From a virus, in the IMG/VR virus record IMGVR_UViG_3300006735_000044, positions 1 through 54,447 of that record: DNA of 54,447 nt, one strand, 5' to 3'. The translations under genes and the position numbers were made by a program. Positions 1-54,447 of the stretch are shown here, in pieces. A model generated the notes under the pieces. That model worked only from the letters and a program-made list of their open reading frames with translations. It was not told where the DNA came from and ran no database searches. Positions within the stretch are counted from its first letter, which is position 1. Each line of letters opens with the position of its first letter.

Positions 1-1
1 A

Positions 2-133
2 ACAACTTTTAGTGTTAGTCCTTTAGAGGCTTATCATACTCCCGCAACTTTAGTATCGCAGATGTTAGAGATACATGGTGAAGTTAAAAGAATAGAATCA
101 GAAGAATTTAATAAAGCAAAGAAAGGAAGGTGA
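2..133 (+). CDS. C-terminal end of a tail assembly chaperone-like protein (partial)
   Basis: An open frame enters from the left edge and stops at 131-133, giving the last 43 residues of a protein. Its tail is charged and helical (ending EEFNKAKKGR) and it overlaps the ribosome binding site of the tape measure gene. In tailed viruses the gene just before the tape measure usually encodes the tail assembly chaperone that coats it; the position and composition fit that role. The function is inferred from position; the rest of the gene lies outside the window. Confidence 0.55.
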   Translation, partial: TTFSVSPLEAYHTPATLVSQMLEIHGEVKRIESEEFNKAKKGR

Positions 134-138
134 TTTTT

Positions 139-2439
139 ATGGGTATGACAGATGAGATTACTGAATTAGAAAATTCCTTGAAAGGGATGGATAAGTTATT
201 AGTTCAATCTAGTAAAGATGCTATGGTGTTAAAATCATCATTAAAGGGTATAAACACGTTAGTTAGTGGTAAGAATTATGAGATTATTAGTAGATTCTTG
301 TCAGGAACAGGTGCTTGGAAAGTATTGAATAAAGCAAAAGCAACTGTTCTAACGATGATACAATTAGTTTCTATACAAGAAAGAGCAGCATTACAAGACA
401 ATCTTAGAATGAAAGAAATGGCTAAGATAATCAAAGAAAGAAAAGAACTTCTTAAATTAGAAGCCCAATTTAAAAAAGCCTCTGTAAACATGGATAAAGA
501 GGCAATTGAAAAATTAAAAGAAAAATCAAATGTATTTGCTGCTATCTCTTTAGAGGTTGGGGATGAAAAGGCAATTGCTCAGATATTAAAAAGAATTGGT
601 AAAAGTAAAGGATTATTAGATAAGATATTAGGTAAAGGTAAAGTATCGGGTAAAACCATTGTAGAAGACCCAACAAGTAAAAGCATATTAGAATCAACTT
701 TCCTACAAACTGCGGCACTTACTGCGGGTTTTATGTTAAATCAAAAATTCTTGAAGCAAATGGCTACCTCGTCTACTGAAGTATCCAAGTTTGCAAGTGA
801 ACAAAATGCTAAAATTGCAGAATTAACTAAGGTATTTGGTACGGAAAATAAAGCGTTAAAAGAAGATTTTACCAAAAAAGCAGAATATGAATCTAAACTA
901 TTAGAATATCTAAGTAAAGAAACGGGATATAATCTAACTGATAAAAATATGGTAGGGGGAGGTGCAGGTGAAAAAAGTATTGCGGCAATTCAAGTTACGA
1001 CAGAACAAGCAAAACAAATGCTTGAAGATAATGCAAGATTGTTTGCTAATATATCACTTAATCCGGAAAAATTATTATCTAAAGGGATGGATTATCTTAA
1101 AGAAGTAACAGATTTAGAAGAAGAAAGTTATAAAAATAGAATAGAGGCAATAAAAAAGAATAAAAAAACATTTTCAGCCGCTAATGATTATGTTGATTCA
1201 TTACTAGATAATATAGACCCTACGACAAAAAAGTTTATTTCAGATAAAGAAAGATACAAGAAATTAGCAGATATTGCACCAAGAGAAGGTAGAAGAAATT
1301 ATGAAACGGGTAGATTTCAAAAAGGGGCAGGTAGATTTAGAAAAATAAATCCCGAATTTAAAAAATTAGTAGATGATGCAAAAGCATTACAAGCAACATT
1401 TGATTCTGAAAAATCTAAAAGAAGGGATAAAAGAATATCGGGAATGAAAAGAGCATTTGGTTTTGGTAAAACTGATGAGGAAAAAGAAACAGAGGCTCAA
1501 AAATTTGCTAATAGACGTAAAACATTTAAGAAATTATATCAAAGACCTATACTTAGAATTAGAGAAAGTATTCAAGAAAATGGTGGTGTATTTAGTGCTG
1601 TAAAAGAATGGGCTTTAGATGGTGGTGCTAAATTAGTTGAGTTTACAGGTAAATTATTGATGTTTGCTAAGAAAGCATTTGTAACAATTGGGTTAGCGTT
1701 GTTAACTTTATTCTTATTATATAGAGCATTTAAGAGTGCAGGTGTTAGAGAAAAATTAGGTGAGATTTGGGAACAAACTAAATCCCTATTTACAATGATG
1801 GTATTGCCTTTCTTAGAACTAGTAGCAAGTGGTATAGGAGATATTGTTACAGGATTTCAAGAAGGTAAATTCTTTTTAGTAATAGAAGGGCTATTGAAGA
1901 TTTTAGGTGGTATAGTTATGGCTTCTTTAGCACTATTATCTTTAGCACTTATAGTAGTATTAAAATTAATACACGCAGGTATTATGGGAATTGCGGCTTG
2001 GGTTAAAAAATCTTCAGGTGATACTAAAATGTTAGTTGCAAAGGTTATGTATATTATCGCAGGTATAGCAGTTTTAGCCGCATTTTTCTTTGGTTTACCT
2101 GCGTTAATAGTTGCAGGGATAGCATTAGCAATTGCATATGCGTTTGAAAAATTCTCTTTCTTTGCTGATGGTGGAGTAACAACAGGTGGTTTATCCGTAG
2201 TAGGAGAAAAAGGCCCTGAATTAGTTAAATTACCAACAGGCTCAAGAGTTTATTCTAATGCAGATTCAGGTAAAATGGTAGCGGCTAATGCGGCTAGTTC
2301 AGGAGGCAATACAATTAATGTTCATGTCAATGGTAGAGTTGGTGCTTCTGATACAGAGATACGAGATATAGCAAATAAGGTTGCTAAAGAAATTAATATT
2401 AGAATGAATCAAACAAGTTCAACGGTGAGTATGGTATGA
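139..2439 (+). CDS. Tail tape measure protein
   Basis: Probable tape measure protein that sets tail length and may help deliver DNA through the host envelope. It is about 766 residues: a long helical, lysine- and glutamate-rich N-terminal two thirds, then hydrophobic segments near residues 515-535, 575-620 and 640-680, then the loop FADGGVTTGGLSVVGEKGPE, which is typical of the C-terminal part of many tape measure proteins. An in-frame GTG lies at 130, but the ATG at 139 sits about six bases after GGAAGGTGAT and is preferred. The stop overlaps the next start (ATGA). The membrane segments are usual for this family. The exact identity rests on the motif and position, not on a full alignment. 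Confidence 0.85.
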   Translation: MGMTDEITELENSLKGMDKLLVQSSKDAMVLKSSLKGINTLVSGKNYEIISRFLSGTGAWKVLNKAKATVLTMIQLVSIQERAALQDNLRMKEMAKIIKERKELLKLEAQFKKASVNMDKEAIEKLKEKSNVFAAISLEVGDEKAIAQILKRIGKSKGLLDKILGKGKVSGKTIVEDPTSKSILESTFLQTAALTAGFMLNQKFLKQMATSSTEVSKFASEQNAKIAELTKVFGTENKALKEDFTKKAEYESKLLEYLSKETGYNLTDKNMVGGGAGEKSIAAIQVTTEQAKQMLEDNARLFANISLNPEKLLSKGMDYLKEVTDLEEESYKNRIEAIKKNKKTFSAANDYVDSLLDNIDPTTKKFISDKERYKKLADIAPREGRRNYETGRFQKGAGRFRKINPEFKKLVDDAKALQATFDSEKSKRRDKRISGMKRAFGFGKTDEEKETEAQKFANRRKTFKKLYQRPILRIRESIQENGGVFSAVKEWALDGGAKLVEFTGKLLMFAKKAFVTIGLALLTLFLLYRAFKSAGVREKLGEIWEQTKSLFTMMVLPFLELVASGIGDIVTGFQEGKFFLVIEGLLKILGGIVMASLALLSLALIVVLKLIHAGIMGIAAWVKKSSGDTKMLVAKVMYIIAGIAVLAAFFFGLPALIVAGIALAIAYAFEKFSFFADGGVTTGGLSVVGEKGPELVKLPTGSRVYSNADSGKMVAANAASSGGNTINVHVNGRVGASDTEIRDIANKVAKEINIRMNQTSSTVSMV

Positions 2440-3155
2440 CAGAATTAACAGTATTTTTAGAATTAGCAAGACGTTCTGATGTTAGTGGAACGAATAGCCA
2501 CGTTAATAGAATACCACTATATGTAACAGAATTATCATTTAATACAAATAAAACTGTGCCTAATATTGGTATTCCCTTTTCAGGAGCAATAAGAGGTGAA
2601 TCTACAAATCTAGCATTTGATATGGGACTCGCACAAAAAACTGTAAGTATAACAGGTGTATTATTAGAACAAGAAATTGTGAAGAATAATAAAGAAGGAG
2701 ATAATAAAACAGTCACATTTACTCCCTACGAATTAGCACAATTAATTCATTCTTATACTGACTCAAGTAGTTTTCAAGATGACCAAAATGTAAACAAATT
2801 ATTAGTATTTTATCCTAGTAAAGTAGATAATAGTTTTAATCAAAGATTAGTAGATAAGGCAGGTAATTCTATTAGTGCCGCACAAATGGCAGCATTGGAT
2901 ATTGGTGATGCACCGTTAATACCATGGAATTGGAAAAATAGAGCATATGATAATACATTTACTGCGGGAAGTGGTAATACAATTGATTCGCCTTCTACTA
3001 CTTTTGATATAGTAAACAAGACTAGTAATCATATTGGTCTTGGTGGATTTATACGTTCATTCAGTACTACCTTTTCAGGAGCAGAATATCCTAGTGTATC
3101 TTTTACTATGGAGTTTGAAGAAGCAACGGTTATTGCGGATAATTTCTTTGATTGA
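2436..3155 (+). CDS. Tail structural protein, distal-tail candidate
   Basis: A 239-residue protein starting in an ATGA overlap with the tape measure stop. It is beta-rich, with many short T/S/N-rich strands, few charged helices, no signal peptide and no membrane segment. In siphovirus-type gene order the gene after the tape measure usually encodes the distal tail protein, or another ring at the tail tip, and size and position fit. I do not recognise a specific domain, so this is a positional call. It could also be a baseplate wedge or a minor tail protein. Confidence 0.55.
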   Translation: MTELTVFLELARRSDVSGTNSHVNRIPLYVTELSFNTNKTVPNIGIPFSGAIRGESTNLAFDMGLAQKTVSITGVLLEQEIVKNNKEGDNKTVTFTPYELAQLIHSYTDSSSFQDDQNVNKLLVFYPSKVDNSFNQRLVDKAGNSISAAQMAALDIGDAPLIPWNWKNRAYDNTFTAGSGNTIDSPSTTFDIVNKTSNHIGLGGFIRSFSTTFSGAEYPSVSFTMEFEEATVIADNFFD

Positions 3156-4228
3156 TTGGGGGTGTAAAAATAGCAAACGTATATGTTGGAGACTCAAGAA
3201 AATTAGTTTTTCCTGTTATGTGTGATGGATATTTAAAAATAGAATATGATGATACTAACACAAATGCATCTAAAGGCAATCTTTGGAATCATAATGGTAG
3301 TTTTGTTTTTGAAACTATTATCACACCTTATGACGTTAATGGATTTGGTCACGCAACAGATAGTACAAAAGATACATTAGACTCAACTAAAACTCCACCA
3401 TGCCCTGCTACTAGTGATTCACTTGCCAACTTTGAGAGTGGTGCATACTTTGGTACTTCTCGATTTTCACATAAAATGATGTTATTTTATAACGGACATT
3501 TTCAAGTGTATTTAGAAAATACAACTGCTCATAATTTTAATCAACCCGCAGAATATAAGATAGTAGTTAAATTAGCAAATACTGCATCAGGTTCTCCTGT
3601 TTATTATGACCCAATAGAAACAGGAACAGTAATAAAATCAATAAACACTCTTCATGGATACTATGACGTAAATGGATATTATGATGGGAATAATACAAGT
3701 TTAACTAAGTTACAAGGGGATACTACAAATTCTAGTGGTAATCAAATTGTTTTTCCTAATGGGGCGGCCAATGTAGCAAAATTAACAGATGGTTCAGAAC
3801 TGTTCAATAGTAATGGGGTTAGTTTAGGTGTAGTTACAGAAAAGAATAATACAACTACTGTTTCAGTTGCAGATGCTTCTAATCATACAGCAGCAATATA
3901 TGTTTCTCAACCTAAAGAAGCATTCTATGTAGAACAGTTATACAAAATATCTTGTGTATTTAACAAAGGTGGTAGTGTAGATATATATCTAAATAATTCT
4001 TTAATTAAATCTGAAAAGTTTTCTAGTGAACCTACATTTGCATTCAAAGCCGATGATGTTTTTATAGGGCAAAAGGGTGATGAAGCATCAGGTGCAAGAG
4101 AACATTTTCAATTCATGGGGGAGTTATATGAAGTATCTTTATCTAAAGGTAGTCAACCTTCCCAGTCATTAAATACATTATCTCCTAGTTATAGCAATAT
4201 ACTATTCTATTATACATTTGGTGAGTAA
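3152..4228 (+). CDS. LamG/concanavalin-like lectin domain tail protein
   Basis: A 358-residue protein whose C-terminal half looks like a laminin-G/concanavalin-type jelly roll: a strand pair around VDIYLNNSLIKSEKF, then VFIGQKG, and then FMGELYEVSLSKG, the usual closing strands of a LamG_3 domain. Such domains on virus tails bind surface glycans, so a role in host attachment or tail-tip decoration is likely. No ATG starts this frame. The options are a TTG at 3152, overlapping the previous stop, or an ATA at 3170 about six bases after GGGGGTG. The stop directly abuts the ATG of the next gene. Confidence 0.65.
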   Translation: MIGGVKIANVYVGDSRKLVFPVMCDGYLKIEYDDTNTNASKGNLWNHNGSFVFETIITPYDVNGFGHATDSTKDTLDSTKTPPCPATSDSLANFESGAYFGTSRFSHKMMLFYNGHFQVYLENTTAHNFNQPAEYKIVVKLANTASGSPVYYDPIETGTVIKSINTLHGYYDVNGYYDGNNTSLTKLQGDTTNSSGNQIVFPNGAANVAKLTDGSELFNSNGVSLGVVTEKNNTTTVSVADASNHTAAIYVSQPKEAFYVEQLYKISCVFNKGGSVDIYLNNSLIKSEKFSSEPTFAFKADDVFIGQKGDEASGAREHFQFMGELYEVSLSKGSQPSQSLNTLSPSYSNILFYYTFGE

Positions 4229-7200
4229 ATGGCTAGAGAGAGAATGATATTTCCATTGAATGCAGGAGTGGTGGAGTCTACTTTTGAAGGATTATTAAGT
4301 GGTATTAGTGGTCAATATTATACTGTTAGGGGTAGTAATTCTGATATTAGAGGTAATGCATACAAAGATGTTTCAGTTAATCCTGTATTATTAGCATTAG
4401 GATTACAAGAAGAAACCGCTTATCCTAACACAACTCCGCCTGTTGATAGTAATGGTGATGCTGTTCCAGTATCATCTGCAATGTTTACAGAAATAAGAAA
4501 AGGCCCACATACAGATGGAATATCAGTACAATGTGCTAGTAGTATTCAAAATAGATTATTACCAACTGCTTCCACTTCCCTATCTACTTACGCTACAAAT
4601 AAAGAAAATACTCCATCATATAAAGTTAAAATTTATGACTCTACTAAAACAAATACATCTACAAACAGAAAGGCTACTTACTCTACTGTTTCAGATTGCC
4701 CTGACAGTAATATTGGATTAGATATAGAGAATAGAGACTACTTTATTTTATTAAATCCTGAAATATATGACCATACTACAAGAGAAGATACAGTAAGACC
4801 ACACTTTGCTAGAATAACTAGAATTACTACTTTTGATGAGTTTGGTGATGGGGTTGAGTTTGAGCCTAAATATACAGGAGAAATTGCTAAAGGGACTAAG
4901 TTTGAAATATACAAAGGGCCACATAAAACTACTGATAGTGATGTAGTAGCAGTTAGTTACGGTCTTAGAGGCGATACTGATGCTTCAACTAATAAATATG
5001 ATAAGATAAGTATAGTTAATACTCCTACATTTTATTTTTACAATGATAGGTTAGAAGTAAAGAATCAACTAGATTATAATGAAAAATATACTTTAACTTC
5101 TGTTAGATATTGGGGTACAGGGACAAATTATCAATTTAATATAGATGCAGTTGTAGCGACAGGTGATACTAAAATTTCACAGTATGAGGAAGGTAATCTA
5201 AGTAACAGATTTTTAAAAGCCCCTAGTGCAGAATTAACCAAATTAGTTGTTGGGACTTCTTTATTCCGAGTATCTGATGGTAAGTATTTAGGTAATATAA
5301 ATAGTACTCAAAATGCGATATATACAAAGATAGTATTAGATTACGCTAGAATTGATTTACCTGCTACAACTACTGCTTTTGCTGTCACAACAGGCACAAC
5401 TATACAGAATGTGGTGTTTAAAACAGAAAGAAAATATGGAAATACTATACAGAATTTAGGTAGAAGTAAATTAGATGCTGTATTAGTTGATAATAATATG
5501 GTTACAGATGACGCTGATAGTAATATAGACCCTATATTTTGGCATAAAACATTTCCTAAAATGAAAAGACATACTGAAGATAGTAGTAGTGTAAATACTA
5601 ATACTATTGATGGTAAAATGAATGGTCCTGCTAAATATATAACATGGGAAAGTGCTGAACTTAAAAACGATAAATTACCTGTTGTAATGGATACCGTAGT
5701 TAATAGTCCTAGAAATAAACTATCTAAATTAGCAAGAGTTAAGGGATTAGATAATGCAGGTATTCAACATCTTAAATATAAAGAAGAAGATAAGTTAGTA
5801 GTTAGAAATGGTATCTATTCTAATAATCTAGATATGCAATTATTATTTCATAAAGTAACTACTAATTCTACTCAATTAGAGTTCAATAATAAATCTAATG
5901 ATAATGCTGATACAGGCTGGAAATATGATTACTCTGCTATATTAGGAGCAGATTCAATTATTTTAATAGGTGATTATTATTATAGAGTAAATGCAATAGA
6001 TGCTAAGGCCGATGGGGTTAATCAAAAGTTTAGTGTTTCGCATAAGCGGTTAAAAACTGCATCAACATGGACTCAAGACTCTACTCCTCCAACTGTAAGT
6101 TCTGCTGATATTTATGCTTCTGTATATTCTAACTCTAAATTAATTACAGGGTTTTCAGCAGATACAGAAATTATAACTAGCCAAAATAATAGAATCACAA
6201 TGGATAACCATACTGTTTCAAAAGAATCTACTAAATTATATAATTCTAGAGTATATATTAATGGATTTAAAGGACATGATATTAAGGTAGAATATGGTGA
6301 TAGAAATTTAAAATATCTTTCATTGCAGTCGGCTACCGATAAATATTATCAGAAAACACCTAAAGATAGAGTATATTATTATGGTGGTAGTTATACTTTA
6401 CATGAAGAAGTATTTACAGGAAAAATAGAAGATATAACTTCATCCATGGAAAATGGTATGTTGTATTATGATATAGTAGGAAGAGACAATACATCAAGTT
6501 TATTGGGTAATACATTTACTAAAAATTTAAATTATTCAAATGATATAGTTAAATCTACTTTGAATCCAAGTTTAGTTTTAACTGAAGTTTCAGGTGGTTC
6601 TACTGATATAGATACTGATATAACTAGTACTACTGTTGGTGTTAATGGTTCGGTGTCGTTTGGTAAATATACATTATTATTCGATTCTAATAAACAATTG
6701 ATTGGTGAAGTTAGCAGTACAGAATTTCTAGGTGGGTTTAATAGAACATCAATAACTTTGTTAGATAAAGCATATATTGGTATAGAAAGTGGAAATAAAT
6801 ATTACTATTATAATCCTTTTAGTGCAGTTAACTTTATTTCTTTAAACAAAGCAATGGGTGCTAATACCCTAATGAATAAACATCCTACTGATTTAAATGG
6901 GGCTAGCGATGTAGGTATTACTTTTGAAAAAGGTCTATCTTTTGATAGTACACTTGCGACTACAAATTTAAACTTGTCATCTAATGTAGGTGATAAATCA
7001 CAACTAGGATATGATGTTAATTCTGTTAAATCTATTAGTGATTTTGATTCTGAATTTTTATTAAAATTAGCAAATGAACAAGATGATTATATAACACATA
7101 TCACTAAATCTATTCAGTCCTCTAATTATCTATCAGTAGTAAATGTGGTAGAATCAGAAACTAATAATACTGTAATAGAAGTTTCTTCACAATTCCCTAT

Positions 7201-10200
7201 GGCTCTAGGATTAATAGACGATAATAAGGATGATACTAGATTAAAAACAGGGAATGATGCTCCGACAGATGCTAATACCCATTTTAAGAATGCTAGTATG
7301 TATTTAGTTAACACTAATATACCTAAAGGGGGTTATTTGCATAGGTTAAATAATACTTTTAATAATTTTTATACTTCTAAAGATATTTTTAGATACATGG
7401 ATTTACAAAAATTTGATGCAGGTACTATTCGTAAAATAGGTGAACACCCTAGTTTCCAAGATGTAGATAGTATCTATTTAAATGGAAAACTTCCTAGTAA
7501 GATAAGTGGCTACACTTTATCACATAATATAACTTTAGAAGGAGTAGATAAAGATGCAGTTATATCTAGTAATAATAACTTAATTCAGTTATTTACTGAA
7601 ACAGGGACTACTAATAGCATATATACGTCAAATGCATTAAACGCATACAATACTAATAATCTTGGGTTATTTCCGGCAAGAGATGGATATTGGGAAGAAA
7701 ACGCTTTAAGTTCCGCTACTGTTGCAGAAATAACAAATTTAACTACTGAAGGTCAGAAATTTATTCAAAGAGATTATAGAACTAGAACATATGAATTGTT
7801 TGCACTAGGAGATTTATTTCCAGATTCTTATTTAAGATATAATCATATATCCCATAATTCTATCAATTCTCCCATTAAAGAATATGGTCTATTATTAGAA
7901 GGAGAAGGGACTAAAGGAACTCAAGTAGAACATAGTGGCTATACAGGTAAAACATCATCTCAAGAAATGCAAGATAAAGATTATGACATGACTACTATTA
8001 TAGATTCTAACATAACTAATACTAAAGATTTAATGCGTTGGGGAGTAATTAGATTGACAGAAGCAACATTTGATTGGCACTTTAATCCAGTGGACTCGGA
8101 TGCATTGAAAGATAGAAGTGAAATACCTAGAGTACCTATTTTAGAATTACGAAGATTTACAAATAAAGAGCCTACTGTTTCTTGGTCTAACGGTGTGAAT
8201 GCTCCTGATTTTGATTTATTATTAGCATCAGATGATTATTTATACAGTCTTGGTGATACAGATACTTATGGTAGTGCTAATAGTGGAATTAATTTTACAT
8301 TAGTACATTTTGTTTCTCCTAATCTAGCATTAACTATTGATGATAAATTATATTTTTCTTATAATTCGTTAATGAAAACCATCACAAATAACAATGTTAC
8401 AACCATGAATAGTCAGTTTGAACCTCATAATATATTTCTTCCTGTGTTTTCAGAAACAAGAACACCTAATAATCCCGACTTAAAAGATGATGTTCATTCA
8501 GGTGTTCACTATGGTATAGTACATTCTTCAACCCCTGCTAGTTCTGTTGATGGTACAGTAACCAACAATGTTCATAGTGGGTCTATGTACCACACTTCAA
8601 AGGTATTATCAGCATTATCTGTCCCTAATCTTACAGGTACTAATGGTATTCCTAACCCTAGTCATTATTATGCTGATTTCCCATCTAAAACTATTTATGA
8701 TAATTGTATTGCTGTATTTAGAAATATAAAAAATATTACTGAAAAAGACGAATCTAATTCATATGATTTTGATTCTAGTTGCAAACTTACAATTGATAAT
8801 GATTATACTACACAAAATGTAGACGTTACATTAACTACACAAAATCAACATAATAAAAATATGCTACTAAGAAAAAATCAATATATTGGTGCAGATAATA
8901 CAACCAATACCTATCCTTATGTAGGGACTCTTGGTAGGGGGGCTGTATTTGTCGGTATGAAAAGTGAACATTACCCTTTAATAAATGGGTCTAAAAAATT
9001 AAATAATGCACCTAAATATACTAATCACTCATCAACTTCTACTATCGCTACTGATGCTAAAACTACGCATATAGAACAGTCAGGTGGTAATGAATATGGA
9101 AAAGCGTTTGCCGCACAGATGTTAATTAAACCACAATTTAATATTATTGCAGAGGATTATAGTAGTAGTCCTACTGTAATTACTAGGAGAATGGATAGTG
9201 CTTCTACACATCATTGGTTACATTACATGGTAGATTTAACAGGTCAATATATAGTTGGGCCAAATATAACTGCAAAAGGTACTCCCTCATATATTGGTAA
9301 AATAATTAGCCATACAAAAAAAGTAACTACTGTTAATTCAAGAGATGAATGGGAACATACAATTACTTTCGATAAAGATTTGAGTGCTACTGGTACATAT
9401 AGATTAATGAGAATATCAGAAACTACATTCGATGAAACACCTGACTTCTTTGAAATTAATGTAATGGATGATTCAGGACTACAACACGACAAAATATTTG
9501 CTGATTTCAGAACAGGAGATACAGAAGGAGACAGTAAATCTACAAATTCAGAGGGAGTATATTCTATGAATATGTTATTAGAATTAGATACCGCCAATAC
9601 TTACTTAGAAAGAAGAGTATTTACTAATATGGATATGTTTACTAATGGAGAAGAAATAGATACTTACATTACGGATGGAATCAATACCCAAAGAAAATCT
9701 TTATCGGTAACAAAATCAAATAATGAGTTAAAGTTTGAATATGATGGTAAGATTTCAGCAAATGGTTGCGTTTCTTTCGGTAAAGTAATCAATTTGACTC
9801 TTCCTAAGAAGTTAAACATCACTCCTAAGAATGCATTTTTAGGAACTACTGTTAGATTAGGCAGTAAAGTTGATAATGTTCTTGAAGAAATTGCTAAAGA
9901 ATCGGGTTTAGATTTAAATATTGAAGAAAGTTTGAAAGAATATACCGATTTAATTGTGAAAAGTAATTATTCTAGTGGAAATGAAGTCACTTTAAGTAGT
10001 AGTCCAGTAAATGTAGCCATCAATGATGTAATATATAACCAAGATGGCTATCTAATTGGTAAAATTACGGCTAAAAATACTACTAGTGGTGCATTTTCAG
10101 TGACCTTTGGAGGAGGAATAGTATTTACACCTTCACCCTTCGATGAACTGACTAAAAGAAATAAAAATACATTTGTCACGAATGTTAAATTTGAATCCGT

Positions 10201-10984
10201 AGATTCTTTTAGTGCAATCAACTATTTGGCTAACTTAAAAGATTTAGATTTTAAAATTAAAAATAATGCTATAATTACTAGAAATTTATCTAGTCCATAT
10301 GCTTTAAGAAAATATCATGTATCATATAGCAAAAATAATAATTTAATACGTGTACAATCTAATAAAACACTATTCGATAAAAAGACCAAAGTAATAGTTG
10401 TCGGAGATGGTGTAAAAGCAGAAATGGAATTACCAACTAATAATACTCCACAAGTATTACGTCATGTAGATGCTTCTATTAAAACTCCTGACGAAGCAAA
10501 AATAAAAGCATTAAAGTTATTAAATCATCACAATAAAGATGTAAGGAAAATAAAATTAGTTCTACAAAAGAAAGGAATAGAACTTTTAGAGGCGGGAGAT
10601 ATTATATCTTTAGATTTCCCTAATCAACAAATACCTAGAGATGATTATATGGTTTTTGATATAGAAAATGTTTTATCAGGAACAGCAGAAATTACAGTAG
10701 GTACATTTGATAAATCAATTGCAGAAAGACTATCTGAAATTAATTTAGAACAACAGAATGCTAACTTTACATTATTTACTAAAAATGTAACTGAAAATGT
10801 TGTTGGTAAGGCATTATTTGATGAAATAAAAATTAATAATAACCTTATTAAATATGAAATCAAATCAACTTCTGATAGTACTACTATGGGGGTAGATTTA
10901 ATTCTCGGATTCGGAAATACTTTAGGCTTTGGGGAAACAAGTACAACTACTAATACCACATATGAGAGTGAAAAGGATGTGTAA
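4229..10984 (+). CDS. Giant tail hub/tip protein (2,251 residues)
   Basis: A very long virion protein. Two regions look like parts of a tail hub: around residues 690-770 (GRNLKYLSL through VFTGKIEDI and YYDIVGRDN), and the last 300 residues, where AKIKALKLLNHHNKDVRKIK is followed by GIELLEAGDIISLDFP. That last pattern is like the gp27/gp44-type hub, in which a repeated-strand domain contains LxxGDxIxL. Between them lie more than a thousand residues of S/T/N/D-rich beta sequence with no domain I recognise, probably inserted receptor-binding or carbohydrate-binding modules. The start ATG directly follows the previous stop. The protein should sit at the tail tip, linking tube, tape measure and fibre. 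Confidence 0.65.
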   Translation: MARERMIFPLNAGVVESTFEGLLSGISGQYYTVRGSNSDIRGNAYKDVSVNPVLLALGLQEETAYPNTTPPVDSNGDAVPVSSAMFTEIRKGPHTDGISVQCASSIQNRLLPTASTSLSTYATNKENTPSYKVKIYDSTKTNTSTNRKATYSTVSDCPDSNIGLDIENRDYFILLNPEIYDHTTREDTVRPHFARITRITTFDEFGDGVEFEPKYTGEIAKGTKFEIYKGPHKTTDSDVVAVSYGLRGDTDASTNKYDKISIVNTPTFYFYNDRLEVKNQLDYNEKYTLTSVRYWGTGTNYQFNIDAVVATGDTKISQYEEGNLSNRFLKAPSAELTKLVVGTSLFRVSDGKYLGNINSTQNAIYTKIVLDYARIDLPATTTAFAVTTGTTIQNVVFKTERKYGNTIQNLGRSKLDAVLVDNNMVTDDADSNIDPIFWHKTFPKMKRHTEDSSSVNTNTIDGKMNGPAKYITWESAELKNDKLPVVMDTVVNSPRNKLSKLARVKGLDNAGIQHLKYKEEDKLVVRNGIYSNNLDMQLLFHKVTTNSTQLEFNNKSNDNADTGWKYDYSAILGADSIILIGDYYYRVNAIDAKADGVNQKFSVSHKRLKTASTWTQDSTPPTVSSADIYASVYSNSKLITGFSADTEIITSQNNRITMDNHTVSKESTKLYNSRVYINGFKGHDIKVEYGDRNLKYLSLQSATDKYYQKTPKDRVYYYGGSYTLHEEVFTGKIEDITSSMENGMLYYDIVGRDNTSSLLGNTFTKNLNYSNDIVKSTLNPSLVLTEVSGGSTDIDTDITSTTVGVNGSVSFGKYTLLFDSNKQLIGEVSSTEFLGGFNRTSITLLDKAYIGIESGNKYYYYNPFSAVNFISLNKAMGANTLMNKHPTDLNGASDVGITFEKGLSFDSTLATTNLNLSSNVGDKSQLGYDVNSVKSISDFDSEFLLKLANEQDDYITHITKSIQSSNYLSVVNVVESETNNTVIEVSSQFPMALGLIDDNKDDTRLKTGNDAPTDANTHFKNASMYLVNTNIPKGGYLHRLNNTFNNFYTSKDIFRYMDLQKFDAGTIRKIGEHPSFQDVDSIYLNGKLPSKISGYTLSHNITLEGVDKDAVISSNNNLIQLFTETGTTNSIYTSNALNAYNTNNLGLFPARDGYWEENALSSATVAEITNLTTEGQKFIQRDYRTRTYELFALGDLFPDSYLRYNHISHNSINSPIKEYGLLLEGEGTKGTQVEHSGYTGKTSSQEMQDKDYDMTTIIDSNITNTKDLMRWGVIRLTEATFDWHFNPVDSDALKDRSEIPRVPILELRRFTNKEPTVSWSNGVNAPDFDLLLASDDYLYSLGDTDTYGSANSGINFTLVHFVSPNLALTIDDKLYFSYNSLMKTITNNNVTTMNSQFEPHNIFLPVFSETRTPNNPDLKDDVHSGVHYGIVHSSTPASSVDGTVTNNVHSGSMYHTSKVLSALSVPNLTGTNGIPNPSHYYADFPSKTIYDNCIAVFRNIKNITEKDESNSYDFDSSCKLTIDNDYTTQNVDVTLTTQNQHNKNMLLRKNQYIGADNTTNTYPYVGTLGRGAVFVGMKSEHYPLINGSKKLNNAPKYTNHSSTSTIATDAKTTHIEQSGGNEYGKAFAAQMLIKPQFNIIAEDYSSSPTVITRRMDSASTHHWLHYMVDLTGQYIVGPNITAKGTPSYIGKIISHTKKVTTVNSRDEWEHTITFDKDLSATGTYRLMRISETTFDETPDFFEINVMDDSGLQHDKIFADFRTGDTEGDSKSTNSEGVYSMNMLLELDTANTYLERRVFTNMDMFTNGEEIDTYITDGINTQRKSLSVTKSNNELKFEYDGKISANGCVSFGKVINLTLPKKLNITPKNAFLGTTVRLGSKVDNVLEEIAKESGLDLNIEESLKEYTDLIVKSNYSSGNEVTLSSSPVNVAINDVIYNQDGYLIGKITAKNTTSGAFSVTFGGGIVFTPSPFDELTKRNKNTFVTNVKFESVDSFSAINYLANLKDLDFKIKNNAIITRNLSSPYALRKYHVSYSKNNNLIRVQSNKTLFDKKTKVIVVGDGVKAEMELPTNNTPQVLRHVDASIKTPDEAKIKALKLLNHHNKDVRKIKLVLQKKGIELLEAGDIISLDFPNQQIPRDDYMVFDIENVLSGTAEITVGTFDKSIAERLSEINLEQQNANFTLFTKNVTENVVGKALFDEIKINNNLIKYEIKSTSDSTTMGVDLILGFGNTLGFGETSTTTNTTYESEKDV

Positions 10985-10986
10985 TA

Positions 10987-11328
10987 ATGATAACTAATGG
11001 CGCAAAAGAAGATATAGCAACTAATTATATTGCTAGTAATTATACTTTAATTAAGATAGGTGATGGTGCAGATAGTACATCTGCTTCACAAACTAGTTTA
11101 GACCATTTTGTAGCAGAAAAAGCGAGTATAACTCCTACGGTTGTGGGTTCTACTTTAGTATGGAATGTAGATTTTTTGGGTTCTGATATTCCTTCTTCCG
11201 GTATTTCAGAATTAGGAGTTTTCAAAAGTGACGGAAGTAAGTTATTAAGTCGGGTTACATTTACAAGCACAGGCGTTGTAGCGGCTAGTGATACAGTTAC
11301 TTTTACAATAAGGATTGAGGTGAATTAG
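10987..11328 (+). CDS. Small tail/fibre-associated protein
   Basis: A 113-residue beta-rich protein beginning MITNGAKEDIATNYI and containing IKIGDGADSTSASQTSLDH. This resembles the short tail proteins of tailed viruses that begin with an ITN.GK-type helix followed by an 'IGxGdG..s.t.T.L' stretch, and that lie just before a fibre gene. It sits between the hub and the giant fibre and its stop is immediately followed by the next ATG. It may be an adaptor or a trimming protein for the fibre; this is inferred from position and composition. Confidence 0.55.
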   Translation: MITNGAKEDIATNYIASNYTLIKIGDGADSTSASQTSLDHFVAEKASITPTVVGSTLVWNVDFLGSDIPSSGISELGVFKSDGSKLLSRVTFTSTGVVAASDTVTFTIRIEVN

Positions 11329-14300
11329 ATGGTAACAAATACAGGAAACATAAGTACATTGGGTGCTTCCCCGACTGCTCAAATAGACGATGCAACAGAT
11401 TCAATTCACTCTGCTATCATAATGTATCTTAATGCTGCTAGTGGTGAAAATAGAGCAATTAGTGGTTTTAATATTACTCAAGGAACTACAAGTAGCCATA
11501 CCCATTATGCTGTAACTGCGGGTAAAGTATTAAGATTTGGTAAACTAGAAAGTGTTCTTGCAGATGATGTAACTACCTCTTCTTCAACAGGTACTTCAAA
11601 CACTAAAGATTGGTATGGTGTACTAGTTGTTTGTGATGGGACTGAAAGCGGTGAATCTGCTAACACTCTAAAATGGAGACATGGTACTCCTGCTAGTGGA
11701 GATACATTATCAACAGGTAAATTAGATACTGCCAATATTACTGTTGCTGCAATAACAGATGGTGATATACCAATTGCAGTAGTTAAATATGTAGGGGGTT
11801 CTGATGCTAATGCAACAGATAGACCAATACAATTTTTAGGTTATTCTCAAGATACTAAAGAGTTTTCTGCTATTAGTGGCGGTGTTGAAACTATTAGAAT
11901 TAATGCTAATGGTACTATTACAAAAACAGTTTCAGGAACAGCAACAACATTAACATTACCTGCTACAACAGGTACAGTTGCATTGACTTCAGATATAGAA
12001 TATACTTCTGCAATACCAAACGCAACTGCAACTCAAACAGGTTTGGTTACATCAACTCAAATAACTAAGTTAGATGGGATTGATACTTCTGCAAATAATT
12101 ACTCATTACCAATTGCTACTGGTAGTGCTTTAGGTGGTATTAAGGTAGGAACTAATTTGAGTATTACTAACGGTGTTTTGTCTGCTACTGATAGCAACAC
12201 TGAATATTCAGTTTTTACAGGTGCAGATGGAACTAATGCAGGAACAACAGGATTAGTCACATCACCTACTGCTAGTGATAATGTAAAATTCTTAAGGGGG
12301 GATTCTACATGGGCTATTCCTACTAATACAGTATATTCCGATTATACAGGTGCAGATGGAACTAATGCAGGAGCAGCAGGTTTAGTTAAAGCGCCAGCAG
12401 CATCAGATAATGTAAAGTTCTTGAAAGGAGATGGGACATGGGGTGTACCAACTGATACTACCACAAATACTCAATTATCTAATGCAGAAGTAGAGACTGC
12501 ATACAATACTCAAGTTTCAGCAGTTAGTACACAAGAAAGAACAGATGGAACTGTAACTGATATTAGAAGATTTACACCTGCTGATATTCATAGTATGATT
12601 GATACTCATCAAAGTGATACTAATACTGATGTTACGGTTGCTAACTTGAAAGCAAGATTAGCAGGTGGCTTTGCTTTGAATGCAGTACAGATTGGAGATT
12701 CAGATGATGTAGTAACAATTCCCGGTTCATTAGTTGTTACAGGAACTACTACAACTGCTAATGTTGAAACAACTACTGTTAGTAATGGTGTTCTCTTTGA
12801 AAGTAATGCAACAGGCGACCATACAGATAAGGAAACAAAATTAATTGGTGTAACAGGATTAACAGGTGATATAACAATTACTTTACCTTCAACAACAGGA
12901 ACATTAGCGTTAGAAAATGCAAATACAACTGGTAATGCTACTACTGCAACAAATCTAGCAGGTACAACATCTGCTACTTTTGTATATGCAGGGCCAACAA
13001 CAGGTGGTGCTGCTGCACCTGCATTTAGAGCATTAGTAGATACAGATATACCAACATTAAATCAAGATACAACAGGTAATGCAGGAACAGTAACAATAAC
13101 AGATAACAATGAAACTGATGAAACTGTATATCCTGTCTTTGTAGATGGTGCAACAGGTTCACAAGGTCTTGAATCAGAAACTAAATTAAGTTACAAACCT
13201 GATACGGGTATTCTAACTTCAGTAGGTTTTGCAGGTGCTTTAACAGGAAATGTAACAGGAGATGTAACGGGTAATGCAGATACGGTTACAGCAAAGAATA
13301 GTAGTACTGTAAATACAACATTTAAACTTGCATTTGTAGATGGAACAACAGGGCCAAAAGAAATAGAAACGGATACTACATTAACTTTCAATGCTAGTAC
13401 CAATGTATTATCTTCTCCAAAGATTGAAGCGGCTAGTCAAATATCTGCTGTTGAAAGAATATTAGTAGGTAAAAATTTACAAGGTGTTGCTACATTAACA
13501 GGGGCAACTACTTTTGCGGCAAATGAATTATTCAATGCGGGTGCTTATTATAGTAATATTAGATACCCACAAATGGAATTAAAAGACACTCAATATACAG
13601 AAGCAAGATTAGTTGTTGATGCTGCTGCCGAGAGTTCAGGTGCAGGTATAGAGTATTATGGAGTAGGTGCAGTATATGCTATTGAAACTCAAAATAATCA
13701 ACATAGAGCAGGTTTAGTTTTATCACATGATGAAGATACAAATACAAGCAATCAAGATGATGATTATACTTGGGGTATTGGAAAGCAATTCTCTACCGCC
13801 GCAGGTACAGGTACGGGAACATTACAAATAGGGTTTGTTGCTGATAAAAGATACCAAGATGGATTCTTAACTAATGATGCTGATTCAGTATTTAGGGAAG
13901 ATAACTCTTATCTATCTATAACCCAAACAGGTATAGTTACTATACCGAATCAATTGAAGGCAAGTAATGGAATTACATTAACTACCAGTAATCTTACTGA
14001 AGCAGGGTCAATAAGATATGATGGTGGAAATATAGAATATTATCATGGAGGTAATTGGGTTGCTTTAGGTACTGCATCAGGTGGAGAAGTAAATCAAAAT
14101 GCTTTCAGTAATGTAGCAGTAAGTGGTCAAACAACTGTTGCGGCTGATGCTAAAACAGATACTCTTACTTTAGTAGGTGGGACTAATGTTTCTATTACAA
14201 CAACTAGTGGTACAGATACAGTTTCTTTTTCATCTACTGATGAGCATTTAGATATAGATGCTTTAATTGGTGAATCAGGCATTCATCTTACTAATGACAC

Positions 14301-17300
14301 TTTAGCATTCTATGATGCTACTGCATCTGCAAATAGAAAAATAACATTAACACAATTAATGGGTGCTGTGACTCATGGATTAATCCCAACATTACCTGCT
14401 GATAAAATTGGTAGTGGTGAATTTGGTACTAGCAGAATACCTATATTAGCACAATCTAAAATAGAAGATTTATCAACCGATTTAGCAGGTAAAGTTCCTA
14501 TTACTAGAACAGTAGCAGGTAGGGCATTGTCAAATAATCTAGCAGTTAGGGTTAATGCTGTTACAGGTAAGTTAGAATTTTATGATGGGAGTTCTACAAC
14601 AATTATACAAGATACCGCAGGTACTCCTGTTGATGTTATATTTGATAATAGAAAAACAGAATATGATGAGATTCAAGACGCTAATAATACTAAACCTGCT
14701 GACAATGCTACTGTTGGTGGAACATTAGGTTCTAGTGGAAATATATTATTAGAAGATGGTAGTACTAAGTTAACAGATACTACTGCATTAAATGCAAATA
14801 CTAATTGGTCGGATGTAGCAGGTACAGCAAACGCACCTGCAAATAACGCTACCGTTGGTGCTAGATTAGGTACTAATCTTAAAGCAGCAGATGGTTCTAC
14901 GACATTAGGTGATGCTGATGTAAAAAATGCTAATATTGCTTCTACGCATGTAGTTGGTACTGGTAAAATATTCGCTACTACTTTACCTGAAGATGGTGCT
15001 ACACGAAGTAGAACATTTAGACAAACAAGCGTACCTACTGCTGTTTCAGCAGGTGATATTTGGATTGATACCGATGATAATAATAGAATGTATCAGGCTC
15101 ATTCTGCGGGTGCAGATGAAGTTACATCAGGAGAATGGGAATCAATTGGCTTCCCTGCGGCAGAAGCAAATGCTACTGCAAGTGCAGGTACAGTTGATAC
15201 AACAGGAACAGTAAATGCAACTGAATATGCTAGATTTACAGATTCAAATACATTAGAAGCAAGAACAACAGCAGAGGTTCGTTCTGATTTAGGTATTTCA
15301 GATAATGAAATAATAGATTGGACTGCTGACCAAGGTTCTACAAATATTCATTCAGGTAATTATGATAATGACCAATTATCAACAGAGGCAGTACAAGATA
15401 TTGTAGGTAATATGTTTGAAAGTAATTCAGAAACAAGAATAGTTACTTCTTATATTGATGGTGGTGAAGGTGCAGGTAAGATACAACTAGTAGTTGCTGA
15501 CCAATCTTCTGATGACAATACAACTTATTCAATATCTGCGGTTGATGGTGATAATACTGATGAAGAAAAGATTCGATTAACTGATAGTGCAGGTGGTACT
15601 GATGATGTAGTACTTGAAGCAGGTACAGGATTAAGTATAGCAAGAAGTAGTGATAAAATTACTTTCACTAATACCGTTTCCAACACGAATGATTATGCAG
15701 AAAGCGTGTCGTTTAACACTGGTTCAGGTGTCTTTACACTGGGTAGAACGGGTTCGTTAGGTGATTTAACGGTTGATTTAGATGGTCGTTATGCCTTATC
15801 TGCGGCTAGTGGTGAATCTAATACTGCTTCTAACGTGGGTTCAGGTAGTGGTACAGAAGTAGGGGTATTCAAACAAAAAGATGGTGCTGACTTAGAATTT
15901 AAGAAATTAAAGCAAGGGTCTAATATTACTTTAACATCTAATACTAGTGATATAACTATTACTGCTACTGATACTCAATTAAGTACAACAGAAGTAACAG
16001 GTAAAGCACTAACTAATTTAAGTGTATCATCCGGTGGAGCAGTAGGTGCAACAGATTCTATATTAGTTGGTATAGGTAAGTTAGAAAATAGAGTAGCATT
16101 AAATGATGTTAAGGCAACTAATGTATCTACTAACTTAGGGATTACAGGAACAACAGGTGCAAGAACAATAACTTCTGATGGCACAAGTGCAGTAATACCT
16201 GTTGCTACTACATCTGTAAGCGGTGTAATGTCAACAGATATATTTGATGCTATTGCTCTTAATACAGCAAAGAATACTAATGTAGTAGGTAATTTAGCAG
16301 CAGTTGCAAATGGTACATCTTTAAGTATTACTACTACTAATGGTAATAATGTATCCTTGCCGTTAGCAGATACAAATAATTGGGGTGTAATATCTGATGA
16401 AATATTTGATAATATTACCGCTAACAATGCTAAGGTTAGTTATACTGATGCTTCTGCTGTTGCGGCTAATACTAATAAAGTTACAAACGTATCAACTAAT
16501 TTATCGGTAAGTAGAGATGGAACTAAATTACACGTTGTATCTTCTGACGGTACTGATGCCGAACTACCTTTAGCAGATACAAATAATTGGGGAGTTATGT
16601 CTGATGAAATGTTCGATAAACTAGATGGTATAGAAACATCTGCTGATGTAACAGATACGACAAATGTTCATTCTGCTCTTAATGCGGCAATGCCAAGTAA
16701 TGCTCTTACTATTGGTGACGGTAATACAGCAGTTTCAATTCCGGGTGATTTAACAGTAACAGGAACAGTGACTACAAATAATGTAGAGACTGTATCAACA
16801 AGTAATGGTGTAGTCTTTGAAGGTTCTACTGCTGATAATAGTGAGACAACATTAGTAGGTGGTAATCCAAGTGGGTCTAATAATGATATTACAATTACAT
16901 TACCTAATACACAAGGTACTTTAGCATTACAAAATGAAAATACTACGGGAACTGCGGGTGGTTTATCTTCTACTTTAGCAATATCAAGTGGAGGTACAGG
17001 TTCTACTACCGCTAGTGGTGCTAGAAGTAATTTAGGGTTGGGAACAGCAGCAACATTATCAGGAACAGGTGCAGTTTCTAACGGCAACGCAGGTTTAGTA
17101 ACAGGAGATGTGGTCTTTGATTATATAGCGGCACAAAACTTTGCATCTAGTGGGGCATCTAATTTCGTTGCGGGGGATATTACAGGTGCAGCAGATTTAG
17201 GAAATAATGTTGCTTCGGGAGATTCATTAATATTACACGATACATCTGAATCTGCTTTGAGAGAAATGACTATTGCTAATTTAACAACTTATTTTAATAG

Positions 17301-20300
17301 TGCTTCAATATTAACAAACTTAGCAAATACTGATACTGTTTACTCTCTTCCAACTGCCTCTTCAACTGTTTTAGGAGGTATTAAAGTTGGTTCTAATTTA
17401 ACAATTAATAATGGCGTATTATCGGGAACTCCTGATACTGTTTATACACATCCTTCACATAATGGAGATGATATAAATATAGATACAGGTGCTTTAACAG
17501 GTGCAACCGTTATATCAGATTTAGATTTTAATGTAACTACTGATACATTAGGACACGTTACAGATGCTAATGCTACAATAGCAACAAGAACATTAACATT
17601 AGCAAACTTAGGTTTTACAGGAGATGCTGACGCTACTGATGACTTAACTGCGGCAGAAATTAGAACTTTAGTTGGAACAGGTAATAGTGGTGTTGTACCC
17701 GCAGAAGGTAGTGCGGGAGAGTTTCTAAAACACGATGGTACTTTTGGTACTCCTAGTTATACTACTAATACAGATACTAATACATTTAGAACAATAGAGT
17801 TAGATACAAATGGTGATGGTTCTGCTAATAATACCTTAACTGCAACTGAAACATTAAGATTAAAGAAAGGTAGTAATATTACTTTAGCAGAAGTAGATGG
17901 TGTTGTAACTATTTCTTCTACTGATACTAATACTAACACCGAATACACAGCAGGAACTAACTTAACATTAAGTGGAACAGAGTTTAGTGTTGATGATGCA
18001 TTCTTGAAGAATGACGCTAATGATAGTACAACAGGAACAATAACTGCCGCAGGTTTTACAACAACAGGGACATGGACTTTTGACGATGCTTCAACAGGAA
18101 CAGTCGGTATTACTGCTATTCATACGGGTACTGGTTTTGCAGACAATGATACTTCTTTAATGACAGCAGGTGCTATTAAAGAAAAAATTGAAGATTATGG
18201 TTATATTACTTCATTTACTAATACCGTAGATATGGGTGATGGTTTCAAACTTAGGGATGATGATAATGATGATGTAACTGTTACTGAAAATAAATTTATC
18301 AAGTTTACTGCGGCAACAGGAACAGCAGGAACTAATGTAACAGGTTCAGGAACAACAGGCGACCCCTACATAATGGCTATTACTTTGCCTGATACAGTTT
18401 ATAGCCATCCAAACCATTCAGGTGATGTAACTTCAAGTAGTGATGGTGCAACTACTATTGCTGCTGATGCAGTAACATATGCTAAGATGCAAAATGTTGC
18501 TACTGCAAATAGAGTATTAGGAAGTTCAAGTGCAGATGGGGCAGTATCAGAAGTTCAAGTTGCTACTGCTATGATTGCTGACGATGCAGTAACTTATGCA
18601 AAATTACAACATACTGCAACAAATAATAGAGTATTAGGTGCAACATCAGCAGGTGTAATATCAGAAGTTCAAGTTAGTAATGCTATGTTAGCAGGTTCTA
18701 TTGCTGATTCTAAACTTTCTACAATTTCTACTGCTAATAAGGTTGCATTAACTGCATTAGATATAGATGGAGCGTCTGATATTGGGGCTAACTTAGTTGA
18801 TGCAGATTTAATGATTGTTGATGATGGAGCAGGTGGTACTAATAAAAAAGCAACAATGAGCAGTTTAGCCACTTATATGCAAAGTGCATTAACATTTACT
18901 AGTAATTCAGATGTAGATGTATCTGTTGATAATCTTGAAACTAGGTTAGGAGAAATAAATTCTAACGTCACCATTGGTAATGCTAATACAGTAGATACTA
19001 CTATTTCAGGAGACTTAACTGTAACAGGGGATTTATTAGTTAGTGGGGCTACTACAACATTAGATGTTGCTACATTAGCAGTAACAGATTTGAACATTAC
19101 AGTTGCTAAAGATGCTGATTCATCAGCAGCAACAAATGGAGCAGGTTTAACCTTTGGTTCAGGGTGGTCATCAGGAACTATACCAACTTTAACTTATGAC
19201 CATGGTAATACAAGATTAGCAGTTAACGTACCTTTACAGGCTACTAGTTTTGTTGGTAATGCTTCTTCTGCAACTCAAGCAACAGTTGCGACAAATGTTA
19301 CTATTACTAATAATGCTAATGCTGATGAAGACAATTTAATTCCATTTGTTCATAATGAAGAAGGTGCAGGGAGTAGAGGATTAGAAACAAATTCAGGATT
19401 CCACTACAATCCAAGTACAGGAAGATTTACTGCAACAAGTTTTGGTGGTAGTGTTGTTGGAGATTTAACAGGTAATGCTGATACTGCAACTAAATTTAAT
19501 AATACAGTTAATATTAACGGTGTTGCTTTTGATGGTTCAACAAATGTTACTGTTACTGCTGATGCTACGACTCTAACAGGTACAAGTTTGAAATCCTCAG
19601 TAGTTGGTTCTTCTTTAACAAGTGTTGGAACTATTACAACAGGTACTTGGAATGGAACTGCAATTGCTACTGCTTATATTGCAAATGATGCTATTAATAA
19701 TGATAAGATAGCGGATAATGCTGTTAGAACTGCTCAAATAGCAGATGACCAAATTACTACTGCTACTATCGCAGATGACCAAATTACTACTGCTACCATT
19801 GCTGACAATCAAATTACTAATGCAACAGTAGCAGACAATGCAATTCAATCAGACCAAATAAATGCTAATGCAGTTGTAGAAGCAAAGATTGCTGATGATG
19901 CTGTAACAGGTGCTAAGGTTAGTGGGTTTGCTATTACTAATACACAAGTTGGTGCAGGTACTTTATCAATTGAATTGGGTTCTACTGCAACAGCATTAAC
20001 TTTCAATACTCAAGCCCAAGCAGATTCATTCCCAACTTCAGGAGTTGTTGACGTTGGCGGTGAGAAAATAAAATACACTGGTAAAACAGGTGCAAGTTTA
20101 ACAGGATTGATTAGAGGCCACAAAGGAACAACTGCTGCAACTCATAATGCAAATGAGAGTGTTAAACATGAATATGCAAAACGAATTACATTAGGTGGTT
20201 CAAGAACATTAGAAGTTAAACAGTTTGAAGGTGCTGATTCTACTAATGCTACTGATTTAGCAGGTGGATTAGTACCTTATGCAGGTACAGGTGATACTGC

Positions 20301-22662
20301 TAAGTTCTTGAGAGGTGATGGAGCATGGGTTACTTTAGGTGGTGGAAGTGGAACTGTTACTTCTGTTACAGCCGGAACAGGAATGACTCAATCAGGAACA
20401 AGCACAGTTAATCCGACATTGAATGTTATTGGCGGTACAGGAATTACTGCTAATGCTGATGATATAGAAATTGATACTTCCGTTGTTGCTACACTTACAG
20501 GAACACAAACTTTGACCAACAAAACTCTAACTTCACCGACAATAGCAACCCCAACAATAACAGGAACACTTGATGAAACAGGAGACATAGATATTTCTTC
20601 TTTGTATGGTCGTCTTAATTTCAAAAAGGATAGTAATGGAAATGTGAATAACGATGCTATCTTTTTCATCAATAGTTCAGACCAATATGCAGGTGGAATA
20701 AAGTATTTCCATAGCACGAATCAACTCAGACTAATGGCTAATCAAGCCGACCAATTATACATTACAGATGGTGCTATTTATCCGCCTGTTGATAACGATG
20801 TGGATTTAGGAACTTCATCTCTCAAGTTCAAGGATTCTTTCTTTGGATTAGTAGATGCTGAAAACTTCAAAGTAAATGGAGGGCAAGGTTCTGACGGTCA
20901 AGTTCTAACTTCAACAGGAAGCGGTGTTGCTTGGGAAAATGCAGCAGGTGGTAGTGGTGATGCTGTCCTTTCAGCAACACAAACATTTAGTGGTGTTAAT
21001 ACATTTAGTGATGTTGTAAAATTATCAAACGGTAGTGTTTCTGCACCCGCATTAAGTTTTGACACTCAAACAAATCAAGGAATGTATAGAATATCAAATG
21101 GCTCAACAGGATTTACTTCATCGGGTCAATTAAAATTAACAGTTGACCCATATGGAATAACTGTTGGAGATGGAAACTCAGCAGGTTATGTCAATGCTAA
21201 GGGAACTCAAGATTTAATTCTCAGAACAAATGATGGAACTAATTCTTCTCAAATACAAATGGTAGATGGTGCTAATGGAGATATTAAAATTGACACCAAC
21301 GGTTCAGGGTCACTATTAGTTAATTATCCAACAGCACTTAATTCATTTTCTTTGATGGTAAAGGGTAGTGGTAGTCACGAAAACCCATTCCATTCAGCAT
21401 TTCACACTACATCAACAAATCAGGTTTATACTGCTGGTCAGTTTGCAGGTTTGATTTCATCAGGTACAAGAACAACAGGCTTTGGAACTCAGATAGAGTT
21501 TAGAATAGGAGAATTAAATTATGGTGGTTATGTTGCCGGAAAAATTGGGTCAAAGATGCAAGATACAGGTGATGCTAACTTTGATATGTTTTTGACTCCA
21601 ATGGGAACAGGCAATATATCGTTAGGTAATTTTACTCTTGATGCAGACCAATCGGTAGGTTCAAACGAAGATAATTATGTAATGACTTACGACCATTCAG
21701 CAGGTACTATTGGTTTAGAAGCAGCAAGTGGTGGTGGAATATCCAATGTTGTTGAAGATACTTCACCACAATTAGGTGCTAACTTAGATACTAATAGTCA
21801 TAATATTGCAATAGATGATGCACATGGTGTATTAGATGAAAATGGTAATGAACAATTAATTTTCCAAACAACGGCTAATGCTAATTCATACCTACAAGTT
21901 TGGAATGGTATTTCTGATTTAGCAACAGGGACTTTGTTTGGTAATGATGTAGTAAGTACAGAAACAGTAGGTACAGGCAGAATGACAGGACCGGGGTTAG
22001 AAGCCACAGGTTCAACAACCGATGTTGGTATGTCTTTCAAAACAAAGGGTTTGGGTCAATTTACATTCTTTTCAGATGAAACATCTGCTAGTGCTGCACC
22101 TGTTATTAGTTTAACACGCTATGTTGATGATAACCAAGTCGCAGATGACGATATATTAGGGCAGATTCAATGGATGGGTGGTCAATCTTCAATGGCTTCT
22201 CCTTTCTTACATGATTTACGGTCATATGCTAAAATAGAAGCCAATTTAGTTGATACTACTTCAGGCACGTCAGATGGTAACTTGATGTTATCCGCTATGG
22301 TTGCTAATACTCATACTGATTTATTAGAAATTGGTACTAACAAAACTAATGATACATCTGCGGGTGTTAGAGCATTTACAGGTTCAATGGTAACTTATTC
22401 AGGTACAGGTACAACTGCACTTAGTAGAGATACTCATGCAGGTGCTTATGTTAGAGCAACAGGCGCAGGTACATTTACTCTATGGGATAACCCTAAGACT
22501 GGCGACCAAGTTGTTGTTATAAGCGACCATGCAGGTACTACTACAATAGATGGATATAGTAATGATACAATTAATGGTGCTGCTAATACTACTATTACTA
22601 CACAATATAATGCTAAGACTTTCATAGCAACTTCTTCTACTACTTGGATTGCACTTGGGTGA
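11329..22662 (+). CDS. Giant repeat-rich tail fibre (3,777 residues)
   Basis: One uninterrupted frame of 3,777 codons, about a fifth of the window. Its composition is T/S/N/G/A/D-rich with almost no cysteine. It contains the phrases common in marine virus fibres: VTGDVTGNADT, LTVTGT, ITITLPNTQGTLAL, and GLIRGHKGTTAATH near residue 2,930. Internal repeats include a 43-residue tandem unit and a 10-residue tandem array. The most C-terminal part (from about residue 3,000) is less repetitive and probably holds the receptor-binding knob. It should form a long trimeric shaft that contacts the host surface. The start ATG directly follows the previous stop, with GAGGTGAAT upstream as ribosome binding site. 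Confidence 0.85.
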   Translation: MVTNTGNISTLGASPTAQIDDATDSIHSAIIMYLNAASGENRAISGFNITQGTTSSHTHYAVTAGKVLRFGKLESVLADDVTTSSSTGTSNTKDWYGVLVVCDGTESGESANTLKWRHGTPASGDTLSTGKLDTANITVAAITDGDIPIAVVKYVGGSDANATDRPIQFLGYSQDTKEFSAISGGVETIRINANGTITKTVSGTATTLTLPATTGTVALTSDIEYTSAIPNATATQTGLVTSTQITKLDGIDTSANNYSLPIATGSALGGIKVGTNLSITNGVLSATDSNTEYSVFTGADGTNAGTTGLVTSPTASDNVKFLRGDSTWAIPTNTVYSDYTGADGTNAGAAGLVKAPAASDNVKFLKGDGTWGVPTDTTTNTQLSNAEVETAYNTQVSAVSTQERTDGTVTDIRRFTPADIHSMIDTHQSDTNTDVTVANLKARLAGGFALNAVQIGDSDDVVTIPGSLVVTGTTTTANVETTTVSNGVLFESNATGDHTDKETKLIGVTGLTGDITITLPSTTGTLALENANTTGNATTATNLAGTTSATFVYAGPTTGGAAAPAFRALVDTDIPTLNQDTTGNAGTVTITDNNETDETVYPVFVDGATGSQGLESETKLSYKPDTGILTSVGFAGALTGNVTGDVTGNADTVTAKNSSTVNTTFKLAFVDGTTGPKEIETDTTLTFNASTNVLSSPKIEAASQISAVERILVGKNLQGVATLTGATTFAANELFNAGAYYSNIRYPQMELKDTQYTEARLVVDAAAESSGAGIEYYGVGAVYAIETQNNQHRAGLVLSHDEDTNTSNQDDDYTWGIGKQFSTAAGTGTGTLQIGFVADKRYQDGFLTNDADSVFREDNSYLSITQTGIVTIPNQLKASNGITLTTSNLTEAGSIRYDGGNIEYYHGGNWVALGTASGGEVNQNAFSNVAVSGQTTVAADAKTDTLTLVGGTNVSITTTSGTDTVSFSSTDEHLDIDALIGESGIHLTNDTLAFYDATASANRKITLTQLMGAVTHGLIPTLPADKIGSGEFGTSRIPILAQSKIEDLSTDLAGKVPITRTVAGRALSNNLAVRVNAVTGKLEFYDGSSTTIIQDTAGTPVDVIFDNRKTEYDEIQDANNTKPADNATVGGTLGSSGNILLEDGSTKLTDTTALNANTNWSDVAGTANAPANNATVGARLGTNLKAADGSTTLGDADVKNANIASTHVVGTGKIFATTLPEDGATRSRTFRQTSVPTAVSAGDIWIDTDDNNRMYQAHSAGADEVTSGEWESIGFPAAEANATASAGTVDTTGTVNATEYARFTDSNTLEARTTAEVRSDLGISDNEIIDWTADQGSTNIHSGNYDNDQLSTEAVQDIVGNMFESNSETRIVTSYIDGGEGAGKIQLVVADQSSDDNTTYSISAVDGDNTDEEKIRLTDSAGGTDDVVLEAGTGLSIARSSDKITFTNTVSNTNDYAESVSFNTGSGVFTLGRTGSLGDLTVDLDGRYALSAASGESNTASNVGSGSGTEVGVFKQKDGADLEFKKLKQGSNITLTSNTSDITITATDTQLSTTEVTGKALTNLSVSSGGAVGATDSILVGIGKLENRVALNDVKATNVSTNLGITGTTGARTITSDGTSAVIPVATTSVSGVMSTDIFDAIALNTAKNTNVVGNLAAVANGTSLSITTTNGNNVSLPLADTNNWGVISDEIFDNITANNAKVSYTDASAVAANTNKVTNVSTNLSVSRDGTKLHVVSSDGTDAELPLADTNNWGVMSDEMFDKLDGIETSADVTDTTNVHSALNAAMPSNALTIGDGNTAVSIPGDLTVTGTVTTNNVETVSTSNGVVFEGSTADNSETTLVGGNPSGSNNDITITLPNTQGTLALQNENTTGTAGGLSSTLAISSGGTGSTTASGARSNLGLGTAATLSGTGAVSNGNAGLVTGDVVFDYIAAQNFASSGASNFVAGDITGAADLGNNVASGDSLILHDTSESALREMTIANLTTYFNSASILTNLANTDTVYSLPTASSTVLGGIKVGSNLTINNGVLSGTPDTVYTHPSHNGDDINIDTGALTGATVISDLDFNVTTDTLGHVTDANATIATRTLTLANLGFTGDADATDDLTAAEIRTLVGTGNSGVVPAEGSAGEFLKHDGTFGTPSYTTNTDTNTFRTIELDTNGDGSANNTLTATETLRLKKGSNITLAEVDGVVTISSTDTNTNTEYTAGTNLTLSGTEFSVDDAFLKNDANDSTTGTITAAGFTTTGTWTFDDASTGTVGITAIHTGTGFADNDTSLMTAGAIKEKIEDYGYITSFTNTVDMGDGFKLRDDDNDDVTVTENKFIKFTAATGTAGTNVTGSGTTGDPYIMAITLPDTVYSHPNHSGDVTSSSDGATTIAADAVTYAKMQNVATANRVLGSSSADGAVSEVQVATAMIADDAVTYAKLQHTATNNRVLGATSAGVISEVQVSNAMLAGSIADSKLSTISTANKVALTALDIDGASDIGANLVDADLMIVDDGAGGTNKKATMSSLATYMQSALTFTSNSDVDVSVDNLETRLGEINSNVTIGNANTVDTTISGDLTVTGDLLVSGATTTLDVATLAVTDLNITVAKDADSSAATNGAGLTFGSGWSSGTIPTLTYDHGNTRLAVNVPLQATSFVGNASSATQATVATNVTITNNANADEDNLIPFVHNEEGAGSRGLETNSGFHYNPSTGRFTATSFGGSVVGDLTGNADTATKFNNTVNINGVAFDGSTNVTVTADATTLTGTSLKSSVVGSSLTSVGTITTGTWNGTAIATAYIANDAINNDKIADNAVRTAQIADDQITTATIADDQITTATIADNQITNATVADNAIQSDQINANAVVEAKIADDAVTGAKVSGFAITNTQVGAGTLSIELGSTATALTFNTQAQADSFPTSGVVDVGGEKIKYTGKTGASLTGLIRGHKGTTAATHNANESVKHEYAKRITLGGSRTLEVKQFEGADSTNATDLAGGLVPYAGTGDTAKFLRGDGAWVTLGGGSGTVTSVTAGTGMTQSGTSTVNPTLNVIGGTGITANADDIEIDTSVVATLTGTQTLTNKTLTSPTIATPTITGTLDETGDIDISSLYGRLNFKKDSNGNVNNDAIFFINSSDQYAGGIKYFHSTNQLRLMANQADQLYITDGAIYPPVDNDVDLGTSSLKFKDSFFGLVDAENFKVNGGQGSDGQVLTSTGSGVAWENAAGGSGDAVLSATQTFSGVNTFSDVVKLSNGSVSAPALSFDTQTNQGMYRISNGSTGFTSSGQLKLTVDPYGITVGDGNSAGYVNAKGTQDLILRTNDGTNSSQIQMVDGANGDIKIDTNGSGSLLVNYPTALNSFSLMVKGSGSHENPFHSAFHTTSTNQVYTAGQFAGLISSGTRTTGFGTQIEFRIGELNYGGYVAGKIGSKMQDTGDANFDMFLTPMGTGNISLGNFTLDADQSVGSNEDNYVMTYDHSAGTIGLEAASGGGISNVVEDTSPQLGANLDTNSHNIAIDDAHGVLDENGNEQLIFQTTANANSYLQVWNGISDLATGTLFGNDVVSTETVGTGRMTGPGLEATGSTTDVGMSFKTKGLGQFTFFSDETSASAAPVISLTRYVDDNQVADDDILGQIQWMGGQSSMASPFLHDLRSYAKIEANLVDTTSGTSDGNLMLSAMVANTHTDLLEIGTNKTNDTSAGVRAFTGSMVTYSGTGTTALSRDTHAGAYVRATGAGTFTLWDNPKTGDQVVVISDHAGTTTIDGYSNDTINGAANTTITTQYNAKTFIATSSTTWIALG
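12217..12474 (+). repeat. 43-residue tandem duplication in fibre gene
   Basis: Two adjacent units with a 129-base period begin at about 12,217 and 12,346. Each encodes TGADGTNAG, then GLV, then a SDNVKFL.GD.TW.xPT block. The copies have diverged at several codons, so the duplication is not recent. Confidence 0.75.
19733..19852 (+). repeat. 30-base (10-residue) tandem repeats in fibre gene
   Basis: About four consecutive units encode (Q/T)IADDQITTAT-like decapeptides (QIADDQITTA, TIADDQITTA, TIADNQITNA, TVADNAIQSD). The first two copies are nearly identical at the DNA level and the later ones have drifted. Such short units are typical of a shaft segment that grows and shrinks by slippage. Confidence 0.8.
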
Positions 22663-22667
22663 TTAAA

Positions 22668-23237
22668 ATGTTTATGCCCGCAATAATAGGAACAATCGCA
22701 CAAGAAGGTCAATCAAGTGGTGGTGGTGGTGGCGGTTCTTCTGCACCAACAAATGTAAGTATAGCAACATCTTCTAGTGGCAATTATGACAATGCAGTTG
22801 TAGTTGATGCTCAAACAGGAATTACTTTCTTTGACGATGATGGCTCAAACTTTGCAGGTGATAATTTAGGATTAACTTTTCAAATAAATCAAATGTCTAG
22901 TGCTTACACGAATAATGCGGTACAAGAAACATTTATTTTCAAAGGATATTGTAGAGCAACGGGGGCAACATCATTCCAATGGGATGTATCAATTGATACT
23001 TCAAACACAAGTGTAAATGGTAGTCATCAAATTGTAGGCACAGCCTCAACAAGTCAAGATGCAACGGGTACAAACGGGGCAGGTGAAAAAGTAGAATGGA
23101 CTTTTGCGGGTGGTAAAGGTGGTGTTCAATATCCTGAAAATGGTATGGCATTGGTAATGAAAGTAAATTGTACGGCCACTAACGCTCATGGCTCAACAGC
23201 CGCAGATGAATTAACAATCGAGTACATCTTTGAATGA
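22668..23237 (+). CDS. Short virion protein with glycine-rich hinge
   Basis: A 189-residue protein starting MFMPAIIGTIAQ, then a polyglycine/serine hinge, then a beta-rich domain with Ig-like strand spacing (GLTFQINQM, FIFKGYCRA, SFQWDVSID, VMKVNCTATNAHG). The N-terminal helix plus a Gly hinge is seen in small tail or capsid appendage proteins of marine viruses. The ATG at 22,668 lies just past the fibre stop, with GGGTGATT as the ribosome binding site. An earlier in-frame TTG inside the fibre end is less likely. It is the last rightward gene; the final strand resembles an Ig-like decoration domain. Confidence 0.6.
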   Translation: MFMPAIIGTIAQEGQSSGGGGGGSSAPTNVSIATSSSGNYDNAVVVDAQTGITFFDDDGSNFAGDNLGLTFQINQMSSAYTNNAVQETFIFKGYCRATGATSFQWDVSIDTSNTSVNGSHQIVGTASTSQDATGTNGAGEKVEWTFAGGKGGVQYPENGMALVMKVNCTATNAHGSTAADELTIEYIFE

Positions 23238-23350
23238 GATTCTTGTAGAAACTTTATATCTAGAAAGTGTAGAACAGAATAAAAATATCCATTAAAAAGT
23301 TTAAAATTTTAAAAAAAAATAAAAAAAAAATAGCCAAGCAGCCGGATAAA
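23238..23350. terminator. Convergent intergenic terminator region with T-run for the leftward operon
   Basis: This spacer separates the rightward late genes from the leftward genes. Around 23,306-23,334 the plus strand has long A runs, so leftward transcripts meet long U-runs right after the last leftward stop; archaeal transcription usually ends at such T-tracts. No gene is seen in it. Confidence 0.65.
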
Positions 23351-23373
23351 CTAATCAATATTAGTTTTTTCCG
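23344..23373 (+). terminator. Hairpin plus T-run, terminator for the rightward late operon
   Basis: An 8 bp perfect stem (AAACTAAT, loop CAAT, ATTAGTTT) is followed by further T residues and flanked by CGGA/TCCG, which can extend the stem. It lies just past the late genes and overlaps the end of a leftward zinc-ribbon gene, so the two operons end back to back here. Confidence 0.6.
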
Positions 23374-23500
23374 ACCACAAGGCTTTACATTCTCTACATT
23401 CCCAAATTTTTATTGAGGATGCAGAACCTACATATATACCATGTATTCTTTTTGGTATAGTATGTATACCACATAAGAAACATTCTTCACGGAGAGTCAT
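23351..23500 (-). CDS. Zinc-ribbon microprotein (49 aa)
   Basis: ATG at 23,500 gives 49 residues with two cysteine pairs, CFLC near residue 7 and CREC near residue 36, about 25 residues apart, as in a small treble-clef or zinc-ribbon fold. It is the last gene of the leftward series and starts inside the end of the preceding small membrane protein gene. The role is unknown; small zinc ribbons in viruses often bind nucleic acid or host transcription proteins. Confidence 0.6.
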   Translation of the reverse strand: MTLREECFLCGIHTIPKRIHGIYVGSASSIKIWECRECKALWSEKTNID

Positions 23501-23642
23501 TACGCTTTTCCTCGTCAATTAATTTCTGCATATATTCTTCTATTGAAGATTCTGAATATTTAGAATTTCCAAATGCTGCGAAAAATAATAAAGATATTAT
23601 TATAACGAAGATAATCCATACCATAATTTCTACGGTATCCAT
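23487..23642 (-). CDS. Single-pass membrane microprotein (51 aa)
   Basis: ATG at 23,642 follows GGTGGTAATT and gives 51 residues. Residues 7-25 form a strongly hydrophobic segment (VMVWIIFVIIISLLFFAAF without breaks), followed by an acidic and basic cytoplasmic-type tail. It overlaps the next small gene by 14 bases. It resembles no family I recognise; viral single-pass peptides of this type can be holin-like, superinfection-exclusion or membrane-remodelling factors, but nothing here decides between them. Confidence 0.55.
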   Translation of the reverse strand: MDTVEIMVWIIFVIIISLLFFAAFGNSKYSESSIEEYMQKLIDEEKRNDSP

Positions 23643-23644
23643 AA

Positions 23645-24238
23645 TTACCACCTCACTTTTAAATCAATTATTTCTTCTTTGTTAAAAGATAGACATTTGA
23701 CAATGCCTTCTTTTTGACCATATTTCCATAAGTCATACACCAACTCACAATCCTTTAAACAATATTCTGCAACTTCCGAATATCTACCTGCTTTCCAAAC
23801 TGCGGGTGCATCAGCACTGTTCATTAGTTTTTCTGAGCCTAATGTATTCTGTGCCAAATTATCTAGTCTAATTCTCTCACCATGTTCTTTTTGAAGATAA
23901 AGGCTAGTATCTATGTACGCTTTATTATCTAAATATTTTTTAATACAATAAATATCTAGAGCATCTTTCAAAACTTTTAAATCAAATCCTACAATATTAT
24001 GTCCCAACAGAGTTCCACCTTTTTCAAAGTGGTCATCTAAATCAAACTTTAATTGTGATATTGGTTTAATTTGAATATTAGATTTTTTTAAATCATCTAC
24101 TGCTTTATCAATATAAATTGTACCGACATCTCCATCCCAAGTGCAAATTGTTGATACTTTAAACATATGAGTATTGTGCCAACCACCGATTTCGTGAGAT
24201 AAATTTTTAGTTTCTATATCTAGTGCTAGAACACTCAT
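23645..24238 (-). CDS. DEDD-family 3'-5' exonuclease (RNase H-like)
   Basis: A 197-residue standalone exonuclease. ExoI is LALDIET (Asp7, Glu9), ExoII is GHNIVGFD (Asp83), and ExoIII is EYCLKD (Tyr156, Asp160), so all four metal-binding acids are present in the DEDDy arrangement. The family removes nucleotides from DNA or RNA 3' ends; in the replication block it could proofread for the polymerase or trim recombination intermediates. It starts at ATG 24,238 in a TGATG junction with the upstream gene. The in-frame TTG one codon earlier is less likely. Substrate (DNA or RNA) cannot be told from sequence. Confidence 0.85.
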   Translation of the reverse strand: MSVLALDIETKNLSHEIGGWHNTHMFKVSTICTWDGDVGTIYIDKAVDDLKKSNIQIKPISQLKFDLDDHFEKGGTLLGHNIVGFDLKVLKDALDIYCIKKYLDNKAYIDTSLYLQKEHGERIRLDNLAQNTLGSEKLMNSADAPAVWKAGRYSEVAEYCLKDCELVYDLWKYGQKEGIVKCLSFNKEEIIDLKVRW

Positions 24239-24477
24239 CAATCATCACCTGTAATATCTGACCACAATTCAGATAATCTGCTCTTTTCTGCTTCTGCGGG
24301 GTCAGGAGTTTTAGAAGATATATTCTTTGTTAACCAAAGACATAATTTACTACCACCAACAGGTAGCATTGAACTAGGCCACCATCCTTCTTTTCCTAAT
24401 GTATTGATTGACTCAGTTATAGTTTTAGGACCATCCTTTACATCAAAAATAATGTATTGTGTTTCAAATTTTTCCAT
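24238..24477 (-). CDS. DUF4177-like small protein
   Basis: A 79-residue protein. Its middle (INTLGKEGWWPSSMLPVGG followed by LCLWLTK) matches the pattern of DUF4177, a small alpha/beta fold in which a helix ends in 'lGxeGWelv' and is followed by two strands. The C-terminal 30 residues are charged and probably flexible. Family function is unknown. It lies between two replication genes and shares a TGATG junction with the exonuclease, so it is probably co-translated with it. Confidence 0.5.
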   Translation of the reverse strand: MEKFETQYIIFDVKDGPKTITESINTLGKEGWWPSSMLPVGGSKLCLWLTKNISSKTPDPAEAEKSRLSELWSDITGDD

Positions 24478-24487
24478 CGGTATTCAC

Positions 24488-24766
24488 TTACTCCGTTGAG
24501 TGTATCGCATCACTTAGAACAGACATTGCTGCATAAACATTGTCATGATGAGTAGATTTCTTAGCACGATTGATTACACCATCAACAACTTTTCTTTCGC
24601 TGTGGGGCATTAAATAATACCTACCATACAAAAACTCTTCACTGTCTTTATCTCTACCCTTAATTAAATCAACAAACCTTTGCAATTCGTTAAATGACTT
24701 TTGTAGGAAATAGTATAGTTCTAAATCCTCAAAGGCAAATTCTTTTATTTCTTTCATTGTTTTCAT
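24488..24766 (-). CDS. Hypothetical helical protein (92 aa)
   Basis: A 92-residue, mostly helical, acidic protein (FAFEDLELYYFLQKSFNELQ near the N-terminus) without cysteine pairs, membrane segment or a recognised motif. It starts in an ATGA overlap with the helicase-like gene, with a strong GGAGG ribosome binding site, so it is likely translationally coupled to it. It could be an accessory or loader protein for that ATPase; that is inference from position only. Confidence 0.5.
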   Translation of the reverse strand: MKTMKEIKEFAFEDLELYYFLQKSFNELQRFVDLIKGRDKDSEEFLYGRYYLMPHSERKVVDGVINRAKKSTHHDNVYAAMSVLSDAIHSTE

Positions 24767-26235
24767 TTCTTTTCCTCCTTTAGTTTAACGTAGACTTTCT
24801 TATGTACTCGGTTCTCTTCAAAATTATTTTCAATTTTTCTCCACCATTTGTAAATTGTACTACTGCCTTTTCTTGTTTTTACACGCACTTCCGCTAGTAA
24901 CATTGTTTTATTTACCCAACCGTCATTATCTTTTAGTTCTAAATATGATTCTTTGAACGCACCGATATTGGCTCTTTCTTGCAGAGTCTCCTTTTGTACC
25001 TTTAGGGCTACGTCTAACCACGATACGAGACTCTTATAACATTGACGGACTAATGAAGATGCTTGTAAAACGTGATTACTGTTCACAATATACCGTTTAG
25101 ATTTATCACGAATACTTGGCGCTTCTGCTATACAGCATAATACTGACATCCTAATTATTTGATTGTTCATTCTAGTGATAAAATTATTTGCAATCTCAAA
25201 AACTTCAGGTCTACTATCTGCTACATATGCTTTCATATTTTCATATTCACGCATTAATGCATCAGTATAGTCTTCTGAATAACTAACAACTGCTTTAGGA
25301 TTTTCATTTACTTCTTTAAATCTTTCATCTAAAGTTTCATAAATTTTAACAAATCCATTTGCAAACTTATTAACGGGTGCAATTCTATTGACTTCTTTAC
25401 CTACTTCTGATATTACTGATTTTCTTATTTCATCTTGTATTTCAGGTGGCACTTCCCAAATAAATATTAACATTCTTTGTAGTACACCCTTTTCTGCAAT
25501 AACTACTGTCAGTCCTTTAGGGATATAAGAAGTAGCATAAGGAGAACGCTTACTATCACAAATAATATTCTCATCACCATCTTTTAATTTCTTTTTAATT
25601 ATATAGTTCTCACCATGAATACTATTCATTAATTTGTTTAAGTATAGGATAATGTTTTCCTTGTGTTGAGATTGTTTGAATACACCTGAATACTCAAACT
25701 CATCATAAACAATAAGCCCATCACCTTCAAACGCTCCTTTAGTCTGAACATCTACATAAACAGTACGAGTATTACCATCTTCATCCTCAACAACTTCTTG
25801 CTCTTGTTTCATAGAACCTATTAGTGCTGCATCTGTTGTTTCTGTTACATCAAAAATAGTAAAATTAGTACCATGCTTTTCATTTAAAATCTCAAATGTT
25901 TTTCTAGATATAGGTCCAAAGAAATTGTACATTTCTGATTTACCTGTACCTGAAGTCTGCAACCACAATACAGGTACTCTAGTATCTTCTCTACCTTGAC
26001 CCCTAACTATCACAACTTTATCTTTACATAATTGTCCTAGCAAATTAAATGCTGTAAGGGCAGCAGGGATATTATTATACTTTGATACTTGAATTGCATT
26101 TGCAACATATTCTTGTATGAAAGCAGGTAATCTAACCCTATGACTTTCGTTCCTATCCATATTTTCGTCTTCAATAAAACCATAATACACACTATCTTCT
26201 TCAATTTCCATCTTTATATTCTTTTCATTTTCCAT
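24763..26235 (-). CDS. P-loop ATPase, candidate replicative helicase
   Basis: A 490-residue ATPase with Walker A SGTGKS (residues 95-100), Walker B LIVYDEF (174-180), a putative arginine finger region GVLQRMLIFIW (250-260), and a C-terminal winged-helix-like segment (about 425-485, with WVNKTMLLAEVRVKTRKGSS). The layout is like DUF3987 or SF3/primase-helicase ATPases rather than MCM. Next to it lie the ERCC4 nuclease and the primase, and no MCM gene is visible in the window, so this is the best candidate for the virus replicative helicase. The start has AGGTGAT seven bases upstream. DNA unwinding activity is inferred. Confidence 0.65.
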   Translation of the reverse strand: MENEKNIKMEIEEDSVYYGFIEDENMDRNESHRVRLPAFIQEYVANAIQVSKYNNIPAALTAFNLLGQLCKDKVVIVRGQGREDTRVPVLWLQTSGTGKSEMYNFFGPISRKTFEILNEKHGTNFTIFDVTETTDAALIGSMKQEQEVVEDEDGNTRTVYVDVQTKGAFEGDGLIVYDEFEYSGVFKQSQHKENIILYLNKLMNSIHGENYIIKKKLKDGDENIICDSKRSPYATSYIPKGLTVVIAEKGVLQRMLIFIWEVPPEIQDEIRKSVISEVGKEVNRIAPVNKFANGFVKIYETLDERFKEVNENPKAVVSYSEDYTDALMREYENMKAYVADSRPEVFEIANNFITRMNNQIIRMSVLCCIAEAPSIRDKSKRYIVNSNHVLQASSLVRQCYKSLVSWLDVALKVQKETLQERANIGAFKESYLELKDNDGWVNKTMLLAEVRVKTRKGSSTIYKWWRKIENNFEENRVHKKVYVKLKEEKK

Positions 26236-26237
26236 TT

Positions 26238-26930
26238 TTATATCACCTGCTTTTCTTCAGAGTTGAGAGTGTCTATTACTCTCTTTGCTAATGTACTTCC
26301 AAATCCATCTATCATAGACATTTCCTTGATACTTGATTCACCTATCTCCATAATAGAACCATATTCATCTATTAACATTTGAGCCTTTGTCTCACTGATA
26401 CCTTTTATGGTCATTAATACATCAATACGCAAATCTGCTGTGCTGATTTTCTTTTGTTTAATTATTCTAGGTTGATAAACAGACCTATCAATTGGCTTCA
26501 TTTTGCATACAGCACATATGACTTTAGCCGCCATTTTTTCATTATCTACTAATATTATGTTACAATCAGTATCTAATATTATTTTACCTATTGCACCCAT
26601 GAACTTATTGTGTAGAAAACTAGGTCTTCCATAAGTACCATTGGTGACTCTTTTACGATATTCTTTGATAGCCTTATCAAGACTTCCATAAATAATTACA
26701 TTATTATTTTCAAATGCTCTATCCATGTTATCAATTTGACTCCAAATTCTTTTGTTGATTACAGACTGTAAGAAATCAAATGAAGATTTTGCCTCAAAAC
26801 AAACATCATCAAACACATAATCTCCTATCTCCAACCACTCTTTTTGTGTATCAATCTTAAGCCCAAGTGCTTCTATTTCAACACATTCAGTCAAAGAAGA
26901 GTTTTCTCTACTATCAATTATCAACTTCAT
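26238..26930 (-). CDS. ERCC4/XPF-type structure-specific nuclease with helix-hairpin-helix
   Basis: A 230-residue nuclease like archaeal Hef/XPF C-terminal halves without the helicase part. The ERCC4 domain shows IIDSREN (Asp6, Arg8, Glu9), GDYVF (36-40) and FEAKSSFDF (45-53), where the usual ERK triad reads EAK. A tandem helix-hairpin-helix region covers about residues 155-225 (MTIKGISETKAQMLIDEYGS, MIDGFGSTLAKRVI). It should cut branched or forked DNA. The ATG at 26,930 makes an ATGA overlap with the primase stop and has GGAGGT seven bases upstream, so it is preferred over the ATG 18 bases earlier. Confidence 0.88.
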   Translation of the reverse strand: MKLIIDSRENSSLTECVEIEALGLKIDTQKEWLEIGDYVFDDVCFEAKSSFDFLQSVINKRIWSQIDNMDRAFENNNVIIYGSLDKAIKEYRKRVTNGTYGRPSFLHNKFMGAIGKIILDTDCNIILVDNEKMAAKVICAVCKMKPIDRSVYQPRIIKQKKISTADLRIDVLMTIKGISETKAQMLIDEYGSIMEIGESSIKEMSMIDGFGSTLAKRVIDTLNSEEKQVI

Positions 26931-27949
26931 TCGTGATACCTCCAACATTTACCTACACAATAGCCTTGCGGAATCAAAACATTATAACAACTTGGTGCAT
27001 TGTATCCTTTATTTACGATACCCCATACATAGTTTTTAGTCTTATTATAATCCCAATCTAACCAAACATCGTCTTTTGATGCAATGTGTTCTAGTTCAGT
27101 CATAATAGTTTCTGCAACTCCTTTCTTTTGTTCCAAGTTTAGGTTCTTATGCCCCATAGTTAGTATATCTCTATACCATTGAACTAAATATACTCTAGCA
27201 TAATGCCCCGGATTTTGAACCATTATAGCATTAAGTAAGCAGGGTATTATTGGTAATTTATTAATTGGTTTAGTACCCTCTATCTCTATATCAGACATAT
27301 CCATTGGTTTTACTTTAGGCCAACTAACTAATTTTGTACCATACTTACTTTGAACCAATCTAGGTTTCTTTGCTAATTCAGTAATGTATTCTAACGGTTT
27401 ATCTAAATCCTCCTTCAAGATAGGGATACAGAAATACGGCTCACCATTCTCATCACTACTACTCAAGTTAACTGTATTTGGTATTCTCCTTAATCTGTTA
27501 GTTTGTATTCCACTATCATCCAAAGACTCTAAGACATAGCCATCATTTTCTTTGATATATCTATACCATGATTGTATTTGTCTTATCTCATTAGCAATCT
27601 CACCATGCACAATAACATGAAATCCTTTACCACTAAAATACATTTGAAATAATATATCTTGTTCTAAAAAGTTTCTTGCTAAGAGTTGTAAATCGAGGTA
27701 TGCCCTACTAAGTGACATATCACCATGAGCGTCTAAATCTAAAAACGCTCTATCCTTAATCACAGAAGATTCTATCTTTTCCTTTTCAGAAAAGAACGTA
27801 AAATCATAGATAGTATAATAACAATTCATCTTGCCATTATACTGATTAATCCACTCTATCATTTCACTTTTATTCTTCACTATGTGCCGCTTCATCTGTC
27901 TTGCGTTTTTTAGATGGCTTCCCGCCCATACTTCCTTCGGATACTTCAT
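26927..27949 (-). CDS. Archaeo-eukaryotic primase (PriS/AEP-like)
   Basis: A 340-residue primase of the archaeo-eukaryotic superfamily, making primers for the virus polymerase. Motif I is FLDLDAH (Asp71, Asp73) and motif II is FSGKGFHVIV (105-114, with the Ser-x-x-x-x-His core). The last 25 residues carry three cysteines in PSCYNVLIPQGYCVGKCW. This may be a small metal- or Fe-S-binding tail comparable to PriL or PriCT tails; that is inference. A strong GGAGGAG precedes the ATG, even though the start lies 80 bases inside the upstream gene. The next gene overlaps by ATGA. Confidence 0.85.
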   Translation of the reverse strand: MKYPKEVWAGSHLKNARQMKRHIVKNKSEMIEWINQYNGKMNCYYTIYDFTFFSEKEKIESSVIKDRAFLDLDAHGDMSLSRAYLDLQLLARNFLEQDILFQMYFSGKGFHVIVHGEIANEIRQIQSWYRYIKENDGYVLESLDDSGIQTNRLRRIPNTVNLSSSDENGEPYFCIPILKEDLDKPLEYITELAKKPRLVQSKYGTKLVSWPKVKPMDMSDIEIEGTKPINKLPIIPCLLNAIMVQNPGHYARVYLVQWYRDILTMGHKNLNLEQKKGVAETIMTELEHIASKDDVWLDWDYNKTKNYVWGIVNKGYNAPSCYNVLIPQGYCVGKCWRYHE

Positions 27950-28250
27950 TTTTAATCTCCTCCTTATTTTTATTATTACTAAAGTTTACATTCGCTGTAA
28001 GTAATTGTTCTTGTAATGTGCTTGCTACTTGCAACTGTATTTCTTCTGTTACTAGATTCTGAAAGAACATCCCAAATGACTGTATATTAGTTATATCTTT
28101 TTCCCATACAATAGTTAGTTTTTCTTTAGCATCTAATTGACCATATATATCTTCTGAAAAATCTTTTACCAATTGACTCATGTTAGTCAAATCTGCAAAA
28201 GTCCAATTCTTAGAACTTAATATTTGTTCTACTCTATCTTGCATTTTCAT
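27870..28250 (-). CDS. Hypothetical acidic/basic-tailed protein (126 aa)
   Basis: A 126-residue protein with a helical, acidic first 90 residues and a low-complexity tail with a basic patch (KPSKKRKTDEAAHSEE). It overlaps the primase start by 80 bases, the longest coding overlap in the replication block. No motif is recognised. The composition and its place upstream of the primase suggest a replication accessory protein, perhaps a primase partner, but this is positional inference. Confidence 0.5.
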   Translation of the reverse strand: MKMQDRVEQILSSKNWTFADLTNMSQLVKDFSEDIYGQLDAKEKLTIVWEKDITNIQSFGMFFQNLVTEEIQLQVASTLQEQLLTANVNFSNNKNKEEIKNEVSEGSMGGKPSKKRKTDEAAHSEE

Positions 28251-28444
28251 TTGTGCATCTCCTTATCCATTTTCATAAATGTTTTATCGGTTGCTTGACC
28301 GTATATTACATCCATAGCAAATCCTTCCTCATGTAAAGCACCCATAGCCATTGCTAATCTTTCTGCAAAATGAGGTGGTGGATTACAAGGGTCATTACTA
28401 TCTGTTGTATATCTAAATGCTACTGTAAAATATGTCTTATCCAT
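28247..28444 (-). CDS. Hypothetical small protein (65 aa)
   Basis: A 65-residue protein with an ATG right after the upstream stop, a GGAGG-type ribosome binding site, and an ATGA overlap with the next gene. It has a short strand (YFTVAFRYTT), a proline-rich turn and a helix (ERLAMAMGALHEEGFAMDVI), perhaps a small ferredoxin-like alpha/beta fold. No family is recognised. Confidence 0.45.
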   Translation of the reverse strand: MDKTYFTVAFRYTTDSNDPCNPPPHFAERLAMAMGALHEEGFAMDVIYGQATDKTFMKMDKEMHK

Positions 28445-28801
28445 TTACTCTTCCTCCATTTTTTTAATCATTTTTTTCCTAAGCATATCTCCTTGATGTG
28501 CATAGCCTAACATTGAACCTCTGCGAAGTAATGTTATCATAACGTGCCATTCCCAATCAGTAAGCCACTTGGAATTAGCCGTAACTAAGAAAGAAACCAT
28601 ATGTTTTGTTAATGTACCAGTTATTATGTGACCTACTGCTTCTGAATTACCACAATGGCAACAGACCATAGTAGTATTATCAAATCTTGATATAGCCTCT
28701 CTCGCTTGATAATTTGCATCATCTCTCAAAGGGATACTACATATAGGGCAGTTATCTTCTTTAGCATTTTGATTATCCGGTGGATATCTTAAATCTCTCA
28801 T
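28445..28801 (-). CDS. Zinc-ribbon protein (118 aa)
   Basis: A 118-residue protein with a two-pair zinc-ribbon N-terminal half: CPIC at residues 18-21 and CCHCG at 47-51. A helical C-terminal half with a basic end follows (LRRGSMLGYAHQGDMLRKK). Such proteins usually bind nucleic acid or a polymerase-like partner. It lies between the primase and Cas4-like nuclease genes. GGTGAT precedes the ATG. The function is unknown. Confidence 0.55.
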   Translation of the reverse strand: MRDLRYPPDNQNAKEDNCPICSIPLRDDANYQAREAISRFDNTTMVCCHCGNSEAVGHIITGTLTKHMVSFLVTANSKWLTDWEWHVMITLLRRGSMLGYAHQGDMLRKKMIKKMEEE

Positions 28802-28922
28802 ACAATCACCTTTCTTTTAGGATAATACATACTACCCTGATTATAAAATATATCTATCATTTTCATTTTTTATTCCTCTCTCTATATTCTTTTTTTCTTC
28901 TAAAGTATTCTTTCCATTTCAT
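28798..28922 (-). other. Short linker with two possible microproteins
   Basis: Two short frames fit the overlap style of the operon: a lysine/arginine-rich 19-residue peptide from ATG 28,922 (stop at 28,863) and a 22-residue peptide from ATG 28,866 that ends in an ATGA overlap with the zinc-ribbon gene. Either may be real or chance; there is no other content. Confidence 0.25.
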
Positions 28923-28924
28923 AT

Positions 28925-29803
28925 TTAATTCCACCCATCATTTGTTGCAGCAGGACATATACCATAAAAACTACAATTGATACAAGTTTTAGCATAAAAT
29001 TTAGCCTCAAAGTTACTTTGTTCATATGAATGTAATAGTTTTGCTATGCCTTTCATAACTGCTTTTTTACTAGACTTTTTTACTTCTTCAACATAAGTAT
29101 AATTTGAAGCAGGATAATACCAACCCCAATGCGTCATACTAATATCAGGGTCTATATTGTGTGATAACAAAGTTTCTCTAGGACAGTTTTCAAATAGTAT
29201 TTGATAAAAGGCCATTTCTTTTCTCATCATAGTCTTTTTCCAGTCTTTCCAACCACCTGTTTTTAACTCCATAGGAATATAACCTCCATCCTCTACATAC
29301 ATTCTATCAATAATACCTTGTAAGTGTACAACATAATCGTGTCCAAGTGTAAACTTATCACCCATAATATCTCTAGGTATTACGATTTCAGCATCTAACA
29401 TAATCTCATTAACAACAGGTAAGAACTCTTCTACTTTCTCTTCCATCTTAGAATCCATAAATCTGTTAGCATCATCAATCGCCATTATTTGATACATATC
29501 ACTATAATCATCAATAGGATATACACTCAAAAAATAACTAGCCAGTTCATCACCTGACAATGTTTCAGCCTTTTTGATATCTACATCTTTGAACCAATCT
29601 TCTCTAGCATTATGTATTATGCTGCCTTTTCTCATTACATCAGTTTGGTCTATCGGCATCCTTAGTGGATACTGATATTCATATCTTTGAGGACACCATT
29701 GAAAAGAACCTAAAGAAGATTTAGAAATCTTCAATATTGGTTCTGTTCTGTCCTCACTGTCTTCATATTGTTCTGCATTCCATTGGTATGTGTATTCATT
29801 CAT
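28925..29803 (-). CDS. Cas4/RecB-like PD-(D/E)xK nuclease with Fe-S cysteines
   Basis: A 292-residue nuclease of the RecB/Cas4 group. It shows motif GSIIHN (His64), the catalytic Asp166 in GIIDRMY, the MELKTG core (Glu179, Lys181) and AFYQ (Gln201). Cys37 together with Cys274, Cys277 and Cys283 (CINCSFYGIC) give the four-cysteine pattern that holds an iron-sulfur cluster in Cas4 and AddB. Such enzymes resect DNA ends. There is no cas1 or repeat array nearby, so a replication or recombination role is likelier than CRISPR. The ATG at 29,803 follows GGTGGT; an earlier ATG lies within the polymerase stop. Confidence 0.88.
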   Translation of the reverse strand: MNEYTYQWNAEQYEDSEDRTEPILKISKSSLGSFQWCPQRYEYQYPLRMPIDQTDVMRKGSIIHNAREDWFKDVDIKKAETLSGDELASYFLSVYPIDDYSDMYQIMAIDDANRFMDSKMEEKVEEFLPVVNEIMLDAEIVIPRDIMGDKFTLGHDYVVHLQGIIDRMYVEDGGYIPMELKTGGWKDWKKTMMRKEMAFYQILFENCPRETLLSHNIDPDISMTHWGWYYPASNYTYVEEVKKSSKKAVMKGIAKLLHSYEQSNFEAKFYAKTCINCSFYGICPAATNDGWN

Positions 29804-29808
29804 ATTTT

Positions 29809-30717
29809 TTACCACCATTCATCTAGTGTTCTTTGATGTACGTCTTTTGTTATTTTAGATGTATCCCAATCCATAGCATCAAATATTGGGCTTGCTTTTT
29901 TAACAACTGATTGAGCATAATGTTCCCAATCAGGTGTAATTGTTTTAAAATCCTCTTCTGTTAATCCCGCCATATAATTAGGAACAAATGAGTTCCCTGT
30001 TATTGGGTGATTAATCATAGATGGATAGTCTTTCATTTTAAGATACAAGTAAGTATCTTCTATTGGTGTAGTGTTAGTTTTATTGTACATTAGTACTCCC
30101 AATATACCTGCACCAACCGTAGGTCTTTTCTCTGCTGAAGCCCAACCTTTACCACTTCTTTTGGCAGTGGTCAGTGCAGATTTGTTGCTATCAGGAAGAA
30201 CGCAGTTACATTTAGTATCTTCTAAATGATATGATTTTTTGCATGCAGTACAATAAACATGAAATCTTTCTTCTTTGTATCTACTACGCTTTAATATTTT
30301 ATCAAGGGTTAATCTACCTTGTAACGTATCTTGATAAATAGATACTAAATAATCTAGTATTTCTTCTTCTGAATTATTCAATACCCACATTTTCAAAACC
30401 TTTATTTGTACCTCTTTCGCAAGTGCTGTTTCTGATATTCTTTTAGCGGTAAAGCCCGTCATAACAAACTCTTTACTTTCTAAGAAATCACCATCTTTCC
30501 AAGAAATCATACCTGCATTTCTGTTCTTTGTTGCACCGACTCCCAATGTTTCAAAATACTTTTCAAACTCTAGTGTTACAGGATGTTCTTCTAATCCTAA
30601 AATATTAGGAAAGTATTCTCTTACAGACTCATTCAACATAGCACAAATCTCCTCTGCTTTTTCAATACTTTCACACTTGACATAAATAGAATCAGTATGA
30701 CCATAAACTACTTTCAT
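29809..30717 (-). CDS. polB: DNA polymerase B, C-terminal subunit (motif C, thumb)
   Basis: A 302-residue protein that begins right at polymerase motif C: YGHTDS spans residues 5-10, holding the second catalytic aspartate. It continues with KNRNAG (64-69), like the KxRYxG motif, and a thumb-like helical region. A CTAC...CNC cluster at residues 156-172 could bind zinc. The last residues, QRTLDEWW, match the QxxLxxWW pattern of a PCNA-interacting box. It must pair with the N-terminal subunit to act. The ATG at 30,717 has GGTGGAG just upstream; an upstream in-frame GTG is less likely. Confidence 0.9.
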   Translation of the reverse strand: MKVVYGHTDSIYVKCESIEKAEEICAMLNESVREYFPNILGLEEHPVTLEFEKYFETLGVGATKNRNAGMISWKDGDFLESKEFVMTGFTAKRISETALAKEVQIKVLKMWVLNNSEEEILDYLVSIYQDTLQGRLTLDKILKRSRYKEERFHVYCTACKKSYHLEDTKCNCVLPDSNKSALTTAKRSGKGWASAEKRPTVGAGILGVLMYNKTNTTPIEDTYLYLKMKDYPSMINHPITGNSFVPNYMAGLTEEDFKTITPDWEHYAQSVVKKASPIFDAMDWDTSKITKDVHQRTLDEWW

Positions 30718-30806
30718 TTTCTCCACCTACTACTATTGAACCTACTCATCAGTGTAGATATTTTACCTATTACATATATTATTCTCATTAACATTTTATC
30801 TGTCAT
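30714..30806 (-). CDS. Possible 30-residue basic/hydrophobic peptide
   Basis: A short frame from ATG 30,806 encodes a 30-residue peptide with a hydrophobic first half (MRIIYVIGKIS) and a basic tail. Its stop overlaps the ATG of the polymerase C-half (ATGA), the same coupling used by the true genes around it. The evidence is only the junction style, so confidence is low. Confidence 0.3.
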   Translation of the reverse strand: MTDKMLMRIIYVIGKISTLMSRFNSSRWRK

Positions 30807-30811
30807 AATTA

Positions 30812-30901
30812 TCATTCCTTACAATTTTCACATCTTCTTCTTCTGTCGTGCTTCCAAGTTACTTTGGTTTTGCACCATCTACATATTAATCTATTTCTCA
30901 T
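30812..30901 (-). CDS. Zinc-ribbon microprotein (29 aa) between polymerase halves
   Basis: ATG 30,901 gives 29 residues, very basic, with two pairs CRWC and CENC spaced 14 residues apart: the minimum for one zinc-bound turn. It overlaps the stop of another cysteine-rich frame just upstream. It sits in the gap that splits the DNA polymerase gene. The role is unknown; RNA or DNA binding would fit the charge. Confidence 0.5.
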   Translation of the reverse strand: MRNRLICRWCKTKVTWKHDRRRRCENCKE

Positions 30902-31031
30902 TGATATTACCCCAACATTCTTCACAGCATATACCGCCCTCTTCTAATGTAAATGCATTATTCGTTTTATGAAACTTACACAATTTACATTTAAATATTT
31001 TATTAATAAATATTATTTTGCCTATTCTAAT
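30891..31031 (-). CDS. Possible zinc-ribbon microprotein with non-ATG start
   Basis: A frame ending at 30,891 encodes CKLCK followed by a CCEEC cluster 20 residues later, so it can fold as a small zinc ribbon. It has no ATG. Candidate starts are ATT at 31,031, right after GGAGGG, an ATA two codons later, or an internal TTG at 30,983. The start given is the longest option. The cysteine spacing and the overlap with the next gene support a real gene. Confidence 0.4.
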   Translation of the reverse strand: MRIGKIIFINKIFKCKLCKFHKTNNAFTLEEGGICCEECWGNINEK

Positions 31032-32725
31032 CCCTCCACTTTTAATGCAGCAAATCTAATTGCTTCTCTTGCACTGGCGGTGATACTAGCGGCTATATCT
31101 ACATCAGACCAACCAAAACCCTGATACCCGATGATACCATAAAAACTCGCCATCAAACGCTTTACTGCTAACTGATTGTTATTCCATTTAATCTTATCAT
31201 CTTTAGTAGTCGCTTCTTTCATTTTCTTTTTATACTCATCTCTCAATGCTTTTAATTCTAAAACTGACTTAGGTAATATTCCTAATTCATCAGTCTTATA
31301 ATACAACATTGTTTCAGTTTTAACAGGTGAGAAATCTCTAGGGGTAGAAATGTTTACAGCAAATTCTGTTGGAACATCTGATTTAGTTTCCCAAGATATA
31401 TTACGTGCTATCATCATTGATGGGTATAGTTGTGCATAATCAAATGCTGCTACTCCTTGATGTAGGCCATTAGTATTTTCTTTTAATGGGTCATATATCA
31501 TTGCTCCTTCGTAGTTAATCTTAACACCATCAGTTGATGATGGCGCTTTCCACCAAGCATTACGCATGAAATATATTCCTCCCATATTGCTTGCATAAAA
31601 ACACGCATTAAACGGGGCTTTGATTAAACGCTGTAATGATAATACCGCTTCTGATAAATAGTTTGTTTCATCTAACTCTTTAATTAGTTCTACATCTATT
31701 AAGGCATACTGTAAATATGTATCAGAATCTTCTAACCAACCTCTTCTGAAAAACTCCTGCTTATCAGGAAACTTTTCACTAACTAATTTCTTAGAACCTA
31801 GAACTAGGTTTGATACATAATCTAACGATAGTGAAGGAAGAGTACCTCGTTGAGCATCATTCCATTGTCTTTCAAATGCTACATCTAAACTTAGAGTTAT
31901 TCTTCCTTTAATAGGTTGTTCAATAGGACCAAAAAAATCTCTGTTAAAAGAATAACTATTCTTATTATTCTTGAATCCATCAACTTCCCAAACAGGTGAT
32001 AATAACCTAGCATCTAGATTAAGTGCAGCACATCTTTCTAATAATTTAGGTAAATCGAATCTGTTTCCAAACCAAGATATTAACATATCAGGGTCTTGTT
32101 TATTTATTACTGTTAGGAAATAAAGTATCATTGCTTTCTCATTATCAAAGATAAACTCTTCTGTATCTTCTCTTACAGTATTTTCACTTAAGATTCTTTT
32201 TGTAGGAAACCAACTATATCTATAAAACTTCTTTTCAAAATTATCGTACATAACTATACAAGTTATATCTCCATCATATTCTCCACCTTGCATCCATTCC
32301 ATATCCCAATAACACTTTCTTAAATCATATTCAGGAAATCCTTTTTCGCCAAAAGAACGTATCGCTTCGGTATTACCCTTGCTAAATACATCAACAGCAT
32401 ATCTATGTGTATATCTTACGTCTGCTTCAAAGGTAGTAGTGAACTCATCTTTTACCTTTCTCATCTCTTGAGGGTTTTTACAGTAAACTCTAGTTAAAGG
32501 TAAGTTTTGTAGATTTTTATATGCTGAAAATTCTTCATAAGTTACAGTTAATACTTTACTATTACCCCATCTATCTCTAGTAATAATATTCTCAGGTTTA
32601 GAATCACTTGCTAAAATATAAAAATATGGTCTAAAAACAGAGTGGGGAGTGATACAGGATTCCCTTTTACCTGTATCATCTCTCCATGCTGTGTATATTC
32701 CTTCTGTTGTTTCACTAATTATCAT
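31022..32725 (-). CDS. polB: DNA polymerase B, N-terminal subunit (exonuclease, motifs A and B)
   Basis: A 567-residue protein with the first two thirds of an archaeal family B DNA polymerase. The proofreading motifs are WDMEW (Asp141, Glu143), GNRFD (Asp224) and YALID (Tyr340, Asp344). Polymerase motif A is FDYAQLYPS (428-436) and motif B is KRLMASFYG (522-530), where the usual Asn of KxxxNSxYG is Ala. It ends soon after motif B, and the rest of the palm and thumb is encoded about 300 bases downstream. GAGGT precedes the ATG. It replicates the virus genome together with the C-terminal subunit and the virus clamp. Confidence 0.95.
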   Translation of the reverse strand: MIISETTEGIYTAWRDDTGKRESCITPHSVFRPYFYILASDSKPENIITRDRWGNSKVLTVTYEEFSAYKNLQNLPLTRVYCKNPQEMRKVKDEFTTTFEADVRYTHRYAVDVFSKGNTEAIRSFGEKGFPEYDLRKCYWDMEWMQGGEYDGDITCIVMYDNFEKKFYRYSWFPTKRILSENTVREDTEEFIFDNEKAMILYFLTVINKQDPDMLISWFGNRFDLPKLLERCAALNLDARLLSPVWEVDGFKNNKNSYSFNRDFFGPIEQPIKGRITLSLDVAFERQWNDAQRGTLPSLSLDYVSNLVLGSKKLVSEKFPDKQEFFRRGWLEDSDTYLQYALIDVELIKELDETNYLSEAVLSLQRLIKAPFNACFYASNMGGIYFMRNAWWKAPSSTDGVKINYEGAMIYDPLKENTNGLHQGVAAFDYAQLYPSMMIARNISWETKSDVPTEFAVNISTPRDFSPVKTETMLYYKTDELGILPKSVLELKALRDEYKKKMKEATTKDDKIKWNNNQLAVKRLMASFYGIIGYQGFGWSDVDIAASITASAREAIRFAALKVEGLE

Positions 32726-32730
32726 ATATA

Positions 32731-33519
32731 TTACCTCGGATTAAATCTTGGTGCTTTAATTAATACCCTATTAGGGGATGTAATTAATACAGGAAAGTCA
32801 TCCTTAAGATAGATGGTAGTTATCCCATCTAAAAAATGTGCAAACTCACCTGTTAATTCTACTATTGCTTCTTCACCTTCAACAGTTAATGTTTCAGGAT
32901 ATACTACAATCTTTTCTGTATTAACTTCAGGGATACTGATTCTAAAATCAGTAGAAGTAGATTCTAGTATATACCTAGATGTATTAGCCACATCACAAGT
33001 AATACAGGCATCTTGTAATGAATCAGAAGTTAACATAACTGCTGCTTCAAACTGAACATTAGCCTTACCAAATGTAGGTAGATTAGTTACATCCTTTCCT
33101 TCTAAATCAATATTTCTAACCAACTGAATCATAGAGTAAGATGGATGGCTAATTACTGATGGTATTGTAGCGCTCTTAGTTGAAGTATCTAGTTGAATTG
33201 TTTCACCAATAGTCACTCTAACCAATCCCTTCATTGGTTTAAGATACTTCTTCAACTTAGAAATATCAAGAACAGATTCACCCCCAATGTGAACCATGTT
33301 CAAGTTTTCGTTATCTTGTATTTTAACAGAACAAGCCGTAGAGTCATTTGCATTATACAAAGTAATTGTTGATTGGTGTTCTTCACCTGTTTCAGCAACT
33401 ATATATGCATATTCTGATAATGACTTAATTTTAGTCGTACCACCATTAGGATATTTACCTCTTAATGCTACTGCACTTAATACATCAATAAATTTTTTAC
33501 TGTCTATTACAAATCTCAT
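32731..33519 (-). CDS. pcn: PCNA-like sliding clamp
   Basis: A 262-residue protein with the two-domain layout of archaeal PCNA: an N-terminal domain from FVIDSKKFIDVLSAV, the LNMVHIGGESVLDISKLKKY stretch before the interdomain region, and the C-terminal closing block DDFPVLITSPNRVLIKAPR. The length matches cellular PCNA (about 245-250) with a small excess. It should trimerise around DNA and tether the polymerase, ligase and clamp loader, some of which carry matching C-terminal boxes here. The ATG overlaps the stop of the upstream Sak4-like gene, with GAGGG upstream. Confidence 0.9.
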   Translation of the reverse strand: MRFVIDSKKFIDVLSAVALRGKYPNGGTTKIKSLSEYAYIVAETGEEHQSTITLYNANDSTACSVKIQDNENLNMVHIGGESVLDISKLKKYLKPMKGLVRVTIGETIQLDTSTKSATIPSVISHPSYSMIQLVRNIDLEGKDVTNLPTFGKANVQFEAAVMLTSDSLQDACITCDVANTSRYILESTSTDFRISIPEVNTEKIVVYPETLTVEGEEAIVELTGEFAHFLDGITTIYLKDDFPVLITSPNRVLIKAPRFNPR

Positions 33520-34385
33520 AATTTACCCTCACGTAGTTCAGGGATACCTGACCATACATTTTCACCATTGGTAACAAATACAGTCCATTCCTTTCCTACT
33601 ATCGAGGGATTTGTTTTACTTGCTTGTAATTCAGCAATATAATTAGTTGTTGCTCCACTCTTAATTTTATTAATGTGTATCATTTGGGTAAATCTAGCAG
33701 GTGTAGATTTATGCCAATCAGGTACAACACCAATAGGTACAGGGTTGACTATATTACCATAGATAGGTTTCATATGTGTTATCAAAAACCTATCTGCATT
33801 AATAGCAATAAACGCATCTAAAAGACGATTGTAAACTCTATTTCTAATCTTCCAATCTAATGGTTTAACTGTTACCGAATCAGTATCATGTATAATTAAA
33901 CCATCTCTCTTTGAAGACCTTACCAAATGTTGCCTTAACACATCACCCGACCCTTCATATGCTTTATCAACACCATCAAAGATTATTGATTTAACAAGTA
34001 TTCCTTCTGCAATCTCTTCCTTAACATATGTTATGAAAGAATGTGCATTTTGAAATGTCTCATTCCAATCAACTGTTCCATCACTTTTCATCTCAATAGG
34101 ATTGAAGATTACTATATTTTCATCTCTACCCCATCCTGAATCCCATGTAGGTTCTGCACCATCATCAAAATCTAAAACGAATACTTTGTATCCTTTTTCT
34201 ATTTCTTCTTCGGTTCTACAATCCATTGCTGTTCCTGTTTTACCTACCTTCGGGTCGCCAGTAATAGAACACAATAAAAAGGATTTCTCCCTTTCATTTC
34301 GTGCCTTAATCTGTGCCTTAATCCTCGCCTTTGCTTCTGCAAAAGTGTCACTGTTATCTTCTGTTTTTTCTGTATTCCAACTCAT
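33516..34385 (-). CDS. Sak4-like RecA-fold recombination ATPase
   Basis: A 289-residue RecA-fold ATPase with Walker A GDPKVGKT (43-50), VLDFDDGAEPT (70-80) after the first strand pair, and Walker B KSIIFDGVD (132-140). The size, single P-loop domain and place among replication genes match the phage Sak4/AAA_24 group, which anneals or exchanges single strands together with an SSB. It lacks the N-terminal HhH domain of archaeal RadA. The ATG at 34,385 follows GGTGAT and overlaps the upstream gene by 32 bases. Recombination-dependent replication is a reasonable role. Confidence 0.75.
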   Translation of the reverse strand: MSWNTEKTEDNSDTFAEAKARIKAQIKARNEREKSFLLCSITGDPKVGKTGTAMDCRTEEEIEKGYKVFVLDFDDGAEPTWDSGWGRDENIVIFNPIEMKSDGTVDWNETFQNAHSFITYVKEEIAEGILVKSIIFDGVDKAYEGSGDVLRQHLVRSSKRDGLIIHDTDSVTVKPLDWKIRNRVYNRLLDAFIAINADRFLITHMKPIYGNIVNPVPIGVVPDWHKSTPARFTQMIHINKIKSGATTNYIAELQASKTNPSIVGKEWTVFVTNGENVWSGIPELREGKL

Positions 34386-34623
34386 TTTTATCACCATTAA
34401 ATTCAGGATAAACATCATTACCCTTAGACATAGCCCATTCTCCTAATATGGAATTGACTTCTGTCTCACTTACTTTTATTCTTATTTCTTTGCTAGAAGG
34501 TAAATGCATTTTCAACCAGTATTCACCACTCTCTTCATTTAATCTAACTGTTAGAAATTCTACTGTTTCCAATGGAACAGCAAAACTATGACTATGTATT
34601 ATCTGTCCTGATATCTGATACAT
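34354..34623 (-). CDS. Hypothetical small protein (89 aa)
   Basis: An 89-residue protein with two predicted beta hairpins in the first 55 residues (VEFLTVRLNEESGEYWLKMH) and a short helical, charged end. It starts after GAGGATATAAT and lies between the probable ssDNA-binding protein and the Sak4-like ATPase, so it may be a partner of either. No family is recognised. Confidence 0.5.
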   Translation of the reverse strand: MYQISGQIIHSHSFAVPLETVEFLTVRLNEESGEYWLKMHLPSSKEIRIKVSETEVNSILGEWAMSKGNDVYPEFNGDKNELEYRKNRR

Positions 34624-34632
34624 ATTATATCC

Positions 34633-35895
34633 TCAGAACCAATCTGTATCATCTTCAACAGGAATCTCTACTTCTACAACCTTACCTCTCTTAGAAGTTA
34701 CAAGTAGTCCACTAACATTTAATGTAGTTCCATCTAAAGAACCATCTTCATTTGTACGTTGTGAAGTTCTACCTACTACAATAATATCAGAACCTACACC
34801 AAAATCAATATCAATGCTACTAGGTATCCAACAAGTTGTTCCAACATAACCATCTCCATCATATTCAAAATCAGCATTTAAATCTGATATAGATACGATT
34901 CTGTTACCATTAGAAGTTGGGGTAAGAATCATACTTGCCACATTACCATCAGTAATAACAAACCTTTCTAAGTATGTTTTAGATAGATTCATACTATGCG
35001 CTCTATCTAAATCATTCAATGGTACATAATGCTCTCTAGCATATTCCATCATTAAATCAGGTTTAGAAGTTTGACTCATATCTCTCTTAGAATCAGAATC
35101 ATCAGGCAACTCATCATTAACAACTAATGAAGCAAGAGTTCTTGTAGTTATACCATGAATCTTACTACTATAAAAACTGTTTATAATACAATTAAATGAT
35201 ACCCATGTAAAGGTTTTAGGTTCAAACGCCTTAGAAGAATCACCTTTGTAATTAAAGTAGTACCTACCAAAATTACCATCAACTTCTCCTACAAATACAC
35301 CACTTCGCCTAAACTCTTCTTTAGGTAATGGCTTACCATAGTTAGGATTTGGGTCTTCTCTATATTTAGCAACTGCATCTAAAGGTACTATCCACCAGTT
35401 TTCATCATCTAACGGCATTGCTCCCGCAGGTAATGTCTGAATATGTCTTTCTTGTCTTTCACCTTCATGATACCTAATTACCTGATAAGTACCATCTTCA
35501 AATTGATTGACGGATGCTACTTTACCTGATTCAAGAGTAGTTTGTTTATCCATATTATATTCATTGAATACATTATTTCTACTCCATTCCATCATATCTC
35601 TAGATTCATCTAAAGATACAAACATACCAAATGCTTGCTTTAACCAACCGTTGCTAGGTGCATTGGTCGGGCTTTCGTTATTATCGGCAGAATCTTTCTT
35701 TCTTGACATCATTACACTTGCAACGAATTGTCTCCATAGATTCATCACAACTAAAGGTTCTTCATTTTTATCTAAACCATTTTGTTGACAGATTTCATCT
35801 ATCTTTAGAACAGCATCTTCTAGACTTAAATCTACACGACCTGCTCCCAATTCCACTTCTTTCATTAATTTCTCAATATTTTCATTATTTTCCAT
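34633..35895 (-). CDS. Probable OB-fold ssDNA-binding protein (RPA-like)
   Basis: A 420-residue protein with a helical N-terminal part (about 1-90) and two beta-rich parts with OB-like strand patterns: around 180-260 (SGVFVGEVDGNFGRYYFNYK) and 325-405 (GSDIIVVGRTSQ through TTLNVSGLLVTSKRG). It ends in the acidic, aromatic tail VEDDTDWF, like the partner-binding tips of single-strand binding proteins. It lies between clamp-loader and recombinase genes. The role fits an SSB/RPA, but I do not see a clear family signature. The ATG at 35,895 has AGGTGA six bases before it; the in-frame GTG upstream is the site itself. Confidence 0.55.
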   Translation of the reverse strand: MENNENIEKLMKEVELGAGRVDLSLEDAVLKIDEICQQNGLDKNEEPLVVMNLWRQFVASVMMSRKKDSADNNESPTNAPSNGWLKQAFGMFVSLDESRDMMEWSRNNVFNEYNMDKQTTLESGKVASVNQFEDGTYQVIRYHEGERQERHIQTLPAGAMPLDDENWWIVPLDAVAKYREDPNPNYGKPLPKEEFRRSGVFVGEVDGNFGRYYFNYKGDSSKAFEPKTFTWVSFNCIINSFYSSKIHGITTRTLASLVVNDELPDDSDSKRDMSQTSKPDLMMEYAREHYVPLNDLDRAHSMNLSKTYLERFVITDGNVASMILTPTSNGNRIVSISDLNADFEYDGDGYVGTTCWIPSSIDIDFGVGSDIIVVGRTSQRTNEDGSLDGTTLNVSGLLVTSKRGKVVEVEIPVEDDTDWF

Positions 35896-35917
35896 TTTTT
35901 TCACCTTTTCTTTTTTT

Positions 35918-36829
35918 TCATATCATTTGCGCTATCATCCAACTTGCTAATAACTTTGGAGTCATGGTTTTACTACGCCATTCAGCCTCCCCGATTACTC
36001 GCAGATATTGGAATTTCTTTTTGTGTTGCATTTCTTTTGTTACAACAGCATCATGTAAATTAACACATAACGATGCCATATCAATAGAATTGTAAATCAT
36101 TTTGTGTACCTCGTCTAATGCTTCTTCATATTTATTTTCATTTAACATATTAATTATAATAACATACGGCTCAAGGCTTTCTTGATTTATTTTTGACAAG
36201 GGACTCTTACTAGAAATTGATGCTTGTAATTCGGTAATCCCTCTACGAATATCACCATGTAGCCCCAATATAAAAGAATCGAGTTCATCTTTATCAACTG
36301 TTGATACGTTTTCTAGTGTTAATATCCTATTTAGGATAAAGGCCATGTTTTCATCACTCAACCTAATGAATAGATAGTTAGCACACCTAGATTGTAATGG
36401 ATATATTATCCTGTTTCTTTCATTACAAGTTATTATGAATCTACAATTTTCTGAATAGCGTTCCATAATCCTTTTTAAGGCGTTTTGCGCATCCTTAGTC
36501 ATACCATCCATCTCATCAAGTAAAACTATTTTGAATGGAACATCACCTATTTTAGATGTGGATGCTATTTCCTTAATCTTAGTCCTAACTGTTTCGAGTT
36601 TCCTGTCATCTGAGGCATTTATCTCAAAGAAATTTGAATCCTTAAAATTACCTAACAGGTCATTAGCCAATGCTCCTGCTAATGCGGTTTTACCTGTACC
36701 CGCTACACCATACAAAAGCAAATTAGGCATCTCTTTATTTTGTATCCATTCTTCTGCATCCATAATTAAATTATAATGACCTACTATCTCATCTAAGTGT
36801 TGAGGTCTATATTTTTCAGTCCATAACAT
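35918..36829 (-). CDS. rfcS: Replication factor C small subunit (clamp loader AAA+)
   Basis: A 303-residue AAA+ clamp loader subunit that opens and loads PCNA. It shows the N-terminal WTEKYRP signature, Walker A GVAGTGKT (41-48), Walker B LLDEMD (103-108), sensor 1 FIITCNE, and the SRC motif at 147-149. The C-terminal collar region is slightly shorter than in cellular homologues (about 315-330 residues). The start at ATG 36,829 follows GGAG by eight bases; an ATG nine bases upstream overlaps the ribosome binding site. Confidence 0.93.
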   Translation of the reverse strand: MLWTEKYRPQHLDEIVGHYNLIMDAEEWIQNKEMPNLLLYGVAGTGKTALAGALANDLLGNFKDSNFFEINASDDRKLETVRTKIKEIASTSKIGDVPFKIVLLDEMDGMTKDAQNALKRIMERYSENCRFIITCNERNRIIYPLQSRCANYLFIRLSDENMAFILNRILTLENVSTVDKDELDSFILGLHGDIRRGITELQASISSKSPLSKINQESLEPYVIIINMLNENKYEEALDEVHKMIYNSIDMASLCVNLHDAVVTKEMQHKKKFQYLRVIGEAEWRSKTMTPKLLASWMIAQMI

Positions 36830-36830
36830 T

Positions 36831-37079
36831 TTATTCATCTCCTTTAGGTGTATATACCCAAGTACCATTTCTAACTATATCATATTCAGGCATTTGATAC
36901 ATTAAATTCACTATAACATTAGTCATAGAATTAACGTGCCGATGCAAACGACCTTTATTATTTTTATAATTATTAATAAATGTCATTATCTCTTGAATAT
37001 TCATTTCTTCTTCTGCTCTTTCATTTCCTAATTCATGCAATGCTATATATCTATAATAATTTTTATTGTTTCTTCCCAT
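36831..37079 (-). CDS. Small winged-helix-like protein (82 aa)
   Basis: An 82-residue protein whose second half (IQEIMTFINN helix, basic KGRLHRHVNSMTNVIVNLMY helix, and the wing-like strand IVRNGTWVYTP) fits a winged helix-turn-helix. The first 25 residues are polar. It starts in a TAATG overlap with the RFC-large-like gene and ends next to the RFC small subunit, so it is part of the clamp-loader cluster. DNA binding is inferred from the pattern; no family assigned. Confidence 0.45.
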   Translation of the reverse strand: MGRNNKNYYRYIALHELGNERAEEEMNIQEIMTFINNYKNNKGRLHRHVNSMTNVIVNLMYQMPEYDIVRNGTWVYTPKGDE

Positions 37080-37939
37080 TATAACCACTTATCCAATTTT
37101 GTTGTAACAACCGTTGGTTGCTTTGTTTTCACTTTCTTCTTTTCTCCTAATTTTAGGAGTCTACATTGTCTATTATCTAGCCTAGACTTAGCATAATTTC
37201 TAAATTCATCATCTTCTAATAGATGTTTTAGTAGGTGTTGTTGTTCTCTTTTTAATTTTAATCTTCTACATATATCCCGCATTTCACTTTGTGGTCTACG
37301 TTTTGGCATAACTAATTTACCGTAAGTTTTACCCTCATGAGAGTAGGCTAATAACTCATAAAAATAGTCTGATGACCATTTTCTTTTAACTTCTGAATCA
37401 ATATACATTAGTTTGTTAGGATGTACATTCTGTCCTAACCAACTTAGTAACTGTGAATCAGAAGGTTTGTTTATTTTTAATATCTCCAATACATCTTCTC
37501 TATCGGGATTCTTCAAGTAATCCATCATAATCTTAAATATATCCAAATCATATTCTTTTGGTGGATTACTCCTAGGTGATATTTCTTTTATCTTCAATAT
37601 ATCTTCTGAATCAGAAGTAGCCCTAGTCAATTTAACTAATTTAAGTATAGATTTAGGGACATCCTTTTGATTGGATGATGTTAATATAACTGTTCCCCTA
37701 TATTCTAGAATAGATTTAATGATTAAATCTGTCTTAGGTTTGATATTAACTTCTCGAATAATTAATCCTCTATTCCTAGGAAGGGAATAATTATCTTCTA
37801 TATCATATTCATCCGCATATCTAACAATAGGATTATCTGAATTGGATAAAAGCCCTAATGCCTTATCTATACAATTTCTATTTGATTTACCTACTATTAT
37901 TACTGGTCTTTGCTTGTTTTTCATTTTTATTAAACTCAT
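37079..37939 (-). CDS. Degenerate RFC large subunit-like protein with PIP-like tail
   Basis: A 286-residue protein that looks like a reduced clamp loader large subunit. A GKS survives at the P-loop site (VIIVGKSN, with Pro in place of the first Gly). The Walker B strand reads GLIIREVN without DE. A sensor-1-like strand TVILTSSNQKD is followed by KSILKLVKL. The helical second half would be the collar. The end TTKLDKWL resembles the C-terminal PCNA-binding box found on archaeal RFC large subunits. It lies beside the RFC small subunit gene and probably completes the loader without hydrolysing ATP itself. The start is ATG 37,939 after GAGG. Confidence 0.6.
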   Translation of the reverse strand: MSLIKMKNKQRPVIIVGKSNRNCIDKALGLLSNSDNPIVRYADEYDIEDNYSLPRNRGLIIREVNIKPKTDLIIKSILEYRGTVILTSSNQKDVPKSILKLVKLTRATSDSEDILKIKEISPRSNPPKEYDLDIFKIMMDYLKNPDREDVLEILKINKPSDSQLLSWLGQNVHPNKLMYIDSEVKRKWSSDYFYELLAYSHEGKTYGKLVMPKRRPQSEMRDICRRLKLKREQQHLLKHLLEDDEFRNYAKSRLDNRQCRLLKLGEKKKVKTKQPTVVTTKLDKWL

Positions 37940-38231
37940 TTTTAATCCTCACATCTAATGCTTCATCATAATCAGCACCACAATTATCACACTTTACTTG
38001 AATAATAAACCACTTTAGTTTACCTTCTTCTAATATTCCCGCATTATAGCCGAAATTACTACTACCGCACTCTCTACAACCTTCTTTCATTTTCATTATC
38101 ATAGAAGATTCTAGTATTTGTTCATCTGTTGCTTGTTCTTTAGGTTCATTGAGAAAGTTTACAGCAATCTTACAAGTGCTACATAGTTGATTCTCTTCAA
38201 CCTCAAAAACATTACAACGATGACACCGCAT
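37887..38231 (-). CDS. Double zinc-ribbon protein (114 aa)
   Basis: A 114-residue protein with two zinc modules: CHRC and CSTC (residues 3-20), and CREC and CDNC (52-84). The second module has the typical ribbon loop with GYNAGILEEGKLKWFIIQVK between the pairs. The acidic and basic tail overlaps the RFC-large-like gene by 53 bases. It resembles zinc ribbons of transcription or nucleic-acid-handling proteins such as Rpb9/TFS-like folds, but the key acidic tip is not visible, so no function is assigned. Confidence 0.55.
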   Translation of the reverse strand: MRCHRCNVFEVEENQLCSTCKIAVNFLNEPKEQATDEQILESSMIMKMKEGCRECGSSNFGYNAGILEEGKLKWFIIQVKCDNCGADYDEALDVRIKNEFNKNEKQAKTSNNSR

Positions 38232-38629
38232 TATATCACCCCTTTCAATTCTAAAATCTCATCTAAACCTTGTTCGGTATGTTGGCGGTTAGAATCAACT
38301 ATCGTTACTATCTGTTTGAATGTTTTCCACTCTCCCTTTACACTAGGTAAATTATCAGGAACAATATTACATAAGTTCCATAAATTTTTTTTACCTGTTA
38401 TAGTTAATATTGGTCTAGGTCTAGTTTTATGTTCTTCTTCTTTGTATTTAGCGACTATCTCATGTTGTAGAAGTGTGCGTTGAACACCTAACAAGAACTC
38501 TTTCTGACCTCTAAAACTAACCTTAAGCCTAACTCTATACCCAATGTGAGTTTCCTTGTCTCTAGAGACATTAACTTCACACTTAGGATGTGTTAATAAT
38601 ATTCCTTCAAGTTGGCTTCGGTTAAACAT
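38231..38629 (-). CDS. LAGLIDADG-like or unknown nucleic-acid protein (132 aa)
   Basis: A 132-residue alpha/beta protein. The arrangement YRVRLKVSFRGQKEFL, a helix ending LLQHEIVAKYK, then RPRPILTITGKKNLWNLCN and a last helix (QGLDEILELKG) is like one half of a LAGLIDADG-type endonuclease fold, as seen in small viral and archaeal single-motif proteins. A clean LAGLIDADG helix is not seen, so it may instead be a related DNA-binding protein. It abuts the zinc-ribbon gene and starts near the histone-like gene stop. Confidence 0.4.
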   Translation of the reverse strand: MFNRSQLEGILLTHPKCEVNVSRDKETHIGYRVRLKVSFRGQKEFLLGVQRTLLQHEIVAKYKEEEHKTRPRPILTITGKKNLWNLCNIVPDNLPSVKGEWKTFKQIVTIVDSNRQHTEQGLDEILELKGVI

Positions 38630-38633
38630 GATA

Positions 38634-39122
38634 TCATTCCCAATAATTCTCTTTTATTTCTGATGCAATTTCATCTTGTTCTCGCACAATATGTTGTGTA
38701 CCGTGTATTGGAACTTCCAACCAGTACCAATGTCTAGGTGATAGTCGCTTATCACCGTTTCTAATTGCGTTATTTTGAGCCTCTAGTGCTAGGTTAGCAA
38801 TAAGAGTTTCAATATGGTCACGCACAAAATAAACTAAATCCCTAGATATTGACATATCAACATCTTCCTTTATAATTTTCATTATATTAATGGTCTTTGC
38901 TTTATGCCTTTTCTGTTTCTTAATCTTTGCTTTAATTACTAATGCCTTATTAGGCGTAATTAGTTCTTTTGAATCAGAATCTATATACGGACAAGTATCT
39001 TTATCAACTTCAATAGTTCTTTTTGGATTACCCACTGGCTGTAATATTGCCGTATTTTGATAGACTCTAATACATCTATATGGGTAATCATCAATTATAG
39101 TCATCATATCTACATCAATCAT
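38634..39122 (-). CDS. Protein with basic linker and histone-fold-like domain (162 aa)
   Basis: A 162-residue protein in three parts: a beta-rich N-terminal 60 residues, a very basic linker (KAKIKKQKRHKAKT), and a helical region from about residue 90 to 136 (SISRDLVYFVRDHIETLIAN then ALEAQNNAIRNGDKRLSPRHW) with the helix spacing of an archaeal histone: strand-turn, long helix, GxKR turn, then a short 'SPRHW' strand and helix. If right, it would be a histone-fold protein with a fused N-terminal domain. It starts in an ATGA overlap with the DNA ligase stop. The histone match is by pattern only. Confidence 0.5.
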   Translation of the reverse strand: MIDVDMMTIIDDYPYRCIRVYQNTAILQPVGNPKRTIEVDKDTCPYIDSDSKELITPNKALVIKAKIKKQKRHKAKTINIMKIIKEDVDMSISRDLVYFVRDHIETLIANLALEAQNNAIRNGDKRLSPRHWYWLEVPIHGTQHIVREQDEIASEIKENYWE

Positions 39123-40768
39123 AATATCATATCCTGTGCAGTTTGCAGTGTATCTATATCTTTAGCAAACTTATCATCTCTTATTCTAACTGCTCTAGGA
39201 AATCTAAGACCATAATTACCATCAGCATCTTGTGTTACTAAATCAGCAGTTATTTCTAACACTATTCTTGGTAAGAAAGTAAATACTCCATTATCGTATG
39301 AAGACACATTCTTTTTCAAATCCGTTGTTAGGTTTAATAAATCTAATCTAGAAAAACCTGTACCAACAGAACCAACAGAAACATATTCTTGACCTCTATT
39401 TCCTGTCAGATTTACTAATATTCTATCACCACCATGAGGTATGCTTTCAGGCATATTTTTTCTTGGGGCTTTATGATAACCAATATTTTTTAATGATATA
39501 CCAAAAGAACCAAATACATCTGACCTATCTCCTGTACCATAAGTAGCACTTGTTATTACAACATCTAAACTTATTCTAGCAGGTTTATATTTTAACCAAG
39601 CCTTACTTCTTTTTCCTGCTTCATATGCCATATCTAAATCTTTTATCATTATACCTTCAAAACCTAAACTGATTGCAGTATTATATGCGCCCTCTATTGT
39701 ATGACTTGGGAAACCTTTTGCTATCAAATCTTTTGATAGTAACCATGATAATCTTTCTAATCTATCTTTAAATTGTAAATCTAAGAAACTTACATTTTTC
39801 CAATAGAGTATATCAAACGCTACCATTTTAACAGGACATTCTCTTACTGCTTCTTCTTTATCTAGTTTATGAACTCTCTTACCCATCTTCTTATGGGGTG
39901 CAGGTGTACCATCTATATTGATTGGATATATTTCAGTATCAATTATGAAATCATCTACATCTAATTCTAGCATTTGGTCTTCAATATCAGGGAATTGTTC
40001 TGTTACAATTTTACCTTTACGGTTAAAGATTATTACAGATAAATCTTTATTCTTATGAATTTGATATCTATTCCCATCATACTTAGCATCTACATAATAA
40101 TTATCAGGTCTTTCTTTACCTTTACGTGCCTTCGCTAACATAGGTTGTACGAACTGTCCGTGAGATAATCTACATTCAGGGATTTGTCCTAACTCTAGAC
40201 TAGAACAAATCTCACTTGCTGAATTATATTGAGCATATTTGTATATAGTAGTATCATTACTTCTATAATGTAAAGCCAATGCTTTCAAAGGTATCTTATT
40301 ATTCACACCATTTCTAGGTTTTCTTAACCAATATCTCACAAACCATTTTAATTCTAAAGCAGACATTTGCCTAAGTGCAGTAGCGAATGTTTCGTATGAA
40401 GTATTATTAATAGAAGAACAATCCAAAAGCAATAAAGAATAGAACTCTCCAAATGTAATATCAGAATGATTATTCTCACCTTCATACATTTGGTACAATC
40501 CTTCTCCTAAATCTCCCCACATTTTAGCAGCAGATTTAACTTCATCATCAAACAATCCTAACGCAGAAGCAATCCAAGATACTGCTTTAATATTACCAAT
40601 ATTGTTGGTAGGGTACTCTAAAGAAAATGCTCGCATCACTAATGATTTAGACTTAAAGGCACTTAGGTTATCAGAGATTGTTTTAGCCTTTTCATTAGGT
40701 GTTTGGAACTCAAGTATCTCACAAACATTAGCAAAATTACTCAAACTACCTGTCTGAATAGTGTACAT
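39119..40768 (-). CDS. lig: ATP-dependent DNA ligase
   Basis: A 549-residue ligase with the archaeal three-domain plan: an N-terminal DNA-binding domain (about 1-200), an adenylation domain and an OB domain. The adenylated lysine is Lys229 in AKYDGNR (motif I). Motif III holds IIDTEIYP (Glu279), IIIa is MVAFDILY, IV is EGIMIKD (371-377) and V is WLKYKP (391-396). It seals nicks in the virus DNA during replication and repair. It starts in a TAATG junction with a small upstream gene. Confidence 0.95.
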   Translation of the reverse strand: MYTIQTGSLSNFANVCEILEFQTPNEKAKTISDNLSAFKSKSLVMRAFSLEYPTNNIGNIKAVSWIASALGLFDDEVKSAAKMWGDLGEGLYQMYEGENNHSDITFGEFYSLLLLDCSSINNTSYETFATALRQMSALELKWFVRYWLRKPRNGVNNKIPLKALALHYRSNDTTIYKYAQYNSASEICSSLELGQIPECRLSHGQFVQPMLAKARKGKERPDNYYVDAKYDGNRYQIHKNKDLSVIIFNRKGKIVTEQFPDIEDQMLELDVDDFIIDTEIYPINIDGTPAPHKKMGKRVHKLDKEEAVRECPVKMVAFDILYWKNVSFLDLQFKDRLERLSWLLSKDLIAKGFPSHTIEGAYNTAISLGFEGIMIKDLDMAYEAGKRSKAWLKYKPARISLDVVITSATYGTGDRSDVFGSFGISLKNIGYHKAPRKNMPESIPHGGDRILVNLTGNRGQEYVSVGSVGTGFSRLDLLNLTTDLKKNVSSYDNGVFTFLPRIVLEITADLVTQDADGNYGLRFPRAVRIRDDKFAKDIDTLQTAQDMIL

Positions 40769-40869
40769 TATTCTTCCTCCATTCTTGCTAATCTTTCAGT
40801 ATCATGTTTCTTATTTCTATTCATAAGTTCCATGAGTATTTTCATATTCTCTCTTCTTTCTTTATCCAT
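40768..40869 (-). CDS. Small charged helical peptide (33 aa)
   Basis: ATG 40,869 gives a 33-residue highly charged helix (MDKERRENMKILMELMNRNK...). It shares a TAATG junction with the ligase start, so it is probably translated with it. It could be a regulator or just a coupling peptide; no family is recognised. Confidence 0.4.
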   Translation of the reverse strand: MDKERRENMKILMELMNRNKKHDTERLARMEEE

Positions 40870-40870
40870 A

Positions 40871-40966
40871 TTATTCTTCCTCTTCTATATTAAAATCGGA
40901 CATATCAATGGCTGACTGTCCTGCTCCGCTAGTTGAAAGCCAAAATAACTTTATTCTTTCATCCAT
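40871..40966 (-). CDS. Small acidic peptide (31 aa)
   Basis: ATG 40,966 follows GGAGGAGTGATT and gives 31 residues, ending in an acidic EEEE tail, with WLSTSGAGQSAIDMSDF in the middle. The strong ribosome binding site supports translation. It lies between the histone-like gene and the previous peptide. The role is unknown. Confidence 0.4.
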   Translation of the reverse strand: MDERIKLFWLSTSGAGQSAIDMSDFNIEEEE

Positions 40967-40968
40967 AA

Positions 40969-41202
40969 TCACTCCTCCTCTGTTTTAGATAAAATTAAAT
41001 TCAACATTGCTTTTTCTACATGCGTAGTAGTAATTTTTCTATCACCACTTTCAGCATATATATTAACAATCTCTAAATTTAGTTCATTTAAACTAAATTG
41101 TATATACTTATCCATAATAGGATAAATATCTGCGCTGATATATGTTCCTGCTCTAAGTCTCTTCTTCAATTCTTTCTTTAGTTTTCTTATTGATATTATC
41201 AT
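40969..41202 (-). CDS. Archaeal-type histone
   Basis: A 77-residue protein with the histone fold at residues about 20-72: the ISADIYPIMDKYIQ first helix, the long helix FSLNELNLEIVNIYAESG, and the diagnostic RKITTTHVEKAMLNL end, which matches the 'RKTIxxxHVxxA' loop and helix of archaeal histones. A basic N-terminal helix (RKLKKELKKRLR) precedes it. It should dimerise and wrap the virus DNA, or replace host chromatin. GGAGAG lies seven bases before the ATG, which overlaps the PC4-like gene by 50 bases. Confidence 0.8.
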   Translation of the reverse strand: MIISIRKLKKELKKRLRAGTYISADIYPIMDKYIQFSLNELNLEIVNIYAESGDRKITTTHVEKAMLNLILSKTEEE

Positions 41203-41395
41203 TTAATGCTCTCCTTAGTGCCTTATTTAGAGACTGGGCTTCGTCTATATTCATTCTAACACCTTTTTTGGTAGGTTTACCATTATCATACCATCGAATA
41301 TCTAATACATCTATATTCCAATAACTACCTGTCACTACAAGTAATTCTGACGTAGCACTTCTTGGTATTCTTACTACGATTCTTTCATTCTTCAT
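41153..41395 (-). CDS. PC4-like single-strand DNA-binding transcription cofactor
   Basis: An 80-residue protein whose central part (VLDIRWYDNGKPTKKGVRMN) matches the core of the PC4/Sub1 p15 domain: a strand with 'vDiR', a turn, and the 'ptkKGi' strand, followed by a helix (EAQSLNKALRRALN). PC4-like proteins form dimers that bind melted or single-strand DNA at promoters and replication sites. The C-terminal 20 residues are highly charged. It sits in front of the histone gene and close to TFB and other transcription genes. Confidence 0.7.
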   Translation of the reverse strand: MKNERIVVRIPRSATSELLVVTGSYWNIDVLDIRWYDNGKPTKKGVRMNIDEAQSLNKALRRALNDNINKKTKERIEEET

Positions 41396-41786
41396 AGGCT
41401 ATTCCTCCTTTGAATGTTTTATACTCTTTATATGATTTGAAGTATCTAGGTGATTCTAATTTATCTACTCTATGCACCATCCATAATGCACCACCTAAAC
41501 TACTAATCCTAACTACTTCGTATGTTCCACCATTATATTCAATCATCTCTTCTGTTTCAACTTCGGGAGTTAAACCATATTGAGAGTTTAATAGAGTTGA
41601 CATACTACTCATGTTTTCAGCAACAAACTTTACAATATGCGCTCTTTGAATAGGGACTTTAGCATCTACTGTTAATTGTAGTTTGCCTATCATATCACAA
41701 ACTTTGCACTTATTTCCTTCACAAATAGGACAAGGTATTTCTGCGGGTAAAGGTGCAGGAAATGTTACTGTCACTGTGGGCTGCAT
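41385..41786 (-). CDS. Cysteine-knuckle protein (133 aa)
   Basis: A 133-residue protein with a CPIC...CKVC knuckle near residues 19-31, then a helical middle and a beta-rich end (YNGGTYEVVRISSLGGALWM). No family is recognised. It starts inside the end of the lipoprotein gene and overlaps the PC4-like start. Confidence 0.5.
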   Translation of the reverse strand: MQPTVTVTFPAPLPAEIPCPICEGNKCKVCDMIGKLQLTVDAKVPIQRAHIVKFVAENMSSMSTLLNSQYGLTPEVETEEMIEYNGGTYEVVRISSLGGALWMVHRVDKLESPRYFKSYKEYKTFKGGIAYEE

Positions 41787-42256
41787 TCTCTACCATTCCA
41801 TACTCTATACTTAACTTCATATTCAACTGTTACATCAAAAGGGAATATAGGAAATACTAAGGTAGCATTACCGAATTGTGGTGCATAACCACTATCCCAC
41901 AAGTATGTTCCTTGTTGAATATAACCATTAACATTAAATGTGAAATTATTAAATATTACAGTATTGTTTATGATATCAAAACTCAAATGAGTCAAATTGT
42001 AATGGAAATAATCTAATTCAATTAGACCGTGAGTTGTGTTAAAATCTAACACCACTGTTTCTTGTGTTGAATTATTCACATCATTAATTAAGTATGTAAA
42101 TGAACCATTCAACATAGACCAATCTTTCACACATTCTTCGTCTTCTGCAAACACTTCTTCAGGAGATGGTATAGTACATCCCGCTAACATAAATGTTAGT
42201 AAAAATACTAGTCCATATTCTCTTAATGTTGTCTGTCTTGAATTAAGTAGGTTCAT
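41771..42256 (-). CDS. Glycosylation-rich lipoprotein (161 aa)
   Basis: A 161-residue secreted lipoprotein. Residues 15-26 are hydrophobic (GLVFLLTFMLAGC) and end in a lipobox LAGC with Cys27 as the lipid attachment site. The mature part is beta-rich and carries about eight N-glycosylation sequons between residues 50 and 135 (NGS, NST, NTT, NLT, NNT, NFT, NAT). It should sit outside the host membrane or on the virion surface. A superinfection-exclusion or receptor-masking role is possible; this is inference. It starts at ATG 42,256 in a TGATG junction with the JAMM gene. Confidence 0.7.
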   Translation of the reverse strand: MNLLNSRQTTLREYGLVFLLTFMLAGCTIPSPEEVFAEDEECVKDWSMLNGSFTYLINDVNNSTQETVVLDFNTTHGLIELDYFHYNLTHLSFDIINNTVIFNNFTFNVNGYIQQGTYLWDSGYAPQFGNATLVFPIFPFDVTVEYEVKYRVWNGRECSPQ

Positions 42257-42813
42257 CACTCTTCACCTTCCGTTACAGTGTGCCTACCACTATTGGTCTT
42301 AATAAATGATACGTGCTTACCTATTTCAGTTTTACAATCATAAGCCCACACTTCACCTTGACCTAGAACAATAGCACTATCCAAATTACCTTTCCATGTA
42401 TCAACAGTTCTCCAATCAGTACCACTAAAATATGCTGACATATTAGGGTGAGTATGAATCCAACATTTAATAGGTAATTTCATTGGTTCTTCACTACCAT
42501 ATAACTCATCATCTTGATTTGCAAAAGATACAAAACCCGGTGTTCCAACACTCATGAATAGATTATTATTAGCATCTACTAACACTTGAACTTCTCTAGG
42601 AATATCAAAATACTCAATAGATTGTTTGTATATTTGACTAAGGAATGCTTCTGTACCAAAATCAGGATACACCCATTCCATACTATCAGAACATACTTCC
42701 CATAATTCTTTAATGGGTTTTTTCCATTCGTTATCTTTAACAACATTCTCCATTGTATTCAGATACAATCTATCATTCTTATCATATTCTTCTTCACTAT
42801 TCTTTATATTCAT
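42256..42813 (-). CDS. JAMM/MPN metalloprotease (isopeptidase)
   Basis: A 185-residue protein with a full JAMM zinc motif: HTHP (His120, His122) followed seven residues on by SGTD (Ser130, Asp133), with plausible upstream glutamates. JAMM enzymes cut ubiquitin-like proteins from their targets, or trim their C-terminal extensions. The domain covers about residues 60-175; an N-terminal helical part precedes it. It is three genes downstream of the E1-like gene in the same operon, so the two likely act in one pathway with the ubiquitin-like protein. GGGGTAAT precedes the ATG. Confidence 0.88.
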   Translation of the reverse strand: MNIKNSEEEYDKNDRLYLNTMENVVKDNEWKKPIKELWEVCSDSMEWVYPDFGTEAFLSQIYKQSIEYFDIPREVQVLVDANNNLFMSVGTPGFVSFANQDDELYGSEEPMKLPIKCWIHTHPNMSAYFSGTDWRTVDTWKGNLDSAIVLGQGEVWAYDCKTEIGKHVSFIKTNSGRHTVTEGEE

Positions 42814-43181
42814 TCTATTACCCCTGTTTGTATTAATACTCCAACAACAACTGCGGCAATTAGAATTAATCTAAACACCATTTTATTATTAGTTTTCTTA
42901 ACCTCTGCTATCTTCTCATCTAAAACGTCTTTTACCTTTTCTAGATGTTCTTCCATTTCTTCTTCTTTAACCAAATCTTCATGCATCTCTTCTATATCTG
43001 AATCTATATGCCTTTCTTGTATAGCCTTAGATTTAATTTTAGTTTTTATTTGTGCTAAAGTTCTAATATCAACAAATCGCTCTGCTATATCTTCAACACT
43101 TAAACCCTCATCCAAATAATCACAAAGCATTGCTACTTCGGTTTCATTCCATTTTCCTTTATTTCCTTTACTTTTCTTCAT
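42810..43181 (-). CDS. Myb/SANT-like DNA-binding protein with C-terminal membrane anchor
   Basis: A 123-residue protein with a basic tail, then a helix-turn-helix of the Myb/SANT kind at about 10-55 (KWNETEVAMLCDYL, LSVEDIAERF, RTLAQIKTKI), a charged coiled coil (60-98), and a terminal membrane segment at 101-120 (MVFRLILIAAVVVGVLIQTG). It could tether virus DNA, or a host regulator, to the membrane. ATG 43,181 is preceded by AAGGTGA; an upstream in-frame GTG forms part of that site. It lies just before the JAMM gene. Confidence 0.65.
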   Translation of the reverse strand: MKKSKGNKGKWNETEVAMLCDYLDEGLSVEDIAERFVDIRTLAQIKTKIKSKAIQERHIDSDIEEMHEDLVKEEEMEEHLEKVKDVLDEKIAEVKKTNNKMVFRLILIAAVVVGVLIQTGVIE

Positions 43182-43455
43182 TTTCTTCACCTTTTAATTC
43201 TTTGATTACAATTTTGTTTGTGAGCCTATCATCCTTAAAAAAAGGAATGGGGCTATTTTTAATAGTTATAGTAAATGTTTGACCATTCATCATATGAACC
43301 AACACACTCTTACCTGTATCAGATACAGCAAATATCTTATCTCTTAGAAAACTAGTCATCCCAAACTCCGTAGGGTACTCGTTAGTCCAATCTGATACTA
43401 CATTAACCATATTTACTTCTGATGGTTTAGAAGGTTTCCAGTCTTCTAATCCCAT
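43168..43455 (-). CDS. Hypothetical beta-rich protein (95 aa)
   Basis: A 95-residue protein with a polar start and a beta hairpin region (SVLVHMMNGQTFTITIKN). GGAGGAGTCTGAT precedes ATG 43,455, so the longer frame that overlaps the zinc-finger gene is probably not used. No family is recognised. It lies between the E1-like/zinc-finger pair and the Myb-like gene. Confidence 0.45.
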   Translation of the reverse strand: MGLEDWKPSKPSEVNMVNVVSDWTNEYPTEFGMTSFLRDKIFAVSDTGKSVLVHMMNGQTFTITIKNSPIPFFKDDRLTNKIVIKELKGEENEEK

Positions 43456-43456
43456 A

Positions 43457-43699
43457 TCAGACTCCTCCTTGTTGAGATGCTCTGATACTCTCTTTGATAA
43501 TAGACTCATGATATACTTGATGTCCACCTAAAAACCCTCCTGCATGTCTTTTTGTTCCTATAAACTCTTCACCACAAACATGACAACAAACTCTAACTAT
43601 TTCAGACCTGAGATAAATCCCATCTTTAGAAATAATACTTAATATTTCACCTATCTCCTCATCTGATAATTCTAAGTCGTCATCTACTTTATCACTCAT
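43457..43699 (-). CDS. C2H2 zinc-finger protein with GGV tail (80 aa)
   Basis: An 80-residue protein with an acidic N-terminal helical part and a C2H2 knuckle: Cys39, Cys42 (CCHVCGEEF), then His60 and His64 (GGHQVYHES). The last residues are QQGGV, a di-glycine one residue from the end, in the gene that overlaps the E1-like stop. It may be a DNA-binding adaptor, or a substrate or partner of the E1-like enzyme; the second idea rests only on the tail and position. Confidence 0.55.
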   Translation of the reverse strand: MSDKVDDDLELSDEEIGEILSIISKDGIYLRSEIVRVCCHVCGEEFIGTKRHAGGFLGGHQVYHESIIKESIRASQQGGV

Positions 43700-44271
43700 A
43701 TATTAAACACCATACTTGTTTTTACTTCTTGCTTGTTGAACCATTTCTGAATCCATTGAGCAGCAATTGAAGCAATCACATTATTCATCATATTAACACC
43801 CTTAGCAGAACCATCCCAAGACTGTGCTTGGCACGAAAATGAACCTTCTTCTCCTGTTAACACAGTATCTACTAAATCAGGATTAAGCATGTATGATATT
43901 AGCGTAGCATTTCTACCTTGCGCTCTCAAATCTAACCACTTCACGGTAGCATCTTCACCTGTACCTTGCCTATAAAGCAAGCGTCTTACATCCAAATTAT
44001 CTGCACAACAGATAACTAGGTCATAACCTTTCAATTGTTTTGGTACTAAAACTAAATACGGTTGTGCTTTAACACCACTAAACTGACTACTAATCGCTTC
44101 TGCTTTATTTTCTCCTAAGTGGCTTTCATTATAGTGCTGATAAGTTAAATTCTTTTTCTCTACCTTATCATCATCAAAAACAGTTATGTCATAAATACCT
44201 AACCTTTCTAAATTATGTATTAACATACTACCTATACCACCTGCACCTATTATCATTATCTTTCTTTTCAT
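43696..44271 (-). CDS. E1/ThiF-like adenylating enzyme
   Basis: A 191-residue single-domain E1-like enzyme that activates a ubiquitin-like C-terminus by adenylation. It has the Rossmann loop GAGGIG (9-14), FDDDKVE with Asp33-35 after the second strand, the NLTYQ block (41-45; usually NLNRQ), and Lys56. A late cysteine, Cys147 in GSFSCQAQ, is the likely thioester site. It is shorter than UbaA/MoeB-type enzymes (about 250-270 residues) and has no CxxC zinc pairs or rhodanese domain. It lies two and three genes from the zinc-finger and JAMM genes in one operon. GGAG precedes the ATG. Confidence 0.82.
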   Translation of the reverse strand: MKRKIMIIGAGGIGSMLIHNLERLGIYDITVFDDDKVEKKNLTYQHYNESHLGENKAEAISSQFSGVKAQPYLVLVPKQLKGYDLVICCADNLDVRRLLYRQGTGEDATVKWLDLRAQGRNATLISYMLNPDLVDTVLTGEEGSFSCQAQSWDGSAKGVNMMNNVIASIAAQWIQKWFNKQEVKTSMVFNI

Positions 44272-44272
44272 T

Positions 44273-44509
44273 TTAACTACTCCATTCTATTGTTTCCTTT
44301 TTTGTAAAGAGGGAAACTCTCTTTAATTTATAGCCGTAATCTGTTGCTACTACATATCTCCATATTTTTTTAGGAGATGACTCATAATATTCCATATCAA
44401 CTACCGTTACTTTAACATATCTGCCTTTTAATACAGTATATCCCTTATAACCAATATCATAATTATGAGAATTTCTCCATTTTTTCCAAAACTTTATATC
44501 ATTGACCAT
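44273..44509 (-). CDS. Small beta-rich protein (78 aa)
   Basis: A 78-residue basic protein starting at ATG 44,509 (MVNDIKFWKKWRN), with two beta hairpins (GYTVLKGRYVKVTVVDMEYY and WRYVVATDYG). It lies between the TFB and E1-like genes and its stop nearly touches the E1 start. No family is recognised; the earlier in-frame starts overlap the TFB end. Confidence 0.45.
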   Translation of the reverse strand: MVNDIKFWKKWRNSHNYDIGYKGYTVLKGRYVKVTVVDMEYYESSPKKIWRYVVATDYGYKLKRVSLFTKKETIEWSS

Positions 44510-44513
44510 AAAA

Positions 44514-45416
44514 TTACTTCCTAATTCCATTAATAAAATCATTTAGTGTTAAATAATTTAATTTATTTTTATCCACATTATATAATTGTAAAATCTTTTT
44601 CATATTCTTTCTTAGTGATACTTCAGTAGTACCCACTAGTTTAGCAACTTCTTGTTGTGTATAGTTTTCTCGTCTAAATACAGAGACTAAATAAAAACAT
44701 GCAGACAAAGTTGCTATTGTAAATTGTACACCATGTGCATCTAGTTTTTGGTAAACGTGTTCTGATAATTTACTTACATCCCCAATATATTGAGGATTAG
44801 GTAAATATAATTTTGAACCAACTTCTTGAATCAATCCTTCAATATTCATTTGAGAAAATACCCAAGGCTTACCCAAATGAGTTGCTATCACTCTAGCGTA
44901 TTTTGATATTTCACCTCTAGGTATCTTAGTTACATTAGAATGTTTCTGTACTGTTACTGCAATACCTGCTTCTTTCAATATATAATAAGTTAAACTTGCT
45001 GCTCTATTATCAATAGGTACTGCTCTTAATGCCTGTTTTTTATTTAGTAGATTATAATATTTACTTACTCTACTCTTTAATACGGGCGCTACGTTATAAT
45101 AAGATAAATTCATATTAGATAATTTTAACATCCTCAAGTAAGATTCATTCAATGGATTATTATGTCTTTGAGTGAAGAATAGTTTTCTACCTACAACACC
45201 AAATTTATTGATATCCCCTTTATGAATTGTTGAACCTAAGTCCCAAGATTTGTTAGGTGAACCTGTATAATCTATATTTGATATATTATAATCTACGTTT
45301 CTAATAGTATCTTCAAATATATTTTGGATTAAAACAAGTCCACAATCTAAACAAACTTGTTCACCTAATCTTTCGTCAAACACATTTTTTTCTGATTTAC
45401 ATTCTATACATTTCAT
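44514..45416 (-). CDS. tfb: Transcription factor B (TFIIB-like)
   Basis: A 300-residue TFB. The N-terminal zinc ribbon has CIEC (Cys3, Cys6) and CLDC (Cys22, Cys25), followed by the B-reader/linker region with SPNKSWDLGSTI and HNN, and two cyclin-fold halves (about 110-200 and 205-295). It should recruit host RNA polymerase to TATA-type promoters and may redirect it to virus promoters. It starts after GAGAGGGGTT in an ATGA overlap with the gene upstream. Some N-terminal linker residues differ from cellular TFBs. Confidence 0.92.
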   Translation of the reverse strand: MKCIECKSEKNVFDERLGEQVCLDCGLVLIQNIFEDTIRNVDYNISNIDYTGSPNKSWDLGSTIHKGDINKFGVVGRKLFFTQRHNNPLNESYLRMLKLSNMNLSYYNVAPVLKSRVSKYYNLLNKKQALRAVPIDNRAASLTYYILKEAGIAVTVQKHSNVTKIPRGEISKYARVIATHLGKPWVFSQMNIEGLIQEVGSKLYLPNPQYIGDVSKLSEHVYQKLDAHGVQFTIATLSACFYLVSVFRRENYTQQEVAKLVGTTEVSLRKNMKKILQLYNVDKNKLNYLTLNDFINGIRK

Positions 45417-46642
45417 AAATAACCCCTCTCAGATATTAAATCTAAATTATCAAAATACTCTTTAGGTAGCCTATGATATTCTTCATCAGGTAATCTCATA
45501 GTATTAATTTGTGAACTTGATGTAACATCATTCATGAGGAACATTGCTCTTGCAGCAAATTGGTCGCCTACACTAGAGTTCCTGTGGATGTTATCTATAC
45601 ATACACCAGTTGTCTTACCCAAAACAACAGTACCATCTTTAGGATGTGTTACACTTTCAGCACTCTTAGTGAACTCATTCTTTCTATTTAGAATAAATCT
45701 AGTAGTTTTGACTTTTTGAGTAACAGATGAAGAACCGAGATTCTCCATTAATATCCAATCGCACCTTTGACCTCTAACTATCATTATAGTTCTTAAACCT
45801 TTAAGTTTAAAGACTCTTATTTTATTAGGGAACTTACTTTCTAATTCTGTCAATAACTCTTCGGCTCTCTTCTCAACCAATGACTGTGTTCTATTTTGTT
45901 TTAAGAAAGCATACATTAATTTTGTTTGAGATTTACTAGGTAATTCACCTAATAATTTTCTCCATAAGTTCTCAGGTGAAACTCCCCATTTCTCAGACCG
46001 CTTATGACCATGCCTATGAAAATTAACAAACGAATTTAAATCTTTGATAGCAATATTAGCCCAAACACCATCGGATAATTCTAATGCACATTCCTTATCG
46101 GATATAATTTTTGTTTTGATTCTGACATTATGTTTCACCATATCACCATCCTTACTGTAAAATGAATATGGTGTTCTGTTTTCTACTGAATGCATTACGT
46201 TAGGTGGGAATAATAACAACCTACGAATATACCTATCCATCTTTACACTACTATTTTCAAAACAAGAACGATAAAATATTTTACTTAAATTAGCCATAAT
46301 AATAGATTTATTACCCTTCTCACCATTTAAGAAAAAGTGAGGTTTATTCTTTTGAAACACAATAGTTGAATCTCCATCTTTATACTTAAAAGTAATAATA
46401 GTAGTTAGATTATCATTAGTTGACATAAATAAAAACTTATTTATTGCAGTACTAATACCCGCATAAATAGGGTCTAAACTATTTCTTTTTTCTTTATTAA
46501 GTTCAACAGTTACAGGATATTCCCCAAACCTATTGAGTTTACGCCTATAATCACGCTTAATATCAGTAGTACGGTACAGGAAACTAGTTGTATCATACGT
46601 GTTACTATCATCTGCTCTTGCTATTTTCATCTTAACTTTCAT
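45413..46642 (-). CDS. Large hypothetical protein (409 aa)
   Basis: A 409-residue protein directly upstream of TFB, with ATGA overlaps on both sides. It is alpha/beta, with strands in the first 100 residues (LTTIITFKYKDGDSTIVF), a basic middle (FHRHGHKRSEKWG), a helical stretch around 225-265, and a strand near IRVFKLKGLRTIMIVRGQR. No nuclease, ATPase or membrane motif is seen. The size and place suggest a transcription or early-regulation role, which is inference. Confidence 0.45.
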   Translation of the reverse strand: MKVKMKIARADDSNTYDTTSFLYRTTDIKRDYRRKLNRFGEYPVTVELNKEKRNSLDPIYAGISTAINKFLFMSTNDNLTTIITFKYKDGDSTIVFQKNKPHFFLNGEKGNKSIIMANLSKIFYRSCFENSSVKMDRYIRRLLLFPPNVMHSVENRTPYSFYSKDGDMVKHNVRIKTKIISDKECALELSDGVWANIAIKDLNSFVNFHRHGHKRSEKWGVSPENLWRKLLGELPSKSQTKLMYAFLKQNRTQSLVEKRAEELLTELESKFPNKIRVFKLKGLRTIMIVRGQRCDWILMENLGSSSVTQKVKTTRFILNRKNEFTKSAESVTHPKDGTVVLGKTTGVCIDNIHRNSSVGDQFAARAMFLMNDVTSSSQINTMRLPDEEYHRLPKEYFDNLDLISERGYL

Positions 46643-46914
46643 TCTTCTTCATCCCCAAATAAATACTTATCTCCAATGGTTTGGATTCCTTCAATTTCTA
46701 AATCATTAATGAAGCAATGCATTGCAACCATATCTCTAGGCAACCTACGAAAGTCAACCCAACTCATTGGAGTACCCATAACATTAGGTCTTCTTAGGGA
46801 TGATTCACAATCAGATGTATTATACCGATTGGTATAAGCCCCTGACTCTTTCAATTTCTTTCTATATGCTTTAATTATTTTACTCTTAGGTAAGTTCTCG
46901 TAAATTATCTTCAT
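46639..46914 (-). CDS. Hypothetical protein (91 aa)
   Basis: A 91-residue, mostly helical, basic protein (LPKSKIIKAYRKKLKESGAY at the N-terminus), ending in an acidic tail that overlaps the next start (ATGA). GAGAGG precedes the ATG. It overlaps the upstream helical gene by 29 bases. No family is recognised. Confidence 0.45.
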   Translation of the reverse strand: MKIIYENLPKSKIIKAYRKKLKESGAYTNRYNTSDCESSLRRPNVMGTPMSWVDFRRLPRDMVAMHCFINDLEIEGIQTIGDKYLFGDEEE

Positions 46915-47173
46915 TTATATTCCTCTCTTTATATTTTTTATATTCATGTATTTCTACTATTTTTGTGAGGGCTAAATCCCTCGGCACATTATTGATAGTA
47001 TTCATTGTTCTCAATAGGTTGTGCATAAATGTTAGGGGGGACATATTGCCATCCTCTAACTGTTTAAATCTTACTTTTATGTTTTCTATGACTACTGGAT
47101 TAGAAAATAAACTATATATTTCCTGTTCTATTTCCAAGAACTCTTCCCTGTTTAGTTTTGACCTATATCTCAT
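46886..47173 (-). CDS. Hypothetical helical protein (95 aa)
   Basis: A 95-residue helical, highly charged protein (EEFLEIEQEIYSLFSNPVVI) with no cysteines. It starts in an ATGA overlap with the ribonucleotide reductase stop, so it is probably translated with it. No family is recognised. Confidence 0.45.
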   Translation of the reverse strand: MRYRSKLNREEFLEIEQEIYSLFSNPVVIENIKVRFKQLEDGNMSPLTFMHNLLRTMNTINNVPRDLALTKIVEIHEYKKYKERNINEDNLRELT

Positions 47174-49053
47174 ATTTCACAAACTCCACCCGCACAGGCA
47201 ATCTCTCCTTGCAAGTCAGTATAATCATCATATTCCTTTACATCCTTAAAATCTAAATCAGAAAGTTTACTGAACATTTCATTATATTCAGATTCAGTTA
47301 TTTCTTCAAATGGCGCTTGTTTATAAGAACCATTATCATATGGTAAAACTGCTAGACCATTGTAATAATGTCTATTTAACCACATCCACGCACCTACATC
47401 TTCCCACTCATCTTCACGAATCTGAACAGTTGCAGATACATTATGAGTGTTCAATCCATCTCTATGACCACGTTGAACCCATCCAACAGAGAAACGCTTT
47501 ACACGTTCTAACATATCAATAGCAGATTCATGTCTAGTTATTATATCACCTTTAGGTGCTTTTTGTGGTATAGAAAATACTGCTTCGGTAGCACTAAAGT
47601 AATCATCTTCTATTAATTCAGGAACTTTATCTAATAGATATTGATATACAGGTTCTACCTTATTTACTCTAACTCTTCTATTATAGAATGGAGCATACCA
47701 AGGATGAATACCCGATGAAGTACCTAATACACAACTAGCAGTTCCCGATGGTTTAACACAAGTAACTCTTGCTGCTTTATTTATCCCAAGCAATTCAGCA
47801 ACTCTTTCATTTTCATTCTTTGCAACGATTGCTGCCTGTTCAATATCTAACAAAGTTACCTTATTACTACCTATTCCAGTCATAGACACACCTAAAAGCG
47901 CATCTTTTTCAGTAGTTTTCTGCCAAACTTCTCTTAAATAATGGAAATCTGTATAACCTGCTTGTAAAGTTCCTAAGAAAGCAGCCGCTTTAACTCTCTC
48001 TTCCAAATCTTCTTGAGATAAAACATCAGAAACATTACATTCAGTCAAGTTACAAAACTGATAAGGGCGTAAAGCAATCTCACAACAAGGATTTGTTCCC
48101 CAATCTTTATCATGAGAGAAATATATTCCCGGTTCTCCTGAATTAGATAATCTAATTCTTTCCCATAAATCTTCAAAGAAGCCCTTTTCTATTCTATGTC
48201 TAAGTAAGAATGCTGAGTTATTCGCTCTACCTCTTTGTGGATTCTGTTCATACCACTTACCTGCTTTACAATTAATCATTTCATTATCATCAGCACTAAA
48301 TAAAGATATTAATGCTGCTCGTCTAATGCCACCTGATAAAACTGCATGAGCAATATGACATAATATATCATGACACTCTAAAGGAGTTAGTTGTGTACCT
48401 TCTTCTTTCTGTAATAACATTGTTTCAATTTTAACCAATGCTATTTTTAGTGGTGCAGGACCGGGTGCTTTCCCACCACTAGTTTTTAGTGGCGCACCTT
48501 TAGGTCTAATATCATCATAATCAAAATTAGGTGAAGATGTTCTCATACCAAAGTATGATTCAAAAAGAACTTTAATTGCATCAGCCCAACCTTCAATAGA
48601 ATCATTAATTAATATTCTTCTAAACTTATCAGGATTGGGTTTTCTAATCGTTGGTAGTTGTTCTACATGGTGTCGTTGTACAGAATAACCTACTCCTGTT
48701 CCACCTAATAACAAAAACATAGATTCAGAGAAACACTCTAAAGAATCTATTGGCATATATGCACAATTGTATAATCTGTTTGGTGATAGTTCTATTGGTT
48801 TACCTGCAAATTGAAAAGACCTCATTGATGGAACTACCTTTCTAGTTTTAACATAGTTCTCATATATATTTTCTATCTCTTCAATCAGTTGAGGATTACC
48901 TAGATTAACATATTTTTTAAGATGCATTTGTTTATTTCTTTCACAAATCTCATCCCAAGATTCTCTTCTATTTTCTTCTGTCTTATATTTAGCATACTTC
49001 GTAAATACATTGAACTCTGATAGCACTTTATTTTGTAATTCCATTTCTTTCAT
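47170..49053 (-). CDS. nrdJ: B12-dependent (class II) monomeric ribonucleotide reductase
   Basis: A 627-residue class II reductase that makes deoxynucleotides for virus replication using adenosylcobalamin. The cysteine set matches the Lactobacillus enzyme in spacing: Cys97 (YNCAYMP), Cys323 and Glu325 in NPCCE, Cys334 in FCNLTEC, and the C-terminal pair CAGGVC (Cys620, Cys625). The block PSGTASCVLGTSSGIHPWY is also family-typical. The length fits the monomeric (RTPR-like) type, without the extra domains of the dimeric type. ATG 49,053 follows AAGGTG by seven bases. Cobalamin must come from the host or its environment. Confidence 0.93.
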   Translation of the reverse strand: MKEMELQNKVLSEFNVFTKYAKYKTEENRRESWDEICERNKQMHLKKYVNLGNPQLIEEIENIYENYVKTRKVVPSMRSFQFAGKPIELSPNRLYNCAYMPIDSLECFSESMFLLLGGTGVGYSVQRHHVEQLPTIRKPNPDKFRRILINDSIEGWADAIKVLFESYFGMRTSSPNFDYDDIRPKGAPLKTSGGKAPGPAPLKIALVKIETMLLQKEEGTQLTPLECHDILCHIAHAVLSGGIRRAALISLFSADDNEMINCKAGKWYEQNPQRGRANNSAFLLRHRIEKGFFEDLWERIRLSNSGEPGIYFSHDKDWGTNPCCEIALRPYQFCNLTECNVSDVLSQEDLEERVKAAAFLGTLQAGYTDFHYLREVWQKTTEKDALLGVSMTGIGSNKVTLLDIEQAAIVAKNENERVAELLGINKAARVTCVKPSGTASCVLGTSSGIHPWYAPFYNRRVRVNKVEPVYQYLLDKVPELIEDDYFSATEAVFSIPQKAPKGDIITRHESAIDMLERVKRFSVGWVQRGHRDGLNTHNVSATVQIREDEWEDVGAWMWLNRHYYNGLAVLPYDNGSYKQAPFEEITESEYNEMFSKLSDLDFKDVKEYDDYTDLQGEIACAGGVCEI

Positions 49054-49055
49054 CT

Positions 49056-49436
49056 TTAACACCTTAATTTTTTTCTTTCTACTATTTGGTCAAATGAAGA
49101 GAATGAATGAACATATTCACCATTCTTCTTTACGACCCATTCTCTCTCGACCAAAAAGTTCCAAGATGGGAAGGTAGAAATTACATCAATTCCATATTCT
49201 GAAATTAAATCATCTACGTCTTTGTATTGTTTATTTTTATATTCAATCAGGGTTTCCCCATCACAAATAATAACGGCTTTCATACTCACTGCTAGAACAT
49301 ATCCAACAGGATAAAAGTCGGGCTTCATTAAAGTATAATCTTCATATTTTTTACTATCACGGTAAAGCCAACCTTGTGATTTCAAAAAGACTGGTAATAT
49401 TCCAGTCGGTAATATATTCGCATAATCGCATAACAT
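49056..49436 (-). CDS. Hypothetical protein (126 aa)
   Basis: A 126-residue protein with two beta-rich segments (YVLAVSMKAVIICDGETLIE and FLVEREWVVKKNGEYVHSF) and a helix. GGAGAGG precedes the ATG. It lies between the ribonucleotide reductase gene and the structured spacer after the ubiquitin-like gene. No family is recognised. Confidence 0.45.
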   Translation of the reverse strand: MLCDYANILPTGILPVFLKSQGWLYRDSKKYEDYTLMKPDFYPVGYVLAVSMKAVIICDGETLIEYKNKQYKDVDDLISEYGIDVISTFPSWNFLVEREWVVKKNGEYVHSFSSFDQIVERKKLRC

Positions 49437-49460
49437 AGGATTCCTCTCCTAAGAAGGTAT

Positions 49461-49496
49461 GAGGGGCAGCAAGTTGTGAGGGAATGCTGCCACCTC
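49461..49496. promoter_or_regulatory. Stable hairpin in spacer (11 bp stem, one bulge)
   Basis: GAGG-GGCAGCA (49,461-49,471) can pair with TGCTGCC-A-CCTC (49,485-49,496), an 11 bp GC-rich stem with one bulged base and a 13-base loop. It stands out in an AT-rich genome and lies in the only spacer of any size near the ubiquitin-like gene, upstream of a leftward gene. It may be an RNA element such as a leader, attenuator or processing site. Confidence 0.55.
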
Positions 49497-49508
49497 AATT
49501 GTAGAGAC

Positions 49509-49531
49509 ATAAATACCTAAATGGTATTTAT
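49509..49531. terminator. Hairpin at the stop codon of the ubiquitin-like gene
   Basis: A 9 bp stem, ATAAATACC paired with GGTATTTAT around loop TAAAT, overlaps the TAA of the ubiquitin-like gene. It could stop or stabilise the message of that gene and may make it a separate, highly expressed transcript. There is no clear T-run, so terminator is only one option. Confidence 0.45.
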
Positions 49532-49737
49532 TGGTTGCCTCCACCCTGCATCCCCGGCATTAGTAGTACATCTGCTACTGAATCCCAGTCTGTTGCTGTA
49601 ATTGTTTCTTTAGGTACTTGAATCCCATCAAGATATATCCAATGTGTTGGATGGTCTTGTATTTGGTCAAGCATATCATCTATTGTCATATTTTCCATTA
49701 CCGTATGTCCGGTTTCATTTGCTATTGTTAATTTCAT
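49528..49737 (-). CDS. Ubiquitin-like beta-grasp protein with GGG-NQ C-terminus
   Basis: A 69-residue protein with the beta-grasp order: strands KLTIANE and HTVMEN joined by a TG turn, a helix (MTIDDMLDQIQDH), strand HWIYLDGIQV, a short turn, then VADVLLMPGMQGGG. It ends QGGGNQ. A flexible glycine tail ending two residues past a triple glycine is the hallmark of a ubiquitin-like or MoaD/ThiS-type precursor that needs trimming. The virus also encodes an E1-like enzyme and a JAMM protease. It is preceded by an AT-rich stretch with a TATA-like box and has its own spacer, so it may be transcribed separately. Confidence 0.75.
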   Translation of the reverse strand: MKLTIANETGHTVMENMTIDDMLDQIQDHPTHWIYLDGIQVPKETITATDWDSVADVLLMPGMQGGGNQ

Positions 49738-49783
49738 ATTTTCACTTTCCTTGTATTTTCTCTACATTTTTATAGGTCTATAA
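49738..49783 (-). promoter_or_regulatory. AT-rich spacer with TATA-like box before the ubiquitin-like gene
   Basis: Read leftward, the stretch has CTATAAAAATG at about 49,765-49,775, some 30 bases before the ATG at 49,737, a fitting distance for an archaeal promoter and short leader. GGAAAGTG before the ATG is the ribosome binding site. It is one of very few intergenic gaps in the leftward block. Confidence 0.45.
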
Positions 49784-49990
49784 TTATTTTGACCTTCCCT
49801 CTAATAAACGGCCTGTTAAAGCGTTTATTGTATTTTCATATTGAACACATAATGCCTTATGGTTGTTCAAATCCGCAACTAGTTGATTGATTATATTTTG
49901 TGCCTTATTTAGTTCAGCAATATATTCATCAACAGTTGGTTCTGCGTTCACTGGTTCTGCTTCTTTTTTACTTTCTTTCTTTTTACTCAT
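49784..49990 (-). CDS. Coiled-coil protein (68 aa)
   Basis: A 68-residue protein with a basic start (MSKKKESKKEAEP) and a coiled-coil-like helix (VDEYIAELNKAQNIINQLVA). Its ATG at 49,990 lies seven bases after CGGAG; an ATG three codons upstream is inside that site. It is similar in design to small scaffold or oligomer proteins of viruses. No family is recognised. Confidence 0.5.
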   Translation of the reverse strand: MSKKKESKKEAEPVNAEPTVDEYIAELNKAQNIINQLVADLNNHKALCVQYENTINALTGRLLEGRSK

Positions 49991-49991
49991 T

Positions 49992-50081
49992 TTACTCATC
50001 TCCGAATAATCCAATAGGCCATAATGTTGATACCACTACTACGCCTACTGCAAATCTCGCTAATGCTCCTATCTTACTCAT
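49992..50081 (-). CDS. Small membrane protein (29 aa)
   Basis: ATG 50,081 after AAGGAGG gives 29 residues. Residues 10-25 are hydrophobic (FAVGVVVVSTLWPIGLF), ending in an acidic tail. It is coupled to the coiled-coil gene just after it (TAAAATG). It is a candidate membrane-associated or holin-like peptide; the strong ribosome binding site argues that it is translated. Confidence 0.5.
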   Translation of the reverse strand: MSKIGALARFAVGVVVVSTLWPIGLFGDE

Positions 50082-51249
50082 ATCCTTTCCTCCTTTCTTC
50101 TAATAGAGTCGCAATGGCTGCTGATGCATCATGTTTGCTTAGGCTTGCGAAGTCTCCTTCATAGCCTAAGTTCCTCAAATAACTACATTGTTTTTCTGTT
50201 GCCATTTGAACATCTCCATTGTCTCTGTTTAGAATTTTTACTAGTGATTGGCGTTGTGCCTCAGTAGGTTCTTTACCCGACATAATCCAATCCTTAATAC
50301 TACTTAAGAACTTACGTTCCCAATCATTAATACCATCTAATTCTGAAAACATTCTGATACCATAATAGTTACATTTGTCCTCAAATTCTGAATCATTTTG
50401 ATTCTCTTCCATATTAGAAGCAATCATTTTATTCTTCTCTATTTCTAGATATCTTTGTCTTCTTGTTATTAAGTCGTCTTTCTCTTTTTGAACTTCAAGA
50501 AGTCTTTCTGCAAGTTTCTTATCTTCATTGTCTGTCAACGTCTGATGCATTTCAAACATAGCATAAAACAATGTTAAATCATTCATTAACTTCTCAGTTG
50601 GATAACCTCTTGTTAAGATTTGTCTCTTTGGGTTTTCAGGACTATTCCATCTCCAAACGATACTAGCCATCTTGTATGTAGGTGCGCCATAAGTACCTTT
50701 ACTAGATTTACGAATTTTAGTATTATCAAAATACTGTTTATATTCATGATTATAGTATTTACCTACTTTACGAACATTCACTCTCATATCTAAATCCTTA
50801 ACATGGTCAAACATTGTTTTGAATGCATCACCATTAGTATGCCACCAAGCAGTTTTCTTCATAGATTCAACTCTGACATTAATCCACTTCTCAATCATAT
50901 CTTCTGATATAGAATCAATATCAACACCTGTATCTTCTGCAATTGCTCTCAATATTAAGTATGAATTGATGTGGTCTGAACCTACACATTCTCTTACACC
51001 ATTTTCAGTATTTAATATTTCAAAATGGTACACAATATTATGTGAGCATAAACACTTACGTGGATGAGTTGTTACCCATTCAGGCATTTCACTTAATCCA
51101 CTCCACCAACATTCACCAGTTGCTATCCATTCATGTTTCGCTTCATCATAATTATCAGCAACAGATAACTCAGTTAATTTTCTTTTCAGAATCTTATCCC
51201 ACTTACCTTCACCTAATTCTCTTTTATATTTATATTCTTCTTCTATCAT
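50074..51249 (-). CDS. Hypothetical protein with Zn knuckle and coiled coil (391 aa)
   Basis: A 391-residue protein. It has a CLCSHNIVYH metal-type knuckle near residues 65-75, then an alpha/beta middle, a coiled coil at about 235-275 (KKLAERLLEVQKEKDDLITR), and a final small helical domain with TEKQCSYLRNLGYEGDF and SKHDASAAIATLL, the 'T.kQ..yL' motif shared by many phage proteins of unknown role. No enzyme motif is visible. GGAATGAGAT precedes the ATG. Confidence 0.5.
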   Translation of the reverse strand: MIEEEYKYKRELGEGKWDKILKRKLTELSVADNYDEAKHEWIATGECWWSGLSEMPEWVTTHPRKCLCSHNIVYHFEILNTENGVRECVGSDHINSYLILRAIAEDTGVDIDSISEDMIEKWINVRVESMKKTAWWHTNGDAFKTMFDHVKDLDMRVNVRKVGKYYNHEYKQYFDNTKIRKSSKGTYGAPTYKMASIVWRWNSPENPKRQILTRGYPTEKLMNDLTLFYAMFEMHQTLTDNEDKKLAERLLEVQKEKDDLITRRQRYLEIEKNKMIASNMEENQNDSEFEDKCNYYGIRMFSELDGINDWERKFLSSIKDWIMSGKEPTEAQRQSLVKILNRDNGDVQMATEKQCSYLRNLGYEGDFASLSKHDASAAIATLLEERRKGYE

Positions 51250-51822
51250 TTATCTCATTCCGTTTTTCTTTTGTCTTCTTCTATAAGTTTGACCACATGG
51301 TTGGTCTGAACAGAACTTTTTGTTCGACTTACCAATAAACAATTTTCCACACTCTAAACACTCTACACCTTTACCTTGTTTAAATGATTTGATGTTTCTT
51401 TCTAGTCTATTTTTAAGAGCATTAAAATTATCATTTGCTTCTATTTTACTAATCAATTTCCTTTTGTTCCTTGCTTCAACCTGACATTGTTCTCTACAAT
51501 ATTTTCTCAGACTTAATATTTTTGCACTATACACTGTAAAGGGTACGCCGCAATTTTCACAATGTTTGTTTGTTGGAGGAAACTTTGGGTTACGACTATC
51601 ATACATTTCTTTTTTACACTTAGGTGAACAAAACAAATTATACTTCTGACCAACATTTAAAATCTGATTTATACTAATAGGGTCATGACAAGTCATACAC
51701 AAAGGTTCACTCAAACCTGCTTTTATGGCTAGGTAAAATGTTTGCCTCAATAGTTGAATATTCAACTTACCTTTTACTGTTGCACCGTCTTTTAACTCTA
51801 GAAGAAAACTATCATCAGTCAT
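51250..51822 (-). CDS. Triple zinc-finger protein (about 190 aa)
   Basis: A protein of about 190 residues with at least three treble-clef/MYM-like zinc modules: CMTCHD with CSPKC (near 43-70), CENC with CREQC (90-120), and CLEC with CSDQPC (155-180). The rest is basic (RNKRKLISK, RRRQKKNGMR at the end). Several zinc knuckles with basic tails suggest nucleic acid binding, perhaps RNA. It starts at the ATG at 51,822; an earlier in-frame ATG overlaps the upstream stop. Confidence 0.55.
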   Translation of the reverse strand: MTDDSFLLELKDGATVKGKLNIQLLRQTFYLAIKAGLSEPLCMTCHDPISINQILNVGQKYNLFCSPKCKKEMYDSRNPKFPPTNKHCENCGVPFTVYSAKILSLRKYCREQCQVEARNKRKLISKIEANDNFNALKNRLERNIKSFKQGKGVECLECGKLFIGKSNKKFCSDQPCGQTYRRRQKKNGMR

Positions 51823-52069
51823 TATCCTCATCTTCCATTTTCTCAAATGAGCGCATTTCTTGTAGATGTGCTGTAAGAACTCTATCTAATTGTTTAAATA
51901 AATGTTCTGCACATCCTGCTATTTCTTTACGATATAACATCAGCCAAGTCTTGTGTGCTGTATTAATTAATATTTTAGGATAATCTCTATCATCCATCTT
52001 AACAATTAATGGTGGTAAATCAACATCATTAATTAATTTAGTTTCTATTTCCATTTGAAATGTATTCAT
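51815..52069 (-). CDS. Hypothetical protein (84 aa)
   Basis: An 84-residue alpha/beta protein (strands near LPPLIVKMDDRD, helices AGCAEHLFKQLDRVLTAHLQ) with an acidic end (KMEDEDND). ATGA overlaps at its start, none recognised as a family. Confidence 0.42.
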   Translation of the reverse strand: MNTFQMEIETKLINDVDLPPLIVKMDDRDYPKILINTAHKTWLMLYRKEIAGCAEHLFKQLDRVLTAHLQEMRSFEKMEDEDND

Positions 52070-52320
52070 TCATTATCACCTGTTTCTTTTAATTGGTAGC
52101 CATCTTCTTCTGTATAATTATACAACTCTTTAAGGATGATAGCACTATTAATTTCATCGTATACATATTTCTCATCGAGTTTTTCGTATTGGTCATGCAT
52201 GGTATAATCATCCCTACACATAGTCCAACAATCTGTAATACTCCACAGTGCTTCACATTCTTTCTTCCACATCTTTACTTCTTCAAGCAATTGTTCTTTT
52301 GTCATGTTTTCTAATTTCAT
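52066..52320 (-). CDS. Hypothetical helical protein (84 aa)
   Basis: An 84-residue protein, mostly helical and acidic, with two cysteines in SITDCWTMCRDD and a tyrosine-rich end. Its ends overlap both neighbouring genes by ATGA. No family is recognised. Confidence 0.42.
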   Translation of the reverse strand: MKLENMTKEQLLEEVKMWKKECEALWSITDCWTMCRDDYTMHDQYEKLDEKYVYDEINSAIILKELYNYTEEDGYQLKETGDNE

Positions 52321-52682
52321 TCATCCACCCCAAACGCTTTACCTAACATATTTTCATAATGACAATCATCACATATTGGACTATCATATAATGGATATCC
52401 GGGATTTGCTTGATGAAACTGCGGTACACCATTGAATCTAGGTTTAGAAACAGTTGCCTTTTTATTGCAGCAGCCACATTTGAATGTAGCCCTAGAACGG
52501 TTAATTTTAATCGCTTTCATTATACTTTCTTCTACCACTGCTGAATGAGTATGAGCCTTTCCACCAAACGAATTATTCGGATAATCTCTAATATCTATTA
52601 GATTCAGCCAACCATCATACTCAATATAATGTAGACCTAATTTGTATGAACCCATTGAGTCTTTCGCATAAAAATCATTCAT
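52317..52682 (-). CDS. Zn-ribbon protein (121 aa)
   Basis: A 121-residue protein with a C-terminal zinc ribbon, FKCGCCNK and ICDDCHYE, separated by about 30 residues. The first half is alpha/beta with a short histidine-rich strand (GKAHTHSAV). The ribbon spacing suits a nucleic acid binding protein. No family is recognised. Confidence 0.52.
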   Translation of the reverse strand: MNDFYAKDSMGSYKLGLHYIEYDGWLNLIDIRDYPNNSFGGKAHTHSAVVEESIMKAIKINRSRATFKCGCCNKKATVSKPRFNGVPQFHQANPGYPLYDSPICDDCHYENMLGKAFGVDE

Positions 52683-52874
52683 TTAAGCCCATCCTCCTGA
52701 TTGTTTCATTTTCTTATCTGATGTAACAAAAATTGTCCCTGACTTAAGATGTATATGATACTCTTCTACCATCATCTCTAGGTCTGTTGACCATGTTTGG
52801 CAGCACGTAACTGCACAAATTTCTTTCGTTTCTATCGTTGTTTCTCCTGTTGTTGTTTTTATTTTCATTTTCAT
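52683..52874 (-). CDS. Small beta-rich protein with SGGWA tail (63 aa)
   Basis: A 63-residue protein that opens with a KIKTTTGETTIETKE beta hairpin, has three cysteines (CAVTCC), then a strand pair (EYHIHLKSGTIFVTSD), and ends QSGGWA. The hairpin start and GG near the end are reminiscent of a ubiquitin-like protein, but the helix and strand order do not clearly match. No family is assigned. Confidence 0.45.
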   Translation of the reverse strand: MKMKIKTTTGETTIETKEICAVTCCQTWSTDLEMMVEEYHIHLKSGTIFVTSDKKMKQSGGWA

Positions 52875-52875
52875 T

Positions 52876-53013
52876 TTACTTTTCTCCTATAAACATAGAT
52901 GTATATTCTTCAGATATATACGGCTTGCTACATCTAATACAAAGCCACCTGTTGCTAATTTTACTTTTACGATGTTCCATGATATACAGACATCCTTTAC
53001 ATATTAATTTCAT
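52876..53013 (-). CDS. Zinc-ribbon microprotein (45 aa)
   Basis: ATG 53,013, preceded by GGAGAAG, gives 45 residues with two pairs, CKGC near residue 5 and CIRC near 25, and a basic middle (EHRKSKISNRW). It is one of several small zinc ribbons in this window and forms a tight series with the next two small genes. Confidence 0.55.
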   Translation of the reverse strand: MKLICKGCLYIMEHRKSKISNRWLCIRCSKPYISEEYTSMFIGEK

Positions 53014-53014
53014 A

Positions 53015-53128
53015 TTATTCTTCTCCTTTCATTTTATCATAACACTCACTACAAAATCTACCGTTGTGTGTGTATCGAACCCTTCTATTTAGGCCACAGC
53101 CTGAGCATATTCTAACCATGATACTCAT
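53015..53128 (-). CDS. Zinc-ribbon microprotein (37 aa)
   Basis: ATG 53,128 gives 37 residues with CSGC near residue 8 and CSEC near 26, with an arginine-rich loop (NRRVRYTHNGR) between. It directly precedes the previous zinc microgene. The ATG overlaps a possible upstream membrane peptide. Confidence 0.55.
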   Translation of the reverse strand: MSIMVRICSGCGLNRRVRYTHNGRFCSECYDKMKGEE

Positions 53129-53190
53129 ATTTTAATCCCCAATAATCTTAAACTAATAATTATTACTAACATGATTATAAAGAACTCCAC
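53125..53190 (-). CDS. Possible membrane peptide (21 aa)
   Basis: A GTG start overlapping the upstream stop (TAGTG) gives a 21-residue hydrophobic peptide whose own stop overlaps the ATG of the next zinc gene. Only the junction style and hydrophobicity support it; confidence is low. Confidence 0.28.
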   Translation of the reverse strand: MEFFIIMLVIIISLRLLGIKI

Positions 53191-53423
53191 TATAAATCAT
53201 CCTCCATCAAATCTTTGACATCTAATATTATTGTTTCATCATCAATAATTTCTAGTAGTTGTTTTGTTACTCCTTCCATAACTGCTGCTATGGATGTTAA
53301 TGAGTCATCAATTATAGTTCTATGGATATTACTCGCCAATGGTGGCATCTTTTCATAAAATTCTATCATCTGATTAAAGTGATGCTTCATCATTTCAAAA
53401 TTCTTAATATCATTTAATTCCAT
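53190..53423 (-). CDS. Hypothetical helical protein (77 aa)
   Basis: A 77-residue, mostly helical acidic protein (FEMMKHHFNQMIEFYEKMPP at the N-terminus, DDETIILDVKDLMEDDL at the end). It has no cysteines. It overlaps the stop of the previous small zinc gene by 14 bases. No family is recognised. Confidence 0.45.
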   Translation of the reverse strand: MELNDIKNFEMMKHHFNQMIEFYEKMPPLASNIHRTIIDDSLTSIAAVMEGVTKQLLEIIDDETIILDVKDLMEDDL

Positions 53424-53538
53424 ATCTAATCAACCACTCCGAGGCATATGCTTTACATAAGCACATTTCTATATCCTTGCTACCCATACTATTTTGTTTT
53501 ACAACCATACCAGTGTCATGACATTCGCTGCACTTCAA
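53410..53538 (-). CDS. Zinc-ribbon microprotein with TTG start (42 aa)
   Basis: A 42-residue frame opens at TTG 53,538, overlapping the stop of the upstream gene (TTGA). It holds CSEC near residue 3 and CLC near 26, with a WLIRYGIK end. The stop overlaps the start of the next gene by 14 bases. The cysteine pairs, and the overlap at both ends, support it; the non-ATG start is the uncertainty. Confidence 0.45.
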   Translation of the reverse strand: MKCSECHDTGMVVKQNSMGSKDIEMCLCKAYASEWLIRYGIK

Positions 53539-54068
53539 CAATCAACATCACTCCAATCATCTTCTATTGCCTTGAGTCTTTTTTCAATCTTTCCGAGTCT
53601 ATTGTTTAGAGTAAGCATTTGTCTTTGTAATTTTTGGCCTTCGGGTTCTGTTAGTTCTGCCAATTCCTTTGTATAAGTATTCAGTTCCTCATTGACCATA
53701 TTACTATATTCAAGTAATTTCTTAGATATATGAGTTTTATTAGCACTAAGTACTCTATCAATTTCTCCACGCTTAATCCTCATCTTATCCATCTCATCAC
53801 TAAAATGTTTCAATACTTTCTGTATTTCATCTATTTGAGTTTGGCTAGGAACTATATCCTTTACACTAGGATATTCTTCCATCAGTGCTACAAGATAGTC
53901 TTTAATCTCTAAATCAGTTGCTAGAGCCTTCATCCTATTTCCTTTATGTCTAGGATTAGTTTCACATTCAGGACAGAACTTCATCTGCCACTTATGTGAA
54001 GGTACTCTAAATTGTTTGTTACATCGGTGTCCGTCATCTAATATTTTTTGGCAATTGTTATATGGCAT
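53535..54068 (-). CDS. Zn-finger plus coiled-coil protein (177 aa)
   Basis: A 177-residue protein with an N-terminal zinc knuckle: Cys6 and Cys16, then CPEC at 32-35, and the basic HKGNRMK stretch. A long coiled coil follows (about 60-170, with EIQKVLKHFSDEMDKMRIKR and LQRQMLTLNNRLGKIEKRLK). It ends in an acidic cap. It could be an oligomer adaptor that brings zinc-bound nucleic acid to a partner. GGAGAAATAA precedes the ATG. Confidence 0.55.
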   Translation of the reverse strand: MPYNNCQKILDDGHRCNKQFRVPSHKWQMKFCPECETNPRHKGNRMKALATDLEIKDYLVALMEEYPSVKDIVPSQTQIDEIQKVLKHFSDEMDKMRIKRGEIDRVLSANKTHISKKLLEYSNMVNEELNTYTKELAELTEPEGQKLQRQMLTLNNRLGKIEKRLKAIEDDWSDVDC

Positions 54069-54447
54069 ATTTATTTCTCCTTATTTTATCTTGGAACTGT
54101 TTCTTTCTTAAGTCTATCATATTGTTGTAATGGTTATTAGGCCACCAATCAGGCTCTTGTGTTTTCCATGTAGCGAAAGTATATTTCTCGTTTAGATAGT
54201 ATTCACGATATGCTTTCACTGCATCTTCATTCTTGTATTTGTCAGGCATCGCTTGAGCAAATGGAGTTTGACCGATATCAGGTAACAAATCATAGGTTTT
54301 TGTAATCTGATAGTCGTATTCTTTCAAAGTTTCTTCTACTTTGTGAGTCTTTCCATAGCGTATTGTATATTCTTTGCACAATTCATAGCAATGATTCCAT
54401 AAGAATGAAAAGTTTTGCTTGCTTTTTCTAGCCCAAATAGTACAAGG
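54058..54447 (-). CDS. Conserved tailed-virus hypothetical protein (partial, edge)
   Basis: The frame runs off the right edge, so the N-terminal part is missing; at least 129 residues are present. The phrases PCTIWARKSKQNFSFLW near the edge, EYTIRYGKTHK, then AMPDKYKNEDAVKAYREYY, and finally WKTQEPDWW follow a pattern that occurs often in cyanophages and other tailed marine viruses as a protein of unknown role. This is one link to the tailed-virus gene pool in this otherwise archaeal-type block. Confidence 0.6.
   Translation of the reverse strand, partial: PCTIWARKSKQNFSFLWNHCYELCKEYTIRYGKTHKVEETLKEYDYQITKTYDLLPDIGQTPFAQAMPDKYKNEDAVKAYREYYLNEKYTFATWKTQEPDWWPNNHYNNMIDLRKKQFQDKIRRNKYAI

Follow-up and report, generated by a model that had tools for sequence, protein, structure and literature searches.

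We analyzed the DNA of a marine archaeal virus, IMG/VR record IMGVR_UViG_3300006735_000044, positions 1-54,447, to which we refer as the window. The following genes are of relevance for the locus studied here.

42256..42813, minus strand: JAMM/MPN+ metalloprotease of 185 aa, with HTHPNMSAYFSGTD and Glu74
43457..43699, minus strand: C2H2-type zinc-finger protein (Cys39, Cys42, His60, His64), overlapping the E1 start
43696..44271, minus strand: E1-like adenylating enzyme of the ThiF family, 191 aa, with an invariant Cys147
44514..45416, minus strand: TFB (TFIIB-like) transcription factor, an associated gene that in the viruses invariably separates the E2 candidate from E1
45413..46642, minus strand: candidate E2-like conjugating enzyme of 409 aa, with Cys348 in GVCIDN and a C-terminal part that is predicted to be UBC-like (about residues 250-375)
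49528..49737, minus strand: ubiquitin-like modifier (Ubl) of 69 aa, ending with ...MPGMQGGGNQ; the invariant Gly-Gly are residues 65-66

A first-pass annotation had proposed a virus-borne modification system composed of Ubl, E1 and JAMM, and coordinates and strand of its three open reading frames are confirmed. The system genes are part of a leftward replication/transcription module that also holds PolB (in two pieces), RFC, an ATP ligase and TFB. The tail genes, including the tape measure, form a separate rightward module. Such gene content and opposed morphogenesis and replication modules were described for the Magrovirales, which have Poseidoniales as hosts (PMC10768690), and the gene layout of the window resembles this published description, such that its placement there is tentative. 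Ubl and JAB domains are also known from phage tail clusters (Iyer et al. 2006, PMC1779556), i.e., the role of Ubl and JAMM could be confined to the processing of a structural assembly factor, similar to lambda tail protein I and the JAB domain in tail protein K. Given the gene position within the leftward module (PolB, RFC, ligase, TFB) and away from the tail genes, and given the presence of a conserved E1, we consider such a tail-assembly role highly improbable.

Ubl, the 409-aa protein, TFB, E1 and JAMM are encoded on one strand and in a fixed order in 212/212 related viral loci that span the region, i.e., the proposed trio is found in relatives as well. This single gene order together with dN/dS values of 0.05-0.31 for Ubl, E1 and JAMM (when compared to three relatives) places the gene set far beyond chance. 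The zinc-finger gene was found in 37 of about 66 relatives and is either accessory or a chance neighbor.

The Ubl model shows a confident beta-grasp fold (pLDDT 88.7, order beta-beta-alpha-beta-beta-alpha-beta), as had been expected from the sequence. In a Foldseek search against the PDB, the first 48 matches are ubiquitin, NEDD8, SUMO or variants thereof; the best match has E=3.1e-3 and probability 0.99, while the TM-scores are only about 0.45. The family-library search gave no match for the Ubl, and its alignment profile found no meaningful match in the PDB. Gly65-Gly66 are present in all 114 distinct viral Ubls and are followed by 0-4 variable tail residues. A GG with a short variable tail is the pattern of ubiquitin-type precursors. 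Since 91 of the 108 distinct viral Ubls lack lysine within their body, the viral product is, judging from the sequences, probably a single tag and not a chain.

The E1 matches the Pfam ThiF family above the cut-off (E=2.6e-21). Its GxGGIGS nucleotide site is conserved, with Gly9/11/12/14, Asp33, Asp35, Lys56 and Asp91 being invariant or nearly so. Cys147 is a Cys in 130/130 distinct viral homologues and aligns with the Cys of host E1s (context SCQ) and PRTRC E1s. The Arg of the NLxRQ motif is missing from the E1; its position is taken by Tyr44 in most viral sequences, by His in those of the host, and by Gly in the crAss-type ones. Cap2 and a ThiF-fold bacterial E1 are among the top solved-structure matches. 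When using PADLOC, only the generic E1-E2 models match the E1, and Ubl, JAMM and the 409-aa protein remain without match. The RaFAH study (PMC8276007) noted that a MoeB/ThiF gene is prevalent among archaeal viruses.

For the JAMM protein, the match to Pfam Prok-JAB (E=7.7e-4) is below the curated cut-off. On the other hand, the HxHx7SxxD motif, which the first-pass annotation described as complete, is so in 137/137 distinct viral homologues. Glu74, His120, His122, Ser130 and Asp133 are conserved, with Glu74 present in 97% of the viral homologues. It had been suggested that the protease trims the terminal NQ from the Ubl or removes the Ubl from targets. We find JAMM in 14/15 distinct loci with a tail-less Ubl that ends with GG, where the 15th is a short locus. 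That is, JAMM is kept even where the Ubl has no tail to be trimmed, such that trimming does not stand as its sole role and JAMM likely also takes the Ubl off its targets, as far as sequence comparison can tell.

The main rival explanation is a MoaD/ThiS/CysO-like sulfur carrier, i.e., the E1 adenylates the Ubl, a thiocarboxylate is formed, and the JAMM releases the product like Mec+ does from CysO-cysteine. This is in accordance with the ThiF and MoeB models that match the viral E1, the small Ubl with its GG, the known occurrence of JAMM alongside CysO, as well as the cysH gene of some magroviruses (PMC10160649). We regard it as quite unlikely nonetheless, since Pfam scans, which covered most genes of the window other than the two giant ORFs of the tail region, found neither MoaE nor ThiG, and no rhodanese or cysteine synthase either. 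Furthermore, sulfur carriage needs neither a variable tail after the GG nor an always-linked single-Cys protein, nor the Ubl-Ubl tandems and Ubl-Ubl-E1 fusions of the host relatives discussed below.

This single-Cys protein is the 409-aa protein, which is universal in relatives and has Cys348 as its single invariant Cys. The family motif is GPIC[IV][DN] (consensus GPICIDN), with GPIC[IV]D being dominant among 136 distinct sequences, and the context of Cys348 fits the E2 catalytic G-x-[LIVP]-C-[LIVM]. The order of elements within the model is UBC-like (helix, four strands, Cys, helix). Using Foldseek against the PDB, UBE2S is the top match but weak (E=0.1, probability 0.57), and eight E2s are among the top 33. 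A domain-restricted hhalign comparison to E2s aligns Cys348 with their catalytic Cys (P=0.035, compared to 0.31 for the reversed decoy). This correct register is suggestive only, and sequence comparison gives no significance to the E2 identity, with an unrelated viral family reaching P=0.014. The hhalign comparisons of the viral families with eukaryotic E2s, PRTRC_B, PRTRC_C and crAss proteins provided nothing significant, with unrelated families performing equally. The alignment profile of the 409-aa protein found no match in the PDB, the family-library searches gave none either, and neither UQ_con nor Prok-E2_B was detected within the window. Classical E2s have an HPN motif upstream of the Cys, which is absent from the alignment of the 409-aa protein and also from PRTRC_B-type E2s. 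We conclude that the 409-aa protein is probably the E2 of the viral system. The earlier statement that no E2 is visible is thus probably wrong, with the candidate at 45413-46642 being located inside the very interval for which it was made. No E3 and no substrate was identified for the viral system.

SAMPs, UbaA and JAMM1 provide an archaeal precedent of Ubl tagging with an E1-like enzyme and a JAMM. Following this example, E1 and Ubl could modify targets directly and JAMM could remove the tag, while the 409-aa protein would be a partner, e.g., a substrate adaptor or TFB-linked regulator. The E2 homology that is not significant by sequence allows for such E2-independent tagging, and the UbaA model matches the E1, if only weakly. 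On the other hand, the 409-aa protein is universally linked, its one invariant Cys lies within an E2-like motif, E2s lead its weak fold search, and its host relative is found directly upstream of Ubl-E1-JAMM, such that we deem the E2-independent reading improbable.

This host relative is part of a larger set. Scanning genomes with the E1, we located homologues of all four proteins in Poseidoniales (MGII), contiguous as E2-Ubl-E1-JAMM. According to hhalign, the E2 candidates of host and virus are homologues (97.8%, 6.8e-13), with the host protein showing an ICID motif. The host Ubls end with GG and a short tail, and the JAMM site is present. Ubl and JAMM co-occur among 244 genomes, of which 101 have both and 121 have neither. 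Beside Ubl-Ubl-E1 and E1-JAMM fusions, we observe polyubiquitin-like di/tri-Ubl ORFs. That is, the Poseidoniales genes are arranged in compact operons or fused, they include di/tri-Ubl genes, and their Ubls carry lysine (15/15 sampled host Ubl units), whereas the viral genes are spread over about 7.5 kb and include a single, mostly lysine-free Ubl. A genome scan with the viral Ubl patterns found nothing, because these patterns are virus-specific.

In the E1 tree, the host E1s form one clade separate from the viral E1s, which leaves a recent capture from the host unsupported; the long crAss branch is placed unreliably. A TFB-like gene is found near the host system in several Poseidoniales genomes. 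An origin of the viral TFB from this operon-linked host TFB is not supported, since among the host proteins it matches best with another TFB, which is full-length and encoded at a different place in the genome. The viral system is best read as an old relative of the cellular Poseidoniales cascade. Sporadic ubiquitin-type domains were reported for one MGII single-cell genome (PMC4327156). The literature found on ubiquitin in MGII/Poseidoniales does not describe the E2-Ubl-E1-JAMM family, i.e., it is to this extent previously undescribed, where an earlier mention in PMC11706807 or PMC5434244 is possible. The magrovirus literature found makes no mention of such a tagging system.

The homologous host cascade also allows for a counter-system only, in which JAMM strips host tags and the viral Ubl is a lysine-poor decoy or terminator of putative host chains. 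The lysine depletion of the viral Ubls compared to the host units fits this idea. A decoy, however, needs no conserved E1 and E2-like protein of its own, both under purifying selection and with invariant cysteines, and we thus rate a pure counter-system as unlikely.

Concerning named systems, SAMP/UbaA/JAMM1 had been pointed to as a known pathway of such a kind, but was rejected as nearest kin because of its scores. The haloarchaeal set resembles the viral one in its archaeal Ubl, E1-like enzyme and JAMM, but the UbaA model scores only 38.1 bits (cut-off 450), and the haloarchaeal genes are not known to form one linked set with an E2-like protein. The place of nearest kin is taken by the Poseidoniales family and, among named systems, by PRTRC. 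The latter (type 6d, Iyer et al. 2006) covers the same four functions with the PRTRC_C Ubl, the PRTRC_B Prok-E2_D, the PRTRC_A JAB and the PRTRC ThiF. All plasmid matches of the viral E1 (9/9) are PRTRC ThiF, the PRTRC E1 Cys aligns with the viral Cys, and the PRTRC E2-like protein shows a P..N...VC motif. Still, the viral proteins stay far below the NCBIfam PRTRC cut-offs (57.5 bits compared to 144.75 for ThiF, 14.5 compared to 101.8 for A), Ubl and E2 candidate show no detectable similarity to PRTRC C or B (no B or C match), and a TFB is found where PRTRC has a ParB-like partner. The viral set contains the PRTRC-type combination of Ubl, E1, JAB and E2-like genes only if the 409-aa protein is an E2.

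The bacterial Ubl defense systems Bil/Bub and CBASS Cap2-Cap3 have the logic of E1, E2-like protein and JAMM in common with the viral set, which differs by its separate genes and shows no CD-NTase or effector. In crAss001-type phages (cluster gp75-gp79), a replication-module E1 (gp76) adjoins a JAMM (gp77), while hosts are bacterial and proteins longer; the Ubl and E2 roles of gp79 and gp78, respectively, are suggested by eye only, and these proteins are not significantly similar to the viral Ubl and E2 candidate. A ubiquitin-type cascade with a JAMM protease is encoded by the Ub-E2-E1-RING-Rpn11 operon of the archaeon Candidatus Caldiarchaeum subterraneum (PMC5654768, PMC4327156). Its sequences are eukaryote-like and include a RING E3, whereas the viral E2 candidate and Ubl show no sequence match to eukaryotic families.

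Taken together, the initially proposed virus-borne Ubl/E1/JAMM system is strongly supported by the synteny of 212 loci, the GG, the JAMM site, the E1 Cys, as well as the host homologues and their fusions. We consider it likely that the virus encodes a cascade for both conjugation and deconjugation of a ubiquitin-like protein. From the computed genes, folds or motifs, synteny, invariant residues, host homologues and fusions, we infer its enzymatic steps along with E2 identity and targets. The JAMM would cut the short variable tail of the Ubl such that Gly-Gly is exposed. The E1 would adenylate the C-terminal glycine and then form a thioester on Cys147, from which the Ubl would be handed to Cys348 of the E2-like protein. 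The latter, alone or with an adaptor, would join the Ubl to target amines, and JAMM would strip it from the targets again. Since the genes are located in the replication/transcription module along with TFB, we would expect the targets rather among proteins of replication, transcription or host takeover than among virion parts.

A more specific scenario is possible but doubtful, namely that viruses of the magrovirus type possess a full E1-E2-Ubl-JAMM cascade, which descended from and competes with the polyubiquitin-type system of Poseidoniales. Here, the lysine-less viral Ubl would cap or replace host chains on chosen targets, possibly TFB-linked transcription proteins.

If the virus-borne cascade proposed above is real, a group of archaea that is abundant in the ocean receives a ubiquitin-type conjugation pathway from these viruses, and Poseidoniales own an undescribed pathway with polyubiquitin-like genes. 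For the pre-eukaryote origin of ubiquitin signaling, this would contribute a further lineage to consider, and it would provide biochemistry with a minimal four-protein cascade. It would also suggest that archaea and their viruses contest protein tagging, which may thus be part of this virus-host contest.

From gene content and the location of homologues, we infer a Poseidoniales (MGII) host for the virus. The window, a 54447-base fragment of a virus record, encodes the following set, where the Ubl, E1 and JAMM frames and their minus-strand location are as stated by the first-pass annotation:

49528-49737, minus strand: 69-aa ubiquitin-like protein (Ubl)
45413-46642, minus strand: 409-aa protein, E2 candidate (E2c)
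44514-45416, minus strand: TFIIB-like protein (TFB)
43696-44271, minus strand: E1 of the ThiF family
42256-42813, minus strand: JAMM protease

The E1 is a clear ThiF-family member (Pfam, E=2.6e-21), JAMM matches Pfam Prok-JAB below threshold, and the best solved-structure matches of JAMM, which are weak, are AMSH-type proteases. The Ubl had no match in the family libraries searched. Structure prediction, proposed earlier as a check of its fold, bears out the ubiquitin-like assignment: for the confident AlphaFold model (input alignment of 54 rows; order strand-strand-helix-strand-strand-helix-strand, the last residues, 65-69, being floppy), Foldseek PDB matches 1-48 are ubiquitin, NEDD8, SUMO and variants, the best with E=3.1e-3, probability 0.99 and a TM of about 0.45.

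We searched viral contigs with each protein, which gave 100 loci at first and 264 in total later. Ubl is encoded in at least 220 viral stretches, and all five genes keep order and strand in 212/212 loci holding the complete set, a number that includes overlapping pieces of the same contigs and is not that of independent viruses. The trio of Ubl, E1 and JAMM, whose recurrence in relatives had been left to be checked, is thus found together in fixed order, and TFB constantly lies between E2c and E1. Since other genes around the five come and go between loci, the fixed set is more than mere collinearity. Distinct viral sequences number 114 (Ubl), 130 (E1) and 137 (JAMM); the dN/dS of these genes versus three relatives is 0.05-0.31. 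Further observations concern:

47170-49062 of the window: B12-dependent ribonucleotide reductase that separates Ubl from the other genes of the set; 39 of about 58 relatives have it
40969-41202 of the window: 77-aa protein that resembles a histone fold by eye; just 6 of about 64 relatives have it
41153-41395 of the window: PC4-like coactivator, shared by 62 of about 64 relatives (Pfam PC4 match at 2.2e-4, short of the cut-off)
L265:3414-7163: viral E2c-E1-JAMM set on a 12-kb contig of a Maricaulis genome bin, probably a misbinned virus

All 114 distinct viral Ubls carry GG near the C-terminus, followed by unconserved residues (0/1/2/3/4 of them in 15/42/54/2/1 sequences), i.e., what reads as the ubiquitin-type precursor pattern of GG plus a short variable tail. 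The JAMM motif is complete in all 137 distinct sequences. Of the 15 distinct loci in which nothing follows the GG of Ubl, 14 keep it, and the remaining locus is too short to judge. JAMM is therefore not solely for Ubl maturation, such that the trimming of the terminal NQ suggested earlier may stand as one role only. The viral E1 retains the nucleotide-binding residues and lacks the arginine of NLxRQ; its one invariant cysteine, Cys147, aligns with cysteines of the E1s from the hosts and from the PRTRC system.

Where no E2 had been visible before, the set now holds a candidate. The E2c gene is present in all related loci covering that region, and Cys348 is its single invariant cysteine, within G-P-I-C-[IV]-[DN]-N. 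The C-terminal part of the model (pLDDT 86.7) consists of a helix (252-270), strands (275-280, 284-290, 294-300, 311-318), a strand ending at the cysteine and a helix (358-370), which in this prediction is the element order of UBC domains. Foldseek PDB lists UBE2S first and E2s as 8 of the top 33 matches, with weak scores (E=0.1, probability 0.57). No sequence method was significant for E2 identity; hhalign against E2s places Cys348 on the catalytic cysteine, and it shows the viral E2 candidate to be a homologue of the host one (97.8%, 6.8e-13). Taking everything together, with the host operons counted in, we consider E2c a probable E2-like protein.

The E1 family search of cellular genomes led to Poseidoniales and other MGII bins, with these arrangements in the retrieved loci (L-numbers):

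L281, L291, L308: contiguous E2-like, Ubl, E1, JAMM, in that order
L385: contiguous E2-E2-Ubl-E1-JAMM
L386:7180-8421; L389:5789-7063: Ubl-Ubl-E1 fusions
L382:5643-6932; L383:3629-4861; L387:6587-7786: E1-JAMM fusions
L350:1279-2106; L351:991-1704; L349 about 1313-1774 (minus-strand frame): tandem di-/tri-Ubl ORFs, each unit GG-terminal
L266:9181-9420; L383:4861-5094; L384:7562-7801; L386:9038-9283: conserved 77-81 aa protein, located after JAMM in many host loci

Given these fusions, the Ubl, E1 and JAMM activities belong to one pathway. The scanned genes showed no partner enzyme for sulfur carriage, which together with the Ubl tandems and fusions makes such a role of the three proteins less likely. 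The two- or three-unit ORFs are apparently undescribed polyubiquitin-like genes of Euryarchaeota. Read by eye, L281 is flanked by enolase-like and aminotransferase-like genes, and a radical-SAM gene recurs next to E1-JAMM in L266, L277, L386 and L389; from such flanks the cassette's setting looks chromosomal, with the contamination risk of genome bins. Among 244 genomes of the order, Ubl occurs in 109, JAMM in 115 and E2-like genes in 89, although viral contigs placed in the bins may account for some matches. Ubl is accompanied by JAMM in 101 genomes, and 121 have neither gene (Fisher p=1.6e-42, ignoring kinship and genome incompleteness). A Thalassarchaeum contig, possibly viral or cellular, has an expanded version of the set (L327:872-8203), in which E1, TFB and an AAA+ ATPase are joined by three E2-like proteins and two Ubls.

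Host and viral lineages are separate in the E1 tree; therefore, transfer in either direction was not recent. Some host genomes also have divergent TFB-like genes close to the cassette, but the viral TFB is more similar to the full-length host TFB located elsewhere in the genome than to these.

Of the named systems, PRTRC (classed as type 6d in Iyer et al. 2006, PMC1779556) comes nearest: all 9 plasmid matches of the viral E1 are PRTRC ThiF, and PRTRC B and C are E2-like and ubiquitin-like families. Since the viral proteins fall below PRTRC cut-offs, we regard the set as working like PRTRC but do not file it there. Membership in SAMP/UbaA, Bil and CBASS failed on tests of the viral proteins. 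RaFAH (PMC8276007) counts ThiF among the genes that archaeal viruses often carry, with ubiquitination as a guess; our literature search, incomplete for several key papers, found no description of a cascade in these viruses and no earlier one of the Poseidoniales system. In crAss001-type and Flavobacterium phages, E1 adjoins JAMM (crAss001 gp75-gp79, L178:6583-11805; also L101, L102, L179). A B12-dependent ribonucleotide reductase likewise lies near these genes in crAss001, gp79 is Ubl-like by eye and gp78 has an E2-like HSH...C-G-x-GP motif by eye; a second phage-borne cascade may exist.

Lysine makes up 8.2% of residues across the leftward genes of the window, yet 91 of the 108 distinct cores of viral Ubls have none beyond the start region. 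In a hand-picked sample of 15 host Ubl units, each has one to four. Because most viral cores lack lysine, the viral Ubl is likely a tag that is not extended via lysines. Location argues against a role in tail assembly: the tape-measure-like gene is in the rightward module, while PolB, RFC, ligase, ERCC4-type nuclease and TFB are leftward. Genes, Ubl fold, motifs, synteny, selection, host homologues and fusions were computed here; for protein tagging, we propose that JAMM would mature Ubl, E1 would activate it and pass it as a thioester to the E2 candidate, and JAMM would also deconjugate Ubl, which would be joined to targets during the replication/transcription phase.
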